This document shows, piece by piece, positions 1 to 64,000 of a stretch of 64,000 nt of DNA. Within the stretch, counting starts at the first letter, position 1. The number at the start of each line of letters is the position of its first letter. The translations under genes and the position numbers were made by a program. The notes beneath the pieces are model-generated. The model was not told where the DNA came from and did no database searches. It saw nothing but the letters and a program-made list of their open reading frames with translations. The stretch is from contig NZ_JABKDD010000004.1 of the NCBI RefSeq assembly GCF_013623905.1, forward strand, positions 1 through 64,000, given 5' to 3'. This DNA is from Brevibacterium sediminis (GTDB lineage: Bacteria; Actinomycetota; Actinomycetes; Actinomycetales; Brevibacteriaceae).

Positions 1-330
1 GTCACGCCCCCGGTTTTCCGGGGGTGGACAGCCTTCTGATCAAGTTACCGAGGTGGGCCGGGCTGGTGCCGGCCGCACCACCCATGTGATCGGACAAATC
101 GGCCCGAAGACACCACCAAAGGGGGTGGGTCACCGCCGGGTTGAGTCACGATCACGGGATGGGTACGGCCAACACCTACTCTGCCAGCCGGTCCCAGACC
201 AGCCACTACCAAGACTCACAGCCGTCGGGTAGCGCGGAGGGAGTTGCCGACAACTGAAAGCGAGGTGCCGCACGCCCGATACACTGCTGAACAGCACAGG
301 CCGTGGCCCACGAAAGAAAACGAGCGAGCG
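1..330. other. Non-coding lead-in with a hairpin at 7-24
   Basis: No convincing gene lies before the LysR start at 331. A perfect hairpin at 7-24 (CCCCCGG, loop TTTT, CCGGGGG) may end a gene left of the window, though it has no T-run. The long minus-strand reading frame from 130 to 993 is antisense to the LysR gene and resembles no known family. The LysR promoter should lie here but no clear -35/-10 pair was found. Confidence 0.4.
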
Positions 331-1209
331 ATGCAGTTCACCTTGGCACAGATCACCGGCTTCATCGCGGTGGCCGAAAACCTTCACTTCGGACGCGCCG
401 CTGAAGAGCTGAATATGACCCAGCCACCGTTGAGCCGGCAGATCCAGAAGCTGGAGAAATCGATCGGTGTCCACCTCTTCGAACGCAACAATCGCACCGT
501 CACACTTACGCCGGCAGGTGAGGCCTTCCTCGCTGAGGCATACGGTCTGCTCGCCTCCGTCGAGCGTGCCCCGCGGCGAGCACAGAAGATCGCCGAGGGC
601 TCCTGGGGTCAGATCACCATCGGGTGCACTGCGGTCTCGACGTTCGGCGTCCTCGGCAGTCTGGTCTCGACCCTGGCAGAACAGCTGCCGGGCATAAGCG
701 TCGAGATCGCCGAGATGGTTACGGCAGAACAGATCAAGGCCTTGTCTGAGGGCAAGATCGACATCGGCCTGGGGCGAGTGGGCCGCATTCCCGAAACCAT
801 CGACGCGACCCTGGTCCTGTCTGAGCAGCTCGTACTGGCAGTCCCTTCGGACCATGCGTTCGCCGCACGTGACTCTGTGGACACAAAGGAGATCTCCGGT
901 CAGCGACTGCTCATGCACGATGCCACGAGGGCTCGATACTTCTACGATCTCACCGTTCGCTACATCGATGTCGAAGCCAATGAGGTGGCTCATTCGCTGA
1001 GCCAGATCCTGACCATCGTCAATCTCGTCGCTGCTGGTCGCGGCATCGCCGTCGTCTCGGAATCAGCTGCTCGCCTCGGCGTCGACGGTGTCACATATGT
1101 GCCGCTCCACGACGCTCCACGCGATGTCGTCGAACTTCATGCGATCTGGAATCCGGAGTCCCGCAACCCGGCACTCAAGGAAGTCCTCGCATTGATTCGC
1201 AGAGAATGA
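331..1209 (+). CDS. LysR-family transcriptional regulator
   Basis: This 292-residue protein has the LysR layout. A winged helix-turn-helix fills about residues 1-60, with the recognition-helix stretch MTQPPLSRQIQKLE at 29-42, followed by a substrate-binding effector domain. The start is ATG 331, because LysR proteins begin directly at the helix-turn-helix; the open frame upstream (from 244) adds residues without homology. It lies 106 bases upstream of kdgD on the same strand, so it probably regulates the sugar-acid genes that follow. Effector and mode are not visible from the sequence; a sugar acid such as glucarate is an inference from the neighbours. Confidence 0.88.
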   Translation: MQFTLAQITGFIAVAENLHFGRAAEELNMTQPPLSRQIQKLEKSIGVHLFERNNRTVTLTPAGEAFLAEAYGLLASVERAPRRAQKIAEGSWGQITIGCTAVSTFGVLGSLVSTLAEQLPGISVEIAEMVTAEQIKALSEGKIDIGLGRVGRIPETIDATLVLSEQLVLAVPSDHAFAARDSVDTKEISGQRLLMHDATRARYFYDLTVRYIDVEANEVAHSLSQILTIVNLVAAGRGIAVVSESAARLGVDGVTYVPLHDAPRDVVELHAIWNPESRNPALKEVLALIRRE

Positions 1210-1249
1210 AGATAATACCTTCTGGGCATCAATGCATATATAAATAATC

Positions 1250-1280
1250 TTGGACAGGAATTATTCCTCGTTCTTACAGT
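1250..1280 (+). promoter_or_regulatory. Candidate kdgD promoter with palindromic operator
   Basis: TTGGAC at 1250-1255 and TACAGT at 1275-1280 could be -35 and -10 elements with a 19-base spacer, slightly long. The spacer holds the perfect palindrome AGGAATTATTCCT (1256-1268). The surroundings are clearly more AT-rich than the flanking genes. A regulator bound here would block or reposition polymerase on the kdgD promoter. Confidence 0.45.
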
Positions 1281-1315
1281 GGGATCACTATCCCGACTAA
1301 CAAGGACGTCATTCC

Positions 1316-2263
1316 GTGGCCAATTACCAACCTCAAGAACTCGCCGACCATCTCAAGGACGGACTCCTCTCCTTCCCCGCGACAGCATTCAACGCAGACC
1401 TGTCCCTCGACGCCGACGCCTATTCCGACCACATCGCCTGGCAGTCGAGCTTCGACGTCGCAGGACTCTTCGCCGCTGGCGGAACCGGCGAGGGATTCAG
1501 CCTCACTCCCCCGGAAGCGAAACAGGTCGTGGGCTTGGCAGTTTCAAACTCACGTGCTGAAGTGCCGGTCCTTGCTTCGGCAGGGGGCGCCACTGCACAC
1601 GCCGTGCAGAATGCGATCGACGCCGAGGAAGCCGGAGCAGAGGGCCTTCTGGCCCTTCCTCCCTACCTCACTGAATGCAGCCAAGACGGCCTCTTCGAGC
1701 ACGTATCCGCCATCTGCAAAGCAACCAAGATCGGCGTCATCGTCTACAACCGGGCAAATGCGATCTACTCGCCCGAGACCGTTGAACGCCTCGCCGACAC
1801 CCATGAGAATTTCATCGGCTTCAAGGACGCCCTCGGCAACATCGAGCAGCTGACGAAGGTCTACGCCCGCACCGGCGACCGCCTCTTCTACCTCGGCGGA
1901 CTTCCGACCGCCGAAGTCTATGCACTGCCATTGCTGCAGCTCGGAATGAGCACCTACTCATCCGCCATGTTCAACTTCGCACCCGAATTCGCCCTCGACT
2001 TCTACGATGCGGTGCGCAAACAGGACCGCGCCGCCGTGACAGAGAAGCTCAACTCCTTCGTCCTGCCCTACTCGAAGATCCGCGAACGAGTGGCCGGCTA
2101 CGGCGTCTCCATCGTCAAGGGCGGCCTCAAAGTCATCGGCCGCGACTGCGGGCCGGTCCGGCCACCCTTGCAGAACCTCACCGAGGCAGACCTGCAGGAT
2201 CTCGAACAAGTTATGTCCGCTGCCGGCATCCGACTCGACCGCACCGCGTCCGCGGTCGCCTGA
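1316..2263 (+). CDS. kdgD: 5-dehydro-4-deoxyglucarate dehydratase
   Basis: The enzyme is a TIM-barrel protein of the dihydrodipicolinate synthase family. It dehydrates and decarboxylates 5-dehydro-4-deoxyglucarate to 2,5-dioxopentanoate (2-oxoglutarate semialdehyde) plus CO2. Visible family features are LFAAGGTGEGFSLTP (51-65), the active-site tyrosine Tyr144 in VYNRAN, and the Schiff-base lysine Lys170 in FIGFKD. Its 315 residues match the family length. The start is GTG 1316, with AAGGA nine bases upstream. The next gene oxidises the product, so these two form the end of the glucarate/galactarate pathway. The 4-hydroxyproline-pathway deaminases are relatives, but the sequence fits KdgD better. 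Confidence 0.92.
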   Translation: MANYQPQELADHLKDGLLSFPATAFNADLSLDADAYSDHIAWQSSFDVAGLFAAGGTGEGFSLTPPEAKQVVGLAVSNSRAEVPVLASAGGATAHAVQNAIDAEEAGAEGLLALPPYLTECSQDGLFEHVSAICKATKIGVIVYNRANAIYSPETVERLADTHENFIGFKDALGNIEQLTKVYARTGDRLFYLGGLPTAEVYALPLLQLGMSTYSSAMFNFAPEFALDFYDAVRKQDRAAVTEKLNSFVLPYSKIRERVAGYGVSIVKGGLKVIGRDCGPVRPPLQNLTEADLQDLEQVMSAAGIRLDRTASAVA

Positions 2264-2372
2264 ACGTTCAGTCCGCCACGAATCCGCGGCTGAGACAGCC
2301 ACACCCACAGATCGGCGCCGATCGGCTTGAGCCGGTCGGCGCCGACATCGCTATCAGGAATAGAGGTCACTT

Positions 2373-4532
2373 ATGACGACGCAGTTCACTACCGCGACGA
2401 CCGACTCGGACGTCGACACATCACTTTCCGGCACATCAATTGTGGCCGGCACGAAGACGCCAGGACAGGGGGAGACCAGCCGTGCAATCAATCCGGCGAC
2501 AGGTGAGACCTTAGATCCCGAATACACGCTGCTCACCGAGGAGCAGGTATCCGCAGCCATCGCCGAGGCCCACGATGCGTTCCCTTCGTACCGCGGCACT
2601 TCGCCGGAGATCCGCGCAACCTTTCTCGAGAGAATCGCAGCCAATATCGAGTCTGACGCGCGGCGCATCGTCGACCGGGCCGTTCTGGAGACCGGACTTC
2701 CTGCGGGGCGCCTGAATGGCGAGATCACCAGAACCTCCAACCAGCTGCGCCTGTTCGCATCTGTCGTTCGGCTCGGTGACGCCCACGGCGTGCGCATTGA
2801 TCCCGCGCTCCCGGACCGCGCACCGCTGCCGCGCCCCGATATTCGTCAGCGCAAGGTTCCTCTGGGCCCCGTCGCTGTCTTCGGCGCGAGCAACTTTCCC
2901 CTTGCTTTCTCAACCGCAGGCGGTGACACCGCTTCCGCACTTGCTGCCGGATGCCCGGTCATCGTCAAGGCCCATAATGCCCACCCCGGGACCAACGAAC
3001 TGGTCGGTGCCGCCATCACTCGTGCCGTTCGCGACAGCGGGCTTCACCCGGGCGTCTTTTCACTCGTCTATGGGGCTGGCTCCGAGGTCGGGCAGCAGTT
3101 AGCCACGGACCGGCGGATCACGGCCGTAGGATTCACCGGTTCCAGGGCTGCCGGACTGGCATTGTCGGCCGCCACCGCGGCTCGACCCACACCGATCCCT
3201 GTCTATGCCGAGATGAGTTCAATCAATCCCGTGTTCGTCCTGCCAGGCGCCATTGCCGATGACGTCGCCGAGGTGGCCCAAGGCTTCTTCGGAGCAGTGA
3301 CCGGTTCCTCCGGTCAGTTGTGCACCTCCCCTGGAATTCTCTTCGTTCCCAACGGCGACCGTGGAGATGCGCTGACGGCTCGCATTGCTGAGGAATTCAA
3401 CGCGGCGAAGGGTCAAACGATGCTCACTCCCTCCATAGCCGCAGCCTGGCAGAGTGGAGTCGACCAGCTTTCAGCACAGCCGGGCGTCTCATCTCTGGCT
3501 CAGGGGGCGGATGGGGAGACGCTCAACGCGCCCGGGCCCCGCGTGTTCACGACCTCGATCCAGGACTTCGCGTCGAACAAGGAACTGCAGAATGAGATCT
3601 TCGGGTCCGCTGCCCTCGTCGTGCGCTATCACTCGACTGATGAGCTGGAGCATGTCGTAGCAGAGCTCGAAGGACAGCTGACTGCGACACTGCAGATGGG
3701 TGAACAGGACACCGAGGTGGCCGACGCGCTTGTGCGCGCGCTGGAACTCACCGTCGGACGGATCATCGTCAACGGTTGGCCGACAGGAGTCGATGTCGGC
3801 CATGCGATGATCCATGGTGGACCGTTTCCAGCGACGTCAGCTCCGCAGACCACCTCGGTGGGTGCAACTGCGATCGACAGGTTCCTCCGCCCGGTCGCCT
3901 ACCAGAACGTCCCGCAGGCCATTCTTCATCCGGTCCTCCAGGACGCCAATCCTTGGGCGGTGGCCCGGGTGCTCGATGGTCGATACTCTGCAGCACAGCG
4001 TGGCGATGCCTCGGCCGCTACCGACGCAGCTGTCTCGGCGAAATCCTTCGCAGACGGCGTGCGCCACCGTCTCAATGAACTCGGATTCGACCTTCCCGAA
4101 GCCAATCCCGCCAGCTACAGCTACGAGACGGTGACCGTCGCCGGCCAGTTGGCCTTCGTGTCCGGGCAGATTGCCAAACAAGGCGGAGAAGTACCGGTCC
4201 AGGGAGTCGTCGGTGAGGATCTGAGCATAGAGGACGGAATTGCGGCAGCTCAGCTGTGCGTGGTGAATCTCATTGCCCAGCTGGAGACGAACCTCGGCCT
4301 CGACAATGTCGAGGGCATCGCCAAACTCAACGTCTATGTGGCCAGTCCGACAGACTTCAGTAAGCACCCCGTCGTCGCTGAAGGGGCCTCCAAACTCCTT
4401 GTCGATGCTCTGGGAGACGCAGGCCGTCATGCACGCACTGCTCTGGGAGTCCCGCGTCTCCCTGCGAACTCACCGGTTGAGATCGAAGCCGTCGTCAAGC
4501 TCAAGAGTCCAGGTGAACTCCGCCCCAGCTGA
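2373..4532 (+). CDS. 2-oxoglutarate-semialdehyde dehydrogenase fused to a C-terminal RidA domain
   Basis: Residues 1 to about 536 form an NAD(P)-dependent aldehyde dehydrogenase of the 2-oxoglutarate-semialdehyde class. The catalytic set is Asn174 (GASNFP), Glu280 (YAEMSS) and Cys317 (GQLCTS). The stretch near 536 (NPWAVARVLDG) resembles the normal end of such enzymes. A linker rich in Ala/Ser/Asp (537-561) leads into a complete RidA/YjgF domain (562-711). That domain keeps FVSGQI, the Arg equivalent of the enamine-deaminase arginine (Arg688 in RHART) and VEIEAVV. The 719 residues compare with about 520-530 for stand-alone enzymes. The dehydrogenase oxidises the kdgD product to 2-oxoglutarate. 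The role of the RidA half is unknown; removing reactive imines formed from the aldehyde is one possibility. Confidence 0.9.
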   Translation: MTTQFTTATTDSDVDTSLSGTSIVAGTKTPGQGETSRAINPATGETLDPEYTLLTEEQVSAAIAEAHDAFPSYRGTSPEIRATFLERIAANIESDARRIVDRAVLETGLPAGRLNGEITRTSNQLRLFASVVRLGDAHGVRIDPALPDRAPLPRPDIRQRKVPLGPVAVFGASNFPLAFSTAGGDTASALAAGCPVIVKAHNAHPGTNELVGAAITRAVRDSGLHPGVFSLVYGAGSEVGQQLATDRRITAVGFTGSRAAGLALSAATAARPTPIPVYAEMSSINPVFVLPGAIADDVAEVAQGFFGAVTGSSGQLCTSPGILFVPNGDRGDALTARIAEEFNAAKGQTMLTPSIAAAWQSGVDQLSAQPGVSSLAQGADGETLNAPGPRVFTTSIQDFASNKELQNEIFGSAALVVRYHSTDELEHVVAELEGQLTATLQMGEQDTEVADALVRALELTVGRIIVNGWPTGVDVGHAMIHGGPFPATSAPQTTSVGATAIDRFLRPVAYQNVPQAILHPVLQDANPWAVARVLDGRYSAAQRGDASAATDAAVSAKSFADGVRHRLNELGFDLPEANPASYSYETVTVAGQLAFVSGQIAKQGGEVPVQGVVGEDLSIEDGIAAAQLCVVNLIAQLETNLGLDNVEGIAKLNVYVASPTDFSKHPVVAEGASKLLVDALGDAGRHARTALGVPRLPANSPVEIEAVVKLKSPGELRPS

Positions 4533-4562
4533 TCAGCTGCCAAGCTGACAGCACAAACGCAG

Positions 4563-4594
4563 AGCGGTCCGGTCGATTCAACGACCGGACCGCT
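4563..4594 (+). terminator. Rho-independent-type terminator after the ALDH-RidA gene
   Basis: Perfect 13-base arms (AGCGGTCCGGTCG and its complement) surround the loop ATTCAA and are followed by TTCAATT. It lies 30 bases after the stop codon. Confidence 0.8.
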
Positions 4595-4656
4595 TTCAAT
4601 TCCCTGCTGACCATAAGGTAACTGCATCTCACTCTTCTGCTGGTTTCAATCTACGC

Positions 4657-4696
4657 AACGGGGCGGACACTCCCTTGTGGGAATGTCCGCCCCGTT
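4657..4696 (-). terminator. Strong hairpin terminator for the minus-strand ABC/M24 operon
   Basis: Eighteen-base arms starting AACGGGGCGGACA close on a TTGT loop with one internal mismatch. It sits 58 bases beyond the stop of the M24 gene and opposite the 4563-4594 terminator, so the two convergent units are insulated from each other. Confidence 0.75.
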
Positions 4697-4754
4697 CAAC
4701 CTGCAAGGAGTTGAGCGTCCTGCGTGAGACACATCGAAGTGGAGAGGTCCCGCC

Positions 4755-6404
4755 TCAGCGCTTGGAGAGAATATAGGTACGGTCCGACCCGATGAACCAG
4801 AGGTCCTCAGTGCCGATCGCCACATTGCCGTACCGCCACGGGATCTCCGCGGCGCCGAAGGAACCGACCTCCAAGACGTGCTTGTAGCCGGGACGCAACT
4901 CGTTGGCGAATGACTCCTGCTTGCCCATGAGGTGCCCGACATTGCGCTTCCGGTATTCCGTGTTGAAATCCACGTCTGCACCTAGCATGCCGATCTCGAT
5001 CATCCTGTCGAGGTGGGGCGCCAAGTAGTCCAATGTCCCCTGATGGACATCCTCGCACACGACTCCGGGACGCAACTGGCCGATGATTCCCTCACGGACC
5101 ACGTCGAAGAAGAACTCATAGGCCTCTTTGGCACTATCGGTACGCGGAAGCGACCGTGCCATATCGGAGGTCGCCACAGTGATCCCGTCAAAGGTGATCC
5201 GCACACCGGCGTCGAGTTGGATGCACTTCGTGTCATCGTTGATCGGGAAATCGACGGGAGGTCCGGGAAACAGCATTCTGTTCGAGGAGTGCAAGTTGGT
5301 GAAGTACGGTTCGATCGCAAAAGGAATCACGTTGTCCGTGCGAAATTCGACGATCTTGTCCACATAGCGCGCGTAGATGTCGAGCTCGGTGAACTCAAGC
5401 CCCGCCGCCAACGACTCCTCCGCCCATTTCAGAGCCTCTTCGATGGCGAAGACGCTGCACCTGGCAGCAACGATCTGGAACCCGAGGTCTTCGTGGTCAC
5501 GAATATCGCGCCAGTGACCGAGAGCGGTCGACAACTCATTGAGGACGGCGCCTTCGGCTTCGAGTTCGAGTGCCAGACCGGTTGCGATCCACTCCTCCTC
5601 AACGCCGATCTGATTGCCATGAGCCAGTGCCACAGCTGCCGCACCAAGTCCGGCGAAGCGGCCGATCGGAGTGCCGGACACACCGTGCGCGGTCTCCGGG
5701 GCGAGAACGTAGAGTTTCTCGTCCTGCGTTGACCAAACCGCCAGTTGATCTTCGCTCTGCTGAGTTCCGACGACCTCGCTGAAGTTCGGCGGAGCGGCGA
5801 TGATGACGGCGTCGAGACCGCGGTCCTTCGCCATCGACTGCAGCGCCGAATAGCGTGTGTCGGTCTGCGACTGGATCTCCTTGTCCAGTCCGTCAAGATG
5901 TTCGACGTCGTCGATGAGCCGCGTCGCAGTCTCCGCTCCGAGCTCACGCCAGCGAGAGAAGCGCTCAAGAACCGCTGCGGTGTCGATCTCATAGGCGACC
6001 ACCGGAGTCGTCGGCTGCTTGTCGGCGACGACATCGAGGCTCTCCGACAACGTCGAGTAGTGCTTCATGACAACACCGGAGTCGAGACCGACCTGATCCC
6101 CTTCTGCGAGCTCCTCAACCAATGTCGAGAGTGATGCTGAGGCTGGTGTATCGGCAACAATTCGGGGATCGATCGTCACCCACGGCGCATAGAATCTCAT
6201 CCGCTCCTTCGGTACCCCGGCGGACAGGGCGTTTCCCTGCTCCTGCTGGCGAACAAGCAGCACTTCACCGTCAGTCGTGTCGGCGATGATCGGTGCAACC
6301 AGAGGGCTCGAATCAAGGCGAATCGCAGAGAACAGAAGGCTCTTCTGGGCATCTAGTCCGAACGAATCTGCCAGACGCGTCTTGTCGGTTGTCAGTTTGA
6401 TCAT
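4755..6404 (-). CDS. M24-family (creatinase/aminopeptidase P fold) metallohydrolase
   Basis: The C-terminal half of this 549-residue protein is a pita-bread M24 domain with all five metal ligands recognisable: Asp398 (LDAG), Asp414 (TSD), His491 (GHLMG), Glu512 and Glu533. The first 310 residues look like two consecutive creatinase-N-type domains (about 20-150 and 185-300), as in long aminopeptidase P enzymes; most bacterial homologues have one and are near 380-450 residues. The start is ATG 6404, with GGAG upstream. It is the last gene of an operon with a NitT/TauT-type importer, so it probably hydrolyses an imported N-containing compound such as an X-Pro peptide or creatine-like amide. Substrate is not decidable. 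Confidence 0.82.
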   Translation of the reverse strand: MIKLTTDKTRLADSFGLDAQKSLLFSAIRLDSSPLVAPIIADTTDGEVLLVRQQEQGNALSAGVPKERMRFYAPWVTIDPRIVADTPASASLSTLVEELAEGDQVGLDSGVVMKHYSTLSESLDVVADKQPTTPVVAYEIDTAAVLERFSRWRELGAETATRLIDDVEHLDGLDKEIQSQTDTRYSALQSMAKDRGLDAVIIAAPPNFSEVVGTQQSEDQLAVWSTQDEKLYVLAPETAHGVSGTPIGRFAGLGAAAVALAHGNQIGVEEEWIATGLALELEAEGAVLNELSTALGHWRDIRDHEDLGFQIVAARCSVFAIEEALKWAEESLAAGLEFTELDIYARYVDKIVEFRTDNVIPFAIEPYFTNLHSSNRMLFPGPPVDFPINDDTKCIQLDAGVRITFDGITVATSDMARSLPRTDSAKEAYEFFFDVVREGIIGQLRPGVVCEDVHQGTLDYLAPHLDRMIEIGMLGADVDFNTEYRKRNVGHLMGKQESFANELRPGYKHVLEVGSFGAAEIPWRYGNVAIGTEDLWFIGSDRTYILSKR

Positions 6405-6523
6405 TGCGTTTCCAACTCCATATCTTCCTTGAGACGTGTTCGCCTCGTGCGGTGTGCCTTGGGCCGAAGGATCCCTGCCGGCCATCCCTGGCATGTGTTC
6501 GTCGGGCCGGAGGGGCGGACCGC

Positions 6524-7303
6524 TCAGCTGATTCCGGCGGTGACGCCGATGTGGGATTCGATCTCCGCCACGTAGCTGGCGAAGTTCTCTGAGAATTTGT
6601 GCTCTTTCGCGCGGGGACGTTCGATGTCCACCTTGACGTCAGCGACGATCCGTCCCGGACGATCACCGACAACGACGACTCGATCTGCCAGCCATACAGC
6701 TTCAGAGATGCTGTGGGTGACGAAGAGGACACTGCAGCCCGTGCGGCGCCAGATCCTCTGGATTTCGAAGTTCATCGAATCACGCGTCATCGCGTCGAGT
6801 GCGCCGAATGGCTCATCCATGAGGAGAATTTCCGGACGTGAAACCAACGCGCGGCAGATGGCGACGCGTTGCTGCATCCCACCGCTGAGCTCGTAGGAGT
6901 ACCGGGTCGCTTTCTCTCCAAGTCCGACCATGTGCAGCAGCTCCATGGCGTGGTCCTTGGATTCCGATGTGACGGCGTCACGAAATTCCAAGGGCAGGAG
7001 GACATTGTCGAGATTATTCCGCCAGGGCAGGAGGACCGGGCTCTGGAACACCATTCCGATGTCCTTGAGTGCGGCGCTGATCTCACGTCCGCGGATGAGG
7101 ATTTCGCCTTCAGAGGCTTCCTGCAGACCCGAGATCGTGTTGAGCAGAGTGGTCTTTCCGCTGCCGGACTGGCCGACGATCGAGACGAACTCCCCCGGGT
7201 TGACATGGAAGTCGAGTCCCTTGAGGACGACGTTCTCCTGCCCGTCTCGCGAGGTGTAGGTCTTGCCGACGTTGTTGACTGAGATCGCATAGTCAGTGGT
7301 CAT
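6524..7303 (-). CDS. ABC transporter ATP-binding protein, NitT/TauT type
   Basis: The 259-residue ATPase energises an importer of the nitrate/taurine/sulfonate class. Walker A is GQSGSGKT (44-51), the Q-loop glutamine is Gln87, the signature is LSGGM (139-143, Met replacing the usual Gln) and Walker B is LLMDEP (160-165). The start is ATG 7303, with GGAG seven bases upstream. It follows the binding-protein gene by 13 bases and precedes the M24 gene, all on the minus strand. Confidence 0.9.
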   Translation of the reverse strand: MTTDYAISVNNVGKTYTSRDGQENVVLKGLDFHVNPGEFVSIVGQSGSGKTTLLNTISGLQEASEGEILIRGREISAALKDIGMVFQSPVLLPWRNNLDNVLLPLEFRDAVTSESKDHAMELLHMVGLGEKATRYSYELSGGMQQRVAICRALVSRPEILLMDEPFGALDAMTRDSMNFEIQRIWRRTGCSVLFVTHSISEAVWLADRVVVVGDRPGRIVADVKVDIERPRAKEHKFSENFASYVAEIESHIGVTAGIS

Positions 7304-7316
7304 GGTCGTACTCCAT

Positions 7317-8345
7317 TCACTTTGTGGGTGCCGCAACGTCTTCGTCATGGCGAATCGGGTCGATGTAGTCGTTCGTATAGATGTCATCGACGGTGAGGTC
7401 GGTCGAATTCTCGAGACCGAGGAAGTCAGTGGCCACGCTCAGCATCTGCCCAACTCCATCGTCGGTCATCACACCGAACTGGTCGTCTGCCTTTCCGGTG
7501 GCCCAGTTCAACTCGCATTGCGACTTGAGCGCATAGGTCACGGTCTCCGGTTCGTACCCTTGAACTTCCTTCGTGAACTCCTCTGCAGTCTGATCCGGGT
7601 GGTCGCAGGCCCAGAGAAAGCCCTTCTGCATCGCGCGGTTGAAGCGCTCAATACGCTCGGGATCATTCTTCAGGGCCTCATCCGAGACCACGATGCCATT
7701 GCCGTAGAGGTCGATGCCGACGTCAGACCATTTGAGGATGTTCGCCTTCTCACCGAGCGCCATCAGCGCCGGCTCGTCGGAGACGTAGAGCGCGAGGTTC
7801 GCATCCCAGCGGTCGGCCAGCAGACCTGGAATCTTCGATTCGCCGGTGGCGTGGACGACGTTGACGTCATCCTGTTTAAGGCCACTGCGTTCGAGCGCGA
7901 GCGGCCACATAGCCGTCATGGCACCGGCACCCTCAGTCGCCACCGTCTTGCCCTTCATGTCCTCCCAGGTTTTGATACCCGAACTCTCGAGTGCGATAGT
8001 CGCGTACGCTGATCGGGCCTGAAGCAGATTCACCTGCTTAACGTGAGCTCCTTTGCCCTGGCTGAGGATGGTCGCGCCGAAATCGGCCCATCCGGCGTCG
8101 ACTCTCCCGGTTTCGACGGAAGTCACGGTGTTCGTTGAGCCGGAACCCGGCATCAGCGAGACGTCGAATCCTTCCTCTTCAAAGAACCCCTCGGCCTCAG
8201 CTGCGAAGAACGGTGCGTGCTTCGGCAGATAGGCGACGTCGACCATGAGGTTGAAGTCATCGAGTCCGTCCTTTGGCGTGCATCCTGTCAGAGTGACGAC
8301 AGACAGCAGGAGCGGCGCAACTAGCAGTTTCTTCAAGATGTGCAT
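7317..8345 (-). CDS. ABC transporter substrate-binding lipoprotein (NMT1/THI5-like, SsuA/TauA fold)
   Basis: A signal peptide ends in the lipobox LTGC, with the lipid-anchored cysteine at residue 22. The mature part is a type-2 periplasmic-binding fold of the NMT1/THI5 class, for example AYLPKHAPFFAAEAEGFFEEEG and the GRVDAGWADFGA segment. The length of 342 residues is normal. ATG 8345 is preceded by GAGGCGGAACC; a longer reading from 8378 lacks a better site. It recognises the imported compound outside the membrane. Relatives bind sulfonates, nitrate, pyrimidine precursors or riboflavin, so the ligand cannot be named. Confidence 0.88.
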   Translation of the reverse strand: MHILKKLLVAPLLLSVVTLTGCTPKDGLDDFNLMVDVAYLPKHAPFFAAEAEGFFEEEGFDVSLMPGSGSTNTVTSVETGRVDAGWADFGATILSQGKGAHVKQVNLLQARSAYATIALESSGIKTWEDMKGKTVATEGAGAMTAMWPLALERSGLKQDDVNVVHATGESKIPGLLADRWDANLALYVSDEPALMALGEKANILKWSDVGIDLYGNGIVVSDEALKNDPERIERFNRAMQKGFLWACDHPDQTAEEFTKEVQGYEPETVTYALKSQCELNWATGKADDQFGVMTDDGVGQMLSVATDFLGLENSTDLTVDDIYTNDYIDPIRHDEDVAAPTK

Positions 8346-8356
8346 GGTTCCGCCTC

Positions 8357-9205
8357 TCACTTCGTGTAGTTCTTCCACGGCAGCAGCTTCTTCGAGATGA
8401 GGTCGATGATGAAGAAGAGAAGCAATGCGATCGCCGCAAGCACGATGAATGCTGCGAACATCGAGGGGAGGTCGACCTGAGAGTTCGCGAGAAGAATGAC
8501 GTATCCGAGTCCCTTGGACCCGGCGATGAACTCACCGACCACGGCCCCGCCGACAGCCAGCGAGATCGAGATCTTAGCTCCCGTGAAGATCGAAGGAAGC
8601 GCATAGATGAAATCGATCTTCATCATCTTCTTCAGCTTCGAGGCACGGTTGATGCGTGCAAGGTCCTGCAGCTCGTGCGGCACAGAGTTGAGCCCGTCGA
8701 ATGTGTTGATGACGAGCGGGAAGAATGCGATGGCCATTGCCACGAAAGCCTTCGACTCGAAGCCGAAGCCGAACCAGACGATGAACAGCGGCGCCAGAGC
8801 GACCTTCGGAATCGTGTCGATGGCGATGAGCGCCGGATAGAGGAAGGGACGAAGGAAGGAAGCGTAATAGAGGAGTGCTCCACACAGAACGCCCAATGCT
8901 GTGCCGAGCGCAAAGCCTGCGAGACCTTCCTGCAGGGTAGTGAGAGCGTTGACCGCGAAGTATCCCGGGTTCGTGAACAATTCTTCGAACGCCGAAATCG
9001 GACCGACAAGCAGATACTTCGGGAAGTCGAAGATGAAGACTGCTAGCTCCCAGATCGCGAACAATCCGACGAGCCCGACAACAGCTTTGATTCCCGCTGT
9101 GAATGACTCAGGTTTGAGCCTAGATGCAGTCGGCGGAGCTGCCGGCGCAGGGCCGGGCTCCACAGGTCGAACTGCATCGGTATCGATGCGTGGTGCTGTT
9201 GTCAT
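8357..9205 (-). CDS. ABC transporter permease, NitT/TauT type
   Basis: This 282-residue integral membrane protein shows about six hydrophobic segments after a Pro/Ala-rich cytoplasmic tail. It carries the binding-protein-dependent permease coupling region (INRASKLKKMMKIDFIYALP) that contacts the ATPase. ATG 9205 was chosen because GGAGGG stands eight bases upstream. It is the first gene of the operon permease, binding protein, ATPase, M24 hydrolase, with gaps of 11, 13 and 119 bases. Confidence 0.9.
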   Translation of the reverse strand: MTTAPRIDTDAVRPVEPGPAPAAPPTASRLKPESFTAGIKAVVGLVGLFAIWELAVFIFDFPKYLLVGPISAFEELFTNPGYFAVNALTTLQEGLAGFALGTALGVLCGALLYYASFLRPFLYPALIAIDTIPKVALAPLFIVWFGFGFESKAFVAMAIAFFPLVINTFDGLNSVPHELQDLARINRASKLKKMMKIDFIYALPSIFTGAKISISLAVGGAVVGEFIAGSKGLGYVILLANSQVDLPSMFAAFIVLAAIALLLFFIIDLISKKLLPWKNYTK

Positions 9206-9474
9206 CGGCGATCCCTCCATTGGGTTCTGGTCCATGAGCAGGTGTGCATTGCATTTGTGACGTGGAACAACTGTGATGCGTTCCAGTATTCGCGACTCAA
9301 CGATGCCTGTCCAAGATTGTTTTCGCATGTTTCGATACCCTGAAGGAATTGCATCGATGAGTTTGTGCAGGCAGGAAAAACTCGAGAGTTGAATTGAGAA
9401 ACGCCAGGATACTCGGACTTCCCAAGAACATCCTGGCGCACCATGGCAACGTCGCGCGCAACGCGGATCCCCGA
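9206..9474. other. Upstream region of the ABC operon with inverted repeats
   Basis: No gene is present. The region holds TGGAAC (9263-9268) facing GTTCCA (9280-9285) close to the permease start, a possible operator. It also holds a 9-base inverted repeat, CGCCAGGAT (9402-9410) and ATCCTGGCG (9430-9438), with a 19-base loop. Neither repeat has a run of T after it. The promoter of the minus-strand ABC operon must lie here. Confidence 0.35.
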
Positions 9475-9532
9475 ACTACCTGACGGCGGCCCAGATACCT
9501 CGCGCGAGGTTGCTGAGCCGCCGTCAGGTAGT
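9475..9532. repeat. 58-bp palindromic repeat, copy 1
   Basis: Arms of 26 bases (9475-9500 and 9507-9532) begin ACTACCTGACGGCGGC and pair at 23 of 26 positions around CGCGCG. It begins 11 bases beyond the stop of the HpcH/HpaI aldolase gene. A second copy with almost the same arms lies at 46893-46952. A transcript would fold into a very stable hairpin from either strand, so it can act as a terminator. The sharing of sequence between copies points to a dispersed repeat family. Confidence 0.85.
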
Positions 9533-9543
9533 AATTGGAGAAA

Positions 9544-10302
9544 CTAGGAGCGGGCGGTGGATAGGTCCTCGCGGAAGGCTCGGCCTGCGGCGCCCAAGTC
9601 GCCGCATGAGGTGATGAAGCGGAAGCCCTGTTCCCGACGCAACCGAGCCTCCTCGCCGTCGCCGCAGTGGATTCCCGGAACCACCCCGGCGGCATCGGCG
9701 GCCGTGCGGATCCGCACGAGCGCCTCGGCGTGGGCCTCGTTGTGCTGCCCCGGCAGCGCGCCGACAGCGAACGCGAGATCGGACGGACCGACGTACACCC
9801 CGTCGATTCCCGGCACGGCGCAGATGTCCTCGACCGCGGCCAGACCCTCCTCGTTCTCGATCATGACGAACAGCAGCGGCCGCTCATCCCGAGTGTCCTG
9901 CACGGCGCCGTGCATGATCTCGGCTGTCGGTCCCCACGAACGATCCCCGCCCCGCGAGGGATAGTCGAGCGCGGCCACCGCGGCCTGTGCTTCGTCGACC
10001 GAGGATACGAGCGGGACGATGATCGCCTCGACTCCGGCGTCGGCGAGCGCCCCGATCTCGGTGAATCGGTTCGCCGCGACCCGCGCCGTTACGAGTGCGT
10101 CGCCGCTGGCGCGCACAGCGTCGGACAGTCGCAGCACGTCGGTGGGCCGCACCAGCCCGTGCTGCAGGTCGAGGCAGACATAGTCGAATCCGGCCGCCGA
10201 CCCGGCCTTCGCCAGCTCCGGACTCGTCGACATCATCCACAGTCCGTTGTAGATCTCCCCCGCGCGCAGGCGGGCCCGATGGTTCTCAATCGCAGCAGTC
10301 AT
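9544..10302 (-). CDS. HpcH/HpaI-family aldolase
   Basis: The protein is a class II, metal-dependent pyruvate-type aldolase of 252 residues. It cleaves or forms 2-oxo-hydroxy acids such as 4-hydroxy-2-oxoheptanedioate or 2-keto-3-deoxy sugar acids. Family marks are the YVCLDLQHG segment near residue 40, the metal-site glutamate in MIENEEGLAAVEDI and the GVYVGPSDLAFAVG loop. It stands alone on the minus strand between the palindromic repeat and a region with three GCCGAGGCGG motifs. No strong ribosome site precedes ATG 10302. A role with the sugar-acid genes at 1.3-4.5 kb is possible but not shown. Confidence 0.87.
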   Translation of the reverse strand: MTAAIENHRARLRAGEIYNGLWMMSTSPELAKAGSAAGFDYVCLDLQHGLVRPTDVLRLSDAVRASGDALVTARVAANRFTEIGALADAGVEAIIVPLVSSVDEAQAAVAALDYPSRGGDRSWGPTAEIMHGAVQDTRDERPLLFVMIENEEGLAAVEDICAVPGIDGVYVGPSDLAFAVGALPGQHNEAHAEALVRIRTAADAAGVVPGIHCGDGEEARLRREQGFRFITSCGDLGAAGRAFREDLSTARS

Positions 10303-10478
10303 GACTGCATCGAATCACGGAATCCCACCGCCCACCAGGGGTGCCCGATATCCGGATGAACCCCGCCGAGGCGGCCCACCCTCGCGTATAGATCATCGAT
10401 CACTTCGCCGAGGCGGCCCTGAACGTCCGTACCAATGATCGACCCGTACGAAACGTCGCCCCGCCTCGGCGAGGGATT

Positions 10479-11039
10479 TCACTCGGTAGGGCTGTCCTCG
10501 AGGAGGGGCCCGATCACTCGGTGGCGGGAGATGACGAAGGGGGCGCTGTGTCCGACTTCGATGAGTTCGAGGTCGAGGCGGCGCGGCAGGAGCGAGCGCC
10601 CCTTGCCGAGGATCACCGGCGCGGTCCAGGTGATGATCTCGTCGAGGAGTCCCTCGTCGGCGAACTGTCCGGCGAGGTCGCCGCCGCCCATCACCCACAG
10701 GTCATGGTCGCCCGTGGCGGTGCACATTTCGAAGTAGTGGTCGGAGACCGAGCCCTTCGCGAACCGGATGTCGGGTGTCATCCCGTCCTTCCCGGCTTCG
10801 GGCAGGCCGAGCTTCCGGTGGGTCATCACCCACGCGGGAACCTCATAGGGCCACGGCCCGTCGAGATTGCGCAGCACCCATTCGTACGTCGTCGAGCCCA
10901 TGACGATCGCTCCGACTCCGTCGATGAACCCGTCGTCCGGCGGTTCTTCGGTCTGGCGCAGCAGCCATTCGAGCGAGTCATTCGGGTCGGCGATGAACCC
11001 GTCGAGCGTGGTCGCGGTGTAGTAGACGGTACGTGCCAC
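10479..11039 (-). CDS. Dihydrofolate reductase-family protein (RibD C-terminal fold)
   Basis: This 186-residue protein has the fold shared by dihydrofolate reductase and the RibD reductase domain. It starts with YYTATTLDGFIA and contains the NADPH-contacting region LWVMGGGDLAGQF and the strand TWTAPVILGKGRSLLP. Such proteins are common in actinobacteria and few have known substrates. GTG 11039 is the start because AAGGAGG stands about nine bases upstream. A second protein of the same family is encoded at 37166-37726. No partner gene is evident. Confidence 0.85.
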   Translation of the reverse strand: MARTVYYTATTLDGFIADPNDSLEWLLRQTEEPPDDGFIDGVGAIVMGSTTYEWVLRNLDGPWPYEVPAWVMTHRKLGLPEAGKDGMTPDIRFAKGSVSDHYFEMCTATGDHDLWVMGGGDLAGQFADEGLLDEIITWTAPVILGKGRSLLPRRLDLELIEVGHSAPFVISRHRVIGPLLEDSPTE

Positions 11040-11166
11040 AGGCAGTCTCCTCCTTGATGCGTCTCCCTTTCATCCTATTGGTCCGATGCTCTCTCACAGC
11101 AGTTCGGCGTCGATTCCATCCGTTGACAGAACCGACGCCGATCGATGCGACGACATCCTGCCGCCC

Positions 11167-12789
11167 CTATATCTCCTGAGTCCGCAACGCCTCGGCGATG
11201 TACTCGGCCTGCCGGATCGCGAGCGCCACGATCGTGAGTGTCGGATTCGCGGCGGCGCCAGTGGTGAAGACCGATCCGTCGGAGATGAAGAGGTTCTTCA
11301 CGTCGTGGGTGCGGCCCCATTTGTCGACGACGCCGTCTTCGGGACGTTCGCTCATCCGCGCGGTGCCGAGGTTGTGCGTCGACGGATAGGGCGGAGTGTG
11401 GTGGGAGGTCTGCGCTCCGACCGCCTCGTAGACTCTCTGACCTGCGGCGTAGGCGTGTTCGCGCATCGCCAGGTCATTGGCGTGATCGTCATAGTGGACG
11501 TTCGGCACGGGCAGACCGTTCGTATCCTTGACCGTCGTATTCAGCGTCACCCGGTTGCTCTCCTGCGGCATGTCCTCACCGACAATCCACATTCCCGCGG
11601 TGTTGAGATACCGGTCGAGCAGCGCCGCGAAGTCCGGTCCCCACCCGCCGGGCTCGACGAAGGAGGCCATGAATGCCGGGCCCAGCGAGATCGTCTCCAT
11701 GTAGTAGCCGCCGGAGAACCCGCGGTCGGGATCATGGATCGACTCGTCGGCGATGACTCCGGCCATCGTCTCCCCGCGATACATCCGCACCGGCTTGTCG
11801 AAATGACCCCACACGGTGCCGGTCAGGTGGCGCATATAGTTCCGGCCCACATGACCCGACGAGTTCGCCAACCCATCGGGGAAGGACGGTGTGCCGGAGA
11901 GGAGGAGCAGCCTCGGCGTCTCGATCGAGTTGCCGGCCACGCACACGATCTTCGCGGCCTGGCGGTGGAGGTTGCCGTCCTTGTCGAGGTAGAGCACGGC
12001 ATCGGCCCGGCCGTCGGCATTGTGGGTGATCTGCACGGCCTGGGACTCGGGTCGCAGATCGAGCAGCCCCGTGTCCGCGGCCCGCGGCAGCTCTCTGACC
12101 AGGGTCGACCATTTGGATTTGTTCTTATCGCCTTGGAAGTTGAAGCCGTCCTGGATGGAGGCAGGGCGACCGTCGTATTCTTCGGCGTTCGTGGCGTACG
12201 GACCGGTGGCGTAGAACTTGTAGCCGACCTCCTTCGCCCCTCCGGCGAAGACCTTGTAGTTGTTGTTCGCCGGCAGCGGCTTCCGGCCGTGGACGTGGGT
12301 CGAACCCATCGCCTTCTCGGCCCGGTCGTAGTACGGGGCCATCTCCTCAAGCGTGATCGGCCAGTCGAGGAGGTTGGCGCCGTCGATGCGGCCGTAGACG
12401 CTGCGGGCCTTGAACTCATGAGCCTTGAATCGCGGGGTCGCTCCCGACCAGTGGGTCGTCGTGCCGCCCACAGCTTTGACGATCCAGGCCGGCAGGTTCG
12501 GGAAATCGCGGGCGATCCGCCACGATCCGGTCGTCGTCCTGGGATCGAGCCAGGCCATCTGGTTGAAGGCTTCCCATTCGTTGTTGACGTAGTCCTCGTT
12601 GTGCAGATACGGCCCGGCTTCGAGCACGACGACGGGAATGCCCTTCGCGGTGAGCTCGTAGGCCAGGGTTCCCCCGCCGGCGCCGGAGCCGACGATGACG
12701 ACGGCCTCTTCGTCCGGGTCGATGCTGAATCCGGTCACGCTGTGTCCAGCCTCGGCGCTGGCACCGCGTCCTATATTCTCAGCGGTCAT
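11167..12789 (-). CDS. GMC-family FAD-dependent dehydrogenase (gluconate/sorbose dehydrogenase type)
   Basis: The 540-residue flavoprotein subunit oxidises an alcohol or sugar-type substrate. The FAD-binding motif GSGAGGGTLAYELTAKG lies near residues 35-51. The GMC C-terminal region is present, with the conserved histidine in PSTHNLGTARM and NLFISDGSVF. The ATG at 12789 overlaps the stop of the upstream gene by one base (TGATG); a GTG at 12792 is the alternative. It is co-transcribed with a gluconate 2-dehydrogenase subunit 3 homologue, as in two- or three-subunit sugar dehydrogenases. No cytochrome c subunit is nearby, so the electron acceptor is unknown. Confidence 0.9.
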   Translation of the reverse strand: MTAENIGRGASAEAGHSVTGFSIDPDEEAVVIVGSGAGGGTLAYELTAKGIPVVVLEAGPYLHNEDYVNNEWEAFNQMAWLDPRTTTGSWRIARDFPNLPAWIVKAVGGTTTHWSGATPRFKAHEFKARSVYGRIDGANLLDWPITLEEMAPYYDRAEKAMGSTHVHGRKPLPANNNYKVFAGGAKEVGYKFYATGPYATNAEEYDGRPASIQDGFNFQGDKNKSKWSTLVRELPRAADTGLLDLRPESQAVQITHNADGRADAVLYLDKDGNLHRQAAKIVCVAGNSIETPRLLLLSGTPSFPDGLANSSGHVGRNYMRHLTGTVWGHFDKPVRMYRGETMAGVIADESIHDPDRGFSGGYYMETISLGPAFMASFVEPGGWGPDFAALLDRYLNTAGMWIVGEDMPQESNRVTLNTTVKDTNGLPVPNVHYDDHANDLAMREHAYAAGQRVYEAVGAQTSHHTPPYPSTHNLGTARMSERPEDGVVDKWGRTHDVKNLFISDGSVFTTGAAANPTLTIVALAIRQAEYIAEALRTQEI

Positions 12790-13364
12790 CACTTCTTCAC
12801 CTCACCCATCTCGACGCTCTGCGGCGCCGGCTGATTGGTCGAATCGTCACCGGCAGCGCTGCCGCTGCGGACACCCATAACCCCGTCGCCGAGCTCGGGC
12901 AGCGGCTCATCCTCGGGGTAGACGATCCGCGGTTCGGGCAGCCAGTCGAGATCATCGAAGCCGCGGTTGATGTAGCCGCCCTTGTCGAACGACGGCCCTT
13001 CGTAGCCGAGCGTCTCCCACACCTCGACATCGTCATAGAGGTTGAGCACGGCGGTGCGGCGGACGAAGCCGAAGAACTCGGTGGATTCGACCCGTCGCAG
13101 CACCTTGAGCGCGGAGTCATCATCGAGTCCGCAGAAATCACCGTCGGAGAGCTGATCCAACGACAGCAGCCCTTGGATGAGGGCCACCCGGAACCACGTC
13201 TCCTCATCGGCGGCGATGAGGATCTTCTCCGCGGTGCGCAAATACGGTCCGTCGGGGAAATCTGCGTGCGGGAATGCCACGCGCAGCACTCGGATGAGGG
13301 TCTGCTTCGCCTCGTCCGTCATCTCCATCGCATTCAGCGATGGGTATTTTGCAGGGAATGCCAT
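12789..13364 (-). CDS. Gluconate 2-dehydrogenase subunit 3-family protein
   Basis: This 191-residue protein belongs to the small-subunit family that accompanies GMC dehydrogenases. Recognisable parts are LIRVLRVAFPHADFPDGPY, a segment with GLLSLDQLSDGDF, and FFGFVRRTAVLNLYDDVEVW. Periplasmic family members start with a Tat signal, but this one begins MAFPAKYPSL with no signal peptide, so the complex may be cytoplasmic. ATG 13364 has AAAGGAG upstream. It is translationally coupled to the flavoprotein gene and divergent from the IclR regulator. Confidence 0.82.
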   Translation of the reverse strand: MAFPAKYPSLNAMEMTDEAKQTLIRVLRVAFPHADFPDGPYLRTAEKILIAADEETWFRVALIQGLLSLDQLSDGDFCGLDDDSALKVLRRVESTEFFGFVRRTAVLNLYDDVEVWETLGYEGPSFDKGGYINRGFDDLDWLPEPRIVYPEDEPLPELGDGVMGVRSGSAAGDDSTNQPAPQSVEMGEVKK

Positions 13365-13486
13365 CGGATGCTCCTTTGCTCCACTCGGCAGGCGGCATCG
13401 ACGCACGCCCGCCACTGTCCTGACATGAGCAACCTATGTGACCCGCGACACCATGGACTATCCTCATTCTCATCACATGAAAAAGT

Positions 13487-13504
13487 CGATCGCCGAGGCG
13501 ATCG
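13487..13504. promoter_or_regulatory. 18-bp perfect palindrome before the IclR gene
   Basis: CGATCGCC-GA-GGCGATCG is a perfect 8-2-8 dyad ending 17 bases before the GTG at 13522. It is well placed as an autoregulatory operator for the IclR protein and for the divergent dehydrogenase pair. If translation began at the in-frame ATGs further upstream, the sequence would instead be coding. Confidence 0.45.
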
Positions 13505-13521
13505 CACAGTCAGGAGACCGT

Positions 13522-14304
13522 GTGTCCAACAGTGCCGTGATCCAACGAACCTTCTCCGTCCTGGAGGCCGTCGCCGCTTCGGGCTGTGCCGCCGCGAAGA
13601 CCGTGGCCACCCGCCTCGAGATCCCGCTGCCCACCGTCTACCGGCTCCTCAACGAGCTCGCCGATTCCGGGTATCTCGTCTACCTCAAGGACACCAAGCG
13701 CTTCGAGCTCGGTCCCAAATGCTTCGAACTCGGACTGTCGTTCCAGCAGCGCCTCGTCGCTCCGCATCCGATCCGGCAGATCACCGATCAGCTCCACCGG
13801 TCGCTGGGCACTGCCGCCTACTTCGCGATCTACCGCGGCTCGGACATCATCCTCACCTACTGCTCCGACTGCGAGAAGCATCCGCGGCTGCGGCCTCTGC
13901 GCTTCGGTTTCCACGAGGCGGCGCACGCCACCGCTTTCGGCAAGATCCTCCTGGCCGGAATGCCCGAACCGCAGCGCACCGACTACCTCGAGGCGCGCGG
14001 AATGCAGGTGCTCACCCCGCAGACGATGATCAGTCGGGAGGCCCTCGACCCCCACCTCGCCGAGGTGGCCACCCGCGGAATCGCCTGGGAGCACGAGGAG
14101 TTCCTGCCCCGTCAGACCTGCGCGGCCGTGCCGGTGCGCAACGGCACGGGAATGCAGGTCGGGGCGATGGCGATCAGCACCCCCTCGTCGAAGATGGCGG
14201 GTCGCGCGAAGCTGGTCGAGTCGACCCTGCGCGAGCATGCGGGACTGGCGTCGAGCTACCTGCGCGGCGGGTCGGTCACCGTCCCCGTCGCCGAACACGC
14301 CTGA
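13522..14304 (+). CDS. IclR-family transcriptional regulator
   Basis: The 260-residue protein has an N-terminal winged helix (TRLEIPLPTVYRLLNELADSG region) and a C-terminal IclR effector domain. In the latter, HATAFGKILLAGMPE and the C-terminal AAVPVRNG segment are typical. GTG 13522 was chosen because AGGAG stands five bases upstream, whereas the in-frame ATG codons at 13453 and 13477 have no ribosome site. It is divergent from the gluconate-dehydrogenase-like pair and likely controls it. The effector would be the substrate or product of that enzyme. Confidence 0.85.
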   Translation: MSNSAVIQRTFSVLEAVAASGCAAAKTVATRLEIPLPTVYRLLNELADSGYLVYLKDTKRFELGPKCFELGLSFQQRLVAPHPIRQITDQLHRSLGTAAYFAIYRGSDIILTYCSDCEKHPRLRPLRFGFHEAAHATAFGKILLAGMPEPQRTDYLEARGMQVLTPQTMISREALDPHLAEVATRGIAWEHEEFLPRQTCAAVPVRNGTGMQVGAMAISTPSSKMAGRAKLVESTLREHAGLASSYLRGGSVTVPVAEHA

Positions 14305-14474
14305 GCCCCGAACTCCCGATGGAGACAGCACTCGCGACAGCGACCACCCGCCCCACAACCGGCCACGTTTGACCCCCCAGCTTTATCGCCACATGAGAAG
14401 AACCATGTCCTCCGGCTGCCGACTCTGCTGAGAATGATGGTGCTCGCTCATAGTTGAGAACTCAAGGAGGAGAA

Positions 14475-15260
14475 ATGGGCACGAACAACAGCGTCGCAGT
14501 GGTGACGGGATCCGCACGGGGAATCGGCCAGGGCATCGCGCAGAGGCTCGGAGCCGATGGCCATCATGTCATCGTGGCTGACCTGCCAAGCATGCAGGAC
14601 GGGGTGGCGGAGACCGTCACAACGATCGAAAGCGCAGGCGGGAGGGCCACCGTCGCTGAGGTCGACGTCACGGACGAGGATTCGCTGAGCCGCCTCGTCG
14701 AGGTCGCCGTGGAAGCGGGAGGAAAACTCGACGTCTTCGTCGCCAACGCCGGAATCGCGCAGGTCGAACCCCTCATCGATTATTCGAAGGCCGATTTCGA
14801 GAAGATCGTCGACGTCAATCTCACCGGGGTGTTCCTGTCGTATCAGGCCGCGGCGAAGCAGATGATCGAGCAGGGCAACGGCGGCAAGATCATCGGCGCC
14901 GCCTCGATCGTCGCGTTCCGCCCCTTCGCCCTCCTGTCGCCGTATTCGGCGACGAAATGGGCGGTGCGCGGGCTCACCCAGGGCGCGGCAATGGAGTGGG
15001 CCAAGCACGGCATCACCGTCAACGCCTACGGGCCCGGCATCGTCGGCACCGCGATGTGGGATCTCATCGATGAGAAGCTCGCCGCCGAGGAGGGCCTGGC
15101 CAAGGGTGAGGCGATCAAGAAATATGCTGGTGACATCCTCATGGGCCGGGTGTCCGTGCCCGAGGACGTCGCGAACCTCGTGTCGTTCCTCGCCAGCGAG
15201 GACTCCGATTACATCACCGGGCAGACCATGCTCGTCGACGGCGGAATGCAGTTCTCGTAA
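14475..15260 (+). CDS. SDR-family oxidoreductase, acetoin/2,3-butanediol dehydrogenase-like
   Basis: The 261-residue short-chain dehydrogenase carries the NAD(P) motif TGSARGIG near the N-terminus, the NAG motif and the catalytic YSATK tetrad part. The C-terminal half ([22 protein letters not shown]) resembles diacetyl/acetoin reductases, which interconvert diacetyl, acetoin and 2,3-butanediol. The start ATG 14475 follows the strong site AAGGAGGAG. A small monooxygenase gene follows 82 bases later. Another secondary-alcohol substrate is possible, since SDR specificity is hard to read from sequence. Confidence 0.85.
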
Positions 15261-15342
15261 CGTTGTCGCTGATAGCAGAAACCGACACCGCCACACCCAC
15301 ATCTCCACCCGAGAGAACAACCACAGAGAGAAGGAAGAAGCC

Positions 15343-15672
15343 ATGATCTTCATCGTCGTGAAGTTCCCCGTCAAGCCCGAAATGGCCGACCAGTGGCCCG
15401 AACTCACCCGCGAATTCACCGAGGCGACCCGTGCCGAACCGGGCAACAAATGGTTCGACTGGTCGCGCAGCCTCGATGACCCGAACGAGTATGTCCTCGT
15501 CGAAGCCTTCGACGACGATGCCGCCGAAGCGCACGTGAAGTCCGACCACTTCCAGGCCGCGACCGCCGAAGGCGGGCCGATGCACTCCGCACTGGCAGCG
15601 ACCCCGAAGATCATCTCCCGTCAGATCGACGGTGACGATTGGGATGCGATGGGCGAGCTGCAGATCGGCTGA
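15343..15672 (+). CDS. Antibiotic biosynthesis monooxygenase (ABM) domain protein
   Basis: The 109-residue protein is a single dimeric ferredoxin-like ABM domain of the YgiN/quinol monooxygenase type. It opens with MIFIVVKFPVKPE and has the conserved NKWFDWSRS strand and LVEAFDDDAA. Such proteins oxidise quinols or handle reactive carbonyl compounds without a cofactor. AGAAGGAAG precedes ATG 15343. It probably shares a transcript with the acetoin-reductase-like gene. Confidence 0.82.
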   Translation: MIFIVVKFPVKPEMADQWPELTREFTEATRAEPGNKWFDWSRSLDDPNEYVLVEAFDDDAAEAHVKSDHFQAATAEGGPMHSALAATPKIISRQIDGDDWDAMGELQIG

Positions 15673-15729
15673 ACCCCCACCGAGGCACCCGTCCCCGATC
15701 GGGGCGACCTCATTCGCCGAGGATGTCGC

Positions 15730-15760
15730 GCGGGTCCGCTGATGCGTTCAGCGGGCCCGC
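15730..15760 (+). terminator. Hairpin after the ABM gene
   Basis: GCGGGTCCGCTGA (15730-15742) pairs with TCAGCGGGCCCGC (15748-15760) at 12 of 13 positions over a five-base loop. A second small palindrome, CCCCGATCGGGG, lies at 15693-15704. The region separates convergent genes. No T-run is seen, as is common in high-GC actinobacteria. Confidence 0.5.
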
Positions 15761-15855
15761 GCCACGTTCCCGGCACCGGCCAGCTCTCCCGCGTGGTGAA
15801 ACTGCAATAGCTCGGCCCCTGCACTAAGCCGCTGCAGGTTCACCAAGCTGAAGGC

Positions 15856-16356
15856 TCACCTCTGCGGCAGGCACGCCTTCTGGCTGTCGACCCATTCGTC
15901 GAGCACGTTTGCGCGGTCATCGAATTTTGCGGTCGGGAACGCCAGACCTTTCGTCGGCACGCTGGCGCCGAGTTCGACGAGCAGCGGACGCAGGGTCGTC
16001 TCCACCGCGAGCGTGTGCGCCGGGGACCCGATCGTGAAGACCGGGATCGCGGTCAGCCCGTGCAGACCGCCAGCGTCGTACCGGTCGAGGAAGGCTTTGA
16101 GCAGTCCGGTGTAGCTGGCCTTATAGGTCGGCGTGGCGATGACGGCGTAGTCGGCGGTGGCCAGACGTTCGGTGAGTGTGTTGAGGCGGTCGGACTTCCA
16201 TTCGAAGATCTCGTCGGTCACCTCGGCGAGTTCGATGGTTTCGTCGATCTCGGATCCGGTCACCTCGGCGATCTTGGCGGCGAGGTCTTCGGCCACTTGG
16301 CGGGTTCGCGAATTCGAGCTCGGGTTGCCGACGACGACGGCGATGCGTGTGGTCAT
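15856..16356 (-). CDS. NADPH-dependent FMN reductase
   Basis: This 166-residue flavodoxin-fold reductase has the FMN-phosphate loop VVVGNPSSNSRTRQVAE at the N-terminus and the conserved ATPTYKASYTGLLKAFLDRY. It resembles MsuE/SsuE, which supply reduced FMN to two-component monooxygenases. ATG 16356 was chosen because the family starts just before the first strand and AGAGGA lies upstream. No partner monooxygenase is adjacent; the ABM gene does not need flavin. Its terminator may be shared with the convergent ABM gene. Confidence 0.85.
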   Translation of the reverse strand: MTTRIAVVVGNPSSNSRTRQVAEDLAAKIAEVTGSEIDETIELAEVTDEIFEWKSDRLNTLTERLATADYAVIATPTYKASYTGLLKAFLDRYDAGGLHGLTAIPVFTIGSPAHTLAVETTLRPLLVELGASVPTKGLAFPTAKFDDRANVLDEWVDSQKACLPQR

Positions 16357-16564
16357 AAGGGGTCCTCTCCCAACAGTTGAGCCGATGAAGGACGGACATT
16401 CGCCGCCTTCCATGACAGTCACCCTAACCATGCAGACCAGAGTCCTATTTCGCCACAGTCACAGGGAGTCACAGACGCGTTTCACCGTCACATAGCCACA
16501 TCGAAGCCCAATTGATCAGATATTAACTAGCCTCAGAGCCAGCTTTAGCTCTAGAAGATTCCTA

Positions 16565-16593
16565 TTGACGTATAAACATCATAGGTTTAAGCT
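16565..16593 (+). promoter_or_regulatory. Amidase promoter overlapped by island operator, site 1
   Basis: TTGACG (16565-16570) and TAAGCT (16588-16593) form a -35/-10 pair with a 17-base spacer, in an AT-rich stretch of a 340-base gap without genes. The operator at 16572-16592 fills the spacer: ATAAACA, then TCATAG, then GTTTAAGC. It is 17/21 identical to site 2 at 29827-29847. Binding of a regulator here would directly block polymerase. Confidence 0.6.
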
Positions 16594-16696
16594 CGATTCT
16601 GCCATCAGGAGTTTCCACTCGATCGCCTCGAGTCGCTCCATGGCCGGTGCGCGCAGAGCCGCGCTGCACCGCACATCGCAATGAGAACGGGCTGAA

Positions 16697-18190
16697 ATGA
16701 GCACCACCTCTGAGAACCACGATGCGCACCCGGCGGCGCGCATCAGCGGAGCCGTCGACAACCTCCTCGGCTCTGTCGGCAATGACCGTGCAGAATCCCT
16801 CGTTGCCGCGAGTGCCACCGAAATAGACCGCTCGTTCACACCACCGTCACCGCCTCACTGGCTCAATCCACCAGGCACTTCAGTCGATTCCTCAGATGTT
16901 CACTGGCACAACACCGTCGACGAGTCCCCGAGAACCGGAATCTTCCGCACATACACAGAGTCCACGGTCACTGGCGCACCTGTACTGACAGATGAACTGT
17001 CCGGGTTGAGAATCACCCACAAAGACAATATCGGCATCCGCAACTATCCGATCACTGCTGGCAGCCCGGCCTTGTCGGACACGCGAGCAGAGACCACCTC
17101 CCCCATACTCCGCTCACTCGAAACGGCAGGAGGAGCGATCATCGGGGCCAACCATATGGCGGAATTCGCGCTGAGTCCCACCGGCCACAACCAATGGTTC
17201 GGAGACGGCGTCAATCCCCTCAGCGCTTCCCACCTGTCCGGGGGTTCGTCGAGTGGCTCGGCAATCTCCGTCGCCACCGGCGCCTGCGATCTCTCTCTGG
17301 GTACGGACACCGGAGGATCCGTACGGCTTCCAGCTGCCTATTGCGGCCTCGTCGGATACAAACCCACCAATGGCCTCTTCTCCCATTCCGGTCTCATCCC
17401 GCTTTCCGAGACTCTTGACACCATCGGTCTGCTGGCCTCCGACACCACGATTGCGCAGCAGGCCTTCGAGGTTCTCGTCTCCGACCCCTCGGTCGTCTAT
17501 ATCGAAGCTCGCAGCCGGCTCGAAACCTGCAATGCCTCAGAGTTCTCCGGCTTCACACACCTGTCCCGGTCTGCCGTCGACAGAGACTGCGAGGACGAGG
17601 TCGCCTCCGCATTCGCTAGTGCACTCGACGTCGTCGAGGAGATCGGACTGAGCAATACCAGTGGATTCGGACGTCTGGACGGAAATGGAGTCGACATCGA
17701 CGATGCCGAGCTCAACAGAAGGTCCGTCACAGTTGTCAGCGTCGAGGCCGCACGAAACGTCGGCAGCATCCTCGGATGGAACTGGGACCTCCTCGGCGAC
17801 CAGGTCCTCTCACGCGTGATCCGTGGAACTGCGATTCCCGCGATCGGCTACGCAGATGCTCTCGCCTGCCGTTCGGCCCTGACCTCCGAGTTTCTCGCCA
17901 CGGCTATGGGAGGTTCGCGGTTCCTCCTCACACCGACGAGCCCGATCCTCGCGCCACAGATGTCGACGTCCAACGCGACAGGTTCCCGTGCTCGCAGCGA
18001 CTACATGCGAGCCAGCAGGTACACACGCACCATCAACTATCTCGGACTGCCTGCGATCACTGTCCCGCTGCCAACTGCAGGAGGAGGCCTCTCGCCTGCA
18101 CTTCAGCTCATCGGCCGCCCTTACGACGACCGGGCGCTGCTCGCAGTCGCGGCGACTATTGCAGAGACCTGCAGACAACCACAGAAATGA
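16697..18190 (+). CDS. Amidase (amidase-signature family)
   Basis: The 497-residue enzyme hydrolyses a carboxamide to acid plus ammonia. The Ser-cisSer-Lys triad is complete: Lys109 (THKDNIG), cis-Ser184 in SGGSSSG and nucleophile Ser208 in GTDTGGSVRLP. It is the first gene of the plus-strand half of the catabolic island. An MFS importer follows 55 bases later and a CoA-transferase pathway after that, so the acid formed is probably the compound activated downstream. A GatA role is unlikely because GatB and GatC are absent. No strong ribosome site precedes ATG 16697. Confidence 0.88.
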   Translation: MSTTSENHDAHPAARISGAVDNLLGSVGNDRAESLVAASATEIDRSFTPPSPPHWLNPPGTSVDSSDVHWHNTVDESPRTGIFRTYTESTVTGAPVLTDELSGLRITHKDNIGIRNYPITAGSPALSDTRAETTSPILRSLETAGGAIIGANHMAEFALSPTGHNQWFGDGVNPLSASHLSGGSSSGSAISVATGACDLSLGTDTGGSVRLPAAYCGLVGYKPTNGLFSHSGLIPLSETLDTIGLLASDTTIAQQAFEVLVSDPSVVYIEARSRLETCNASEFSGFTHLSRSAVDRDCEDEVASAFASALDVVEEIGLSNTSGFGRLDGNGVDIDDAELNRRSVTVVSVEAARNVGSILGWNWDLLGDQVLSRVIRGTAIPAIGYADALACRSALTSEFLATAMGGSRFLLTPTSPILAPQMSTSNATGSRARSDYMRASRYTRTINYLGLPAITVPLPTAGGGLSPALQLIGRPYDDRALLAVAATIAETCRQPQK

Positions 18191-18245
18191 CTGCCCAGAG
18201 AATCACCACTATTTCGGTATGAATCCGATGAAAGGCGCGACAAGG

Positions 18246-19586
18246 ATGTCCGTTGACACCACTGCAGAACAAATAGAAATCGGGGCGCGCATGGATGCGC
18301 TCACCCCCAACACAGAACACAAGAAGCTCTTCGCCTACATCGGGGCTGGGGCCATGATTGATGCTTACGACATCTATGTCGCGGCCGGTGTCTCGGCGGC
18401 ACTGGTCTCGACAGGCTTCGCCGGGGTCCACGAGATCGCAGTCTTCATGTCCATGACGTTCTTCGGCATGCTGCTCGGAGCGGCAACTGCCGGCTTCGTC
18501 GGGGACAAATTCGGACGACGGATGAGCTATCAGATCAATCTGGCCATCTTCGCCGTCGCTGGGTTCGCCGCCGCACTGGCTCCGAACTTCGAATTCCTCG
18601 TCGGCACCCGATTCGTTATGGGTATCGGACTCGGGGCCGAACTCGTCCTCGCCGCTGCCATCCTCGGCGAGTTCATTCCCCCACGTAGTCGCGGGAGGTG
18701 GACAGCAGCCCTCGGCATCCTCGTGAATTCGGGTCTGCTCTTCGCCTCGGCGATCGGCGCATTGGTGATCTCGAACTTCGGATGGCGCTGGATGTTCGTC
18801 ATCGGGGCCGTTCTGGCGGTCATCGTCTGGTTGGCACGCCGGAGGTGCCCGGAATCGCCCCGCTGGCTTGTGGTCAGGGGACGACTGAGCGAGGCTCAGG
18901 CGATCGTCGAACGGTTCGAAGCGAAATCGGCGACGACCTTGGAGACCAATCCGCCTGCACCGACCACTGCCACCAACAGCGACGAATCGCCGACAACCTC
19001 CAAACGCCCGTTCTGGCAGCTTGCCGTACTCGGAACCGTCCTTGCCGTCGGAGTCAACATGTTCGTCTACGGCTTCATCTCCTGGATGCCGACGTTCTTC
19101 GTCGAACAGGGCATCGACGTCTCCCACTCCCTGGCCTATACGACGGCGATGGCTCTCGGCGCACCTGGTGGAGGCCTCGTCTGCCTGCTGCTCATCAATA
19201 AGCTCAACCGACGTACGGCAATCGTCGTGTTCTCGATCATCGTCATACCACTCGGCCTGGCCTATGCGGCCGCGCAGTCGATCCTCATGATCGTCGTCAT
19301 CGGCATTCTGCTCGTTACTGCGATCTACACCCTGGTGACGTTTGTCCTCTACTCCTACATGCCCGAGCTCTATCCGACCCGCTTCCGTCTGCGCGGAACC
19401 GGCATTTCATACACCTTCGCTCGCGGCGCGTCGATCGTCGTGCCGTTCGTCATGTCGGGACTGTTCGTGGCATTCGGGATCTTCGGCCCCATCGGCTTCG
19501 TCTGCGCCATGGCCGTGTGCATGATCGCCGTCGTCGTTGCGATACCCATCGAAACCCGCGGACGCAGCCTCGAAGAGATCTCCTGA
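18246..19586 (+). CDS. MFS transporter (acid:proton symporter type)
   Basis: Twelve hydrophobic segments and the motif DKFGRR after the second segment mark a major facilitator. The length of 446 residues and the C-terminal LYPTRFRLRGTG signature place it near the sugar-porter/aromatic-acid symporters. IDAYDIYVAAGVSAAL in the first helix suits import of an organic acid or amide. ATG 18246 is chosen, with AAAGG ten bases upstream; ATG codons at 18219 and 18228 would add nine or six residues. It likely imports the amide or acid that the island degrades. Confidence 0.85.
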   Translation: MSVDTTAEQIEIGARMDALTPNTEHKKLFAYIGAGAMIDAYDIYVAAGVSAALVSTGFAGVHEIAVFMSMTFFGMLLGAATAGFVGDKFGRRMSYQINLAIFAVAGFAAALAPNFEFLVGTRFVMGIGLGAELVLAAAILGEFIPPRSRGRWTAALGILVNSGLLFASAIGALVISNFGWRWMFVIGAVLAVIVWLARRRCPESPRWLVVRGRLSEAQAIVERFEAKSATTLETNPPAPTTATNSDESPTTSKRPFWQLAVLGTVLAVGVNMFVYGFISWMPTFFVEQGIDVSHSLAYTTAMALGAPGGGLVCLLLINKLNRRTAIVVFSIIVIPLGLAYAAAQSILMIVVIGILLVTAIYTLVTFVLYSYMPELYPTRFRLRGTGISYTFARGASIVVPFVMSGLFVAFGIFGPIGFVCAMAVCMIAVVVAIPIETRGRSLEEIS

Positions 19587-19654
19587 TCTCGCCTTGCCCG
19601 ATGAGACAGCACTCCCCTGACTTTTCAGCCACTGCCCACTAAGAAAGTAGAAAC

Positions 19655-20182
19655 ATGACAATCCACGACGCCACCATCGGCCGGTTCTTCGAGGACTACA
19701 CCGTCGGTGACATCTATCAGCACCCTTTCGGACGCACCATCACCGAGGCGGACAACGTCTGGCTGACCAACCTGACCCTCAATACGAACCAGAACCACTT
19801 CAACGAACACTTCGCTTCGCAGAATCCGATCACTGGCGGCAAGGTCATCGTCAACTCCGGTCTCACTGTGGCCATGGTGCTCGGCCTGAGCGTGTTCGAC
19901 ATGAGTCAGAACGCTATCTCGAACCTCGCCTTCACGGACATCAACTTCCGCCACCCCGTCTATGTCGGCGACACGCTCTACGCGGAAAGCGCGTGCACCG
20001 AGGCTCGTCGGTCGAAGTCCCGTGACTACGCAGGCATCATCTCGATGACGACTCGCGGCCTCAACCAGGACGGCGTCACCGTGGTCAGCTGGAAGCGCTC
20101 GGTCATGATCGCCACGAGAGACAGCGGAATCGGCCAAGGGCATTTCCCCGAGACTGCTGACTCGGTCAGCGACTACAGCTGA
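19655..20182 (+). CDS. MaoC-family acyl-CoA hydratase
   Basis: The 175-residue hot-dog-fold protein resembles R-specific enoyl-CoA hydratases, including those acting on mesaconyl-CoA or itaconyl-CoA. Conserved features are GRTITEADN and NQNHFNEHFA near residues 25-55, and NLAFTDINFRHPVYVGDTLYAES. It lies between the importer and the CoA transferase on the same strand. Hydration of an unsaturated acyl-CoA made by the neighbouring acyl-CoA dehydrogenase would give the 3-hydroxyacyl-CoA that a CitE-type lyase cleaves. Confidence 0.85.
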   Translation: MTIHDATIGRFFEDYTVGDIYQHPFGRTITEADNVWLTNLTLNTNQNHFNEHFASQNPITGGKVIVNSGLTVAMVLGLSVFDMSQNAISNLAFTDINFRHPVYVGDTLYAESACTEARRSKSRDYAGIISMTTRGLNQDGVTVVSWKRSVMIATRDSGIGQGHFPETADSVSDYS

Positions 20183-20259
20183 GCACCATGATGAACACGC
20201 CTTTCCCGCAGCCGCGGACTCCGCATCAAGACAACACAACGAACTCAAGAGGAGACAGG

Positions 20260-21420
20260 ATGCAGCCCCTTGAAGACATCCGAATCATCGCTGTCGAACA
20301 GTACGGTGCGGGCCCCTGGGGATCCATGCAACTCGCCGATCTGGGCGCCGATGTCATCAAGATCGAAGACCCGAGCACCGGCGGCGATATCGGACGTTAT
20401 GTTCCGCCGTTTCGCGAGGGAACCGATTCGCTTTTCTACGAGTCCTTCAACCGAAACAAGCGCAGCATCGCGCTGAGCCTGAGTGATGCAGCCGATCGTG
20501 AGATCTTCGACCGCCTCGTTGCCGGTGCCGACGTCGTCTATTCGAATCTCCGCGGCGATGTTCCGGCCAAGCTCGGCATCACCTACGCCGACCTCCAGGA
20601 CATCAATCCCCAGATCGTGTGCTGCAACCTGTCCGGTTACGGCGGAGGTTCGGCGGCGAAGCGGCCGGGCTACGACTACATGCTGCAATCCGCGGCCGGA
20701 TGGATGGACATCACGGGCGAGCCCGACGGACCACCCACGAAATCAGGCTTGTCTCTCGTCGACTTCAGCGGCGGACTCGTCGCCGCAATCTCGATGCTCG
20801 CGGCGGTCCATGCCGCCCGTCGAGACGGAGTGGGCACCGACTGCGACCTCAGCCTCTTCGACACGGCGGTGTCGATGCTCACCTACGTGGGCAACTGGCA
20901 TCTCAACGAGGGATTCGAACCGCAGCGGACCCCCAAGTCCTCACATCCGTCGCTCGTCCCGTTCCAGGCGTTCGAGACCAGCGACGGTTGGATGACCGTC
21001 GGCTGCGCCAAAGAGAAGTTCTATCTCCGCCTCGCCGAGGTGGTCGGAGACGAAAGGCTGAACGACGACAGGTTCTCGAGCTTCGACAAGCGGATCGAAC
21101 ACCGAGGAGAACTTCTCGACATCCTCGACGAGGCTTTCCTCCAACGCCCCGCCGATGAGTGGGTCGAGCTGTTGGAAACAGCCGGAGTCCCTGTGGCCAA
21201 GGTCAAGAGCGTGGCAGAGGCGCTGCAGGATCCGCTGATCGCCGAACGCGGCCTGGTCTTCGACACCGAACACCATCGGTGGGGAACGATCCGCAATATT
21301 GCGACGGCCCCGCGAGTCGGACCTCCGCTGACGAGCAATCGAGCAGCTCCGACGATCGATGAACACCGCGCCGAACTCCTGAAAGAGATCGGCACCACTT
21401 TGAACAGCAAAGGAGCCTGA
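20260..21420 (+). CDS. Family III CoA transferase (CaiB/BaiF)
   Basis: The 386-residue enzyme moves CoA from a donor such as succinyl-CoA to a carboxylic acid. The N-terminal EQYGAGPWGSMQLADLGADVIKIE type region, NRNKRSIALSL and the predicted catalytic Asp168 in SLVDFSGG are present. ATG 20260 was chosen for the preceding AGAGGAG; the in-frame ATG at 20188 only adds a Pro/Thr-rich tail. It activates the acid for the dehydrogenase encoded four bases downstream. Confidence 0.9.
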   Translation: MQPLEDIRIIAVEQYGAGPWGSMQLADLGADVIKIEDPSTGGDIGRYVPPFREGTDSLFYESFNRNKRSIALSLSDAADREIFDRLVAGADVVYSNLRGDVPAKLGITYADLQDINPQIVCCNLSGYGGGSAAKRPGYDYMLQSAAGWMDITGEPDGPPTKSGLSLVDFSGGLVAAISMLAAVHAARRDGVGTDCDLSLFDTAVSMLTYVGNWHLNEGFEPQRTPKSSHPSLVPFQAFETSDGWMTVGCAKEKFYLRLAEVVGDERLNDDRFSSFDKRIEHRGELLDILDEAFLQRPADEWVELLETAGVPVAKVKSVAEALQDPLIAERGLVFDTEHHRWGTIRNIATAPRVGPPLTSNRAAPTIDEHRAELLKEIGTTLNSKGA

Positions 21421-21424
21421 GACC

Positions 21425-22579
21425 ATGTTCGAACTCAGCGAAGAGCAGAACGATTTCAAGACATCGCTGCGGACTTTCGTCGACAAGGAGATCGTCCCCG
21501 TCGCCCGAGAGATGGAAGCAGCGGGTGAATACCCGGCCGAAATCATCGACAAGCTCAAAGAAATGGGGCTGTTCGGACTGACCATCCCCGAGGAGCACGA
21601 CGGTCTGGGCATCGATCCCGTTTCTTTCGGAATCGTCTTCGAGGAGCTTGCCCGTGGCTGGATGGGCATCGCTGGAGTCCTCGGCAGCCACACGATGGCG
21701 GCGAAGATGATCGCCGAACACGGCACAGACGAGCAGAAGTCGAAGCACCTCTCTGCTCTCGCTTCGGGAAAGCGGCGTACGGCCCTCGCTCTGACCGAGC
21801 CCGATGCCGGAACCGATCTGCAGGGCATCAAGACGACGGCGAAGAAGATCGGTGAAAAGTACGTCATCAACGGGGCCAAGATGTGGATCACGAACGCAAG
21901 GCATGCCGATCCGCTGCCGGTTCTCGTGAAGACAGATACCTCGACAACGCCAGCGCACAAGGGCATGAGCATCCTTTTGGTCAGTGCGGACACACCCGGC
22001 TTCGAAATCACCAAGGACATCCCGAAGCTCGGCTACAAGGGCCCCGAGAGTTGTGAGATCGTCTTCGACAACTGCGAAGTGAGCGCCGACGCTCTGCTCG
22101 GCGGAGTCGAGGGCCGAGGTATGCAGCAGGTGCTCTCTGCACTGCAATGGGGACGAGTGAATATTGCAGGCCGTTCCGTCGGCATCGCGCAGAGGGCGCT
22201 CGAAGAATCAGTCGCCTACGCCCAGGAACGCGAATCCTTCGGTCAGCCCATCTCCCAGTTCCAAGCGATCCAGCTGCGGGTCGGCCGGATGGCAACACGG
22301 GTGCAGGCGGCGCGTCAGCTGATGTACTGGTCGGCTCAGTCGCTGCTCAAAGGTCGGGCAGACGGAGAGACCGGTATGGCAAAGGTCTTCTGTTCAGAAG
22401 TCGCCCTCGAATCCGCAATCGAAGCCATGTCCATCCACGGCGGCTACGGCTACTCGAAGGAGTATGAGATCGAACGGCTGTATCGCGACGCCCCGCTGAT
22501 GAGCATCGGCGAAGGCACGAATGACATCCTCAATACCGTGATCGCCAAGTCGATCTTCTCCGGCCGTACCGCGATCTGA
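21425..22579 (+). CDS. Acyl-CoA dehydrogenase
   Basis: The 384-residue FAD enzyme introduces a double bond into an acyl-CoA. It has LTEPDAGTD and the FAD-binding MWITNARHAD region, RESFGQPISQFQAIQ, and the catalytic base Glu363 in IGEGTNDI. AAAGGAG overlaps the end of the CoA-transferase gene upstream. With a CoA transferase, a MaoC hydratase and a CitE-type lyase, a branched dicarboxylyl-CoA such as methylsuccinyl-CoA is a reasonable substrate, but an ordinary short-chain acyl-CoA cannot be excluded. Confidence 0.9.
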   Translation: MFELSEEQNDFKTSLRTFVDKEIVPVAREMEAAGEYPAEIIDKLKEMGLFGLTIPEEHDGLGIDPVSFGIVFEELARGWMGIAGVLGSHTMAAKMIAEHGTDEQKSKHLSALASGKRRTALALTEPDAGTDLQGIKTTAKKIGEKYVINGAKMWITNARHADPLPVLVKTDTSTTPAHKGMSILLVSADTPGFEITKDIPKLGYKGPESCEIVFDNCEVSADALLGGVEGRGMQQVLSALQWGRVNIAGRSVGIAQRALEESVAYAQERESFGQPISQFQAIQLRVGRMATRVQAARQLMYWSAQSLLKGRADGETGMAKVFCSEVALESAIEAMSIHGGYGYSKEYEIERLYRDAPLMSIGEGTNDILNTVIAKSIFSGRTAI

Positions 22580-22593
22580 TTTCAGGAGACCTC

Positions 22594-23967
22594 ATGACCA
22601 GCATCTCAGAATCCATTGCCTCTTCAGTCGCTTCGATCAGGCTCGATGACATTCCCGCAGAAGTGCAGTCGCGTGCCCGTCATCTTATGCTCGACTCGGT
22701 CGGGGTCGCCCTTGCTGCCAGCAATCAGGATTTCGCGGCAGTCACCTTGGCCGGACTCGCTGAGCTCGACCCTGGTGAGACTCCGGTCATCGGCAGCTCG
22801 ACCACGCTTTCCAAGACCGGAGCGGCGATCGCGAACGGCCTGATGATCCACGGCCACGACTTCGATGACACGCACATAGCCGCCGTATCGCACGTCAGTG
22901 CCTCCTCTCTTGCCGCCGTCATCAGCGCGAGCGCCGCCGACGAATCAATCAGCTTCGGCGACCTCCTGCTCGGCTACATCCTCGCCATCGAGGTGAACTC
23001 CCGTCTGGGGATGGCCGTCGACGGACGGTTCCACGACAAAGGATTCCACCCCACGGGTATCCTCGGAGCGTTCGGATCGGCAGTCGGCATCGGAGTCCTG
23101 CGCAGCCTTCCGGTCGACAAACTCGTTGACGCTCAGGGCATCGTCGGTTCGTTCTCCTCCGGACTCCTCCAGTTCCTCGATGAGGGAGCCCCTACGAAAC
23201 GGCTGCACCCAGGTTGGGCGGCCAACGCCGGCCTCCATGCTGTTTCGCTCGCCGCTGCCGGGTACACCGGTCCGACGGAAATCTACGAGGGCCGATTCGG
23301 TCTGTATCGGACTCATATCCAGGGTGAAGATGCGCCTGGGCTCGAGGTCTTCGAAACCCTCGGTGAGACATGGGAAGTGGCGAATGTTGCTGTCAAACCG
23401 TTCCCCACCTGTCACTTCACCCATTCGTTCATCGATATTGCGCTGCGCCTCCGGCAAGAACCGAACTTCGACTTCGACCGAATCGCGTCGATCTCGGCGA
23501 AGATCCATGATGTACCCGGTGCGGTGGTCTGCGAACCGGCTGCGGACAAGCTGCGACCTCGCAGCGAGTACGACGCCAAGTTCAGCCTGCCTTATCTCAC
23601 AGCTGCGGCTCTGCAGCACGGGCAGATCACGTTCGCCGAACTCGACGAGACGGCTCGCGCCGACGAGTCGGTCCTCAGCGTCGCAGCACGGGTGGATATA
23701 CAGCACGACCCAGCGAGCCTCTATCCGAAAGCATTCTCCGGAGACCTGGCCATTACACTCGACGACGGCACCACCTTCCACGAGGCGGAGCAGATCAATC
23801 GTGGTCACGAATCCCGCCCGTTGACGAACGCCGAGGTGGCTGAGAAGTTCTCCGCCTGCGCATCACCAGTCGTCGGCTCGGTACGAGCAGCAGAGATCGC
23901 AGCAACCGTGACAGATGCTCCTGTCGGCCGGCCAGCCGCCGCTGTCATCGGAGATTTCTGTGGTTGA
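22594..23967 (+). CDS. MmgE/PrpD-family protein
   Basis: The 457-residue protein belongs to the family of 2-methylcitrate dehydratase, cis-aconitate decarboxylase and iminodisuccinate epimerase. Recognisable parts are the MLDSVGVALAAS N-terminus, MIHGHDFDDTH, DKGFHPTGILGAFGSA and PTKRLHPGWAA. AGGAGACCTC precedes ATG 22594, and the CitE gene starts inside its last codons. Members catalyse dehydration, decarboxylation or epimerisation of polycarboxylic acids, so its position fits a di- or tricarboxylic acid pathway. The exact reaction is open. Confidence 0.87.
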   Translation: MTSISESIASSVASIRLDDIPAEVQSRARHLMLDSVGVALAASNQDFAAVTLAGLAELDPGETPVIGSSTTLSKTGAAIANGLMIHGHDFDDTHIAAVSHVSASSLAAVISASAADESISFGDLLLGYILAIEVNSRLGMAVDGRFHDKGFHPTGILGAFGSAVGIGVLRSLPVDKLVDAQGIVGSFSSGLLQFLDEGAPTKRLHPGWAANAGLHAVSLAAAGYTGPTEIYEGRFGLYRTHIQGEDAPGLEVFETLGETWEVANVAVKPFPTCHFTHSFIDIALRLRQEPNFDFDRIASISAKIHDVPGAVVCEPAADKLRPRSEYDAKFSLPYLTAAALQHGQITFAELDETARADESVLSVAARVDIQHDPASLYPKAFSGDLAITLDDGTTFHEAEQINRGHESRPLTNAEVAEKFSACASPVVGSVRAAEIAATVTDAPVGRPAAAVIGDFCG

Positions 23968-24817
23968 CGTCGACAGCGGACCGGGGAGCGTCACCGCCAC
24001 GAACCCGCCGGAAACAGACGTGTTGGGTCCCGGATGGCTGTTCGTCCCGGCCGACCGACCAGAGCGCTTCGAGAAAGCCGCAGCAGTCAGCGACCAGATG
24101 GTCATCGACCTCGAAGACGGAGTTCGCGAAGCCGATAAGGAGAAAGCCCGAAGCCTGCTGCGGCGATCCGAGTCCGTACCGAGGCGGGCTTGTCTGCGTA
24201 TCAACGGCCTGTCTACTGCGCACGCCGATAGGGACCTCGAACTCGCACGGGAGATGGGCTTCCGTTCGGTCATGGTTCCGATGGCTGAATCACATCAGCC
24301 CTTCACTCAGCTAGCTGACTTCAGCGTCGTCGCCCTCGTCGAGACGGCTCGCGGGGTCGTCGAATCCGATCGCATCGCGGCTCACCCCAACGTCAATGCT
24401 TTGGCCCTGGGAACGGCAGATCTGCAATTGGATCTGGGATCGCGCGACACAAAAGGGACCGCTGGTGTGTTCGAGGACCTGCTCGCATTTGCCCGGGCGA
24501 CACTCCTCTTCGCGGGTCGAGCTCACCACGTTCCCGTCATTGACTCGGTGCATGCCACTGTGGCCGACGATGCGGGGCTGCGACGGGCCGCCGCGGTGGC
24601 GTCAGCATACGGAATGGACGGCAAACTGGCGATTCACCCGAGACAGATCGAAATCATTCGCGGCGAGTTCGCTCCCAGCGAGTCAGAGGTGGCTTGGGCA
24701 GCTGCCGTGGTCTCTGAGGCCGAATCTCGAGCTGCAGGCGCGTTCGTCCTCGATGGCGAGCTCGTCGACGAAGTCATCATCCGCAGGGCGGAAGGAGTTC
24801 TCGCCAGGACCCAGTGA
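23960..24817 (+). CDS. HpcH/HpaI-family CitE-like acyl-CoA lyase
   Basis: The 285-residue protein resembles the citrate lyase beta subunit, malyl-CoA lyase and citramalyl-CoA lyase. Marks are WLFVPADRPERFEKAA, the metal/phosphate segment VIDLEDGV, and KLAIHPRQIEIIRGEFAPS. GTG 23960 has GGAG six bases upstream and overlaps the MmgE/PrpD stop by eight bases, giving translational coupling. A frame from 23915 is possible but lies deep inside the previous gene. It probably performs the final C-C cleavage, giving acetyl-CoA or pyruvate. Confidence 0.87.
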   Translation: MVDVDSGPGSVTATNPPETDVLGPGWLFVPADRPERFEKAAAVSDQMVIDLEDGVREADKEKARSLLRRSESVPRRACLRINGLSTAHADRDLELAREMGFRSVMVPMAESHQPFTQLADFSVVALVETARGVVESDRIAAHPNVNALALGTADLQLDLGSRDTKGTAGVFEDLLAFARATLLFAGRAHHVPVIDSVHATVADDAGLRRAAAVASAYGMDGKLAIHPRQIEIIRGEFAPSESEVAWAAAVVSEAESRAAGAFVLDGELVDEVIIRRAEGVLARTQ

Positions 24818-24899
24818 CCTGAGCACCCGGCGGCAATGCGATCCGACACGGATCTGCGCGAGCTGAGCGGTCCGTGGAAGGGTATCGCACTACCATGGC

Positions 24900-24911
24900 A
24901 TCACAGGTGAT
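24900..24911. promoter_or_regulatory. Palindrome ATCAC-AG-GTGAT before the GntR gene
   Basis: A perfect 5-2-5 inverted repeat lies about 100 bases upstream of the GntR start, in the 194-base gap after the CitE gene. It could be an operator for autoregulation. It does not match the operator shared by 16572 and 29827. Confidence 0.3.
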
Positions 24912-25011
24912 CGTCTTCGGCTGCAGACCACCGATTCGAACAGCCTGACAAGGAGAGTAGACAGAATGCCTCAGTGCACCCGCCTCAATCGATTGCTGGT
25001 CAGGACTTCAC

Positions 25012-25701
25012 ATGGTTGAGTCGAAAACCGCCTATGCCGTCGTCGCTGAGAAGATCCGTCGAAACATCCTCGACGGGACTTTTGCCCCCGGCTCTCGGCT
25101 GCCCTCAGACGCCGACTTGCGCGAGACCTACGCTGTCGGACAGAGCACCATTCGCGAAGCACTTCGCACCCTGTCGAGCGAACATCTGGTCAAAAGCGTT
25201 CGCGGCGTCAATGGGGGCACGTTCGTCACGATTCCGACCGTCGGTCATTTGGGTTCGCAGTTGGAAGTCGGGGTCACTCTCCTGGCCTCTTCGGACTCGA
25301 TCTCGATCGATGACCTCATGGAGATCCGGCATATCACCGAAGTTCCGGCAGCCGGCTATGCTGCATCGAGACGAACCGACGACGACCTGAATAAGCTGCG
25401 TAACTCGGATCCGAGTCTGCGCAGCGAAGAATCGTCGTTCTCCAGCCATTCGACTTTCCATCAGCAGATCGTCGAGGCGGCGCACAACCCCCTGCTCGAA
25501 GTCGTGACTATCCCACTGTTCAATGCACTTCAGAACATCGTCGGCGAAGCGAATGCTGCTGCAAACATCGGCACGAGCGTGAGCCACGATCATTCGGCGC
25601 TCTTCGACGCGATCGTCCGCCGCGACTCTATGGCCGCGATGTCACTCATGCGCCAGCATCTGGATTCCGTCTCTGAGTACTACCGCAGTCGCGGTCTCTG
25701 A
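25012..25701 (+). CDS. GntR-family regulator, FadR (FCD) subfamily
   Basis: The 229-residue protein has an N-terminal GntR winged helix (LPSDADLRETYAVGQSTIREALRTL, about 30-54) and an FCD effector domain. The latter has MEIRHITEVPAAGYAA and histidines in STFHQQIVEAAHN and SHDHSALFDAI that can bind a metal and a carboxylate ligand. Such regulators sense the acid degraded by neighbouring genes. It lies between the two halves of the island and is the best candidate to bind the paired operators at 16572 and 29827. Start ATG 25012 follows a weak AGGA. Confidence 0.87.
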   Translation: MVESKTAYAVVAEKIRRNILDGTFAPGSRLPSDADLRETYAVGQSTIREALRTLSSEHLVKSVRGVNGGTFVTIPTVGHLGSQLEVGVTLLASSDSISIDDLMEIRHITEVPAAGYAASRRTDDDLNKLRNSDPSLRSEESSFSSHSTFHQQIVEAAHNPLLEVVTIPLFNALQNIVGEANAAANIGTSVSHDHSALFDAIVRRDSMAAMSLMRQHLDSVSEYYRSRGL

Positions 25702-25710
25702 TTCAGCACT

Positions 25711-25745
25711 AGTGAGGGCCCTCCTACAAGAAGAGGGCCCTCACT
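25711..25745. terminator. Bidirectional hairpin between GntR and hyuB
   Basis: Perfect 13-base arms, AGTGAGGGCCCTC and GAGGGCCCTCACT, enclose a nine-base loop. It lies between convergent stop codons (25701 and 25766), so it can serve both transcripts. Confidence 0.8.
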
Positions 25746-25765
25746 GATGCTGAGCATTGCGCAGA

Positions 25766-27604
25766 TCAATTCTCGGCGTTTCGAGTTTGAGAATCTCGAG
25801 ACCTCAGTGCCGACGTTGCCGCGTCGTCGACGACCCACCGTTCAGTATCGACGACGACACCATAATCACGAGCAGCCTCTTCCGAGGTCAGATACTCATC
25901 CCATACATCGTGGAGAACCGCGAAGGGGTCTCTCTTGAAAGGGTCGCCGAATCCGCCTCCTGAGGGCATCCGGATCTCCAAGGTATCTCCTGCGTGAACG
26001 ACCTCCTGAGTGACCTTCGAATGGAGCACCTCTTCTCGTTCCGTTCCCGGATTGCGAACGAAAGACCCGGAGACTCCGTCAGCGCCGCCCAACACACCCG
26101 CAGGCGGATCGCTTCGATTGTCGGCCTCGGACCCGAGGAAGGTGTCTGTCATCATCAGCCAGCGGCGGACACTGCCAATGCCGCCTCTCCATTGTCCCGG
26201 TGCCGGAGATTCATCGCGCAGCTCGTATCGTTCGGCGCGCATGGCGTGGTTGAGTTCGAGTTCCTCAATCGGGTTGTTTCTCGTATTCGCCATCAGCGCG
26301 TCGACGGCGTCGAGCCCATCTCGGCCGTTGCGACCACCGTACGAGCCTTCATTGATCTCGATGTATACCCAGTAGCTCTCTCCATCTTCCGCAACTCCCG
26401 AATATGCGATGGCGCAGAGCGCGGACGATGAACCGGCAACCGCCTGGTCCGGCAGAATCGGTGCCAACGCCAAGTTGATCGAGTCGAAGACACGATTGAC
26501 CTGTGAGAATCGGGCAAAGCACGAAGCAGGGAAGTCTGGGTTGAATATTGTTCCTTCGGGGGCATAGGCCCGGACCGGACGGAAGCAGCCGTCGTTTTGA
26601 GGGACGTATTCTGGAGTCGTCTCCTCGTCGAGCAATATCGTTCGGATGGCGCTCACCGCAACCGGCAACACCGAGCCTTCGAAAGGAACGTTGAATGCTG
26701 TAGGAACCTGGTCGTTCGAACCGGTGAGATCGATAAGCACTTCGTCGTCTTCGATGTCGACTCGGACTGCCACCTTCAACGGGACTCCACGGTTCTTCCC
26801 ATCATCGTCGAGGTAGCCGATCGGTGCTTCGTAGCTGCCGTTCGGCAATTCGCGAATCCGGCTCCGGAGCATGTTCTCCGAATAGTCCATCCAGGCTTCG
26901 CTCGCGCTCATCACAGTATCGAGGCCATACGTCTCGAGAAGTTCGACGAATCTCTTTTCCCCGATACGAGCGCATGACACGAGCGCCTCGAGGTCGCCGC
27001 GGTTCTGCTCCGGCGTTCTGACGTTGTCGAGGATGTGCTGAATGAGCATGTCGTTGCGCACGCCCGCATCGTAGATCTTCATCGAGTCCATCAGCTTGCC
27101 CTCTGCCCAGACGTCGACAACGTCCATGCACAGTCCCGGGAAATTACCGCCAATGTCCGATACGTGCCCTGTGCATCCGGCGAATCCAATGTGTTCGTCG
27201 TTCCAGAAAATGGGAATGATGATTCCGTAGTCAGGCGAGTGAGCTGCACCGTGGTACGGATGGTTATGGAGAATCACATCGCCGGGACGGTAGCTTCCTG
27301 CAAGCCGGCGATTTACTCCCTTGATATAGGCGGGGATCGACCCACAGTGCATCGGTGTCGAGTCCGATTCGCAGAGTTCTCGTCCATAGACATCGAAGAT
27401 TCCAGCTCCCAAGTCCTCTGATTCTCGGATGAGACTCGAATACGCCATCCGGTAGAGAACCTGGGCCATCTCCTTCGCCATAGAATCGAGGGCACCTCCG
27501 ATCACTCGCAAGGTGATCGGGTCTACCTCAACCGAGTTCCACGTGCGATGAGGGACTTCAGGTGCCAGTGAGACACCAGTCATCGGCATTGTTGTTTCAC
27601 TCAT
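25766..27604 (-). CDS. hyuB: Hydantoinase B/oxoprolinase-family subunit
   Basis: The 612-residue protein is the B subunit of the ATP-dependent ring-opening hydrolases (N-methylhydantoinase, 5-oxoprolinase, caprolactamase). The N-terminus DPITLRVIGGALDSMAKEMAQVLYRMAYSS fits the family closely in short pieces, and HNHPYHGAAHSPDY, AGCTGHVSDIGG and the C-terminal MPSGGGFGDP are conserved. ATG 27604 overlaps the hyuA stop by four bases, so the subunits are coupled. It opens a lactam, imide or hydantoin ring at the cost of ATP. Acetone- and acetophenone-carboxylase subunits are relatives but normally come with extra subunits. Confidence 0.9.
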   Translation of the reverse strand: MSETTMPMTGVSLAPEVPHRTWNSVEVDPITLRVIGGALDSMAKEMAQVLYRMAYSSLIRESEDLGAGIFDVYGRELCESDSTPMHCGSIPAYIKGVNRRLAGSYRPGDVILHNHPYHGAAHSPDYGIIIPIFWNDEHIGFAGCTGHVSDIGGNFPGLCMDVVDVWAEGKLMDSMKIYDAGVRNDMLIQHILDNVRTPEQNRGDLEALVSCARIGEKRFVELLETYGLDTVMSASEAWMDYSENMLRSRIRELPNGSYEAPIGYLDDDGKNRGVPLKVAVRVDIEDDEVLIDLTGSNDQVPTAFNVPFEGSVLPVAVSAIRTILLDEETTPEYVPQNDGCFRPVRAYAPEGTIFNPDFPASCFARFSQVNRVFDSINLALAPILPDQAVAGSSSALCAIAYSGVAEDGESYWVYIEINEGSYGGRNGRDGLDAVDALMANTRNNPIEELELNHAMRAERYELRDESPAPGQWRGGIGSVRRWLMMTDTFLGSEADNRSDPPAGVLGGADGVSGSFVRNPGTEREEVLHSKVTQEVVHAGDTLEIRMPSGGGFGDPFKRDPFAVLHDVWDEYLTSEEAARDYGVVVDTERWVVDDAATSALRSRDSQTRNAEN

Positions 27605-29682
27605 TGTGCGCACCTTTCGATGATGATGTGTCCGAGCTCATCGACCGTGGCCCGTTGTCCGATTCCAATAACAGTTGTCGAGTCGAATTGTTCGACAATG
27701 GCCGGTCCGTCGAAGACGTTGCCCGCTCGAAGAAGCTCTCGAGAATAGACGTCTGTGTCGACCCACTTCGGACTGCCCGCATCATCCGTCCACATCAGGG
27801 TCTGTGCCGTCGCCACCTTCGCAGGAGTAGAGTCGGCATCGCCAACGGCTATCTTCGGAAGCCTGATCTGAGGCACCATTCCGATACCGGTCATCCGAAC
27901 ATTAACCAATTGGACCGGTTTGTCGTCGAACCGCTGCGAGTACATACGCCCGTGCTGCTCGTGGAAAGCTTGAGCGACCTGCTCCACCCAGTCGGCGTCG
28001 ATCTCTCCGCTGGGTGCCTGGACTCGCAGTTCGTAGCCTTGTCCGACGTATCTGCAGTCGACGCTGCACTCGAGGTCAATGTGCTCATCGGGGATTCCGT
28101 CGCCTTTGAGCTGCGCGACGGCCTGGTCGGTCAGGCGGGCGACTTCGCGTGCAAGCAGGTCGATGTCAGCCTGGTCCGACGAGGTCCACACCGTTGTCGG
28201 AACTTCGTAGCGTATGTCGGTGGCCAGGAGGCCCACTGCCGAGGTGATCCCGGGGTGCGTTGGCACGATGATCCGCGGAATATCGAGTTGCTTTGCGATA
28301 TGCCAGGCGAACAGCGGACCGGCGCCGCCTTCTGCGACCAGTGAGAAGTCTCGTGGATCGTAGCCCTTGCGGACCGAGTGCAGACTGATCGCTTCGGTCA
28401 TTGAATGTGCGAGCACCGTAAAGATGCCCATGGCCGCCTTCTCGGTGCTTTGGCCCAGAGGCTCAGCGATGTGATTCCTCACTGCCTGCTCGGCGAGCTG
28501 CGGTCGGACTTCCATGGTTCCGGAGAGAAAGCTCTTCTCGCGCAGCCACCCGAGGACCACCATGGCGTCAGTCGAGGTAGGCTCAGTGCCGCCGCGGTCG
28601 AAACAAGCAGGACCCGGCACGGCACCGGCGCTGCGCGGGCCGACACGGAACATGCCTCCTTCGTCTATCGAAGCGATCGAGCCTCCACCCGCCCCGATGG
28701 TGTCAACTTCGGCCATCGGAACCATTGCGTGATAGTCGCCGATACGGGTATCGAGCAAGTGTTTCATCCGGAGGCGTCCGTCGGGTGCGACTCCAACGTC
28801 GGCTGATGTGCCTCCCACGTCGAGCGTGATGACGCTCGGATAGCCTGAGGCCGCTCCGATTGCGCAGCCTCCGATGAGCCCGGCGACGACACCACTCGTC
28901 AGGAGCGAAACCGGGGTTTGGCGAGCACTCCTGGCAGTGACGAGTCCGCCAGCAGAGGTCATGAGGTGGACGTCGTCACTTACGCCCGCAGCACTCGCCT
29001 CGTCGACGAGTTTCGAGATGTAGTTCGATGTCTTCGGTCCGACGAAGGCGTTGAGAGCGGTCGTCGAGAATCGCTCGTACTCTCGATACTGGCTGGCAAC
29101 TTCGCTGGACAGAGAGATGAACGCCTCTGGGAACTCTTCCTCTACGATTTCGCGTGCCCGTTGTTCGTGGGCGGGATTCTTGTAGGCGTGCAGGAACGCG
29201 ATGGCCACCGCGGCAACTCCACGCTCCCGCAGGAGCCGCGCTTCCTGTCGAACGGCGTCTTCGTCCAGCGAGGTGAGAACGGCTCCGGACGCATCTATGC
29301 GTTCGGGCACTGTCCGCCTGTTTCGGCGAGGAACCAATTGCCATTTCTGCCAAGGCAGCTCCTGATAGTTCGAATAGTTCAGAGGACGCTTCTTCCGCGC
29401 AATGTGGAGGAGATCTCTGAACCCCTCAGTCGTGATCAGGCCGACATCGTCACCGTTGTGCTCGAGGACGATGTTGGTCGCCACAGTCGTCCCGTGGAAG
29501 AACATGTCGATGCTTTCGAGGTCGATCTCCGCTTTGACCTCCAGCGCAGAGATCCCCTTCATCGTGCCGACTGACGGGTCCTCATTGGTCGAAGGTGTCT
29601 TATGTACTGTGGTTGTGCCGTCGTCGTCCCATAGGACCAGGTCGGTGAAAGTTCCGCCGACGTCAACTCCAAGTCGTCTCAT
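27601..29682 (-). CDS. hyuA: Hydantoinase A/oxoprolinase-family subunit
   Basis: The 693-residue subunit has the ASKHA ATP-binding fold. Its N-terminal phosphate loop is GVDVGGTFTDLVLWD, its second phosphate motif is TLDVGGTSADVGV, and GAGGGSIASID is conserved. It phosphorylates the ring carbonyl that HyuB then hydrolyses. ATG 29682 directly precedes the conserved RRLGVDVGG; the frame continues upstream to 29814 without homology. With the amidase, the pair could convert a cyclic imide to a half-amide and then a diacid for the CoA pathway. Site 2 of the island operator lies about 145 bases upstream. Confidence 0.9.
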   Translation of the reverse strand: MRRLGVDVGGTFTDLVLWDDDGTTTVHKTPSTNEDPSVGTMKGISALEVKAEIDLESIDMFFHGTTVATNIVLEHNGDDVGLITTEGFRDLLHIARKKRPLNYSNYQELPWQKWQLVPRRNRRTVPERIDASGAVLTSLDEDAVRQEARLLRERGVAAVAIAFLHAYKNPAHEQRAREIVEEEFPEAFISLSSEVASQYREYERFSTTALNAFVGPKTSNYISKLVDEASAAGVSDDVHLMTSAGGLVTARSARQTPVSLLTSGVVAGLIGGCAIGAASGYPSVITLDVGGTSADVGVAPDGRLRMKHLLDTRIGDYHAMVPMAEVDTIGAGGGSIASIDEGGMFRVGPRSAGAVPGPACFDRGGTEPTSTDAMVVLGWLREKSFLSGTMEVRPQLAEQAVRNHIAEPLGQSTEKAAMGIFTVLAHSMTEAISLHSVRKGYDPRDFSLVAEGGAGPLFAWHIAKQLDIPRIIVPTHPGITSAVGLLATDIRYEVPTTVWTSSDQADIDLLAREVARLTDQAVAQLKGDGIPDEHIDLECSVDCRYVGQGYELRVQAPSGEIDADWVEQVAQAFHEQHGRMYSQRFDDKPVQLVNVRMTGIGMVPQIRLPKIAVGDADSTPAKVATAQTLMWTDDAGSPKWVDTDVYSRELLRAGNVFDGPAIVEQFDSTTVIGIGQRATVDELGHIIIERCAQ

Positions 29683-29826
29683 GGAAGTCCAATCAATGTG
29701 TAGGAGGATTTCAGTGATGGCTGACACTGCTCTGTGCGCACCACTGAAGCGAATATACATCAGATATATAGAGGCCGCTAGACCCAATTCTCGACAATAT
29801 TTCCAGGAATTCACGAGAATACTTAC

Positions 29827-29847
29827 ATAAACACCTGATGTTTAAGC
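29827..29847 (-). promoter_or_regulatory. Island operator, site 2, upstream of hyuA
   Basis: The 21-base site reads ATAAACA, CCTGAT, GTTTAAGC. Its core AAACACCTGATGTTT is a dyad with one mismatch. It matches site 1 (16572-16592) at 17 of 21 positions. An ACATCAG half-site recurs at 29757-29763. The sequence between here and hyuA is AT-rich and must hold the hyuAB promoter. Confidence 0.55.
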
Positions 29848-30147
29848 GATTGGGATACCCCCTCTAAACCGGATCCAGTTCCACTCCGTTCGACACCGAG
29901 GCGGCACTACTGCGCGGCGTCGACGAGTGGCTCACTCCATTCCGTCGTTTCTGGGTCCCGCAATCGGACATGCTGTCAGCCGAGAACGCCCGCGCAAAGG
30001 GACAGTGCCGTCTGGCAGAAGCCGAATCAGACACCATTCCACTGCTGCGCATCCTTGGTTACCATGAAGTACCGCCGATCTTCGGCGAACCTCCCGCACC
30101 TCACCTTCAACCGCCGTCAGATCATCGACGACCTCCGAGGAGCTTCC
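29848..30147. other. Non-coding stretch, possibly with gene remnant
   Basis: No intact gene is supported. A plus-strand frame from about 29880 reads like protein (DTEAALLRGVDEWLTPFRRFW) but has no start, soon loses protein-like content and then overlaps the SRPBCC gene out of frame. It may be a decayed fragment. The segment lies at the edge of the catabolic island. Confidence 0.3.
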
Positions 30148-30822
30148 ATGACCACCCCCGACTCCAGTCGCCCCACCGAAGACCAGGTCCTCGCCGCGCA
30201 GGCCGACGCCGTCGACCGCGGGCTCAACATCACCGTCGAGGGCGACACCCAGCACACGGTCCAGACGCTGAGCCAGACCTACCCGACCACCGTCTCCGAC
30301 CTCTGGGAAGCCTGCACCGATCCGGTCCGGCTCGAGCGCTGGTTCGCACCCGTCAGCGGCGACCTCGAACTCGGCGGTCGCTACCAGATCGAAGGCAATG
30401 CCTCCGGCACGATCGAGAACTGCGAACCGCCCCACTTCTACTCGCTGACCTGGGAGTTCGCAGGAGGAATCAGCCATGTCGCCATCCGCATCGCCGAGGC
30501 AGACGGCGGCGCACGCCTGACCCTCGAGCACTCGCACGCAGGTGAGGCGAACGCCGATTTCTGGGTGCAGTTCGGACCCGGCGCCACCGGGGTCGGGTGG
30601 GACATCTCCCTCCTCGGTCTCGCCAACCATCTCGTGGCCGGCACGGGACGCCCGGAAGACGAGAACGAATGGGTCACCTCGGCGCCGGCACAGGAATTCG
30701 TCCGCACCTCCAGCACGCGCTGGGGCGAGGCCTCAGCGGCGGCAGGAACACCCGTCGATCAGGCGCGCGCCGCTGCCGAACGCACCACAGGCTTCTACCT
30801 AGGCCAGCCTCCGACCGAGTGA
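30148..30822 (+). CDS. SRPBCC (AHSA1/START-like) domain protein
   Basis: The 224-residue protein has the helix-grip fold of the AHSA1 group: SQTYPTTVSDLWEACTDPVRLERWFAP, then GGRYQIEGNASGTIENCEPPHFYSLTWEF, then a C-terminal helix. Such proteins bind hydrophobic ligands, and many are co-encoded with ArsR regulators. None is adjacent here. The start ATG 30148 follows CGAGGAG. The C-terminal extension of about 60 residues is less typical of the family. A second, shorter relative occurs at 46394. Confidence 0.82.
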   Translation: MTTPDSSRPTEDQVLAAQADAVDRGLNITVEGDTQHTVQTLSQTYPTTVSDLWEACTDPVRLERWFAPVSGDLELGGRYQIEGNASGTIENCEPPHFYSLTWEFAGGISHVAIRIAEADGGARLTLEHSHAGEANADFWVQFGPGATGVGWDISLLGLANHLVAGTGRPEDENEWVTSAPAQEFVRTSSTRWGEASAAAGTPVDQARAAAERTTGFYLGQPPTE

Positions 30823-30874
30823 CCTCTCGTCCGCCGACTGAGCCAACGGCGGAATGGTCCCGCCCATTCCCTGC

Positions 30875-31573
30875 CTACTCCCCCGCCTGCTTCCGCGCCC
30901 CCAGCGCCAGCCGGGCGATATCGCGCAGCACTTCGAGTTCCTCGCTGCCGTCGAGCAGCGCCCGCAGCTCGACGGCGGCCCGGCTGAGCAGGCTGCGATA
31001 GGCGCCGGCGACGTTGTCCGGTTCCCGCGTCAGCGGGTAGGACACACAGAGGGCGAACACGATCGCATCGACGGTGAAGGCCACACTCGCCGAGGCGGTC
31101 CCGGCCACCCGTGCCTGCTTGGTCGCGTAGAACTCCGCCGGATTTCCCGGCCCGCACAGCGCCAGGGCAGCCGAGCCGCCGTCGACGAGCGGGAGCACCG
31201 CACCGACTCCGCGCGAGACGCGCAGCTCATGATCGGCTTCGACGTTGCGCACGCACACACGGTCCTCACCGACGCGGACCCACATCTGCACGGATTCCCC
31301 GGTCATCGTCCGCAGATGGTCGAGCACCGAGTTCGTCGTGGCGATATTGCGCCTGCCCGGGAAAGGGCCCAACCGCAGCAGCCCCGAGGAGTCACGGACG
31401 ATGAACTTGTGCGCCCGCAGGTCGGTCAGCAGCCGATACGTCGTCGACTTCGAATAGCCGAGGCGGCGGCACACCTCCGCAGCCGTCATCGGCGAGTCCT
31501 GGAGGACTTCGAGGATGGCCGCACTGCGGTCGATGACTCCGATCTCCGCCGGCACCTGTTCAGAACTCTTCAT
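30875..31573 (-). CDS. IclR-family transcriptional regulator, last gene of the tct operon
   Basis: The 232-residue protein has the IclR winged helix (CRRLGYSKSTTYRLLTDLRAHK) and a C-terminal effector domain. ATG 31573 is five bases after AGGAG. The gene follows tctA by nine bases and ends a six-gene operon, so it should adjust operon expression to the imported acid. The palindrome at 37083-37094 in the operon promoter is a possible binding site. Confidence 0.82.
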   Translation of the reverse strand: MKSSEQVPAEIGVIDRSAAILEVLQDSPMTAAEVCRRLGYSKSTTYRLLTDLRAHKFIVRDSSGLLRLGPFPGRRNIATTNSVLDHLRTMTGESVQMWVRVGEDRVCVRNVEADHELRVSRGVGAVLPLVDGGSAALALCGPGNPAEFYATKQARVAGTASASVAFTVDAIVFALCVSYPLTREPDNVAGAYRSLLSRAAVELRALLDGSEELEVLRDIARLALGARKQAGE

Positions 31574-31582
31574 TCCCACTCC

Positions 31583-33097
31583 TCACGACACCGTCACATC
31601 GGCGAGCAGCTTCCGCCGGGACACCCACCACCGGAAGATGATGGGTCCGATGATGCCTGCCACCATGAGGATGATGATCGACAGCGACACCGGCCTGGTG
31701 ACCAGGGGTGCGAACGATCCACCGGAGATCTGCAGCATACGCCGGAAGTTGTCCTCGAGCAGCGGCACGAGCACGAGCGCCAGGATCGCCGGAGCCATGG
31801 GGATGCCGCCCTTCTCCATGAGATAGCCGATGACGCCGAAGATGCCGAGCATCATCAGCCCGAACAGACTGAATTCGATGGCGTAGGCCCCGATGACCAC
31901 AAGCACGAGGATGGACGAGAAGAGGATCTCCTTGGGCATCTTCAACAGCTTCACGAAGACCCCGACCAGCGGCAGGTTGAGGATGATGAGCGCGATGTTG
32001 CCGATGTACATGCTGGCGATGATCGTCCAGATCAGACCGGTCTCGTCCCGGAAGATCAGCGGCCCGGGCTGCAGACCGTACATCGTGAACACGAAGAGCA
32101 GCAGCGCCGTCGTCGCCGAACCCGGGATGCCGAGGCTGAACAGCGGAATCATCGCACCACCGACGCCGGCATTGTTCGCCGCTTCGGGGCCGGCCACGCC
32201 CTCGATGGCGCCGTGACCGAACTCGTCCTTCCGCTTCGAGATCCGCTTCTCCATGATGTAGGACATGAACGAGGCCAGCGACGGACCGACTCCTGGCAGG
32301 ATGCCGATGATGAAGCCGACCACGGAACCGCGCGCCCACGGGCCGGCCGACCGCTGCCAGTCTTCCTTCGTCATCCACTTGTCATTCCCGAAGCTCTGGA
32401 TCTCGTCCTTCGCCCCACGTCCGAGCGCGAGGTTGCGGATCGCCTCGGGGATGGCGAAGAGCGCCATCGCGAAGATCGTGAAGTCGATCCCGTCGGAGAG
32501 CAGATCCATGCCGAAGGTCTGCCGGGGCAGTCCGGTCTGGAAGTCGAGTCCGATGAGGCCGACGGCCAGGCCGATGAAGATTGAGATGAGCGCCTTGGCC
32601 CGCGAACCCGCCGACATCGTCGACGCGAGCAGCAGGGCCGTGGCCATGAGCAGGAAGTATTCGGTGGCGCCGAAGACGTTCGCGAGTTTGACGAGGACGG
32701 GTGAGAGGAACGTCAGTCCGATGATCGCCAGGGTGCCGGCGAGGAACGATCCGATCGCCGCGGTCGCCAGGGCGGCCTTGCCCCGACCTCGGCGGGCCAT
32801 TTCGTAGCCCTCGATCGCGGTCACCGCGCTGGCGACCTCACCAGGGGTTTTGATGAGCGTAGCGGTGATCGAGCCGCCGTACATCGAACCGTAGTAGATT
32901 CCGCACAGCAGGATGAGACCGTGCACCGGCTCCATCCCGAAGGAGACCGGGATGAGGATCGCGATCGCAGAGATGGGTCCGATTCCCGGCAGCACTCCGA
33001 CGACGGTGCCCAGCAGCACGCCGAGGAGGGCGAAGGCGAGGCTGACCGGCTCGAGTGCCGAGGCGAAGCCGCCTCCCAGATCGATGAGAGTGTCCAT
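31583..33097 (-). CDS. tctA: Tripartite tricarboxylate transporter, large permease TctA
   Basis: The 504-residue protein has about 11-12 membrane segments and the two TctA signatures: GVLPGIGPISAIAILIPVSFGM near residue 36 and GILPGVGPSLASFMSY near 260. It forms the transport channel of a sodium- or proton-coupled carboxylate importer that uses the extracellular binding protein TctC. The tctB gene ends nine bases upstream. Confidence 0.93.
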   Translation of the reverse strand: MDTLIDLGGGFASALEPVSLAFALLGVLLGTVVGVLPGIGPISAIAILIPVSFGMEPVHGLILLCGIYYGSMYGGSITATLIKTPGEVASAVTAIEGYEMARRGRGKAALATAAIGSFLAGTLAIIGLTFLSPVLVKLANVFGATEYFLLMATALLLASTMSAGSRAKALISIFIGLAVGLIGLDFQTGLPRQTFGMDLLSDGIDFTIFAMALFAIPEAIRNLALGRGAKDEIQSFGNDKWMTKEDWQRSAGPWARGSVVGFIIGILPGVGPSLASFMSYIMEKRISKRKDEFGHGAIEGVAGPEAANNAGVGGAMIPLFSLGIPGSATTALLLFVFTMYGLQPGPLIFRDETGLIWTIIASMYIGNIALIILNLPLVGVFVKLLKMPKEILFSSILVLVVIGAYAIEFSLFGLMMLGIFGVIGYLMEKGGIPMAPAILALVLVPLLEDNFRRMLQISGGSFAPLVTRPVSLSIIILMVAGIIGPIIFRWWVSRRKLLADVTVS

Positions 33098-33106
33098 GCC
33101 CGCCCC

Positions 33107-33703
33107 CTAACCCAGGATCCCGACCGGCAGGTACACAGCGAGTCCGTAGACGAACGCCGTGTAGACCACGACCGCGAAGAGGACGGAGAAGATGAGGTTG
33201 CGAATCCACTTCTCAGGTGCGTAGATGCTGGTCAGCCCCATCAGGAACGCCGCCGTCGACAGCAGGAATCCGACTGGGATGAGGATCGCCAGATAGACGA
33301 AGAAGAGCGCGAACTGGAATACGACCTTGCGCACCTGCGGCTCCGGCGGGGCTTCGAGGACGATCCCGCTGACCCCCTCCTGACCGGAGGATCGGTCGGC
33401 GGTTTCAAGGGATGATTCCCCCGCCGAGGCGGCCGTACCGTCCCCGTCCCTCGCCGGAGTCGTACGTGCAGTTCCCCCGGACCCGGTCCCCGCCTCGGCG
33501 AGGGTGTCCTTCCGGTGCCGGACGGCGGCCTGGCCGGCGAGGAAGAGGCCGAGCACGATGAGTCCGATCCCGACGATGGCGGGGAAGGTGCGCGGGGTGA
33601 CGATGTTCGCGGTCTCCTGGATGGAGAACGTCGCGATGTAGTACACCGCGCCGATGACGGCGATGGCGCCGCCGGTGATGAGGTCGGTGCGGAAAGCGGT
33701 CAT
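33107..33703 (-). CDS. tctB: Tripartite tricarboxylate transporter, small permease TctB, with an inserted linker
   Basis: The 198-residue protein has the usual four membrane segments, two in residues 10-60 and two in 125-195. Between them, residues 66-112 form a Gly/Ser/Thr/Asp-rich linker longer than usual for TctB. The DNA of this linker holds two GCCGAGGCGG motifs in opposite orientations (33423 and 33490). ATG 33703 overlaps the tctC stop by four bases. TctB supports TctA in the membrane. Confidence 0.85.
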   Translation of the reverse strand: MTAFRTDLITGGAIAVIGAVYYIATFSIQETANIVTPRTFPAIVGIGLIVLGLFLAGQAAVRHRKDTLAEAGTGSGGTARTTPARDGDGTAASAGESSLETADRSSGQEGVSGIVLEAPPEPQVRKVVFQFALFFVYLAILIPVGFLLSTAAFLMGLTSIYAPEKWIRNLIFSVLFAVVVYTAFVYGLAVYLPVGILG

Positions 33704-34764
33704 TTGCTGTTGCCCAGGTCGGTCTCGTTGACGCCTTCGGCGACCGTCTTCGCCGCGTCGTCGACGTAGGCCTGGGCGTCGTCGCCGGTGTGGAACTCGG
33801 TGGCCCACTGGTTGTTCTTCAGCGTCTCCTGCCAGGCGTCGGACTTGCTCACGTCTTCGAGCGCCTTGGCCCAGAAGTCCACGGCTTCCTGCGGCATCTC
33901 GGCGGGTCCGTAGACTCCGCGCCAGTTGCCCAAGGTCACGTCGTAGCCGGAGTCCTTCGCGGTGGGCACCGTGTCGAAGGGCGCCGCCAGCGGTTCCTGG
34001 GCGAAGGTGACGAGGGGTTCGATGTCGCCGGCTTCGATGACGGAGCGGAATTCGCTCATGCCGGCGATGGCGACCTTCGCGTCCCCGTTGAGCATGGCGG
34101 TCGTCTGCTCGCCACCGCCGTCGTAGTTGACGAAGTTGATGTCGGCCGGGTCGACGCCGGCTTCCTTCGCGAACAGGGCGAACGGCAGAGTGTCGTCTCC
34201 GGCGGCCGCGACGGTGACCTTCTGCGGGTCGTCCTTGAGCGCCTTGACCAGGGCGTCGAGGTCATTGAAATCCCCGTCCTTCGGCGTCACGACCATGAAG
34301 TCCTCGACGTAGAGGGTGGCGATGAGCGTCGTGTCCTCGGGACCGAATTCGCAGAGGTTGCGCGCCTTCATCGTCTGGCTGGCCAGGGAAGTGATGGCGA
34401 TCTGATCGTCTTTGCCCTTCTCCTGCTGCATCATCGACGTCAGCCACGAGCAGCCGGTGCCGCCGGGCTTGTTCTGCACGGGCAGCGGCGAGGAGACGAT
34501 GTCTTCCTTCTGCAGCGCCTCGACCAGCGCCCGAGCCGTGGTGTCCCAGCCGGATCCGGGTTCGGCTGGGGCGGTGACCGAGACCGGTCCCTTCGGATAG
34601 TCCCCGCCCTCGCCCGGGGGCTGCGCCTTGTTCCCGCAGGCAGCGGCGACGAGGGCGACCGAAGCGAGCACCGCCCCGATCTTCGCCGCGCGCTTGCGGG
34701 TACTCGTCGACCCTTCCTTCGCCGAGGCGGCCGTCCGTGTGCGTGTGATCGTCGTTGATCGCAT
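33700..34764 (-). CDS. tctC: Tripartite tricarboxylate transporter, binding lipoprotein TctC
   Basis: The 354-residue protein has an unusually long N-terminal region before its signal helix, a lipobox with Cys43 (VAAAC) and the Bug-type binding fold (PKGPVSVTAPAEPGSGWDTTARAL, in pieces). The long pre-signal tail, SAKEG and neighbours, is encoded over a GCCGAGGCGG copy at 34721. It captures a di- or tricarboxylic acid. The CoA transferase and HMG-CoA lyase upstream suggest 3-hydroxy-3-methylglutarate, citramalate or a similar acid. Confidence 0.88.
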   Translation of the reverse strand: MRSTTITRTRTAASAKEGSTSTRKRAAKIGAVLASVALVAAACGNKAQPPGEGGDYPKGPVSVTAPAEPGSGWDTTARALVEALQKEDIVSSPLPVQNKPGGTGCSWLTSMMQQEKGKDDQIAITSLASQTMKARNLCEFGPEDTTLIATLYVEDFMVVTPKDGDFNDLDALVKALKDDPQKVTVAAAGDDTLPFALFAKEAGVDPADINFVNYDGGGEQTTAMLNGDAKVAIAGMSEFRSVIEAGDIEPLVTFAQEPLAAPFDTVPTAKDSGYDVTLGNWRGVYGPAEMPQEAVDFWAKALEDVSKSDAWQETLKNNQWATEFHTGDDAQAYVDDAAKTVAEGVNETDLGNSK

Positions 34765-34833
34765 GAGCTGTCCCCTTGTGTGTTCGGTTCTCGATATTCA
34801 GTGGTGTGCTTGGTGGTGCCGCTGGCTGAGTTG

Positions 34834-36060
34834 TCAGTCCAGGCGGTTTTCGTCGGGCTGGGGTCCGTCGACCGGCGGGCCCGTCGGCACTGCGGGGCCG
34901 TCCCGGTAATGGCTGTTGTGGCGGCCGGGTTCGGGCACGTCGCTGCGCAGCCCGAGCCGGTTCCCGTCGAAGGTCAGCGGCAGCAGCGGCACATCCACCC
35001 TTGCACCTGTCGGCAGCCCGGTGTGGGCGAGCGCTCCGGAGGCCACAAGGTGCGGGTCGTCGGTGAGGTCGGCCGGGGTGTTGACCGGAGCGACGGGCAG
35101 GCCGCGCCGGGTGCACTTGTCTTCGATCTCGGCCAGGCTCAGCTGTGACAGTGCCTGCTGGAGCTCGCGATGAATACGGTCGCGCTGGTCGACTCGGCCC
35201 TGGTTGGTCAGCATGTCCGGGTCGGCGGCCAGCCCCGTCAGTCCGAATTCGTCGCAGAGGTCGCGCCACTGCCCGTCGGAGACGGCGGCGACGAAGACCT
35301 GGTTGTCATCAGCATCGCGGAAGATGTCATAGACGGCCCAGGTTGCTTGCCGGGTCGGCATCGGGCGGGGTGGTTCGCCGCTGATCTGGGATTGAGCCAT
35401 GTGCGTGCCGACGAGGAAGGCGTTGTTCTCGAACAGTGCGGAGTTGATGAGTTTTCCGCGGCCCGTGGTTTCGCGCACCCGCAGTGCGGACTGGATGCCG
35501 ATGACTCCGAACATTCCGCCCATGATGTCGTTGACGCTGGCTCCGGCGCGCAGCGGCTGGCCGGGTGGACCGGTCATATACGCCAATCCCCCGAGCATCT
35601 GGACGACCTCGTCGAGGGCGGCGCGGTTCCCGTAGGGGCCGGAGAGGAATCCCTTGAGTGAGCAGTAGATGAGTCCGGGGTTGCGGGCCGAGAGCTCCTC
35701 GTATCCGAAGCCGATCGATTCCATCTTCCCGACGCGGAAGTTCTCAAGCAGGACATCGGCGGAATCGATGAGGTCGAGGACACGGTCACGGTCGGCCGCC
35801 TCGGCGATATCGAGTTGGACGCTGTGCTTATTGCGGTTGAACGCGGGGAACAGCCCGGATCCGGACCCGGGCAGGTAGCGGGTCTTGTCGCCGGCTCCGC
35901 GGGGTTCGATCTTGATGACCTCGGCGCCGAGGTCGGCGAGGATCATCCCGCAGCTGGGACCCATGACCATGTGGGAGAACTCGATGACGCGGATGCCTTC
36001 GAGCGGCAGCGGTTCGGGGGTCGTTGCCTGGGTCTGTTCGGCGGTCATGTGGGAAGTCAT
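34834..36060 (-). CDS. Family III CoA transferase (CaiB/BaiF), probably acting on the TctABC substrate
   Basis: The 408-residue enzyme has EGIRVIEFSHMVMGPSCGMILADLGAE in pieces, FNRNKHSVQLD and the predicted catalytic Asp178 in ASVNDIMGG. It starts one base after the HMG-CoA lyase stop. Human SUGCT, a family III member, activates glutarate and 3-hydroxy-3-methylglutarate with succinyl-CoA; an equivalent step fits this operon. The C-terminal 30 residues are Pro/Gly-rich and not conserved. Confidence 0.87.
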   Translation of the reverse strand: MTSHMTAEQTQATTPEPLPLEGIRVIEFSHMVMGPSCGMILADLGAEVIKIEPRGAGDKTRYLPGSGSGLFPAFNRNKHSVQLDIAEAADRDRVLDLIDSADVLLENFRVGKMESIGFGYEELSARNPGLIYCSLKGFLSGPYGNRAALDEVVQMLGGLAYMTGPPGQPLRAGASVNDIMGGMFGVIGIQSALRVRETTGRGKLINSALFENNAFLVGTHMAQSQISGEPPRPMPTRQATWAVYDIFRDADDNQVFVAAVSDGQWRDLCDEFGLTGLAADPDMLTNQGRVDQRDRIHRELQQALSQLSLAEIEDKCTRRGLPVAPVNTPADLTDDPHLVASGALAHTGLPTGARVDVPLLPLTFDGNRLGLRSDVPEPGRHNSHYRDGPAVPTGPPVDGPQPDENRLD

Positions 36061-36061
36061 T

Positions 36062-37009
36062 TCAGACCTTCGCCGAGGCGGCCGCGAACCGGTCGTCGAA
36101 GACCGCGGGGGTCGCGGGGATGTCCGACAGGCTCGAAGTCAGGTCGTGTCCGACGGCGGCGATGAGGGGGTCGCGCACCTCGGTGAGCGCCTCGACGTCG
36201 ACGCCGGTGGCCACGCCCTCGCGGTGGAGGAGGTGGACGAGGTCGTCGGTGCCGATGTTGCCGGCGGCGCCCGGGGCGAAGGGGCAGCCGCCGAGTCCGC
36301 CCATGGCCGCGTCGAAGTTCGCGATCCCCAGCTCGAGGGCGGCGATGACGTTGGCCATGCCGAAGTTGTAGGTGTCGTGGAGGTGGAGGTTGACCGGTTT
36401 GCCGGGGAAGGCGTCGAGAACCGCCGAGGTGTTGCGGCGGACCAGCGATGGGTTGGCGTTGCCGATGGTGTCGGCCACCCCGACGCCGTGGGCTCCGGCG
36501 TCGACGAAGGGACGGAGGACCTCGACGAGGTGGTCAGCCTCGGTGATCCCGTCGAAGGGGCAGATGAAGCTCACGGCGGTCGTGATGTCGAAGCGCAGTC
36601 CCCGGTCACGGGCGAAGACGGCGGCGTCCATGAGGCGGTCGGAGGCCTCGGCGATGGAGGCATCGGAATTCGCTTTCGAGTGTCCTTCGGAGGCCGAGAG
36701 CACGAGTTTGATGTTCTTCGCCCCGGCGTCGACGGCCCTTTGGGCGCCTTTGAGGTTGAAGACGAGGGTGAAGAACTCGACCCCGTCGGCCTCGTGTGGT
36801 GCCAGACGGCGCAGCAGTTCGTCGGTGTCGGCCATCTGCGGGACCTTCTTCGGATTGACGAAGGAGCCGACCTCGATGTGTTTGAGTCCCGAGCCGATGA
36901 GTTTCTCGGCCAGGGCAACCTTGACTTCGGTGGGCACGATGGCTTCTTCGATCTGCAGCCCGTCGCGCAGAGTGGTGTCGAGGATATCGACGGAAGTGGG
37001 CCGGACCAT
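36062..37009 (-). CDS. Hydroxymethylglutaryl-CoA lyase
   Basis: The 315-residue TIM-barrel enzyme cleaves 3-hydroxy-3-methylglutaryl-CoA to acetyl-CoA and acetoacetate. All catalytic residues known from the human enzyme have counterparts with the same spacing: Arg15 and Asp16 (LRDG), His209 and His211 (NLHLHD), Cys242 (GGLGGCPFAPG) and Asn251. GAAGGAG precedes ATG 37009. As first gene of an operon with a CoA transferase and a carboxylate importer, it makes the operon look like a route for external 3-hydroxy-3-methylglutarate rather than leucine breakdown; no leucine-pathway carboxylase is nearby. Citramalyl-CoA-type substrates remain possible. Confidence 0.88.
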   Translation of the reverse strand: MVRPTSVDILDTTLRDGLQIEEAIVPTEVKVALAEKLIGSGLKHIEVGSFVNPKKVPQMADTDELLRRLAPHEADGVEFFTLVFNLKGAQRAVDAGAKNIKLVLSASEGHSKANSDASIAEASDRLMDAAVFARDRGLRFDITTAVSFICPFDGITEADHLVEVLRPFVDAGAHGVGVADTIGNANPSLVRRNTSAVLDAFPGKPVNLHLHDTYNFGMANVIAALELGIANFDAAMGGLGGCPFAPGAAGNIGTDDLVHLLHREGVATGVDVEALTEVRDPLIAAVGHDLTSSLSDIPATPAVFDDRFAAASAKV

Positions 37010-37082
37010 GGGACTCCTTCACGCAGGCTCCCGCTGAACGGGAAACGATTCGTCGCCGCGCGACCATGCGCGACTCCACTCT

Positions 37083-37094
37083 CGTTATATAACG
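37083..37094 (-). promoter_or_regulatory. Palindrome CGTTATATAACG in the tct/HMG operon promoter
   Basis: This perfect 12-base AT-rich palindrome stands out in GC-rich surroundings, 74 bases upstream of the HMG-CoA lyase start. Read on the minus strand it contains TATAAC, a good -10 element, with a weak TGTTAC 17 bases upstream. It may combine promoter and IclR operator. Confidence 0.4.
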
Positions 37095-37165
37095 CGCTCA
37101 GTCCAGGTAACAGACTTTGTTCGGCATATGAGAGGTCGGGGAGAATTGCCTGTGTTCATTCCCGT

Positions 37166-37726
37166 CTATCGGGACGCTAGGTTCTTCGGCCGGTATGTCT
37201 GGATCGCGTGGCCTGCTTCGAGTTCGCTGCGGTCGACGAGCTCCAGGTCGACGACGTCACTCAGACCCGCGAAGAGGTACGGTCCGTGGCCGGCGATGCA
37301 GGGGTGGATGACGAATTCGAATTCGTCGATGAGGCCGAGTTCGGCGAGCGCGAGCGGCAACGTCACTCCCCCGACTGCGAGTCCCGTCACGGATTGTTCC
37401 TTGAGCTCGCGGACGGCGGTGGCGAGGTCGCCGCGGATGAGTTCGGAGTTCCAGTCGACGCTGTCCAAGGTGCTCGAGACGACGTATTTGCGGGCCGGGC
37501 CGATGGCCGCAATGAACGGGTCGAGGTCCTTTTCCGGGGTCGTGTCACCTTCGGGCCGGCGCCAGGCGTCTTCCATCATCTGGTAGGTGATGCGACCGAA
37601 GATCAGCCCGTCGGCACGCTTGAGATTGTTCGCATGATGGCGATGGAAATCATCGCTGATGACTCCCACGCGATGATCACAGCAGCCGTCGACGGTGACG
37701 TTGATCGAGTACCTCAGCTCGCCCAT
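37166..37726 (-). CDS. Dihydrofolate reductase-family protein
   Basis: The 186-residue protein shares the DHFR/RibD C-terminal fold: ELRYSINVTVDGCCDH, ADGLIFGRITYQMME, KYVVSSTL and LAVGGVTLPLALAELGLIDEFEF in short pieces. ATG 37726 has no clear ribosome site, so a leaderless or weak start is possible. The residues FVIHPCIAGHGPYLF near the end are family-typical. Substrate unknown. Confidence 0.83.
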   Translation of the reverse strand: MGELRYSINVTVDGCCDHRVGVISDDFHRHHANNLKRADGLIFGRITYQMMEDAWRRPEGDTTPEKDLDPFIAAIGPARKYVVSSTLDSVDWNSELIRGDLATAVRELKEQSVTGLAVGGVTLPLALAELGLIDEFEFVIHPCIAGHGPYLFAGLSDVVDLELVDRSELEAGHAIQTYRPKNLASR

Positions 37727-37764
37727 GGCATAAGAGTAGACCTGGGCGGGCACTGCTGGAAGAG

Positions 37765-38232
37765 TCAATTCCCGCTGGCGTCGGCATCCCCAGCCAACCT
37801 CATGTGCAGGATCGGATAGGGCCGCCCGGCTTCATCGGTCTCACTGCGTCCGATCATTTCGAACCCCTGGTGCCGGTAGAACTCCAGCGCTGAGGTGTTC
37901 TGTTCATTGACGTCGACCGTGGTCACATCCTCGTGTTCGATCGCATAGTCAATCAGCGCGGAGCCGATCCCCCGGCCCCGTTCACCAGCGTCGATGAAGA
38001 GCATCGCGAGGTCTCCGTCGACGACCCCGCAAAACCCTACGGCTCGGCCGTCCAATTCAGCGACGGTGAGTCTCACGGCCGGAAAGTAGTCCGCAGCCAG
38101 ATGCTTCTCGATCTCGTCCCGGTCGTCGTCGGACAGAAAATCATGCGTGGCGTCGACAGCGCTGCGCCAGATCGCCACAAGGGCAGGGACGTCAGAGCAC
38201 CCGGATGCGGGCCGAAGCCTGAGGGCTGTCAT
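37765..38232 (-). CDS. GNAT-family N-acetyltransferase
   Basis: The 155-residue protein has the acetyl-CoA pyrophosphate loop in DAGERGRGIGSALIDYA and the C-terminal SALEFYRHQGFEMIGRSETDE typical of the family. It starts one base after the CoA-transferase stop, so it is translated from the same message. It transfers acetyl to an amine of unknown identity. Its place in the operon may be incidental. Confidence 0.85.
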   Translation of the reverse strand: MTALRLRPASGCSDVPALVAIWRSAVDATHDFLSDDDRDEIEKHLAADYFPAVRLTVAELDGRAVGFCGVVDGDLAMLFIDAGERGRGIGSALIDYAIEHEDVTTVDVNEQNTSALEFYRHQGFEMIGRSETDEAGRPYPILHMRLAGDADASGN

Positions 38233-38233
38233 A

Positions 38234-39541
38234 TCAGTCCGTGTCTTTGGCGGCACCATCGACGTTCCCCTCCGAGTCGGCACCGAAATCCGCCTCACCG
38301 CGTGCGGCCGAGGCGAGGCCCAGCCACGACAGCACCTCGTCGGTGTGTTCGCCCAAGTCGGGCCCGAGGTGGTCGATCGCGATCGATTCACCGCCGATGA
38401 CCGGAGTGATTCCCGGGAACGCGACGTCCTCCAGGACCTCCTCGCCGGTGGACACGTCGAGGTTCTGGATCATTCCGCGTGCGGCGAGCTGCTCATCGGC
38501 GACGAGGTCTTCGGCCGTGTAGATGGGCCCGGCCGGAACACCGACTTCTTCCAGGGCCCCGACGACGTCCTCAACTGAACGCTCGGCGCACCACTCGCCG
38601 ATCGCCTCATCGAGTTCGTCGCGCCGTTGCCAACGGCCGGCATTCGTCTGCAGGTCGGCATCCTCGGCGAGATCGGGACGGTCGATCGCCGTCATCAGCC
38701 GCGGGAAGATGCCGTCCCCGTTGCCGGCGATGACCACGGATTTCCCGCCGGCGCAGAGGTAGCCGTTCGACGGCGCGATGCCCTCCATCCGACCGCCGGT
38801 GCGGGTGCGGACCTCGCCGAAAGCGGAGTAGTCGGGAACGAGGGATTCCATCACGGAGAACATCGCCTCATTGAGCGCGACGTCGACGGTCCGCTCCGAC
38901 AGCGGACCCTTGCCTTCGAAGCCGTGCGCGGATCCGACGACCGCCTCGGCGGCTCCGGCGATCTTCTGCCGCTGTCGGTCGAAGAGCATCATCACGGCGC
39001 CGAAGGCCGCCTGCATGCCGGCGATCGAATCGCCGATCGAGATGCCCACGCGCACGGGTGGGCGGTCGGGATCGCCGACGAGTTCGCGGAAGCCCGAGTA
39101 TCCTTCGGCGACGGCGGCGAATCCGGGGCGGGATGACATCGGTCCGGTCTGGCCGAAGGCGGAGATGCGCACGAAGACGAGGTCGGGGTTGGCGTCCTCG
39201 AGCACGTCGGGGCCGAGTCCCCACTTCTCGAGGGTGCCGGGGCGGAAGTTCTCGAGCAGGATGTCGCTGCGGCGGACGAGTTCGAGCACGGCCTCGCGTC
39301 CCTCGTCGCTGCGCAGGTCGAGCACGACGGACTTCTTGTTGCGGTTGATCGTGCGGTAGAGCATCGAGGTGTCGCCGGCTTTGAGCCGCCAGTTGCGCAA
39401 TTCGTCGCCGGTGCCGGGGCGTTCGACTTTGATCACCTCGGCGCCGAAGTCCGCGAGCATCCGCCCGGCGGTGGGTGCGGCGATGTAGTTGCCGAGTTCG
39501 AGGACTCGCACACCGGAAAGGGGAAGTCGGTGCGTGCTCAT
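38234..39541 (-). CDS. Family III CoA transferase (CaiB/BaiF) with an insertion
   Basis: The 435-residue protein has LELGNYIAAPTAGRMLADFGAE in pieces, INRNKKSVVLDL and predicted catalytic Asp171 in ISIGDSIAG. Residues 193-216 (38894-38965) form an insertion where relatives have a short turn of the TGRG type before VDVAL; it carries a GCCGAGGCGG copy on the minus strand (38941). The usual PGYD before the active site is PGFA. AGGAG precedes ATG 39541. The acid substrate is unknown; a sodium:solute symporter encoded upstream may import it. Confidence 0.85.
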   Translation of the reverse strand: MSTHRLPLSGVRVLELGNYIAAPTAGRMLADFGAEVIKVERPGTGDELRNWRLKAGDTSMLYRTINRNKKSVVLDLRSDEGREAVLELVRRSDILLENFRPGTLEKWGLGPDVLEDANPDLVFVRISAFGQTGPMSSRPGFAAVAEGYSGFRELVGDPDRPPVRVGISIGDSIAGMQAAFGAVMMLFDRQRQKIAGAAEAVVGSAHGFEGKGPLSERTVDVALNEAMFSVMESLVPDYSAFGEVRTRTGGRMEGIAPSNGYLCAGGKSVVIAGNGDGIFPRLMTAIDRPDLAEDADLQTNAGRWQRRDELDEAIGEWCAERSVEDVVGALEEVGVPAGPIYTAEDLVADEQLAARGMIQNLDVSTGEEVLEDVAFPGITPVIGGESIAIDHLGPDLGEHTDEVLSWLGLASAARGEADFGADSEGNVDGAAKDTD

Positions 39542-39677
39542 GACGATGCTCCTAGTTGTGCGTGGTTCGGTTCTCCCATGGTGCCAGGTGTCGGCGCCAT
39601 CGGCGCGGATATCCGCCGTCCGGGCGGTCGGACGGTCCACCTCCCCGAGGCGGTGCTCAGCTGTTCCGCAGCGTGAC

Positions 39678-41126
39678 CTACGCGCGTTGACCGATGGATT
39701 CGGTCGAAGTCTCAGCCTGCGACCGACCGACCCCGGCACGCACGGCTTCGCAGACCGCAACGACGAGGATGTTGACGCCGAGGCCGATGATGCCTTCGCT
39801 GATCGCCCACGGCAGCGGCAGCCAGAACGTGTAGGAGATGACGACGATCAGCCCCGCCGCGAGACCGGCGATGATCGAGCGAACACTGAGACGACCGCGG
39901 AAGAAGAGAGCCGCGGCGATCGCCGGAGCGAGCTGGTCGAGGCCGGAGAAAGTCAGCAGCAGGAGGTTCGCCAGCAGGTCGGGCATGACGATGGCCAGCA
40001 GCAGCGACAGGGCAGTGGCGACAACGACGATGATCTGAGTCGCAGTGAACTGATGCCGTTCGGATCTGATCCGGAAGACATTGCGTGAAGCCAGGGTCGA
40101 GATGCCGATGAGCAGCGCGGCCGAGGGCACCATCGCCGTGGTGATTCCGGCGACGGCGAGGACTCCGATCACCCAATCGGGGAACATCTGTCCGGACAGG
40201 TGGAGCAGAGCCGAGTCGGCATCGGTGTTCCGACCGAGGATGACGACGGCCACGTAGCCGACGATGAGCGGCAGGACGATGAAGGTGTTGTAGATCGGCA
40301 GCCACAGGTAGTTCTGACGCAGCACCGCGGAGCTGCGGGCTGCGAGGATCGGCGGCCACATGTGCGGAAGAGTCACGAAGGCCACGCCGATGGCGCTGAT
40401 CGCCATGTTCGAGATGTACCAGGGGATGCCGTATTCCTCTGTGCCGTGGACGCTCAGGAGGTCGGGCATGGTCGCAGCGACGGTGTCGAAGACGTTCGTG
40501 AATCCGCCGGTGAAATGGATGGGGATCGAGATGCACACGACGAAGAGCATGACGAGCATGAGCGCGTCTTTGAAGTACGCGGTCGTGGCCACGCCTCGCA
40601 GACCCGACCACAGGACGAAGGCGACGACGAGGATGAAAGCGATGACCATTGACCACACGCCCGTCGTTCGGTTACCGGTGACGAGTTGAACGATGAGGCC
40701 GAGTCCGGTGATCTGCAGCTGCAGGTAGGGCAGCAGAAAGATGACTCCGCAGATGCCTGCGATGACTCCGAGGGTGCGCGAGGAGTAGCTGTGTTCGAGG
40801 AAGTCGGCCTGTGTCAGGTGCCCGCGTGCTTTGGCCATGCGCCAGATCTTCGGGCCGATGAAGTAGAGGACCAGGTAGCCGAGGGGTACGTAGGGCATCG
40901 AGTAGAAGGCGGCGGCGCCTCCCGAGACCACGAGTCCGGCGGTACCGAGGAAGGTGAAGGTGGTGAAGGTTTCGCCGGCCTGAAGCAGCCAGGTCGTGGC
41001 CACGCCGAAGCGTCGGCCGCCGACGGTCCACTCGGAGAGGTCGGCATTGGGCTTCTTGCGTCCGATGAAACCGAGGATCGCGACGAGGACGATTCCGCCG
41101 AGGGTGACGATCTCGATAGTGCTCAT
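39678..41126 (-). CDS. Sodium:solute symporter family transporter
   Basis: The 482-residue protein has about 13 hydrophobic segments and begins with a segment followed by SEWTVGGRRFGVATTWLLQAGE, the usual SSS entry region. AGITTAMVPSAALLIGISTLASRNVF is the conserved part near helix 8-9. It is coupled to the DUF3311 gene by a one-base gap. Such pairs often import monocarboxylates or amino acids with sodium. The following CoA-transferase gene, 136 bases on, may act on the imported acid. Confidence 0.88.
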   Translation of the reverse strand: MSTIEIVTLGGIVLVAILGFIGRKKPNADLSEWTVGGRRFGVATTWLLQAGETFTTFTFLGTAGLVVSGGAAAFYSMPYVPLGYLVLYFIGPKIWRMAKARGHLTQADFLEHSYSSRTLGVIAGICGVIFLLPYLQLQITGLGLIVQLVTGNRTTGVWSMVIAFILVVAFVLWSGLRGVATTAYFKDALMLVMLFVVCISIPIHFTGGFTNVFDTVAATMPDLLSVHGTEEYGIPWYISNMAISAIGVAFVTLPHMWPPILAARSSAVLRQNYLWLPIYNTFIVLPLIVGYVAVVILGRNTDADSALLHLSGQMFPDWVIGVLAVAGITTAMVPSAALLIGISTLASRNVFRIRSERHQFTATQIIVVVATALSLLLAIVMPDLLANLLLLTFSGLDQLAPAIAAALFFRGRLSVRSIIAGLAAGLIVVISYTFWLPLPWAISEGIIGLGVNILVVAVCEAVRAGVGRSQAETSTESIGQRA

Positions 41127-41127
41127 C

Positions 41128-41475
41128 TCAGCCCTCCCGAGCGTTGTCGGGGTGTGCCTGTACTTCCGGTCGGTCTCCGACTTTGGCCGATTCGAGCCTC
41201 TCGGCTTCTTCGAGGGCAAGGTCGTCGAGGTGGCCCTGCCGTTCGAGATCGGGGCGGGTCTTCTCGATGATCAGGAGGATGCCGGTGACGAGGAGGCTGC
41301 CGGGTACACAGGTCCACCACAAGATGGTCGGCAGCCCGAGAAACAGATGTGGGCCGTTGAAAATCGGCAGCCATTGGAGGACGAAGGCGGCGATCACCGG
41401 AATGAGACAGAGAACCGCCCAGACCGTGACGCGACCTTTCGTCACCCGTCGTGTGTCGGAATCGGGTGTACTCAT
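41128..41475 (-). CDS. DUF3311 small membrane protein
   Basis: The 115-residue protein has two membrane segments (about 20-35 and 48-70) with WLPIFNGPHLFLGLPTILWW between them, characteristic of DUF3311. These proteins are usually encoded directly before sodium:solute symporters, as here, and are probably an accessory subunit. GGAGG precedes ATG 41475. The C-terminal 40 residues are charged and cytoplasmic. Confidence 0.85.
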   Translation of the reverse strand: MSTPDSDTRRVTKGRVTVWAVLCLIPVIAAFVLQWLPIFNGPHLFLGLPTILWWTCVPGSLLVTGILLIIEKTRPDLERQGHLDDLALEEAERLESAKVGDRPEVQAHPDNAREG

Positions 41476-41755
41476 TGTGCCTCCCGCACTCGTTCGGCCG
41501 GTCTGCTCGGCCGGCGGTCCGACCACCATGGTCACGACCACGTCCATCTTCTCTCCACAATCGGTGCTGGACGGTGACGAAATGCCGCTGACAGCAAAGT
41601 CGCATTGAAAAGCTGCCTTGGCTGAACATCAGCTGCGGCTTGAGTGAACTTCGTGCAACATTCCTTGAACTCTATTGTCAGCCAGGCTCTGGGTACCGAA
41701 GACTGGCAATCGAGTCGCAGACAGCGATGATTCGTCACCGAATGAGGAGTTGGAC

Positions 41756-42202
41756 ATGGAATCGAACGATTTCGCAGGCAACAACGACAGCGGTCAGAAC
41801 GACTTCGGCAATGAGCAGCAGAGCGGTCCCGAGGGACAGCAGAGCGGCTTCGGCGATCAGGGTGGCCAGCAGGGCCAGTCGGGCCAGCAGGAGCAGGGTG
41901 GCTTCGGCGGCCAGGATCAGCAGGCCCAGGGCGGCCAGGAACAGGGCGGCTTCGGGGGCGACGACCGCGGTCAGCAGGAGCAGGGCGGCTTCAGCGGCGG
42001 CCAGGAACAGTCCGGCGGATTCGGTGGAGATGACCGTGAGCAGGGTGGCCAGCCCAGCGGTCAGGAACAGGACGGACCCGGCGGCGATGATCGCGGCCAG
42101 CAGGGTCAGTCGGGTCAGCAGGAGCAGGCTGGATTCGGCGGCCGGGATCAGGCCCAGGGTGGCTTCGGTGGCGAGCAGGGCGGCTTCGACGAGAACCGCT
42201 GA
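41756..42202 (+). CDS. Gly/Gln-rich low-complexity protein
   Basis: The gene encodes 148 residues made almost only of Gly, Gln, Asp, Glu, Ser and Phe. Imperfect repeats of GGFGG and QEQGGF recur about every 10-20 residues, with RGQQ or REQGG spacers. No folded domain, signal peptide or membrane segment is seen. TGAGGAG seven bases before ATG 41756 and the terminator after the stop support a real gene. Regularly spaced Phe in a Gly/Gln background resembles prion-like sequences that form condensates. It stands alone between two minus-strand genes. No relative is recognised. Confidence 0.72.
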   Translation: MESNDFAGNNDSGQNDFGNEQQSGPEGQQSGFGDQGGQQGQSGQQEQGGFGGQDQQAQGGQEQGGFGGDDRGQQEQGGFSGGQEQSGGFGGDDREQGGQPSGQEQDGPGGDDRGQQGQSGQQEQAGFGGRDQAQGGFGGEQGGFDENR

Positions 42203-42255
42203 TCTCAGCCATCACCTGATCCGGCGTCATCGTTGAGACGCCGATCCGCAAACAC

Positions 42256-42286
42256 AAGCGGCGCACCAGTCATCGGTGCGCCGCTT
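42256..42286. terminator. Terminator between the Gly/Gln-rich gene and the FAH-family gene
   Basis: Perfect 12-base arms, AAGCGGCGCACC and its complement, enclose AGTCATC. It lies between convergent stops at 42202 and 42294. Confidence 0.75.
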
Positions 42287-42293
42287 CGTGCAT

Positions 42294-43145
42294 TCACTCC
42301 GTGACGGTCACGATCTGTCGGTGTCGGCCGAGGCCCTCGAGCTCGATTTCGACGACGTCGCCGTCGACCAGGTACGGGTACTGCCCCGACAGCGCGACGC
42401 CCTGCGGTGTGCCGGTGAGGATGACGTCGCCCGGTTCGAAGGCCATCGCCTGGCTGAGCTGGAAGATGATCTCGCCGACGGAGAAGATGAGGTCGCTCGT
42501 CGACGAATCCTGCCTGGCTTCGCCGTTGACCCAGCTGCGCAGGCGCAGGTTGCCGGGGTCCACCTCGGCGGCGGGGCGGATCCACGGCCCGATCGGGGTG
42601 AACCCGGGCAGATTCTTCCCTTTCGACCACTGGCCCCCGGACTCCTCGATCTGCAGTCGGCGTTCGGACAGATCGTTGCCGAGCACGTACCCGGCGACGT
42701 GATTGAGTCCTTCCTCCGCCGAGGCGGCCCTGAAGGTCCGTGATCCGATGACCACTCCGAGTTCGACCTCCCAATCAGCTTTAGTCGCGTACGGCGGCAG
42801 TTCGATGGGGTCATTGGGCCCGGCGATGGTCGAGGGCATCTTGAAGAAGATGACGGGTCGCTCGGGAGGTTCGGCTCCGGCCTCACGAGCATGAGCGGCA
42901 TAGTTCATGCCCACGCACACGATGGCAGAAGGTCGGGTCAGCGGCGCGCCGATGCGCATCTCATCAGCACCGTCGAGCGGCTTGAGTTCCCCAGCCTCAA
43001 GCGCGCTTCGGACGCGTCCGATGCCGTCGGCGGCGAAGAAGTCCGGGTTGATGTCATCGGTCAGCGGGCGGAGGTCGAAGCAGACTCCGTCGTGGCGGAC
43101 TGCCGGAATCTCGTGTCCGATCGGTCCCAGTCGCAGCAGTTCCAT
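42294..43145 (-). CDS. Fumarylacetoacetate hydrolase-family protein
   Basis: The 283-residue protein contains the complete FAH-family core: CVGMNYAAHAREAG, the metal-binding DWEVELGVVIG, AGYVLGNDLSERR and ILTGTPQGVA. Family members hydrolyse C-C bonds in acylpyruvates, decarboxylate oxaloacetate or dehydrate 2-keto-3-deoxy acids. No aromatic ring-cleavage gene is adjacent, so a sugar-acid or acylpyruvate role is equally likely. Confidence 0.87.
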   Translation of the reverse strand: MELLRLGPIGHEIPAVRHDGVCFDLRPLTDDINPDFFAADGIGRVRSALEAGELKPLDGADEMRIGAPLTRPSAIVCVGMNYAAHAREAGAEPPERPVIFFKMPSTIAGPNDPIELPPYATKADWEVELGVVIGSRTFRAASAEEGLNHVAGYVLGNDLSERRLQIEESGGQWSKGKNLPGFTPIGPWIRPAAEVDPGNLRLRSWVNGEARQDSSTSDLIFSVGEIIFQLSQAMAFEPGDVILTGTPQGVALSGQYPYLVDGDVVEIELEGLGRHRQIVTVTE

Positions 43146-43278
43146 GCGGTTCCTCTCTACTAGCTCTCGGCCACGTCGTTGTGACCTGTCGCCAGGCTAG
43201 CGAGACGCCCCAAGCCAATTTGGAACTGCTCAAGCATTGGACACCCGCAGGCGTCGAAACTCCCACCGAGTTCGACCG

Positions 43279-44196
43279 TCACACGGTCTGCTGGCGGATG
43301 TAATCGGCCTTCGCGCGGCGGGGTACGACGACGATCGGCACCGGAGAGTTCTGCAGGATCCGCATCGCGTGGCTGCCGAGCGAGACTCGCTTGAGTGCAC
43401 CCAGCCCGGAGGATCCGAGCATCATCACTTCCGGATGCTTCCACTCGACAGCGCCGAGCGCCGCGGCCCAATCGGCGCCGGTTCCCACGACGACGTCCGT
43501 CTCACCTGGCTTGATGTGCAGCTGCTCGATCGAGCACAGGATCTTGTCCGTGTCGCGCTGGACGGTCTTCGTCCATTCGTCGATGACGCGTGACTCCATG
43601 TCGAAGGGCACGTTCGCCGAGGCGACCACACGCGAACGCGGGGCGAACGAGGCGATGCGGAACGGCACGTCCGACTCCGCCGAAACCATCGCAGCACCAA
43701 GAATGAGATCCGCCGAGGTGGACGACCCCGAATACGCGGCAGTGATCCGCTCCAGCCGCGCCCCCGCAGGCGCTTCGAATCCGGCCGGGGCCAGGGCCAC
43801 CGGCAGCCTGGCGCTGTGCAGCAGACCGTTCGACACCGACCCGAGCGCGATCTTGCCCGGCCTTCCTTCCGACGATGGTCCGACGACGAGGCGATAGGCA
43901 TCGGTCTTCTCACACATCTCGAGCAGACCGCGCCGCGACGACCGCGCGGAATGGAGGACGCATTCGGACTCGATATCGCTGGGAATGAGCGCACGCGCCT
44001 CGTCGAGGGCCGCCTCGGCGACGGTGCGGAACCTGTTCTCGTACTGACTCTCGAAGTGCACGGGTGCCATCGGGAACGCAGCAGAGTCCACGGCGGTTGC
44101 GACGATCCGGCGCCGATAGGTGCGGGCGAGGACGATGCCCAGTTCGACGGCTGCGCGGTTGTCCTGACCTGGGGCAAGACCGACGACGATGCTCAT
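43279..44196 (-). CDS. Universal stress protein, tandem UspA domains
   Basis: The 305-residue protein holds two UspA domains. Each has the ATP-binding pattern G-x2-G-x9-G-(S/T): GPSSEGRPGKIALGSVS in the first half and GSSGLGALKRVSLGSHA in the second. ATG 44196 overlaps the permease stop by four bases, so both are made together. Stress proteins coupled to transporters often tune transport. Confidence 0.88.
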   Translation of the reverse strand: MSIVVGLAPGQDNRAAVELGIVLARTYRRRIVATAVDSAAFPMAPVHFESQYENRFRTVAEAALDEARALIPSDIESECVLHSARSSRRGLLEMCEKTDAYRLVVGPSSEGRPGKIALGSVSNGLLHSARLPVALAPAGFEAPAGARLERITAAYSGSSTSADLILGAAMVSAESDVPFRIASFAPRSRVVASANVPFDMESRVIDEWTKTVQRDTDKILCSIEQLHIKPGETDVVVGTGADWAAALGAVEWKHPEVMMLGSSGLGALKRVSLGSHAMRILQNSPVPIVVVPRRAKADYIRQQTV

Positions 44197-45653
44197 TTGG
44201 CTCCTCCTGTGGAGTCCGGTCCGGGGGATTCGGGATTGGTGGGTCCCGCCTCGGCGAGCTGCTGGCCGAGGACGGAGGACTTACGGCCGAAGATGAAGTA
44301 CAGGCCCAGGATAAAGGCGGTCCAGATGATGAAGACGACGATCGTGATGACCTGCAGGCTCGAGATGATCCAGAAGCAGCCGATGATCGAGAGCACCGGC
44401 AGGACGGGATAGAACGGGACCTTGAAGCCGCGTTCGAGGTTCGGTTCGCGCACGCGCAGGATGATCACGGCCAGGGAGACGACGACGAAGGCGACGAGGG
44501 TGCCGATCGAGGTCATCTCGGCGAGGAAGTTCAACGGGATGAAGCCGGCGAGGACCGCGATGACGGCGGAGACGACGATCGTGCCTTTGACCGGGGTGAG
44601 TGTGCGGGGATTGACCTCGCGGAAGAGCTTGGGCATCATTCCGTCGCCGGCCATTGTGAAGAGGATGCGGGACTGGCCGTAGATGGAGACCAGGGTGACG
44701 GAGAAGATCGAGATCACCGCGCCGGCGGCCACGACCGTGCCGGGCCACTGCGAGCCGACGATGTTCTCGAGGATCGCCGACAGGCCTGCGGTCTGTCCGT
44801 CGAATTTCTCCCACGGCTGGGCGGACAGGGCGGCGACGGCGACGAGGACGTAGACGGAGGTGACGATGATGAGGGCAGCGATGAGAGCTCGGGGCATCGT
44901 CTTCTTCGGGTTCTTCGTCTCATCGCCGGCCGTGGCGACAGCGTCCATGCCGACGTAGCTGAAGAAGATCAGACCCGAGCCGGCGACGACTCCGGAGATG
45001 CCGAACGGAGCGAAGTCGGCGAAGTTATTCGAGTCCCAGCCGGTGACGCCGACGCAGATGAAGAAGATGAGCACGCCGATCTTGAGGCAGACCATGATCG
45101 CATTGACGACGATGGATTCGCCGGTGCCGCGCACCAGGAGGAAGCAGCACATCGCCAGCAGCAGGATGGCAGGCAGGTTGACGATGCCGCCTTCTTCCGG
45201 CGCGTAGGCCAGGGCGTGCGGGATCTGGAATCCGAAGAGATTGAACAGCAGCTGGTTGACGTACTGCGACCAGCCGACCGCGACGGCCGCACCGGCGACG
45301 CCGTATTCGAGGAGGAGACACGCGGCCACCCCCATCGCCGGCAGTTCGCCGAGGGTCGCGTACGCATAGGAGTAGGAGGAACCGGAGACGGGGACGGATC
45401 CGGCGAGCTCGGCGTAGCAGATGACCGCGAGGCCGGCGACGGCGCCGGCGATGACGAATGACCAGATCACGGCGGGTCCCGCCACCGGAACGGACTCGGA
45501 GAGGATGAAGAAGATGCCGGTGCCGATGGTTGAGCCGACGCCGACCATCGTCAGCGAGAACAGCCCGATCGTGCGTTTGAGATCGGTCTCGACGTCTTCC
45601 TTCTGCCGCGGAACCGGTTTGATCCGGAACAGCTGCTGTCGCAGTGTGGGCAT
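44193..45653 (-). CDS. Amino acid permease, APC superfamily (CAT-like)
   Basis: The 486-residue permease has about 12 membrane segments and the APC entry motif GVGSTIGTGIFFIL. FFSYVGMDAVATAGDETKNPKKTMPRAL, in pieces, is typical of cationic amino acid transporters. The start is ATG 45653 because GGAG lies six bases upstream; the ATG at 45659 touches that site. The C-terminal tail (LAEAGPTNPES) is encoded over a GCCGAGGCGG copy. The coupled stress protein suggests regulation of uptake by energy state. Confidence 0.9.
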   Translation of the reverse strand: MPTLRQQLFRIKPVPRQKEDVETDLKRTIGLFSLTMVGVGSTIGTGIFFILSESVPVAGPAVIWSFVIAGAVAGLAVICYAELAGSVPVSGSSYSYAYATLGELPAMGVAACLLLEYGVAGAAVAVGWSQYVNQLLFNLFGFQIPHALAYAPEEGGIVNLPAILLLAMCCFLLVRGTGESIVVNAIMVCLKIGVLIFFICVGVTGWDSNNFADFAPFGISGVVAGSGLIFFSYVGMDAVATAGDETKNPKKTMPRALIAALIIVTSVYVLVAVAALSAQPWEKFDGQTAGLSAILENIVGSQWPGTVVAAGAVISIFSVTLVSIYGQSRILFTMAGDGMMPKLFREVNPRTLTPVKGTIVVSAVIAVLAGFIPLNFLAEMTSIGTLVAFVVVSLAVIILRVREPNLERGFKVPFYPVLPVLSIIGCFWIISSLQVITIVVFIIWTAFILGLYFIFGRKSSVLGQQLAEAGPTNPESPGPDSTGGAK

Positions 45654-45884
45654 GTTCATCTCCAGACTTCATCGTCTTACTTGCCTGTCGGCGGAGCCCG
45701 TCGCGCACCGGTCAGGTGCGCTCGCTGCTCGCCGCTACTGAGACCATACGACAGACTGCGCGGTCCGATTCGGTTTCTACCGGAATTCATCGGTGCGAAA
45801 TCCGTCGCCTCTCGCCGAGGCGGCCCCGACCCTGCGCACGTCACTGCAGGTGGAGCACGAGATACGCTCCAACGAATACTTTAT

Positions 45885-45946
45885 TCAACTAAATGGTTGA
45901 CTTACGAGAACTGGCAGACATACCCTTTTATCAACCCATTGGTTGA
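45885..45946 (+). promoter_or_regulatory. ArsR-SRPBCC promoter flanked by two operators
   Basis: Two 16-base dyads, TCAACTAAATGGTTGA (45885-45900) and TCAACCCATTGGTTGA (45931-45946), are 46 bases apart. Between them lie TTGACT (45897-45902) and TACCCT (45921-45926), with an 18-base spacer. The first dyad covers the -35 element and the second lies just after the start of transcription, a layout suited to tight repression by the ArsR protein encoded directly after. Confidence 0.75.
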
Positions 45947-45981
45947 ATGATTGTTTCGATTCAGATTCACAGGAGGCTCAA

Positions 45982-46392
45982 GTGGCCGATCAGCTGTCCA
46001 AGGTCTTCGCCGCTCTGGCCGACCCGACGAGGCGGGACATGGTGGCCAGACTCAGCGTCGCGGACTCGACGGTGAACGAACTCGCCGAACCCTATGACGT
46101 CAGCCTGCAGGCCGTATCGAAACATCTCAAGGTGCTCGAGGACTCCGGACTGGTCTCCCGCACCCGTGACGCCCAGCGCAGACCGGTCCACCTCGAAGAC
46201 AATGTGTTCGATCTGATGACGAAATGGATCGAAAGATACAAGCAGCAGGCAGAGGAACGTTACCAACGCCTCGACGCGGTCCTCGAAGCGATGAACGCGG
46301 ACGAGGAAGCGAACGACGCGGACTTCAGCGCCGCCTCGGCGGAGGGATCCGAGGACACATCATCCCACAGAAAATCACGCAAAGGAGCATGA
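45982..46392 (+). CDS. ArsR-family repressor
   Basis: The 136-residue winged-helix protein contains KVFAALADPTRRDMVARL and VSLQAVSKHLKVLEDSGLV. It has no cysteine cluster for metals and belongs to the group paired with SRPBCC proteins. The start is GTG 45982, five bases after a perfect AGGAGG. The last 30 residues are an Asp/Ala/Ser-rich tail over a GCCGAGGCGG copy (46331). It likely represses its own promoter through the two dyads at 45885 and 45931. Confidence 0.88.
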   Translation: MADQLSKVFAALADPTRRDMVARLSVADSTVNELAEPYDVSLQAVSKHLKVLEDSGLVSRTRDAQRRPVHLEDNVFDLMTKWIERYKQQAEERYQRLDAVLEAMNADEEANDADFSAASAEGSEDTSSHRKSRKGA

Positions 46393-46393
46393 C

Positions 46394-46891
46394 ATGACCA
46401 CCACAGACACCGCAGCCGACTATTCGACTCTCAAGCTCGACGTCCCCGAGGGGGTGCAGACCGTCTCGATCACCCGCGATTTCGCCGCCTCACCGGACAA
46501 GGTGTTCCGGGCCCACGTCGACCCCGAACTGTTCGTCAAGTGGTGCGGACCGGACTCGATCACGAGCACGATCCGGGAATGGAATGCGACGACCGGCGGG
46601 AACTGGAGCTATGTTTCGACCGACGATCGCGGCGAGTACGCGTTCTTCGGCTCGTTCCACGAGGTGCGGGAGAACGAGCGCATCGTCCAGACCTTCACCT
46701 TTGAGGGATTCCCGGACGCGGTCAACCTCGAGATCCTCACACTCACGGACCTCGGCGACGGGCGGACACGGCTGATGTCGACCTCGATCTTCGACTCGCT
46801 CGAATCCCGCGACGGCATGGTCGCCTCCGGCATGGAGCACGGCATCGTCGAGGGCTACAACAAACTCGACCGCCTCCTCGTCGAGGCCTAA
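46394..46891 (+). CDS. SRPBCC (AHSA1-like) domain protein
   Basis: The 165-residue protein has the AHSA1-type helix-grip fold: FAASPDKVFRAHVDPELFVKWCGP in pieces, GGNWSYVSTDDRGEYAFFGSFHEV and FDSLESRDGMVASGMEHGIVEGYNKLD. It starts one base after the ArsR stop and has AAAGGAG upstream. ArsR-SRPBCC pairs are common in actinobacteria. The ligand is unknown. Confidence 0.87.
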   Translation: MTTTDTAADYSTLKLDVPEGVQTVSITRDFAASPDKVFRAHVDPELFVKWCGPDSITSTIREWNATTGGNWSYVSTDDRGEYAFFGSFHEVRENERIVQTFTFEGFPDAVNLEILTLTDLGDGRTRLMSTSIFDSLESRDGMVASGMEHGIVEGYNKLDRLLVEA

Positions 46892-46892
46892 T

Positions 46893-46952
46893 TACTACGT
46901 GACGGCGGCTCAGCAACCTGGCGCTAGGTTGCTCAGCCGCCGTCAGGTAGTA
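46893..46952. repeat. 60-bp palindromic repeat, copy 2
   Basis: Arms beginning TACTACGTGACGGCGGC pair almost perfectly with their complement around a GGCGCT-type centre. The element fills the gap between convergent stops at 46891 and 46954 exactly. The arm sequence matches copy 1 (9475-9532) except at a few positions. It likely terminates both transcripts. Confidence 0.85.
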
Positions 46953-46953
46953 G

Positions 46954-47634
46954 TTAGGGGCGTTCGGACATGGTGGCGAAGTAGGAATCGCGGCTGCGGC
47001 GCACGTGTCGGGCCATTGTCTCGGCGGCTTGCTCGACCTGTCCGGCATCGATGGCAGCGATGATCTCGCGATGCTCCGGCCACGCCTGCGGGCCTCGACG
47101 CATGAGGTTGAGCGAGTACAGCCACTCGATCTTGCCGGAGATCTGACGCAGCAGGCTGATGAACGACAGGCTCCCGCTGAGCTCGGCGACCGCGAAATGG
47201 AATCGCATATTCAGCACCGCGAGGTCTTCAAAGCGCTCATCAGCGATGACGGCGTCGCCGGCCTCGAGGATCTCGTTGATCTCTGCGCGGATCTCCGACC
47301 ACTTCGCATCATGCTCGCCACCGGCACTGAGCTCGGCGGCCCGGCGGGCGGCGCGCTTCGCGGTCGCCGATTCGAGCACGATGCGGATCTCGAACAGATC
47401 CTCGGCATCCTCGGCCGGGGAGGGCGCGACAACCGAACCGCTGAACTTCCGGGACTCGACGAGCCCATCGGCCTCAAGAGTTCGCAGCGCTTCCCGAATC
47501 GGAATCCGCGACACTTCGTAGCGTTCGGCCAGGGCGACCTCACGCAGCTTGGTCCCGGGCTCGAGCTTGCCCTTGATGATGTCGGTGCGGATCTGCGCGG
47601 CGACATCCAGTGGCGCATCGTGCGAATCAGCCAT
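46954..47634 (-). CDS. GntR-family regulator, FCD subfamily
   Basis: The 226-residue protein has the GntR helix-turn-helix (LREVALAERYEVSRIPIREALRTLE) and an all-helical FCD domain with FHFAVAELSGS. The start is ATG 47634 because GGGGAG lies six bases upstream; the ATG at 47640 touches it. It follows the gamma-glutamyltransferase gene in the same direction with almost no gap, so it probably regulates that gene. Confidence 0.86.
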   Translation of the reverse strand: MADSHDAPLDVAAQIRTDIIKGKLEPGTKLREVALAERYEVSRIPIREALRTLEADGLVESRKFSGSVVAPSPAEDAEDLFEIRIVLESATAKRAARRAAELSAGGEHDAKWSEIRAEINEILEAGDAVIADERFEDLAVLNMRFHFAVAELSGSLSFISLLRQISGKIEWLYSLNLMRRGPQAWPEHREIIAAIDAGQVEQAAETMARHVRRSRDSYFATMSERP

Positions 47635-47636
47635 GG

Positions 47637-49442
47637 TCATCTCCCCGCCGCATAACCCTGCGCTCCACGCGGATTCGCTCCTGCGCTCAGCCGCCCCGTC
47701 GCCGGATCCCGGGTCACGCACGACAGCCGACCGAGCTCCCACTCCCCCGCCCTGGTCACGTCATGACCGCGGTTGATGAGCCCGTTGATGACATCCTCGC
47801 CGAGGCGGTCCTCGACGACCGCCCCACCCGGAACCCAGGTGCGCGGCCAGAACGATCCCGCCAACGACGTCGTGTGCAGTGCCGGTGCGTCGATGGCCTC
47901 CTGCGCACGGTAGCCGCCGACTAGCATGCGCAGGATCAGCAGCAGCTGCCACTGTTCCTGCTGGTCACCGCCGGGTGAGCCGAGAGCGATGACCGGCTGC
48001 CCGTCTCGGGAGATCAAGGTCGGGGTCAATGTCGTGCGCGGACGCTTGCCCGGGCGCAGTGCCGAGGGGGCCGCCTCGTCGAGCCACATCATCTGCAGCC
48101 GGGTGCCGAGGCAGAATCCGAGTCCGGGGACGGTCGGCGAGGATTGCAGCCACCCTCCGGACGGGGTCGCCGAGATCATATTGCCCCACCGATCGACGAC
48201 GTCGAGGTGACAGGTGTCGCCGTTGTTCACGCCGTTCTTCTGTACGGTCGGCTCCCCGATGCCGGCTTTGATCAGCGCTTCTTTGTCATCACCTTCGGGA
48301 ATGAGGGGGGTGGTGAAGACGGGCGCCGCACCGTCCCGGCCGAGGCCGGGCCGGAATTCCGCCGATGCCTTCTCGGTGATGAGTTCTCGGCGGGAGGCCG
48401 CATAGGAGTCGCTGAGCAGCCAGTCGAGGTCGACGTCGGCATCGCCGTAGTAGGTGTCGCGGTCGGCCATGGCCAGCTTCAGCGCTTCGAGGATCGTGTG
48501 CGCTCCGATCTCGGTCGACGGGTCGAGGCGGTGGTCGTCGAAGCCCTCGAGGATCTTCAGAGTCTGCAGCAGCACCGGACCTTGACCCCAGGCACCGATC
48601 TTCGCGACCTGATATCCGCGGAAGTCGATGGTGACGGGATCTTCGAACCCAGCGTCGAATACGGAAATGTCCTTCAGAGTCATGACTCCGGCGTGGTCGC
48701 CTCCGGTCGAGTGTCTGTGCGCGGTGGTGATGAAGTCGGCGATCGCCCGCGCGACGAATCCGGACTTCCACTCCTGACGGGCCGCTCGAATCCGCTCCTC
48801 CCGTGTCGCAGTGCCGTCACCGGCGGCGATGAGTCTGCGCAGCACATCGGCGTAGGCGTGGTTGAACACCAGCTCGCCGGCATCGGGAACTCGGCCTTCG
48901 GGCATCCACTGTGCGACCGAGGTCGGCCAGTGCTCAGTGAAGAGTTCGCTGACCTTCGCGATCGTCCCGGCTGTTCGGGCGAGGATCGGATGCCCGTTGT
49001 CGGCGTAGTCGATGGCGAAGTCGAGGACGTCGGCGAGCTCCCACGTCCCGTGGTGTTCGAGCAGGTTGAGCCACGAGTCGACGGCTCCGGGAACGGCGGC
49101 GGCGAGAGCCCCGGAGCCGGGAACCATATCGAGGCCCTCGCCGCGGAAATGCTCGATCGTCGCCGCGGCCGGAGCCGGCCCTTGACCCATCATCACCTGT
49201 GGCCGGGAAGGCTCGGCGGCGGTGGCGAAGATCCCGGTCATGTCACCTCCGGGTCCGTTGAGGTGGGGCTCGACGACGTGGAGGACGAAGGCTCCGGCGA
49301 CGGTGGCGTCGAAGGCGTTCCCGCCGCGTTCGAGCACCGCCTGCGATGTTGCAGTGGCCAACCAGTGCGTCGATGCCGCCATCCCTAAGTGCCCCTCGAG
49401 GGTGGGGCGCGTGGTGAATGCTGGGGGCGGTGTAAAGGTCAT
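47637..49442 (-). CDS. Gamma-glutamyltransferase-family protein
   Basis: The 601-residue Ntn-hydrolase precursor should self-cleave before Thr410 in NGDTCHLDVVDRWGN, where the family usually has TTH followed by SVVD. Early parts such as GGNAFDATVAGAFVL and NGPGGDMTGIF are conserved, as is TLTPTLISRDGQPVIALGSPGGDQQ. No signal peptide is seen, so it may be cytoplasmic and act on gamma-glutamyl amides, glutathione derivatives or a related acyl amide. The start is ATG 49442. Confidence 0.87.
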   Translation of the reverse strand: MTFTPPPAFTTRPTLEGHLGMAASTHWLATATSQAVLERGGNAFDATVAGAFVLHVVEPHLNGPGGDMTGIFATAAEPSRPQVMMGQGPAPAAATIEHFRGEGLDMVPGSGALAAAVPGAVDSWLNLLEHHGTWELADVLDFAIDYADNGHPILARTAGTIAKVSELFTEHWPTSVAQWMPEGRVPDAGELVFNHAYADVLRRLIAAGDGTATREERIRAARQEWKSGFVARAIADFITTAHRHSTGGDHAGVMTLKDISVFDAGFEDPVTIDFRGYQVAKIGAWGQGPVLLQTLKILEGFDDHRLDPSTEIGAHTILEALKLAMADRDTYYGDADVDLDWLLSDSYAASRRELITEKASAEFRPGLGRDGAAPVFTTPLIPEGDDKEALIKAGIGEPTVQKNGVNNGDTCHLDVVDRWGNMISATPSGGWLQSSPTVPGLGFCLGTRLQMMWLDEAAPSALRPGKRPRTTLTPTLISRDGQPVIALGSPGGDQQEQWQLLLILRMLVGGYRAQEAIDAPALHTTSLAGSFWPRTWVPGGAVVEDRLGEDVINGLINRGHDVTRAGEWELGRLSCVTRDPATGRLSAGANPRGAQGYAAGR

Positions 49443-49646
49443 GAGCGAAGTCCTTCGGCAGTGGTCAGCTGATCGTGGTTCGGCGTGCAAGCCGTGGTCA
49501 GCTGTCGATAACGACGATACCCGGACAATTCCGGTTGCCCCTCGATTGCATGCCAACCGTCACCTGATTACAGTTTTGTATACAAATTGCCCCTCATGGC
49601 GACATTCCGGCACTGCCGCCGGCTCCACTCGCCCGGAAAGGACACC

Positions 49647-50348
49647 ATGACTCGTCGCCTCGACCTGGCCATGCTCCTGCTGCTGACCTTTTCGACCGGC
49701 ATGGTAGACGCCATCGGCTACCTCGGCTTCGACAAGGTCTTCACCGGCAATATGACCGGCAACGTCGTCATCCTCGGCATGGGCCTCGCCGGCGCCGACG
49801 GCGTTCCCGTCCTCCGCCCCGCCCTCGCCCTCGTGTTCTTCATGGTCGGTGCGGCACTGTCCGGGCGTATCCTCGGCGACATCGGGGAGAACTGGCACCA
49901 TCGGACGACCGTGATCTTCTCCGGCGTCGCCGTCGGCTGTGCCGCACTGTCCGTCTACGTCGCGGTCGTCCCCGATCCCGAGATCGGGCTGGCCGGCACG
50001 ATCTTCACCTCAGCCCTGTCCGCGCTCATGGGTGCGCAGGCCGCGGCCGCACGGAAGATGAAGATCGCCGACGTCACCACCGTGGTCGTGACCTCGACGA
50101 TCGTCGGTCTCGCCGCCGATTCGAGCCTGGCCGGCGGCGACAACATCCGCTGGATCCGCCGAGCCCTCGCCGTCGTTCTCATCCTCATCGGCGCGCTGGC
50201 CGGTGCCGCCACGCTCATGCTCAACCAGTGGATCGGCATCGCCCTCGTCGCCGTTATGATCGCCGCCGCAGCCGTGATCGGCCACCTCGGGGAAAAGAAG
50301 AGACGAACCCGCGCCGAGGCGGCCGCCGCCGTTCCATCGAACGCCTGA
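49647..50348 (+). CDS. DUF1275 (YoaK-like) membrane protein
   Basis: The 233-residue protein has six or so membrane segments and the family entry DAIGYLGFDKVFTGNMTGNVVILGM. YoaK-like proteins are of unknown function. AAAGGAC precedes ATG 49647. Its last residues, AEAAAAVPSNA, match the end of the unrelated efflux protein encoded at 54891, over a 22-base identical DNA stretch (50314-50335). Confidence 0.85.
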   Translation: MTRRLDLAMLLLLTFSTGMVDAIGYLGFDKVFTGNMTGNVVILGMGLAGADGVPVLRPALALVFFMVGAALSGRILGDIGENWHHRTTVIFSGVAVGCAALSVYVAVVPDPEIGLAGTIFTSALSALMGAQAAAARKMKIADVTTVVVTSTIVGLAADSSLAGGDNIRWIRRALAVVLILIGALAGAATLMLNQWIGIALVAVMIAAAAVIGHLGEKKRRTRAEAAAAVPSNA

Positions 50349-50365
50349 GTTCCGTATCCGCCCAG

Positions 50366-50399
50366 TCGGGGCCGTGGTCGCAATCGGCCACGGCCCCGA
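50366..50399. terminator. Terminator between DUF1275 and MHS transporter genes
   Basis: TCGGGGCCGTGG (50366-50377) pairs perfectly with CCACGGCCCCGA (50388-50399) over a ten-base loop between convergent stop codons. Confidence 0.7.
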
Positions 50400-50427
50400 T
50401 CTCACGGCGGCACCCATACCCTGGGCG

Positions 50428-51723
50428 TCAGCGCACGCCGAGCTTCTTCCACACCACGAGGATCGCCGCCACGCTCAGCGCTCCGGCGAGCAGCACCCAG
50501 TAAGCCGGGGCTTTTGCGTCACCGGTGACGCCGATGAGCCAGGCCGCCACCAGCGGGGTCAGTCCTCCGAAGATGGCAACGCCGACGTTGTAGCCCAGTG
50601 ACAACCCGGTCCCTCGCACCTCAGTCGGGAAGATATCGCCCATGACGCTGGCCAGCGGCCCGTAATAGGCGGCTTTCAGGATCGAGAAGATGACGACCAC
50701 GACGATGAGCACCGTCAGCGCATTGGCCGCGACTACCCAGGTGAAGAGGACCCAAGTGAGCACCATGACCGCGAGCGCCGCCGGAATCATGAAGGTCAAC
50801 CGACCGACCTTGTCGCAGAAGTAGCCGGCGACCGGTGTGCAGAGGAACAGCACGAGTCCGGACACGAGGGTCGCCCAGAATCCTGCGGAGCTGTTCATAC
50901 CGAGGTTGTCGACAGCGTAAGTCGGCACATACGTGATGAAGTAGTTGAGGCAGGTCGAGACAGCGATCGCACCGATCGCCAACAGCACCGCGAGTTTGTG
51001 ATGTCGCAGCACCCCTCCGATTGCTGCTGCTTCCTTGGGCTTCTCAGCTTGGGCAGCGGCAAACTCGGGAGATTCGGGGACATGCCGACGTATGTAGAGT
51101 CCGACCGGGCCGACGAGGAGTCCGACGATGAATGGCAGACGGAAGCCCCAGGTCTCGAGTTGTTCCTGCGTCAGCGTCGTCGTTACGGCCACACCGATGA
51201 CGGAGGCGAGAATTGTCGACATCGCCTGCGAGGTGAACTGCCAGCTTGCAGCGAACCCTCGGCGATCGGGCAGGTGTTCGACCATGAGCGAGGTTGCCGA
51301 ACCGAATTCGCCTCCGGCGGCAAACCCCTGAATGAGTCGCGCAAGCAGTATGAGCAGCGGCGCAGCCAGTCCGATGACATGAGCCGGTGGCATGAGCACG
51401 ATCATCAGTGTGCCTGCGAACATCAGCCAGATCGTCAGCGTCAGTGCCGGTTTGCGTCCCTTCCGGTCAGCAAAGCTGCCGAGCACGATTGCTCCGACCG
51501 GGCGGATGAAGAAGGACAGAGCGAAAGTGCCCAAGGCCAGCATCACTGAGACCGCATGACTCTCGGAGGGGAAGAACGCCACGGAGATGTAGACGGAGAA
51601 GTACGCATAGACCGAGATGTCGTACCACTCGAGGGCGTTTCCGATCGAGGCCGCGGTGATGACCTTCCACGATTTCACCGGTTTGTTCTCAGCGGTAGTC
51701 TGCGCTGACAGCTGTTCTGTCAT
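50428..51723 (-). CDS. MFS transporter, metabolite:H+ symporter (MHS) family
   Basis: The 431-residue protein has 12 predicted membrane segments. It carries SIGNALEWYDISVYAYFSVYIS, typical of the MHS group (ShiA, KgtP, ProP), and SFADRKGRKPAL after the second segment. AAAGGAG precedes ATG 51723. Such carriers bring in carboxylates, shikimate, betaine or proline. The following M20 peptidase gene is in the same direction 77 bases upstream of it in the plus-strand numbering, so it may process the imported compound. Confidence 0.88.
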   Translation of the reverse strand: MTEQLSAQTTAENKPVKSWKVITAASIGNALEWYDISVYAYFSVYISVAFFPSESHAVSVMLALGTFALSFFIRPVGAIVLGSFADRKGRKPALTLTIWLMFAGTLMIVLMPPAHVIGLAAPLLILLARLIQGFAAGGEFGSATSLMVEHLPDRRGFAASWQFTSQAMSTILASVIGVAVTTTLTQEQLETWGFRLPFIVGLLVGPVGLYIRRHVPESPEFAAAQAEKPKEAAAIGGVLRHHKLAVLLAIGAIAVSTCLNYFITYVPTYAVDNLGMNSSAGFWATLVSGLVLFLCTPVAGYFCDKVGRLTFMIPAALAVMVLTWVLFTWVVAANALTVLIVVVVIFSILKAAYYGPLASVMGDIFPTEVRGTGLSLGYNVGVAIFGGLTPLVAAWLIGVTGDAKAPAYWVLLAGALSVAAILVVWKKLGVR

Positions 51724-51799
51724 GACTGGGCTCCTTTGCCTGCAGTGTGGTGGGACGGCTTGGTTTTTTGCGACATGGGGTCTCCGACAGCTGGCGGGA

Positions 51800-53263
51800 T
51801 CATTTCGAGGAGAACCAATCGCCCGGACGCATGCGCATGTCCCAGAACATTCCCGTCATGATCTCCGCACCCTGCTCGAGGATCGATACCAGCGCATGCT
51901 CATTCGGTGCGTGCTGGTTGCATCCCGGGTAGGAATGCGGCACCCAGACGGTCGGCAGTCCGAGCACTTCGGCGAAGACATCATTCGGAATGGTTCCCCC
52001 GAGGTTCGGCTCGACGGCGACGTCGAGTCCGGTCGTTTCGCGGATCGAGTCCACCGCTGCCGTGACGACTCGTGCTTCCGGGTCCAGACGTGTGGCCGGC
52101 ATGCAGTGTTCGAGCTCGACCGCGACCCCATGGATCCCTTGTTCTTCGAGGAAGATCCGGACCCGGTTCTCGAAATCGCTGACATCCGTGCCCACGACGT
52201 ATCGCAGCTGCATGCTCGCCGAGGCGGCGCCGGGAATCGCGTTGACGACCTGAGTCGGGTCGCCCGCATCGAGGGCGAGGACCTCGAGCACATTGAACGC
52301 GAAGACCCGTTCAGCAGGGCTCAGGCCGGGCTCACCCCAGTCCGGATCGGTCTCCGGTGCACCTTCCTCGGCGATGTCAGGCAGCTTCGCCACTGCATCG
52401 AGCACCGAGGCGGGAGGATCGTCAGGGCGCAGTGCAGGGATCCGAATGACGCCGTTGGCATCCACCAGGGCGTTGATCGCGGCGGCGATGACCGTGGCCG
52501 GGTTCCGCAGCCGACCGCCCCAGTTGCCCGAGTGGTGGTCGCCGTCGCGCTCGTGGGCGATGAGCCGGAAATTCAGTGCCCCACGGGAGCCGAGGAACAG
52601 CGTGGGGACCTCGGCGGCGATCCGTGGACCGTCGGAGGCGAGGAAGAGCTCGGCCGAGAGGTCATCGGCATGTGCGGCCGCAAACGAGCGCAAGCCCTTG
52701 GACCCCGCCTCTTCAGCGGTCTCGATGAGGATCGTGATGTTGTAGCCGAGCCTGGCTTCGCCGGTTCCGTGCTCTGCACGGAGGCCGTCGAGCACGGTCT
52801 TCAATGCCACCGTGTTCACGCTGTGCTGGCCTTTGTTGTCGGCAGTGCCGCGGCCATACAGGCGGTCACCGTCACGAGTGAGCACCCAGGGGTCGAGGCC
52901 CTCGGCCCACTGCGAATCGTGGGCGAACTGCACATCGGCATGGCCGTAGAGCAGCACCGTGGGCAGCTTCGGGTCCTCGACGCGCTTGGTGATGAGAAGC
53001 GGGTGTTCGTCCGATTCCGGATTGTCGTGGATGGTCGAAACGAAATCGAGTTCGTCGAGTTCTGGAACCAGCTCTTCGCTGAGGTAGGCCAGCGCTGCCG
53101 GCCCGCCTCCGGGCGCTTGGCTTTCGGTGCGCCGGGCGACTCTGCGGGAGAGTCGATCGATGAAGTCTGCGCTGCGGACGAATTCGCCCGCACACCGGGC
53201 AAGGTCAGTTCGGGTTTCGGGGGAATCTTCCGCACCCTTGCGGACAGTGTTCTCTGCGTTCAT
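51800..53263 (-). CDS. M20-family metallopeptidase/dipeptidase
   Basis: The 487-residue zinc enzyme has LLYGHADVQF, with the metal-binding His-x-Asp, LYGRGTADNKGQ with the bridging Asp, the catalytic ETAEEAGSKGL and the final histidine in NQHAPNEH. It resembles long M20 dipeptidases and carboxypeptidases. Start choice is uncertain (ATG 53263 or 53275, neither with a good ribosome site). It is divergent from a LysR gene and upstream of the MHS importer, suggesting use of an imported or exported acylated amino acid or dipeptide. Confidence 0.87.
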   Translation of the reverse strand: MNAENTVRKGAEDSPETRTDLARCAGEFVRSADFIDRLSRRVARRTESQAPGGGPAALAYLSEELVPELDELDFVSTIHDNPESDEHPLLITKRVEDPKLPTVLLYGHADVQFAHDSQWAEGLDPWVLTRDGDRLYGRGTADNKGQHSVNTVALKTVLDGLRAEHGTGEARLGYNITILIETAEEAGSKGLRSFAAAHADDLSAELFLASDGPRIAAEVPTLFLGSRGALNFRLIAHERDGDHHSGNWGGRLRNPATVIAAAINALVDANGVIRIPALRPDDPPASVLDAVAKLPDIAEEGAPETDPDWGEPGLSPAERVFAFNVLEVLALDAGDPTQVVNAIPGAASASMQLRYVVGTDVSDFENRVRIFLEEQGIHGVAVELEHCMPATRLDPEARVVTAAVDSIRETTGLDVAVEPNLGGTIPNDVFAEVLGLPTVWVPHSYPGCNQHAPNEHALVSILEQGAEIMTGMFWDMRMRPGDWFSSK

Positions 53264-53319
53264 GACTGTCAGCATCGCCCAGCAGACGGCTCGACAACAC
53301 CCGGATCCGTCCACACCCA

Positions 53320-53361
53320 GGTGCGTTTCCCGCACCGAGGTGGTGCGTTTGCTGCACCACC
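53320..53361. promoter_or_regulatory. Tandem dyads between M20 peptidase and LysR genes
   Basis: GGTGCGTTTCCCGCACC (53320-53336) and GGTGCGTTTGCTGCACC (53342-53358) differ at only two positions and start 22 bases apart, two helical turns. The second dyad extends to GGTGGTGC/GCACCACC (53339-53361). Each contains the T-N11-A pattern of LysR sites. They lie 41-82 bases before the LysR start and 57-98 bases before the peptidase start. Confidence 0.7.
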
Positions 53362-53401
53362 GACGTACTCTGGAGTCGCACCCGGCCGAAGGACGACCAC
53401 G

Positions 53402-54301
53402 ATGACCGATCTCCGCAGTCTCAAGACCCTGCTAGCCGTCGTCGAATACGGGTCGATCCATCTCGCCGCGAGGTCGATCTTCATCTCGCACTCGACAGCG
53501 AGCCGTCAGATCAGGAGCCTGGAAGAGCATTACGGCACACAGCTCTTCGAACGGACGAGTGCCGGAGTCAATCCCACAGCACAGTGCCTGGCCGTCGCGG
53601 ATTTTGCCCGCCGAACCATCGCCGAGTCGGAACTGCTCGCCGACTCGTTCGGGGAGTACTCGGGCGCGGTCGAAACAGTCTCGATCGTGACGAGCACCGG
53701 GTTGGGGCAGACCGTGGTGGCCGATGCCATCAACCGACTGATGCGGATGACTGACAGAGTTCAGGTCAGCATCATCGACCGCGGTTCGGTCGAAGCTCTG
53801 CAGGTACTGCGGAACCGTCGGGCCGACCTGTGCGTGAATTTCTCGGTCTCCAGCCACGAGTTCGGAACCTTACCGGGGGTCCGCAAAGTCGCCGAAGTGG
53901 AAGCGACGAACTTTGCGATTCTCGACGGACACCATCCGCTGGCTGACCGGTCCAGTCTTTTCATCAGCGATATGACGGACTTTCCTGTCGGAACACTTCC
54001 CGCCGGGAACACTGCTCGGATGCGCATCGAGCAGGCAGTCCGGGCCCAGGGGCAGGTCTTCTCCCCGTCACTTGAGGCCACATGTCCAGTTCTCATGCTG
54101 CGCTCTCTCGTGGGAACGTCGATGATCGCGATGATGGCCGGTCGAACCATTCCGACGAACCTCAATGCAGTTGGCTGCAAAGCGATTCCGATCGTCGATC
54201 CGGATATCGAATCGCGCTACATTCAGGTCCTCGAAGCCGATCCGCGCCGCGAATCCCACGGTCTCGACCTCGTGGTGGAGGCTCTGCAGAACAGTTTGTG
54301 A
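53402..54301 (+). CDS. LysR-family transcriptional regulator
   Basis: The 299-residue protein opens with the LysR helix-turn-helix (SIHLAARSIFISHSTASRQIRSLEE, about 18-42) and has the alpha/beta effector domain. ATG 53402 follows GAAGGACGACCAC; the very long open frame upstream to 51617 is antisense to the peptidase gene. It should control the divergent M20 peptidase and MHS importer through the tandem dyads. Confidence 0.87.
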   Translation: MTDLRSLKTLLAVVEYGSIHLAARSIFISHSTASRQIRSLEEHYGTQLFERTSAGVNPTAQCLAVADFARRTIAESELLADSFGEYSGAVETVSIVTSTGLGQTVVADAINRLMRMTDRVQVSIIDRGSVEALQVLRNRRADLCVNFSVSSHEFGTLPGVRKVAEVEATNFAILDGHHPLADRSSLFISDMTDFPVGTLPAGNTARMRIEQAVRAQGQVFSPSLEATCPVLMLRSLVGTSMIAMMAGRTIPTNLNAVGCKAIPIVDPDIESRYIQVLEADPRRESHGLDLVVEALQNSL

Positions 54302-54350
54302 GATGTTCCGGGTTCTTCACATTCTTCTTCTCTTAGAACCGTTCATCCCC

Positions 54351-54818
54351 TCACTCGGAGGGGAATTCCGGAAGCAGGCGTGGGCCCGAACCGCTCGAGC
54401 CGAGCGCGTCATCGGGGTTGAGCACTCGGCAGCTGCGCAGTGAGACGCAGCCGCAGCCGATGCATTCGACGAGTTCGCTCTCCATCCGCTCGATCTCCTT
54501 GCGACGGGCTTCCAACTTGCCCCTCCAGCGCTCGCTGATTCGTCGCCAGTCAGTCTTTCCCGGCATCCGGTCCGCAGGGAGGTCCTCGAAAACCTCGGCC
54601 ACCTCCGCCAGGGGAATGCCCATCCTCTTCGCCACTTGGATCACCGAAACCCGGCGGAGAACATGACGGGCGTATCGGCGCTGGCCTCCGGCAGTACGGA
54701 CCGAGGCGATCAGGCCCTGCCGTTCGTAGAAATGCAACGCAGAGACGGCGACTCCCGTCCGTGCGGCCACATCGCCCACGGACAGGATGTCGGTCGGCGA
54801 CGGCTTTTTGTCGCTCAT
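54351..54818 (-). CDS. soxR: Redox-sensitive transcriptional activator SoxR
   Basis: The 155-residue MerR-family protein has VGDVAARTGVAVSALHFYERQGLI at the N-terminus. The [2Fe-2S] cysteines Cys119, Cys122, Cys124 and Cys130 follow the SoxR pattern C-x2-C-x-C-x5-C. ATG 54818 is preceded by GAGGGTCTCC; a GTG at 54845 would add nine residues. In actinobacteria SoxR senses redox-active small molecules and activates pumps and monooxygenases. The divergent gene is an efflux transporter with a SoxR box in its promoter. Confidence 0.92.
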   Translation of the reverse strand: MSDKKPSPTDILSVGDVAARTGVAVSALHFYERQGLIASVRTAGGQRRYARHVLRRVSVIQVAKRMGIPLAEVAEVFEDLPADRMPGKTDWRRISERWRGKLEARRKEIERMESELVECIGCGCVSLRSCRVLNPDDALGSSGSGPRLLPEFPSE

Positions 54819-54852
54819 GGAGACCCTCTTTCCCTCGCTCGACACTGACCCA

Positions 54853-54883
54853 TTGACCTCAACTTAAGTTGAGATTTTAGCGT
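54853..54883 (+). promoter_or_regulatory. SoxR box in a 19-base-spacer promoter; leaderless transcript predicted
   Basis: The perfect palindrome CTCAACTTAAGTTGAG (54858-54873) lies between TTGACC (54853-54858) and TAGCGT (54878-54883). The 19-base spacer is characteristic of SoxR/MerR-activated promoters. The -10 element ends seven bases before the ATG at 54891, so the transcript should start at or next to the start codon. No ribosome site is present. Confidence 0.85.
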
Positions 54884-54890
54884 AGTCGAT

Positions 54891-56360
54891 ATGAGAGACG
54901 AACACGAGAGCGCGATTCCAGAACATCCCTCCGAAGGCGCAACCGCAGATGCCGCCGCAGCACAGTTGACGGGCGGCTGGCGGGAACTCTTCAGTGCCGA
55001 GCATGCAAGCGCTTCCCTCGTCCTCGCCGGCGGCATCGCCGTGTTCGCGATGAACACCTTCGTCACGGCAGCCCTTCTGCCGTCGACGATCGCCGACATC
55101 GGCGGGCAGCAGTACTTCGCATGGGTGACCACGGCATTCCTCGTCGCCTCTGTGCTCGCCTCAATGCTCGTCGCCAGAGTGCTCGGTTCGATGGGCGCTG
55201 CGTGGTCGTACCTGCTCGCGTTCGGCCTCTTCGCTGTCGGCTCGCTCGGCGCCGCGCTCGCTCCTACCATGGAGCTGCTGGTGATCGCGCGGGTCGTTCA
55301 GGGACTCGGCGGAGGTCTGCTCGCCGGGCTCAGCTACTCGGTGATCCGCGATGCCCTGCCGAAGCGCCTTTGGACTCGCGCGACAGGACTGGTCTCGGCG
55401 ATGTGGGGGCTCGGCACACTTATCGGCCCAGCCGTCGGCGGAGCATTCGCCCAGGTCGGGTACTGGCGCGGGGCCTTCGGTCTGCTGACGCTGATATCGG
55501 TTGTGCTCGGCCTTATGGCGCTGCGCAGCCTTCCCCGCGAGGCTTCCGGTCAACGGGACTTCGGCCGCCTTCCGATCCCCTCGCTGTCGCTGCTCGTCCT
55601 TGCCTCCGCTGCCTTCAGCATTGCCGCGGTGGTTCACACGGGCTTGCCCACGACGATCGCTCTTGTTGCAGGAGCGGCACTCATCATCACCTTCATCGCC
55701 GTCGATCGGACTTCCGCTTCTCCAGTCCTCCCGCACATCACCTACCAGCGCGGCAATCCGCTCAAGTGGATCTATCTCGTCATCGGGATCCTCAGCTCCG
55801 CGGCGATGGTGGAGATCTTTCTGCCGAAGTTCGGTCAAGATCTCGTCGGCATGCCGCCACTGTTGGCGGCTGTGTTCGGCGTTAGCATCTCGGTCGGCTG
55901 GAGCTTCGTCCAGCTGTTCAGCGCGAGTATCGATGATTCTCGCATCGGCCGGAGGCTCATGACCCTCGGCCCCATCCTTGTGACCGCGGGGCTGGTCATC
56001 TACGCCGCGACTCAATTCGTCGACGCGGAGTGGATCGCTTGGGTCTGGGCCGTAAGTCTGGTGCTCGCCGGCTCCGGAATCGGCCTCGCCTTTCCGCACC
56101 TCAACGTCGCGGCGATGAGCAGCAGCGATGACCCCGTCGAAGGATCCAAGGCGGCCGCCGGGCTCGGCACCGCCGAGCTCATCAGCAACACGATCGCCTC
56201 AGCACTTGTCGGAGTGTTCGTCGCCGTCGGCGGTCCGGGCGCGACCGGTGCGATGACGATGGGTGCCGGCATCGCCGTCCTCGGCGGCATCGGCATCATC
56301 GGTACCGTGATGATCATGCGCGGCACCGAGGCGGCCGCCGCCGTTCCGTCAGATGTCTGA
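54891..56360 (+). CDS. MFS multidrug efflux transporter, SoxR-controlled
   Basis: The 489-residue protein has about 14 membrane segments of the DHA2/EmrB type. It includes FNTF-like FAMNTFVTAALLPSTIADIGG and the helix-5 motif GLGTLIGPAVGGAFAQ. ATG 54891 needs no leader. The SoxR box suggests that it exports redox-cycling compounds such as phenazines or quinones. Its last residues (EAAAAVPSDV) share DNA with the end of the DUF1275 gene. Confidence 0.87.
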   Translation: MRDEHESAIPEHPSEGATADAAAAQLTGGWRELFSAEHASASLVLAGGIAVFAMNTFVTAALLPSTIADIGGQQYFAWVTTAFLVASVLASMLVARVLGSMGAAWSYLLAFGLFAVGSLGAALAPTMELLVIARVVQGLGGGLLAGLSYSVIRDALPKRLWTRATGLVSAMWGLGTLIGPAVGGAFAQVGYWRGAFGLLTLISVVLGLMALRSLPREASGQRDFGRLPIPSLSLLVLASAAFSIAAVVHTGLPTTIALVAGAALIITFIAVDRTSASPVLPHITYQRGNPLKWIYLVIGILSSAAMVEIFLPKFGQDLVGMPPLLAAVFGVSISVGWSFVQLFSASIDDSRIGRRLMTLGPILVTAGLVIYAATQFVDAEWIAWVWAVSLVLAGSGIGLAFPHLNVAAMSSSDDPVEGSKAAAGLGTAELISNTIASALVGVFVAVGGPGATGAMTMGAGIAVLGGIGIIGTVMIMRGTEAAAAVPSDV

Positions 56361-56423
56361 GCTCATGTTCCACCACTTGGATCTTCGGCGACACCGGCCC
56401 TGGCGCCTGACCATAATCGAGAC

Positions 56424-57362
56424 ATGAGCAATGGAGCCGAGACGACAGCACTGCAACAGCCGACTTTCCCGCTGAAGGCACCCGGAACAGCGGTGGTCCA
56501 CGCGGGTCCACGGCAGAACCCCCGCATCGTCTCCGTCCGGTCCCGCTGCACCGAGCATGTCCTCGAACTGCAGGAGGGCGCGGACCTGTTCAGCGCACTC
56601 GAAACATCCCTGACCGACTTCGTCGTTCCCGGCATCATGGCCGAGTTCGTCTCCGGACAGTTCGGCCATATCGACTATGTCCATCCGGCCTACGGCCCCG
56701 ACGCCGAGCACCCGATGTCGTTCACCGAGGCATTCGCCGTCGACAGCCCCACGAAGCTTCGCCACGCATCTGCGACGATCGGCTTCCGTGAGGGCACACC
56801 GTTCTGCCACGTCCACGCCTCATGGACCGGTGCGGACGGCCAAACCAAAGGCGGACACCTGTTGTCGGGCACTCTGGCGGGGCCGGCAGGACTGACGATC
56901 CGACTCTTCACCCTTCACGATGCGAAGCTGATCAGTGAGGTCGACCCCGAGACCGGGTTCTCAGCTTTCGCCCCGACGCCCACCGACCGGGCAGTGAGGA
57001 AGTCAGAACCGCCCGAGTCTTCGGGCTCCCCCGATGCCGTCGTCACCCGCGTACGTCCCGGTGAGATCCTCGACGAGGCGGTCCTCGCCGTCTGCCGCAC
57101 CGCTGGCTTCGACTCCGCCGAGGTGGTCGCGAGTCTCGGCAGTACGACCGGAGCCGTGTTCACCGATGGCACCGCCCCGTGGCCGGCCGTCGAGTTCACC
57201 CATCTGAGCGGCGCCGTGATCGGAGCGCGAAACTCAACTCCACTGATCACCCTCTCCGGCGAAGTCGTCGACGTCGCCGGAGAGGTCAGCTCCGGCACCC
57301 TCAAGCCTCAAGCCAACCCCGTGGCCGTGACCTTCGAACTCTTCGTCCGCCGCACAGCCTGA
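56424..57362 (+). CDS. PPC/DUF296-domain protein, probably two tandem domains
   Basis: The first half of the 312-residue protein has the PPC (DUF296) core FCHVHASWTGADGQTKGGHLLSG, in pieces, with its conserved histidines. The second half (about 205-310) ends with an equivalent hydrophobic pattern, EFTHLSGAVIG and SGEVVDVAGE, but lacks the histidines. Single-domain prokaryotic PPC proteins are near 140-150 residues. Function is unknown; no DNA-binding AT-hook is present. The start has only a weak ribosome site. Confidence 0.75.
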   Translation: MSNGAETTALQQPTFPLKAPGTAVVHAGPRQNPRIVSVRSRCTEHVLELQEGADLFSALETSLTDFVVPGIMAEFVSGQFGHIDYVHPAYGPDAEHPMSFTEAFAVDSPTKLRHASATIGFREGTPFCHVHASWTGADGQTKGGHLLSGTLAGPAGLTIRLFTLHDAKLISEVDPETGFSAFAPTPTDRAVRKSEPPESSGSPDAVVTRVRPGEILDEAVLAVCRTAGFDSAEVVASLGSTTGAVFTDGTAPWPAVEFTHLSGAVIGARNSTPLITLSGEVVDVAGEVSSGTLKPQANPVAVTFELFVRRTA

Positions 57363-57401
57363 CCGGACACGTCGCCCAGCCAGACAGGTCCGCAGAGACA
57401 A

Positions 57402-57440
57402 CGATCCCCGCACCATCCTGAGGATGATGCGGGGATCGTC
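57402..57440. terminator. Terminator between PPC gene and SDR gene
   Basis: ACGATCCCCGCA (57402-57413) pairs with TGCGGGGATCGT (57429-57440). An inner CATCC/GGATG pair closes on TGA. It separates convergent genes. Confidence 0.8.
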
Positions 57441-57466
57441 CGCTCGAGCTCAGAACACTCAAACGC

Positions 57467-58234
57467 TCACGACATCACGGCCCCGCCATCAACCCGCAGG
57501 ATCTGTCCGGTCGTGAACGCGGCACCGTCGGTAGCGAGGTAGGCGACCGCCTCGGCGATCTCATCGGGCTGGCCCATGCGGTCAAGCGCCTGCCCCGAGG
57601 TGTCGTAATCCTGACCGGCGGTGAGCGCGGACTCGACCGGGCCCGGGGCCACCGAATTGCAGCGGATTCCCTGGCGTCCGTATTCCTTGGCCACCCATTT
57701 CGTCAGGGCGATGATCCCGCCCTTGCTCGCCGCATATGCCGGACCCGACCGGGCCCCGGCCTCCCCGTCGGAGACCGCTCCGCCGTTGATGCCGGAGATC
57801 GACGAGATGTTGATGATCGACCCCGTTCCAGCCTCGATCATGTGCGGGTGGACGGCGGCCTTGATGAAGTTGAACGTCCCGCCGAGGTTGGTCTCGATGT
57901 CGCGCTGCCACTGTTCGGCGGTGATCTCGTCGATGCCGATGCGTGCGGCCGTGCCCGCATTGTTCACGAGGATGTCGAGTCCCCCGAACGTCTCGACGAA
58001 CGATCCGACCGCAGCGATCACCTCGGCGACATCCCGGACATCGAGGGAGAACGCGGCGAACCGCTGGTCCGGGTACTCCGAAGCCAACGACGCGGCGGCC
58101 TCCTCGGCGCCCTTGAGATCGACGATCCCGACCGAGGCACCCCGCCTGGCGAGTGCAGTGGCGATCGCCAGGCCGATGCCCTGCGCGGCACCGGTGACCA
58201 GGGCCGTCTTGTTCGTGAGCAGATACGGTTCCAT
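57467..58234 (-). CDS. SDR-family oxidoreductase
   Basis: The 255-residue short-chain dehydrogenase has TGAAQGIG (15-22), the NNAG motif, catalytic Ser in NISSISG and YAASKGG. The ending TGQILRVDGGAVMS is typical. AAGGAG precedes ATG 58234. It follows the TRAP genes by 127 bases in the same direction and may oxidise a hydroxylated intermediate of the imported acid. Confidence 0.87.
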   Translation of the reverse strand: MEPYLLTNKTALVTGAAQGIGLAIATALARRGASVGIVDLKGAEEAAASLASEYPDQRFAAFSLDVRDVAEVIAAVGSFVETFGGLDILVNNAGTAARIGIDEITAEQWQRDIETNLGGTFNFIKAAVHPHMIEAGTGSIINISSISGINGGAVSDGEAGARSGPAYAASKGGIIALTKWVAKEYGRQGIRCNSVAPGPVESALTAGQDYDTSGQALDRMGQPDEIAEAVAYLATDGAAFTTGQILRVDGGAVMS

Positions 58235-58361
58235 GATTCTCCTTCGACAGAGTTGAGTAAGGCGTGAATTCCCCGGCCCGACCGTCCGGCCGGGACCTGC
58301 CCGGGCCGACGCCGGAACGGCGCCCACAAGTGCTCGCAGGCGCCGACGCCGACAGCCCCGA

Positions 58362-59906
58362 CTATCCGACCCCGAGCAGGTCCGGCAGCCAGTTCGAGAT
58401 CGCCGGGATGTAGGTGATGAGCAGCAGGGCGATGATCGCGCAGATGAGGAACGGCATGATCCCGCGCACGACCTCCTCGAGCTTGACCTTTCCGATGCCC
58501 GCACCCACATAGAGGTTGAGCCCGACCGGCGGCGTGAACAGGCCGATCGCCAGGTTGACGGTCATGAACACACCGATCGTCGTCATGTCCACACCCACGC
58601 CGATGAGGATCGGCACGAGGATCGGGATGAACAGGTAGAACGCGCTGATCGCGTCGACGAAGGCGCCGACGATGAGCAGGATGATCGTGATCGCCGCGAG
58701 GATGAGGTACTTGTTGTCCGTCACGCCGAGCACTGCCGCCGAGATCCGGTCGGCCACACCCTCGACGGTGATGACGTAGGAGAAGAGGCTGGCCACGCCG
58801 ACGATGAACATGATGACCGCGGTCGAGACCCCGGACTCGAGGAACACCTTCGGCATGTCCTTCCAACTCAGCTCCCGGTAGACGAACACCCCGACGATGA
58901 GCGCGTACACGGATGCGACGGCTCCCGCCTCGGTGGGGGTGAAGATTCCGCCGTAGATCCCGCCGAGGATGATCACCGGAATGAGCAGGCCCGGGATCGC
59001 CTTGACCAGTGCGGCCATGATCTCGCCGAACCCGCCCTCGGGGTTGACCGTGACCGTCGGATCCGCCGATCCGACCGACCCGGACCCGACCGACCTCGAA
59101 GTCCCGGAAACCCCGGAACTCGCCGAGGCGGCCTTCCCGTTCGCCGTCAGCAGCTGGGTCTTGCTCCCTGCCGCGCTGTCACCCGAACCGCCGTTCCCGG
59201 CGGAGTCAGCACCGGCGGAACCGGACGCCGACGTTCCGATCGACGTCGACCCCGTGACCGCCTCGGCGTCGGGCTTCGTTCTCACCGGCAGACCGGCGAG
59301 CTCACGCACCCTAGGGACGAACAGGGCTGCGATGAAGAACGCAACGGCCATGATGATGCCGGGCACGATGCCGGCGATGAACAGTCGGGAGATCGAGATC
59401 TTGCCGAACTCGGCGGCGACGACGGCGAAGATGATGAACGCGATCGACGGCGGCACGACGATGCCCATCGAACCGGACGCGGCGACGAGGGAGACCGCGT
59501 GCTTCTTCTGGTACCCGTTGCGGACGAGTGCGGGGATGAGGATCGCACCGATCGCGGCCACGGTGGCCGGTCCCGATCCGGAGATCGCGGAGAAGAAGAA
59601 CGCGGAGATGATCGTCACCGCGGCCAGGCCGTGGCGCAGGCGCCCGAAGATGAGGAACGCGAGGTCGACGAGTCGCTGCGAGATGCCCGTGTACTGCATG
59701 ACGATGCCGGCGAGGATGAAGAACGGGATCGCCAGCAGCGTGCCCGAACTCATCGACGGGAACATCACCGAGGGCACGACGTCGAGGACCTGCACACCGT
59801 CGGTGGTCATCAGGGTGACGACGGCGGAGAGGCCGAGGGCGAAGGCGACGGGGATCCCGAGGCCGAGGAAGAGGAAGAAGCTGCCGAAGAGCAGAAGCGC
59901 GATCAT
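58362..59906 (-). CDS. dctM: TRAP transporter large permease DctM with an 80-residue insertion
   Basis: The 514-residue protein is longer than the usual 425-430. Residues 1-205 and 291-514 follow DctM closely (GPATVAAIGAILIPAL, GIVVPPSIAFI, PTEAGAVASVYAL). Residues about 211-290 (59037-59276) are a Ser/Gly/Ala-rich insert, with no membrane segment, in a cytoplasmic-type loop. The insert DNA holds GCCGAGGCGG copies in both orientations (59122 and 59258). ATG 59906 overlaps the dctQ stop by four bases. Confidence 0.88.
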   Translation of the reverse strand: MIALLLFGSFFLFLGLGIPVAFALGLSAVVTLMTTDGVQVLDVVPSVMFPSMSSGTLLAIPFFILAGIVMQYTGISQRLVDLAFLIFGRLRHGLAAVTIISAFFFSAISGSGPATVAAIGAILIPALVRNGYQKKHAVSLVAASGSMGIVVPPSIAFIIFAVVAAEFGKISISRLFIAGIVPGIIMAVAFFIAALFVPRVRELAGLPVRTKPDAEAVTGSTSIGTSASGSAGADSAGNGGSGDSAAGSKTQLLTANGKAASASSGVSGTSRSVGSGSVGSADPTVTVNPEGGFGEIMAALVKAIPGLLIPVIILGGIYGGIFTPTEAGAVASVYALIVGVFVYRELSWKDMPKVFLESGVSTAVIMFIVGVASLFSYVITVEGVADRISAAVLGVTDNKYLILAAITIILLIVGAFVDAISAFYLFIPILVPILIGVGVDMTTIGVFMTVNLAIGLFTPPVGLNLYVGAGIGKVKLEEVVRGIMPFLICAIIALLLITYIPAISNWLPDLLGVG

Positions 59907-60457
59907 TTCCGGCCTCCTTCGGAGTCGGTTGAGAATTCGGACGAGTCGATGGTCGGGGCGGCTTCGCTGGCGAGCCGCTCGACGACCGCCTCGGCGGAGG
60001 TGTCCTCATGCAGTGCCGTCCGCAGAGCCTGGAGGCTGCGGAAGATTCCGAGCAGACCGGCCAAGGGAATCGACAGAGTGAACAGCCATTGCGGGATCCC
60101 CAGCGACGGCGTCGCCCGTCCGCGCAGCCCCTGCGCGATCGTCATCTCGCCGCCCCAGATGAGGAGGACGGCGAGGAAGACGACGATGAGGGTGGTGCCG
60201 ATGATGAGCAGTGCCCGACGGACACTTCCCTTCGCGTTCTCCACCAGGTAGGTGAACCCGAGATGCGCGCCGAGGCGGATCCCGACGACGGCTCCCATCA
60301 TCGTGAGCACGACGAGGAGGTTGATGGTGATCTCCTCGGAGAAGGCAAGTGAGGCCTTGAAGATGTAGCGGGAGAGGACGTTGACGAAGGTGACGAGGAC
60401 GATCACCATGAACGAGGCGATGACGACCCAGTCCTCGAAGAATCTGATGACTCTCAT
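59903..60457 (-). CDS. dctQ: TRAP transporter small permease DctQ
   Basis: The 184-residue protein has four membrane segments, with SRYIFKASLAFSEEITINLLV and GAHLGFTYLVE typical of DctQ. The C-terminal 30 residues are an acidic Ser/Ala tail over a GCCGAGGCGG copy (59986). It connects binding protein and DctM. Confidence 0.88.
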   Translation of the reverse strand: MRVIRFFEDWVVIASFMVIVLVTFVNVLSRYIFKASLAFSEEITINLLVVLTMMGAVVGIRLGAHLGFTYLVENAKGSVRRALLIIGTTLIVVFLAVLLIWGGEMTIAQGLRGRATPSLGIPQWLFTLSIPLAGLLGIFRSLQALRTALHEDTSAEAVVERLASEAAPTIDSSEFSTDSEGGRK

Positions 60458-60458
60458 C

Positions 60459-61499
60459 TCACAGTCCTTTCGGGATGAACGCCTGGGACATGTCTGGCCC
60501 CCAGACCTTGCGGTATTCGCTGTAGATCGGACCCAGCTTGGCGCGGAAGGCGTCCTTCTCTTCGTCGCTGAGTTCGTTGATCTCCATGCCGGAGTCGGCG
60601 AGTTCGGCGATGAGCTTCTCCTCGCCGTCCCGGTTCTTCTTGATCTGGAAGTCGTTGGCCTCGCCGGCCAGGCGGCTCACGAGCTTCTGGTCCTCCGGAG
60701 TCAGTGAGTCATAGAGGTCCTTGTTGATGCCGAGGACGAGCGGGTCGTAGGAGTAGTTCCACAGCGTCAGGTACGGCTGGACCTCCTGCAGATTCGCCGA
60801 ATAGATGACGTCGATCGGGTTCTCCTGCCCGTCGATTGCACCTTGCTGCAGGGCGGTGAAGACCTCGCCGAAGGGCATCGTCGTCGGGTTCGCGCCGAGT
60901 CCGCGGTAGAGGTCGGTGTACATGCCGAAGCCGGGGATGCGGAACTTCATGCCCTTCATGTCTTCGGGCGTGTGGATGGGCCGATGCGTGTTCGTCAGCT
61001 GCCGCATTCCGGATTCGCCGAAGCCGAGCAGGTGCACTCCGCGTTCGGCGAGGTAGTCGCCGTAGACGTCCCCGCCTTTTCCGGCGAGCGCCTTCTGACC
61101 GTCCTCGACGGAGTCGAAGACGAAGGGGGCGGTGACGGCACCGAAGCGCGGGTCGACGCCGGCGTAGATGATCGGCGAGTTGTAGGAGAAGTCCTTCGCC
61201 CCGTCCATGAGCTGTTCGACTCCGGCCGTGGCCTCACCGGCCGACAGCCGTTCGTTGGCGAAGACCTTCATGGTGATCCGTCCGTCGGTCTCCTCGTCGA
61301 GGTCCTTCGCGAATTTCTCCGCCGCGAGGTACCACGTCGAGGTCGATCCGGTCGTCACCGTCATCTTCCACCGGTAGCGCTGCTTTCCGTCGTCGGTGGT
61401 GCCGAAGTTCGTTCCGCACCCTGCCAGCAGCAGGGCGCACACCATCAGTACGGCGGACCAGACGAGCATGGTCCTCGTCGTCCGTATTCTCGGCACCAT
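60459..61499 (-). CDS. dctP: TRAP transporter substrate-binding protein DctP
   Basis: The 346-residue lipoprotein has a signal peptide with lipobox LLAGC (Cys28) and the DctP fold. GMKFRIPGFGMYTDLYRGLGANPTTMPFGEV includes the arginine that binds carboxylates (Arg in FRIPG), and GAIDGQENP is conserved. It captures an organic acid for DctQM. The CoA ligase upstream suggests that this acid is activated after entry. Confidence 0.9.
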   Translation of the reverse strand: MVPRIRTTRTMLVWSAVLMVCALLLAGCGTNFGTTDDGKQRYRWKMTVTTGSTSTWYLAAEKFAKDLDEETDGRITMKVFANERLSAGEATAGVEQLMDGAKDFSYNSPIIYAGVDPRFGAVTAPFVFDSVEDGQKALAGKGGDVYGDYLAERGVHLLGFGESGMRQLTNTHRPIHTPEDMKGMKFRIPGFGMYTDLYRGLGANPTTMPFGEVFTALQQGAIDGQENPIDVIYSANLQEVQPYLTLWNYSYDPLVLGINKDLYDSLTPEDQKLVSRLAGEANDFQIKKNRDGEEKLIAELADSGMEINELSDEEKDAFRAKLGPIYSEYRKVWGPDMSQAFIPKGL

Positions 61500-61580
61500 T
61501 GCCTCCTTGATTTCCGTTATGTCACTGTCGTTGAGTTCAGTGGGGTCAGGCCCTCGCCGAGGCGACCGCCGCCGTCCGCG

Positions 61581-62486
61581 TCATCGCTTCGGCATCCCCG
61601 CGTAATGGGTCAGTCCCCCATCCACGGGGATGAGAGTGGAGTTGATGTAAGCCGATTCGCATGATGCGAGGAACACCGCGAGGTCCGCTACGTCCTCGGG
61701 CCGACCCATCTTCCCCGTCGGCGACTGCGCATGCCGAGCGGCGAGCATCTCCTCGACCGAGCCGTAGTGGCCCGAGATCGAGCGGTGGATGAGCGGGGTC
61801 TCGATGAGGCCCGGGGCGATCGAGTTCGCGCGGATGCCTTCGGAGGCGTACTGCGCGCCGACGACCTTCGTCAGTTCGATGAGTCCGGCCTTCGACGCCG
61901 CATACGCCGGATAGTCATACCCCATGTAGCGCATGCCGCCGACCGAGGACACCGTGATGATCGACCCGTGCCCGGCCGCACGCATATGCGGCAGAGCATG
62001 CTTGATCGAGGAGAACGCCCCGGTGAGGTTGATATCGAGGGCACGTCGGAAGCCGTCGGTGTCGAGTTCGTCGACTCCCCCGTTGACGACGATACCGACG
62101 TTGTAGTGGAGCACGGTCGGTCCACCGAGGCGGTCGGCGCAGTGCGCGAACGCCGCGGCCAGGGAGTCTTCGTCGCCGACATCGGCGACAACCGTGGTCA
62201 GCTGAGAGTCGAGGTCGACCCCGCCGAGGTGGCCCGGCCCAGTTGTGTCCGCACCGTTCGAGTCGGCCCGGGCGGCCGCCTCGGCGAGGGCCCGCGTCGC
62301 TTCGTCAAGCGCCCTCGGGTCACGGTCGACGATGCAGACCTTCGCTCCCTCGCGAAGGAATCCGATCGCCGCAGCGAAGCCGTTGTTCACCTTCCCGTCC
62401 GGAGTGCCGCAGCCGATGGCCATGATCGTCGTGCCGACTAACCTACCTGTCGGCACTGACACGGCTGCCGTCTCTGTCGTGTTCAT
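61581..62486 (-). CDS. SDR-family oxidoreductase with a divergent glycine motif and insertion
   Basis: The 301-residue protein has catalytic YAASKAG and the C-terminal STLIPVDGGLTHYAG. The glycine-rich loop is GCGTPDGKVNNGFA rather than TGxxxGIG, as in a known SDR subgroup. Residues about 68-95 contain an Ala/Asp/Gly-rich insert over a GCCGAGGCGG copy (62276). ATG 62486 overlaps the stop of the CoA ligase gene by four bases. It lies 81 bases before dctP in the same operon. Confidence 0.83.
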   Translation of the reverse strand: MNTTETAAVSVPTGRLVGTTIMAIGCGTPDGKVNNGFAAAIGFLREGAKVCIVDRDPRALDEATRALAEAAARADSNGADTTGPGHLGGVDLDSQLTTVVADVGDEDSLAAAFAHCADRLGGPTVLHYNVGIVVNGGVDELDTDGFRRALDINLTGAFSSIKHALPHMRAAGHGSIITVSSVGGMRYMGYDYPAYAASKAGLIELTKVVGAQYASEGIRANSIAPGLIETPLIHRSISGHYGSVEEMLAARHAQSPTGKMGRPEDVADLAVFLASCESAYINSTLIPVDGGLTHYAGMPKR

Positions 62487-64000
62487 CGTGCGCTGCCCCG
62501 TCCTTGGGAGTATTCGGCCTTGAGTTCCTTGCGCGCGAGTTTGCCGTAGGCGGTGACCGGCATGGTCTCGACGAAGTGGATCTCCTTGGGCACCTTGTAT
62601 TTCGCCAGCCCCGACTTGCACAGCGCGGTCAGCCGTTCGGCCAGGTCCTCCGCATCGGCATCGACGCCACCGGCACCGTCGTTCCCGGTCGACGGCGCGC
62701 GTTCGATGACGGCCACGCCGATCTCGCCCCACTGCGGGTCGGGCACGCCCACAACGACGGCCTGGGCCACCTCGGTGTCGGTGAGGAGGAGCTCCTCGAT
62801 CTCGCGGGGGTAGACGTTCGAACCGCCGGAGATGTACATATCGGACTTGCGGCCGGTGAGGAAGAGGTACCCGCGTTCGTCGAGGTAGCCGACATCGCCG
62901 GTGTGGAAGAGCCCTCCGGCGAAGGATTCGGCATTCGCATCGGGGCGGCCAAGGTAGCCGGCGCACACGGTCGGTCCGGCCACACAGACTTCGCCCTGCT
63001 CACCAGCGAGCAGCTGCGCGCCGGTCTCGTCGACGATGACGATCTCGGCTCCAGTGCGGGCTCGGCCGCAGGTGCCGATGCCGGCGTCGTCGACGGGGAT
63101 GGCTCCGTGGTCCTCGGGGCGGAGGATCGTGATCGCTCCGGTCACCTCGGCGAGTCCGAAGTACTGGACGAGGCACGGTCCGAGCCTCTCGAGTGCCCGG
63201 GCTTGGTCGGTCGCGAGCATCGGGGCTCCGGCGTAGATGACCCGCTCGAGGGTGTGGTCCTCGGGTCCGCGGCCTTCTGGGTAGCCGGCGGCGATGCGGT
63301 TGAGAATGGTCGGGACGGTGAAGGCGTTCGTGATCCCGTAGGCGTCGATGGCCGGCCACAGGGAGTCCACGCTGGGCTTGCCACCGGGGTGGATGATCGA
63401 CGGGGTGCCGCCGAAGACCTGCCCGAGCATGTGGATGCCCGCCCCGTGCGACAGCGGCGCGAGCACGAGGGACGCCCCCGTCTCGTCCTCGTTGGGGAAG
63501 AGGTCGCAGCGGTGATTCATGAGCACAGCGCCGAGGTGGCGGTGCGTGAAAGTCGCAGCCTTGGGTCGCCCGGTCGACCCGGAGGTGAAGAAGTACCAGC
63601 AGGGGTCGTCCTCGTCGACTGCCGAGTCGACGGATTCTGCCGGTGCGGCTGCCGCCTGCGCCGTAGGCAGGTCGCCGATCCAGAAGACGGGGCCGGTGAA
63701 GCCGGTGTCTTTGAGAGCGGTGACGTAGTCGGCGTGGGCGCGGTCGGCGATGACGGCGGCGGGGACGACTTCGGCGCTGATGCCGAGCAGCTCCTCGGTC
63801 GACAGGGCCGCGTTCGGTGGGGCGATGACACCGCCGGAGCGCAGGATGCCCCAGAAAGATTGGATCACCTCGGCGTGGTTGGCCGAGACGAGGAGGACGG
63901 TGTCGCGGCGGTCGACTCCACCGGTCTGCAGGGCAGCGGCGAGCGCTTCGGCGCGGGCGTCGAGTTCGGCCCAGGTCCACCGCTGCCCGTGGTCGTCGTC
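62483..64000 (-). CDS. Acyl-CoA synthetase (AMP-forming), 5' end cut by window
   Basis: The frame is open to the window edge, giving 505 residues of an ANL-superfamily ligase that lacks only its N-terminus. The AMP-binding loop TSGSTGRPKAATFTH, the LTGRKSDMYISGGSNVYPREIEE hinge region and the catalytic lysine in YGKLARKELK are present. It activates a carboxylic acid with ATP and CoA. As first visible gene of the SDR-TRAP operon it probably acts on the imported acid. Confidence 0.88.
   Translation of the reverse strand, partial: DDDHGQRWTWAELDARAEALAAALQTGGVDRRDTVLLVSANHAEVIQSFWGILRSGGVIAPPNAALSTEELLGISAEVVPAAVIADRAHADYVTALKDTGFTGPVFWIGDLPTAQAAAAPAESVDSAVDEDDPCWYFFTSGSTGRPKAATFTHRHLGAVLMNHRCDLFPNEDETGASLVLAPLSHGAGIHMLGQVFGGTPSIIHPGGKPSVDSLWPAIDAYGITNAFTVPTILNRIAAGYPEGRGPEDHTLERVIYAGAPMLATDQARALERLGPCLVQYFGLAEVTGAITILRPEDHGAIPVDDAGIGTCGRARTGAEIVIVDETGAQLLAGEQGEVCVAGPTVCAGYLGRPDANAESFAGGLFHTGDVGYLDERGYLFLTGRKSDMYISGGSNVYPREIEELLLTDTEVAQAVVVGVPDPQWGEIGVAVIERAPSTGNDGAGGVDADAEDLAERLTALCKSGLAKYKVPKEIHFVETMPVTAYGKLARKELKAEYSQGRGSAR

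Follow-up and report, generated by a model that had tools for sequence, protein, structure and literature searches.

Why should an aldehyde dehydrogenase (ALDH) carry a complete Rid domain at its C-terminus, and what would this domain act on? The question is raised by an open reading frame of Brevibacterium sediminis at positions 2373-4532 (+) of the window, the stretch of 64,000 nucleotides analyzed here. The frame encodes 719 amino acids with zero internal stop codons. Pfam recognized Aldedh at residues 31-475 (3.3e-53), YjgF_endoribonc at residues 566-701 (1.1e-17) and Ribonuc_L-PSP at residues 580-708. The protein consists of an ALDH half of the KGSADH type (2373..3980 (+), residues ~25-536), a linker (3981..4058 (+), residues ~537-562) and a Rid1 domain (4059..4496 (+), residues ~563-708). 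In the alignment the C-terminus of unfused ALDH relatives falls approximately at the linker start of the fused proteins, at the 'DG' of residues 535-536. The linker itself varies in sequence and length among the fused species. In the predicted structure of the fusion most of the linker and the Rid half stayed below a pLDDT of 50, with a 24-row alignment in which only ten rows were fused.

An earlier note on this DNA had described an in-frame ALDH-Rid fusion with no stop codon or frameshift between the halves, sharing its locus with kdgD, and had regarded its occurrence in other genomes as decisive. The uninterrupted frame in the window and the position of kdgD at 1316..2263 (+) agree with this description. 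The full-length fusion was found in 9 of 57 Brevibacterium genomes with 78-100% identity, the genomes being a sample of one per species. This recurrence, together with the dN/dS values given below, rules out an assembly artefact or a one-off event. A TGA in the rows of two genomes (G002 and G056) is the ordinary stop codon 3' of the Rid domain. Separate translation of the Rid domain from an internal start is unlikely; four in-frame GTG codons are present (3960-4131), with no Shine-Dalgarno sequence evident by eye. In a collection of species genomes, 6 of 79 loci were fused among the best 80 of 120 matches. All six belong to Brevibacterium, namely B. permense, B. antiquum, B. aurantiacum and three strains without a species name. 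None of the 1767 matching records of a plasmid collection contained a place covering 80% of the fusion query.

Both halves of the fusion are under purifying selection and the linker is weakly constrained. Eight of the nine fused genomes supplied 11 pairs, for which dN/dS was calculated with our own script. The values amounted to 0.08-0.18 for the ALDH half and 0.04-0.24 for the Rid half, which was below the ALDH half in 8 of the 11 pairs. For the linker 0.22-0.75 was obtained in the nine unsaturated pairs.

The ALDH half matches PF00171. Its residues N174, E280 and C317, which we take to be the ALDH catalytic Asn, Glu and Cys, are invariant across 24 aligned ALDH rows. The closest solved structures are 3v4c, entitled 'Aldehyde dehydrogenase (NADP+)', and 1eyy. 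Among the best 25 of 39 NCBIfam matches no model reached its cut-off for the fusion protein, and the unfused ALDH of the glucarate operon likewise stayed below every cut-off among the models listed. We infer the assignment as KGSADH type (EC 1.2.1.26) from the operon and from phylogeny: the fused ALDH is orthologous to copies which stand beside glucarate and talarate/galactarate dehydratases in glucarate/galactarate operons.

The Rid domain is complete, as the earlier note had stated. Its subfamily is Rid1 and not RidA proper, since the nearest solved relatives are Rid1 proteins. These structures are 3d01, followed by PA0814 and ACIAD3089, and Table 3 of PMC5619798 assigns the latter two to Rid1. 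In the in vitro assays given in that paper PA0814 and ACIAD3089 deaminated several imines and did not deaminate iminoarginine. According to PMC4433059, Rid1 retains the Arg and the Glu of RidA, and the Arg is essential to imine hydrolysis. In the fusion R688 corresponds to R105 of E. coli RidA, E703 to E120 and Y584 to Y17, and each is present in 21 of 21 Rid1 rows; thus, the catalytic Arg688 pointed out earlier is indeed kept. RidA residues N88 and C107 are replaced by P666 and A690, and the other Rid1 rows likewise lack N88 and C107. Judged by its match to PF14588/PF01042, its closest relatives and its active-site Arg, Glu and Tyr, the Rid half is a Rid1 domain and a predicted imine deaminase. 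It shares the sequence family (PF14588) and the catalytic Arg, Glu and Tyr positions with PA0814 and ACIAD3089. In contrast to these single-domain proteins, the Brevibacterium Rid1 is fused to an ALDH and belongs to a separate clade. Two other multidomain Rid proteins, which likewise carry Rid C-terminally or internally, have partners different from a dehydrogenase: the 3x-RidA tandem described in PMC4433059 joins Rid to further Rid, and in the eukaryotic proteins with DUF71 and two C-terminal RidA domains described in PMC3541065 the partner is a diphthamide-synthesis PP-loop ATPase.

Upstream of the fusion gene and kdgD a LysR-type regulator gene is located at 244..1209 (+), which is the open reading frame as listed; the actual start is perhaps later. 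On the opposite strand follow the genes for an M24-fold metallohydrolase-like protein (4755..6494 (-); PF00557 and predicted fold) and, by family match, an ABC importer ATPase (6524..7387 (-)), an NMT1/THI5-like substrate-binding protein (7317..8378 (-)) and an ABC importer permease (8357..9328 (-)). THI5 and a formyl-aminopyrimidine binder are among the solved relatives of the binding protein (E 1e-12 to 1e-8). The same layout, in which LysR-kdgD-fusion converges on the genes for M24, ATPase, binding protein and permease, was seen in the fused genomes read. The M24 gene was present in 9 of 9 fused and in 0 of 48 unfused Brevibacterium genomes. This co-occurrence gave a Fisher value of 1e-10 without kinship correction and may represent one inherited event in one clade.

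Four unfused genomes (G003, G053, G029 and G018) carry a glucarate/galactarate operon at the same site, as matched by the flanking genes. The operon families were checked on the proteins of G003 and on one protein of G053. They comprise a talarate/galactarate dehydratase (NF047820, 673 bits, cut-off 500), a glucarate dehydratase (TIGR03247, 763 bits, below the cut-off of 829) plus another with a weaker match, KdgD (369 bits, slightly below 374), an ALDH without Rid, LysR, TctC and TctA. At the fused loci read, the dehydratases and the TctC/TctA transporter of the glucarate operon are missing, and M24 and the NMT1-like importer are found instead. Hence the fused locus is not a canonical glucarate/galactarate operon, in which a sugar-acid dehydratase is linked to kdgD-KGSADH.

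The M24 protein matched PF00557 above the Pfam cut-off, and its structural model had a mean pLDDT of 77.6. Over residues 174-579 the modelled fold resembled prolidase (Z 19.2), DoeA (17.9), creatinase (17.8) and DddP (16.3) at 13-17% identity. No PDB relative was found by sequence at E<=0.01, and PHROGs gave no match for the protein. Residues D428, D444, H521, E550 and E563 are invariant in 21 rows and are, judged by eye from M24 patterns, presumably the metal ligands; the two Asp residues are spaced more widely than D260 and D271 of E. coli aminopeptidase P. The Brevibacterium protein has the fold of the M24 family (prolidase, aminopeptidase P, creatinase, the ectoine hydrolase DoeA and the DMSP lyase DddP) and appears to keep the presumed metal-ligand positions; it differs by ~170 additional N-terminal residues. 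The comparison of the modelled fold fits hydrolase and lyase chemistries alike.

The M24 gene is rare beyond Brevibacterium. Its relatives were sought in samples of 394 genomes of the class, 148 genomes of the genus of one of its carriers (G106) and 396 genomes of the order. Such relatives were detected on three Rhodococcus plasmids (60-63% identity), in three further genomes among the 394 of the class and in 10 of the 148 genomes of the genus, one of which had already been counted. In the order 7 of 396 genomes were positive, which are Brevibacterium and one other genome (G594) only. A Pantoea relative (27% over 43%) was rejected as belonging to another branch; its annotated 18.7 kb contain several peptidases and no Rid. 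At all 15 M24 loci outside Brevibacterium a separate Rid1 gene adjoins M24; as these loci were gathered via M24, they show Rid1 following M24 and cannot show Rid1 without M24. The importer binding protein is encoded in 15 of the 15 loci as well, kdgD in 12 and a full-length KGSADH-like ALDH in 10. KGSADH is absent from loci L195 and L222 and is a fragment in L217. Two further loci (L196 and L205) contain M24 and Rid1, and neither kdgD nor a KGSADH-like gene was found in the 30 kb examined. The usual order of the cluster is LysR <> kdgD-ALDH-permease-binding protein-ATPase-M24-Rid1, and in the seven loci measured its genes are co-stranded and -70 to 247 bases apart. This arrangement suggests that the fused Rid piece normally exists as its own gene, within an uptake-and-breakdown cluster not described before. 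Among the papers listed by a literature search which covered few subscription journals, none described an ALDH-Rid fusion or an importer-M24-Rid1 cluster. On the plasmid of Rhodococcus sp. USK13 (L196:13154-17125) the genes for the binding protein, M24 and Rid are each in two pieces, the cluster being in decay. In genome G594 (L205:9001-15109) the importer, M24 and Rid1 genes stand beside an open reading frame which appears TetR-like by eye.

The ancestry of the parts was followed in quick trees with SH-aLRT support only. The Rid tree was midpoint-rooted and contained 9 fused and 14 M24-linked Rid1 proteins; the broken Rid1 of L196 was left out by the coverage filter. All 23 fused and M24-linked rows formed one clade (99%) against 50 other Rid1 proteins. 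Of these 50, 22 are stand-alone copies from the same genus. Nine positions set the clade apart, including Y582 near the active-site Tyr as well as T689 and L691 beside the catalytic Arg. T689 and L691 are present in all 23 clade rows and in 1 of 50 and 3 of 50 other Rid1 proteins, respectively. In the M24 tree the fused-locus clade (100%) stands beside the G106-type proteins (98%), the joining branch having 89%. The fused-locus KdgD and ALDH branch from within the Brevibacterium glucarate-operon copies (95% and 97%), whereas the M24-cluster copies are grouped in separate clades (100% and 99%). In the ALDH tree approximately two thirds of the non-Brevibacterium loci L086-L116 were omitted, and some genes occurred twice owing to two overlapping loci. 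The separate clades imply either that the cassette of importer, M24 and Rid1 met kdgD-KGSADH twice or that a resident pair displaced an incoming one. Either event would indicate that this cassette and KdgD-KGSADH belong together.

The KdgD of the window passes TIGR03249, a 5-dehydro-4-deoxyglucarate dehydratase model, with 382.3 bits against a cut-off of 373.95, and of the PDB entries it matches the keto-deoxygalactarate dehydratase 4ur7 best. These two results rule out a hydroxyproline pathway, in which a HypD-type deaminase would take the place of KdgD; moreover, none of the ten annotated window proteins resembles a hydroxyproline enzyme. kdgD occurs in 23 of the 57 genomes and as a single copy in each fused one. 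Glucarate dehydratase was detected in 13 of the 57 genomes, that is in 0 of 9 fused versus 13 of 14 unfused kdgD-bearing genomes. Relatives of talarate/galactarate dehydratase occur in 15 of the 57, among the fused ones only in G000 (68%) and G044 (37%). The GarD family was above its cut-off in 0 of 57 genomes and gave sub-cut-off matches in the fused genomes G005 and G027. Five of the nine fused genomes thus gave no match to glucarate dehydratase, talarate/galactarate dehydratase or GarD. The unfused genome G051 has kdgD without a glucarate or talarate/galactarate dehydratase match; consequently, kdgD without either dehydratase is not confined to fused genomes. In G051 and G050 (loci L031 and L036) a divergent LysR-kdgD-ALDH locus type is present, with a KdgD identity of 61% and no Rid1 match. 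The genome of the window (G000) contains at L226:11614-17725 a mandelate-racemase-family dehydratase (the 68% relative of talarate/galactarate dehydratase), an SDR, an RraA-like protein and an ALDH. This locus lies on contig C39, which is not the contig of the fusion, and no second kdgD was found in the genome at E<=1e-40.

The residues of KdgD were compared with 45 other KdgDs at positions of at least 95% uniformity, after removal of four very long-branch rows. The fused-locus KdgD has a single change at these positions, the conservative L299V. Its substrate is therefore probably unchanged, and on the simplest reading it still uses 5-keto-4-deoxy-hexarate, which M24 and Rid1 would supply. The KdgDs of the clusters alter several uniform positions, among them W42R and F248V in 12 of 12. 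Accordingly, the substrate may differ between the clusters and the fused locus.

With a probability of roughly 0.5, we propose that the fusion is bifunctional and serves a dedicated catabolic pathway, as yet undescribed, which consists of importer, M24, Rid1, KdgD and KGSADH. Its chemistry and the order of its steps are predicted from sequence comparison. The NMT1-like ABC importer would bring in a nitrogen-containing compound, which the M24-family enzyme would cleave to an enamine or imine. The Rid1 domain would then convert the imine to a 2-keto acid, in the simplest case 5-keto-4-deoxy-hexarate, and ammonia. KdgD would form 2-oxoglutarate semialdehyde from the 2-keto acid, and the ALDH half would oxidize it to 2-oxoglutarate. 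Brevibacterium would have brought together the importer-M24-Rid1 cassette and the kdgD-KGSADH pair of its glucarate operon and fused Rid1 to KGSADH. Several points speak against this model. The presumed metal ligands of M24 favour amide hydrolysis, which need not yield an imine, and we know of no natural hexarate-type amide or enamide. The dehydratase-related matches leave a sugar-acid supply possible in 4 of the 9 fused genomes. The M24-importer genes of Brevibacterium converge on kdgD-fusion and do not form one operon with them.

A more tentative extension is that importer, M24 and Rid1 replace the sugar-acid dehydratase, supply KdgD-KGSADH from a hexarate-like compound which bears nitrogen, and were joined twice to this pair, and that the fusion forms a large assembly of mixed symmetry which contains both active sites. 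We take the Vibrio enzyme 1eyy to be a dimer. The only solved KGSADH given in PMC9795676 is tetrameric, and Rid proteins are typically trimers as stated in PMC4433059. A two-fold ALDH connected to a three-fold Rid via a flexible linker would be expected to form a hexamer or a larger cage.

A closely related explanation is that Rid1 and KGSADH belong to one pathway and were fused for mere convenience, i.e. for co-expression, stability or as an oligomer scaffold, the intermediate being free and not channeled. The poorly conserved, length-variable linker and the purifying selection on both halves are consistent with it. It is, however, compatible with the proposed pathway and differs only in the advantage of fusing; as a separate account we consider it unlikely.

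The earlier note had suggested that the Rid half is a tethered repair domain, since the aldehyde made by KdgD can form cyclic imines with amines. In a wider form of this reading the domain would hydrolyse imines which 2-oxoglutarate semialdehyde or 5-keto-4-deoxyglucarate forms with amines or ammonia. The domain is indeed fused to the enzyme which handles the aldehyde, and PMC5619798 describes the in vitro hydrolysis of diverse imines by Rid1 proteins. The distribution of the gene points elsewhere. The orthologous Rid1 tracks M24 and not KGSADH, being adjacent to M24 in every non-Brevibacterium M24 locus, even in L196 and L205 with neither kdgD nor KGSADH nearby; this adjacency ties Rid1 to the M24 step. 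When 104 KGSADH-related loci were searched with 21 Rid1 queries (E<=1e-4), the six fused loci gave a Rid1 match and 0 of 98 unfused ones did; the shorter loci have flanks of ~1.5 kb, beyond which a Rid1 gene could escape the search. If the domain guarded against aldehydes in general, Rid1 should be found at more KGSADH loci. The repair function thus finds no support in the gene neighbourhoods and appears improbable; the Rid domain appears to be an enzyme dedicated to the pathway and coupled to the M24 step, and less a guard against aldehyde damage. That the Rid half is a non-catalytic or an RNase/regulatory domain carried by a neutral fusion, as the Pfam family name 'putative endoribonuclease' and the loss of RidA N88 and C107 (shared by other Rid1 rows) might suggest, is very unlikely given the invariant R688, E703 and Y584 and the lower dN/dS of the Rid half in most pairs.

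The cellular roles of Rid1 are poorly known because these proteins have seldom been tied to one pathway. The fusion, the exact co-occurrence and the conserved gene order bind one Rid1 clade to specific partners. Its physiological imine thereby becomes findable, namely via the compound which is bound by the importer and cut by the M24 enzyme. If the proposed catabolic pathway is true, Rid would be a committed catabolic step and not damage control, and the substrate of KdgD would have a source which does without an enolase-superfamily dehydratase.

Two observations concern the edges of the site. Positions 9544-10302 (-) of the window encode an HpcH/HpaI-family aldolase, which is retained at this edge in the fused and unfused genomes read. 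The nearest NCBIfam models of this protein are sugar-acid aldolases, none at its cut-off. At the opposite edge (L038:250-3812) an ABC permease with two permease domains, a HAD-family hydrolase and a zinc alcohol dehydrogenase are encoded, and these open reading frames have look-alikes in unfused genomes.
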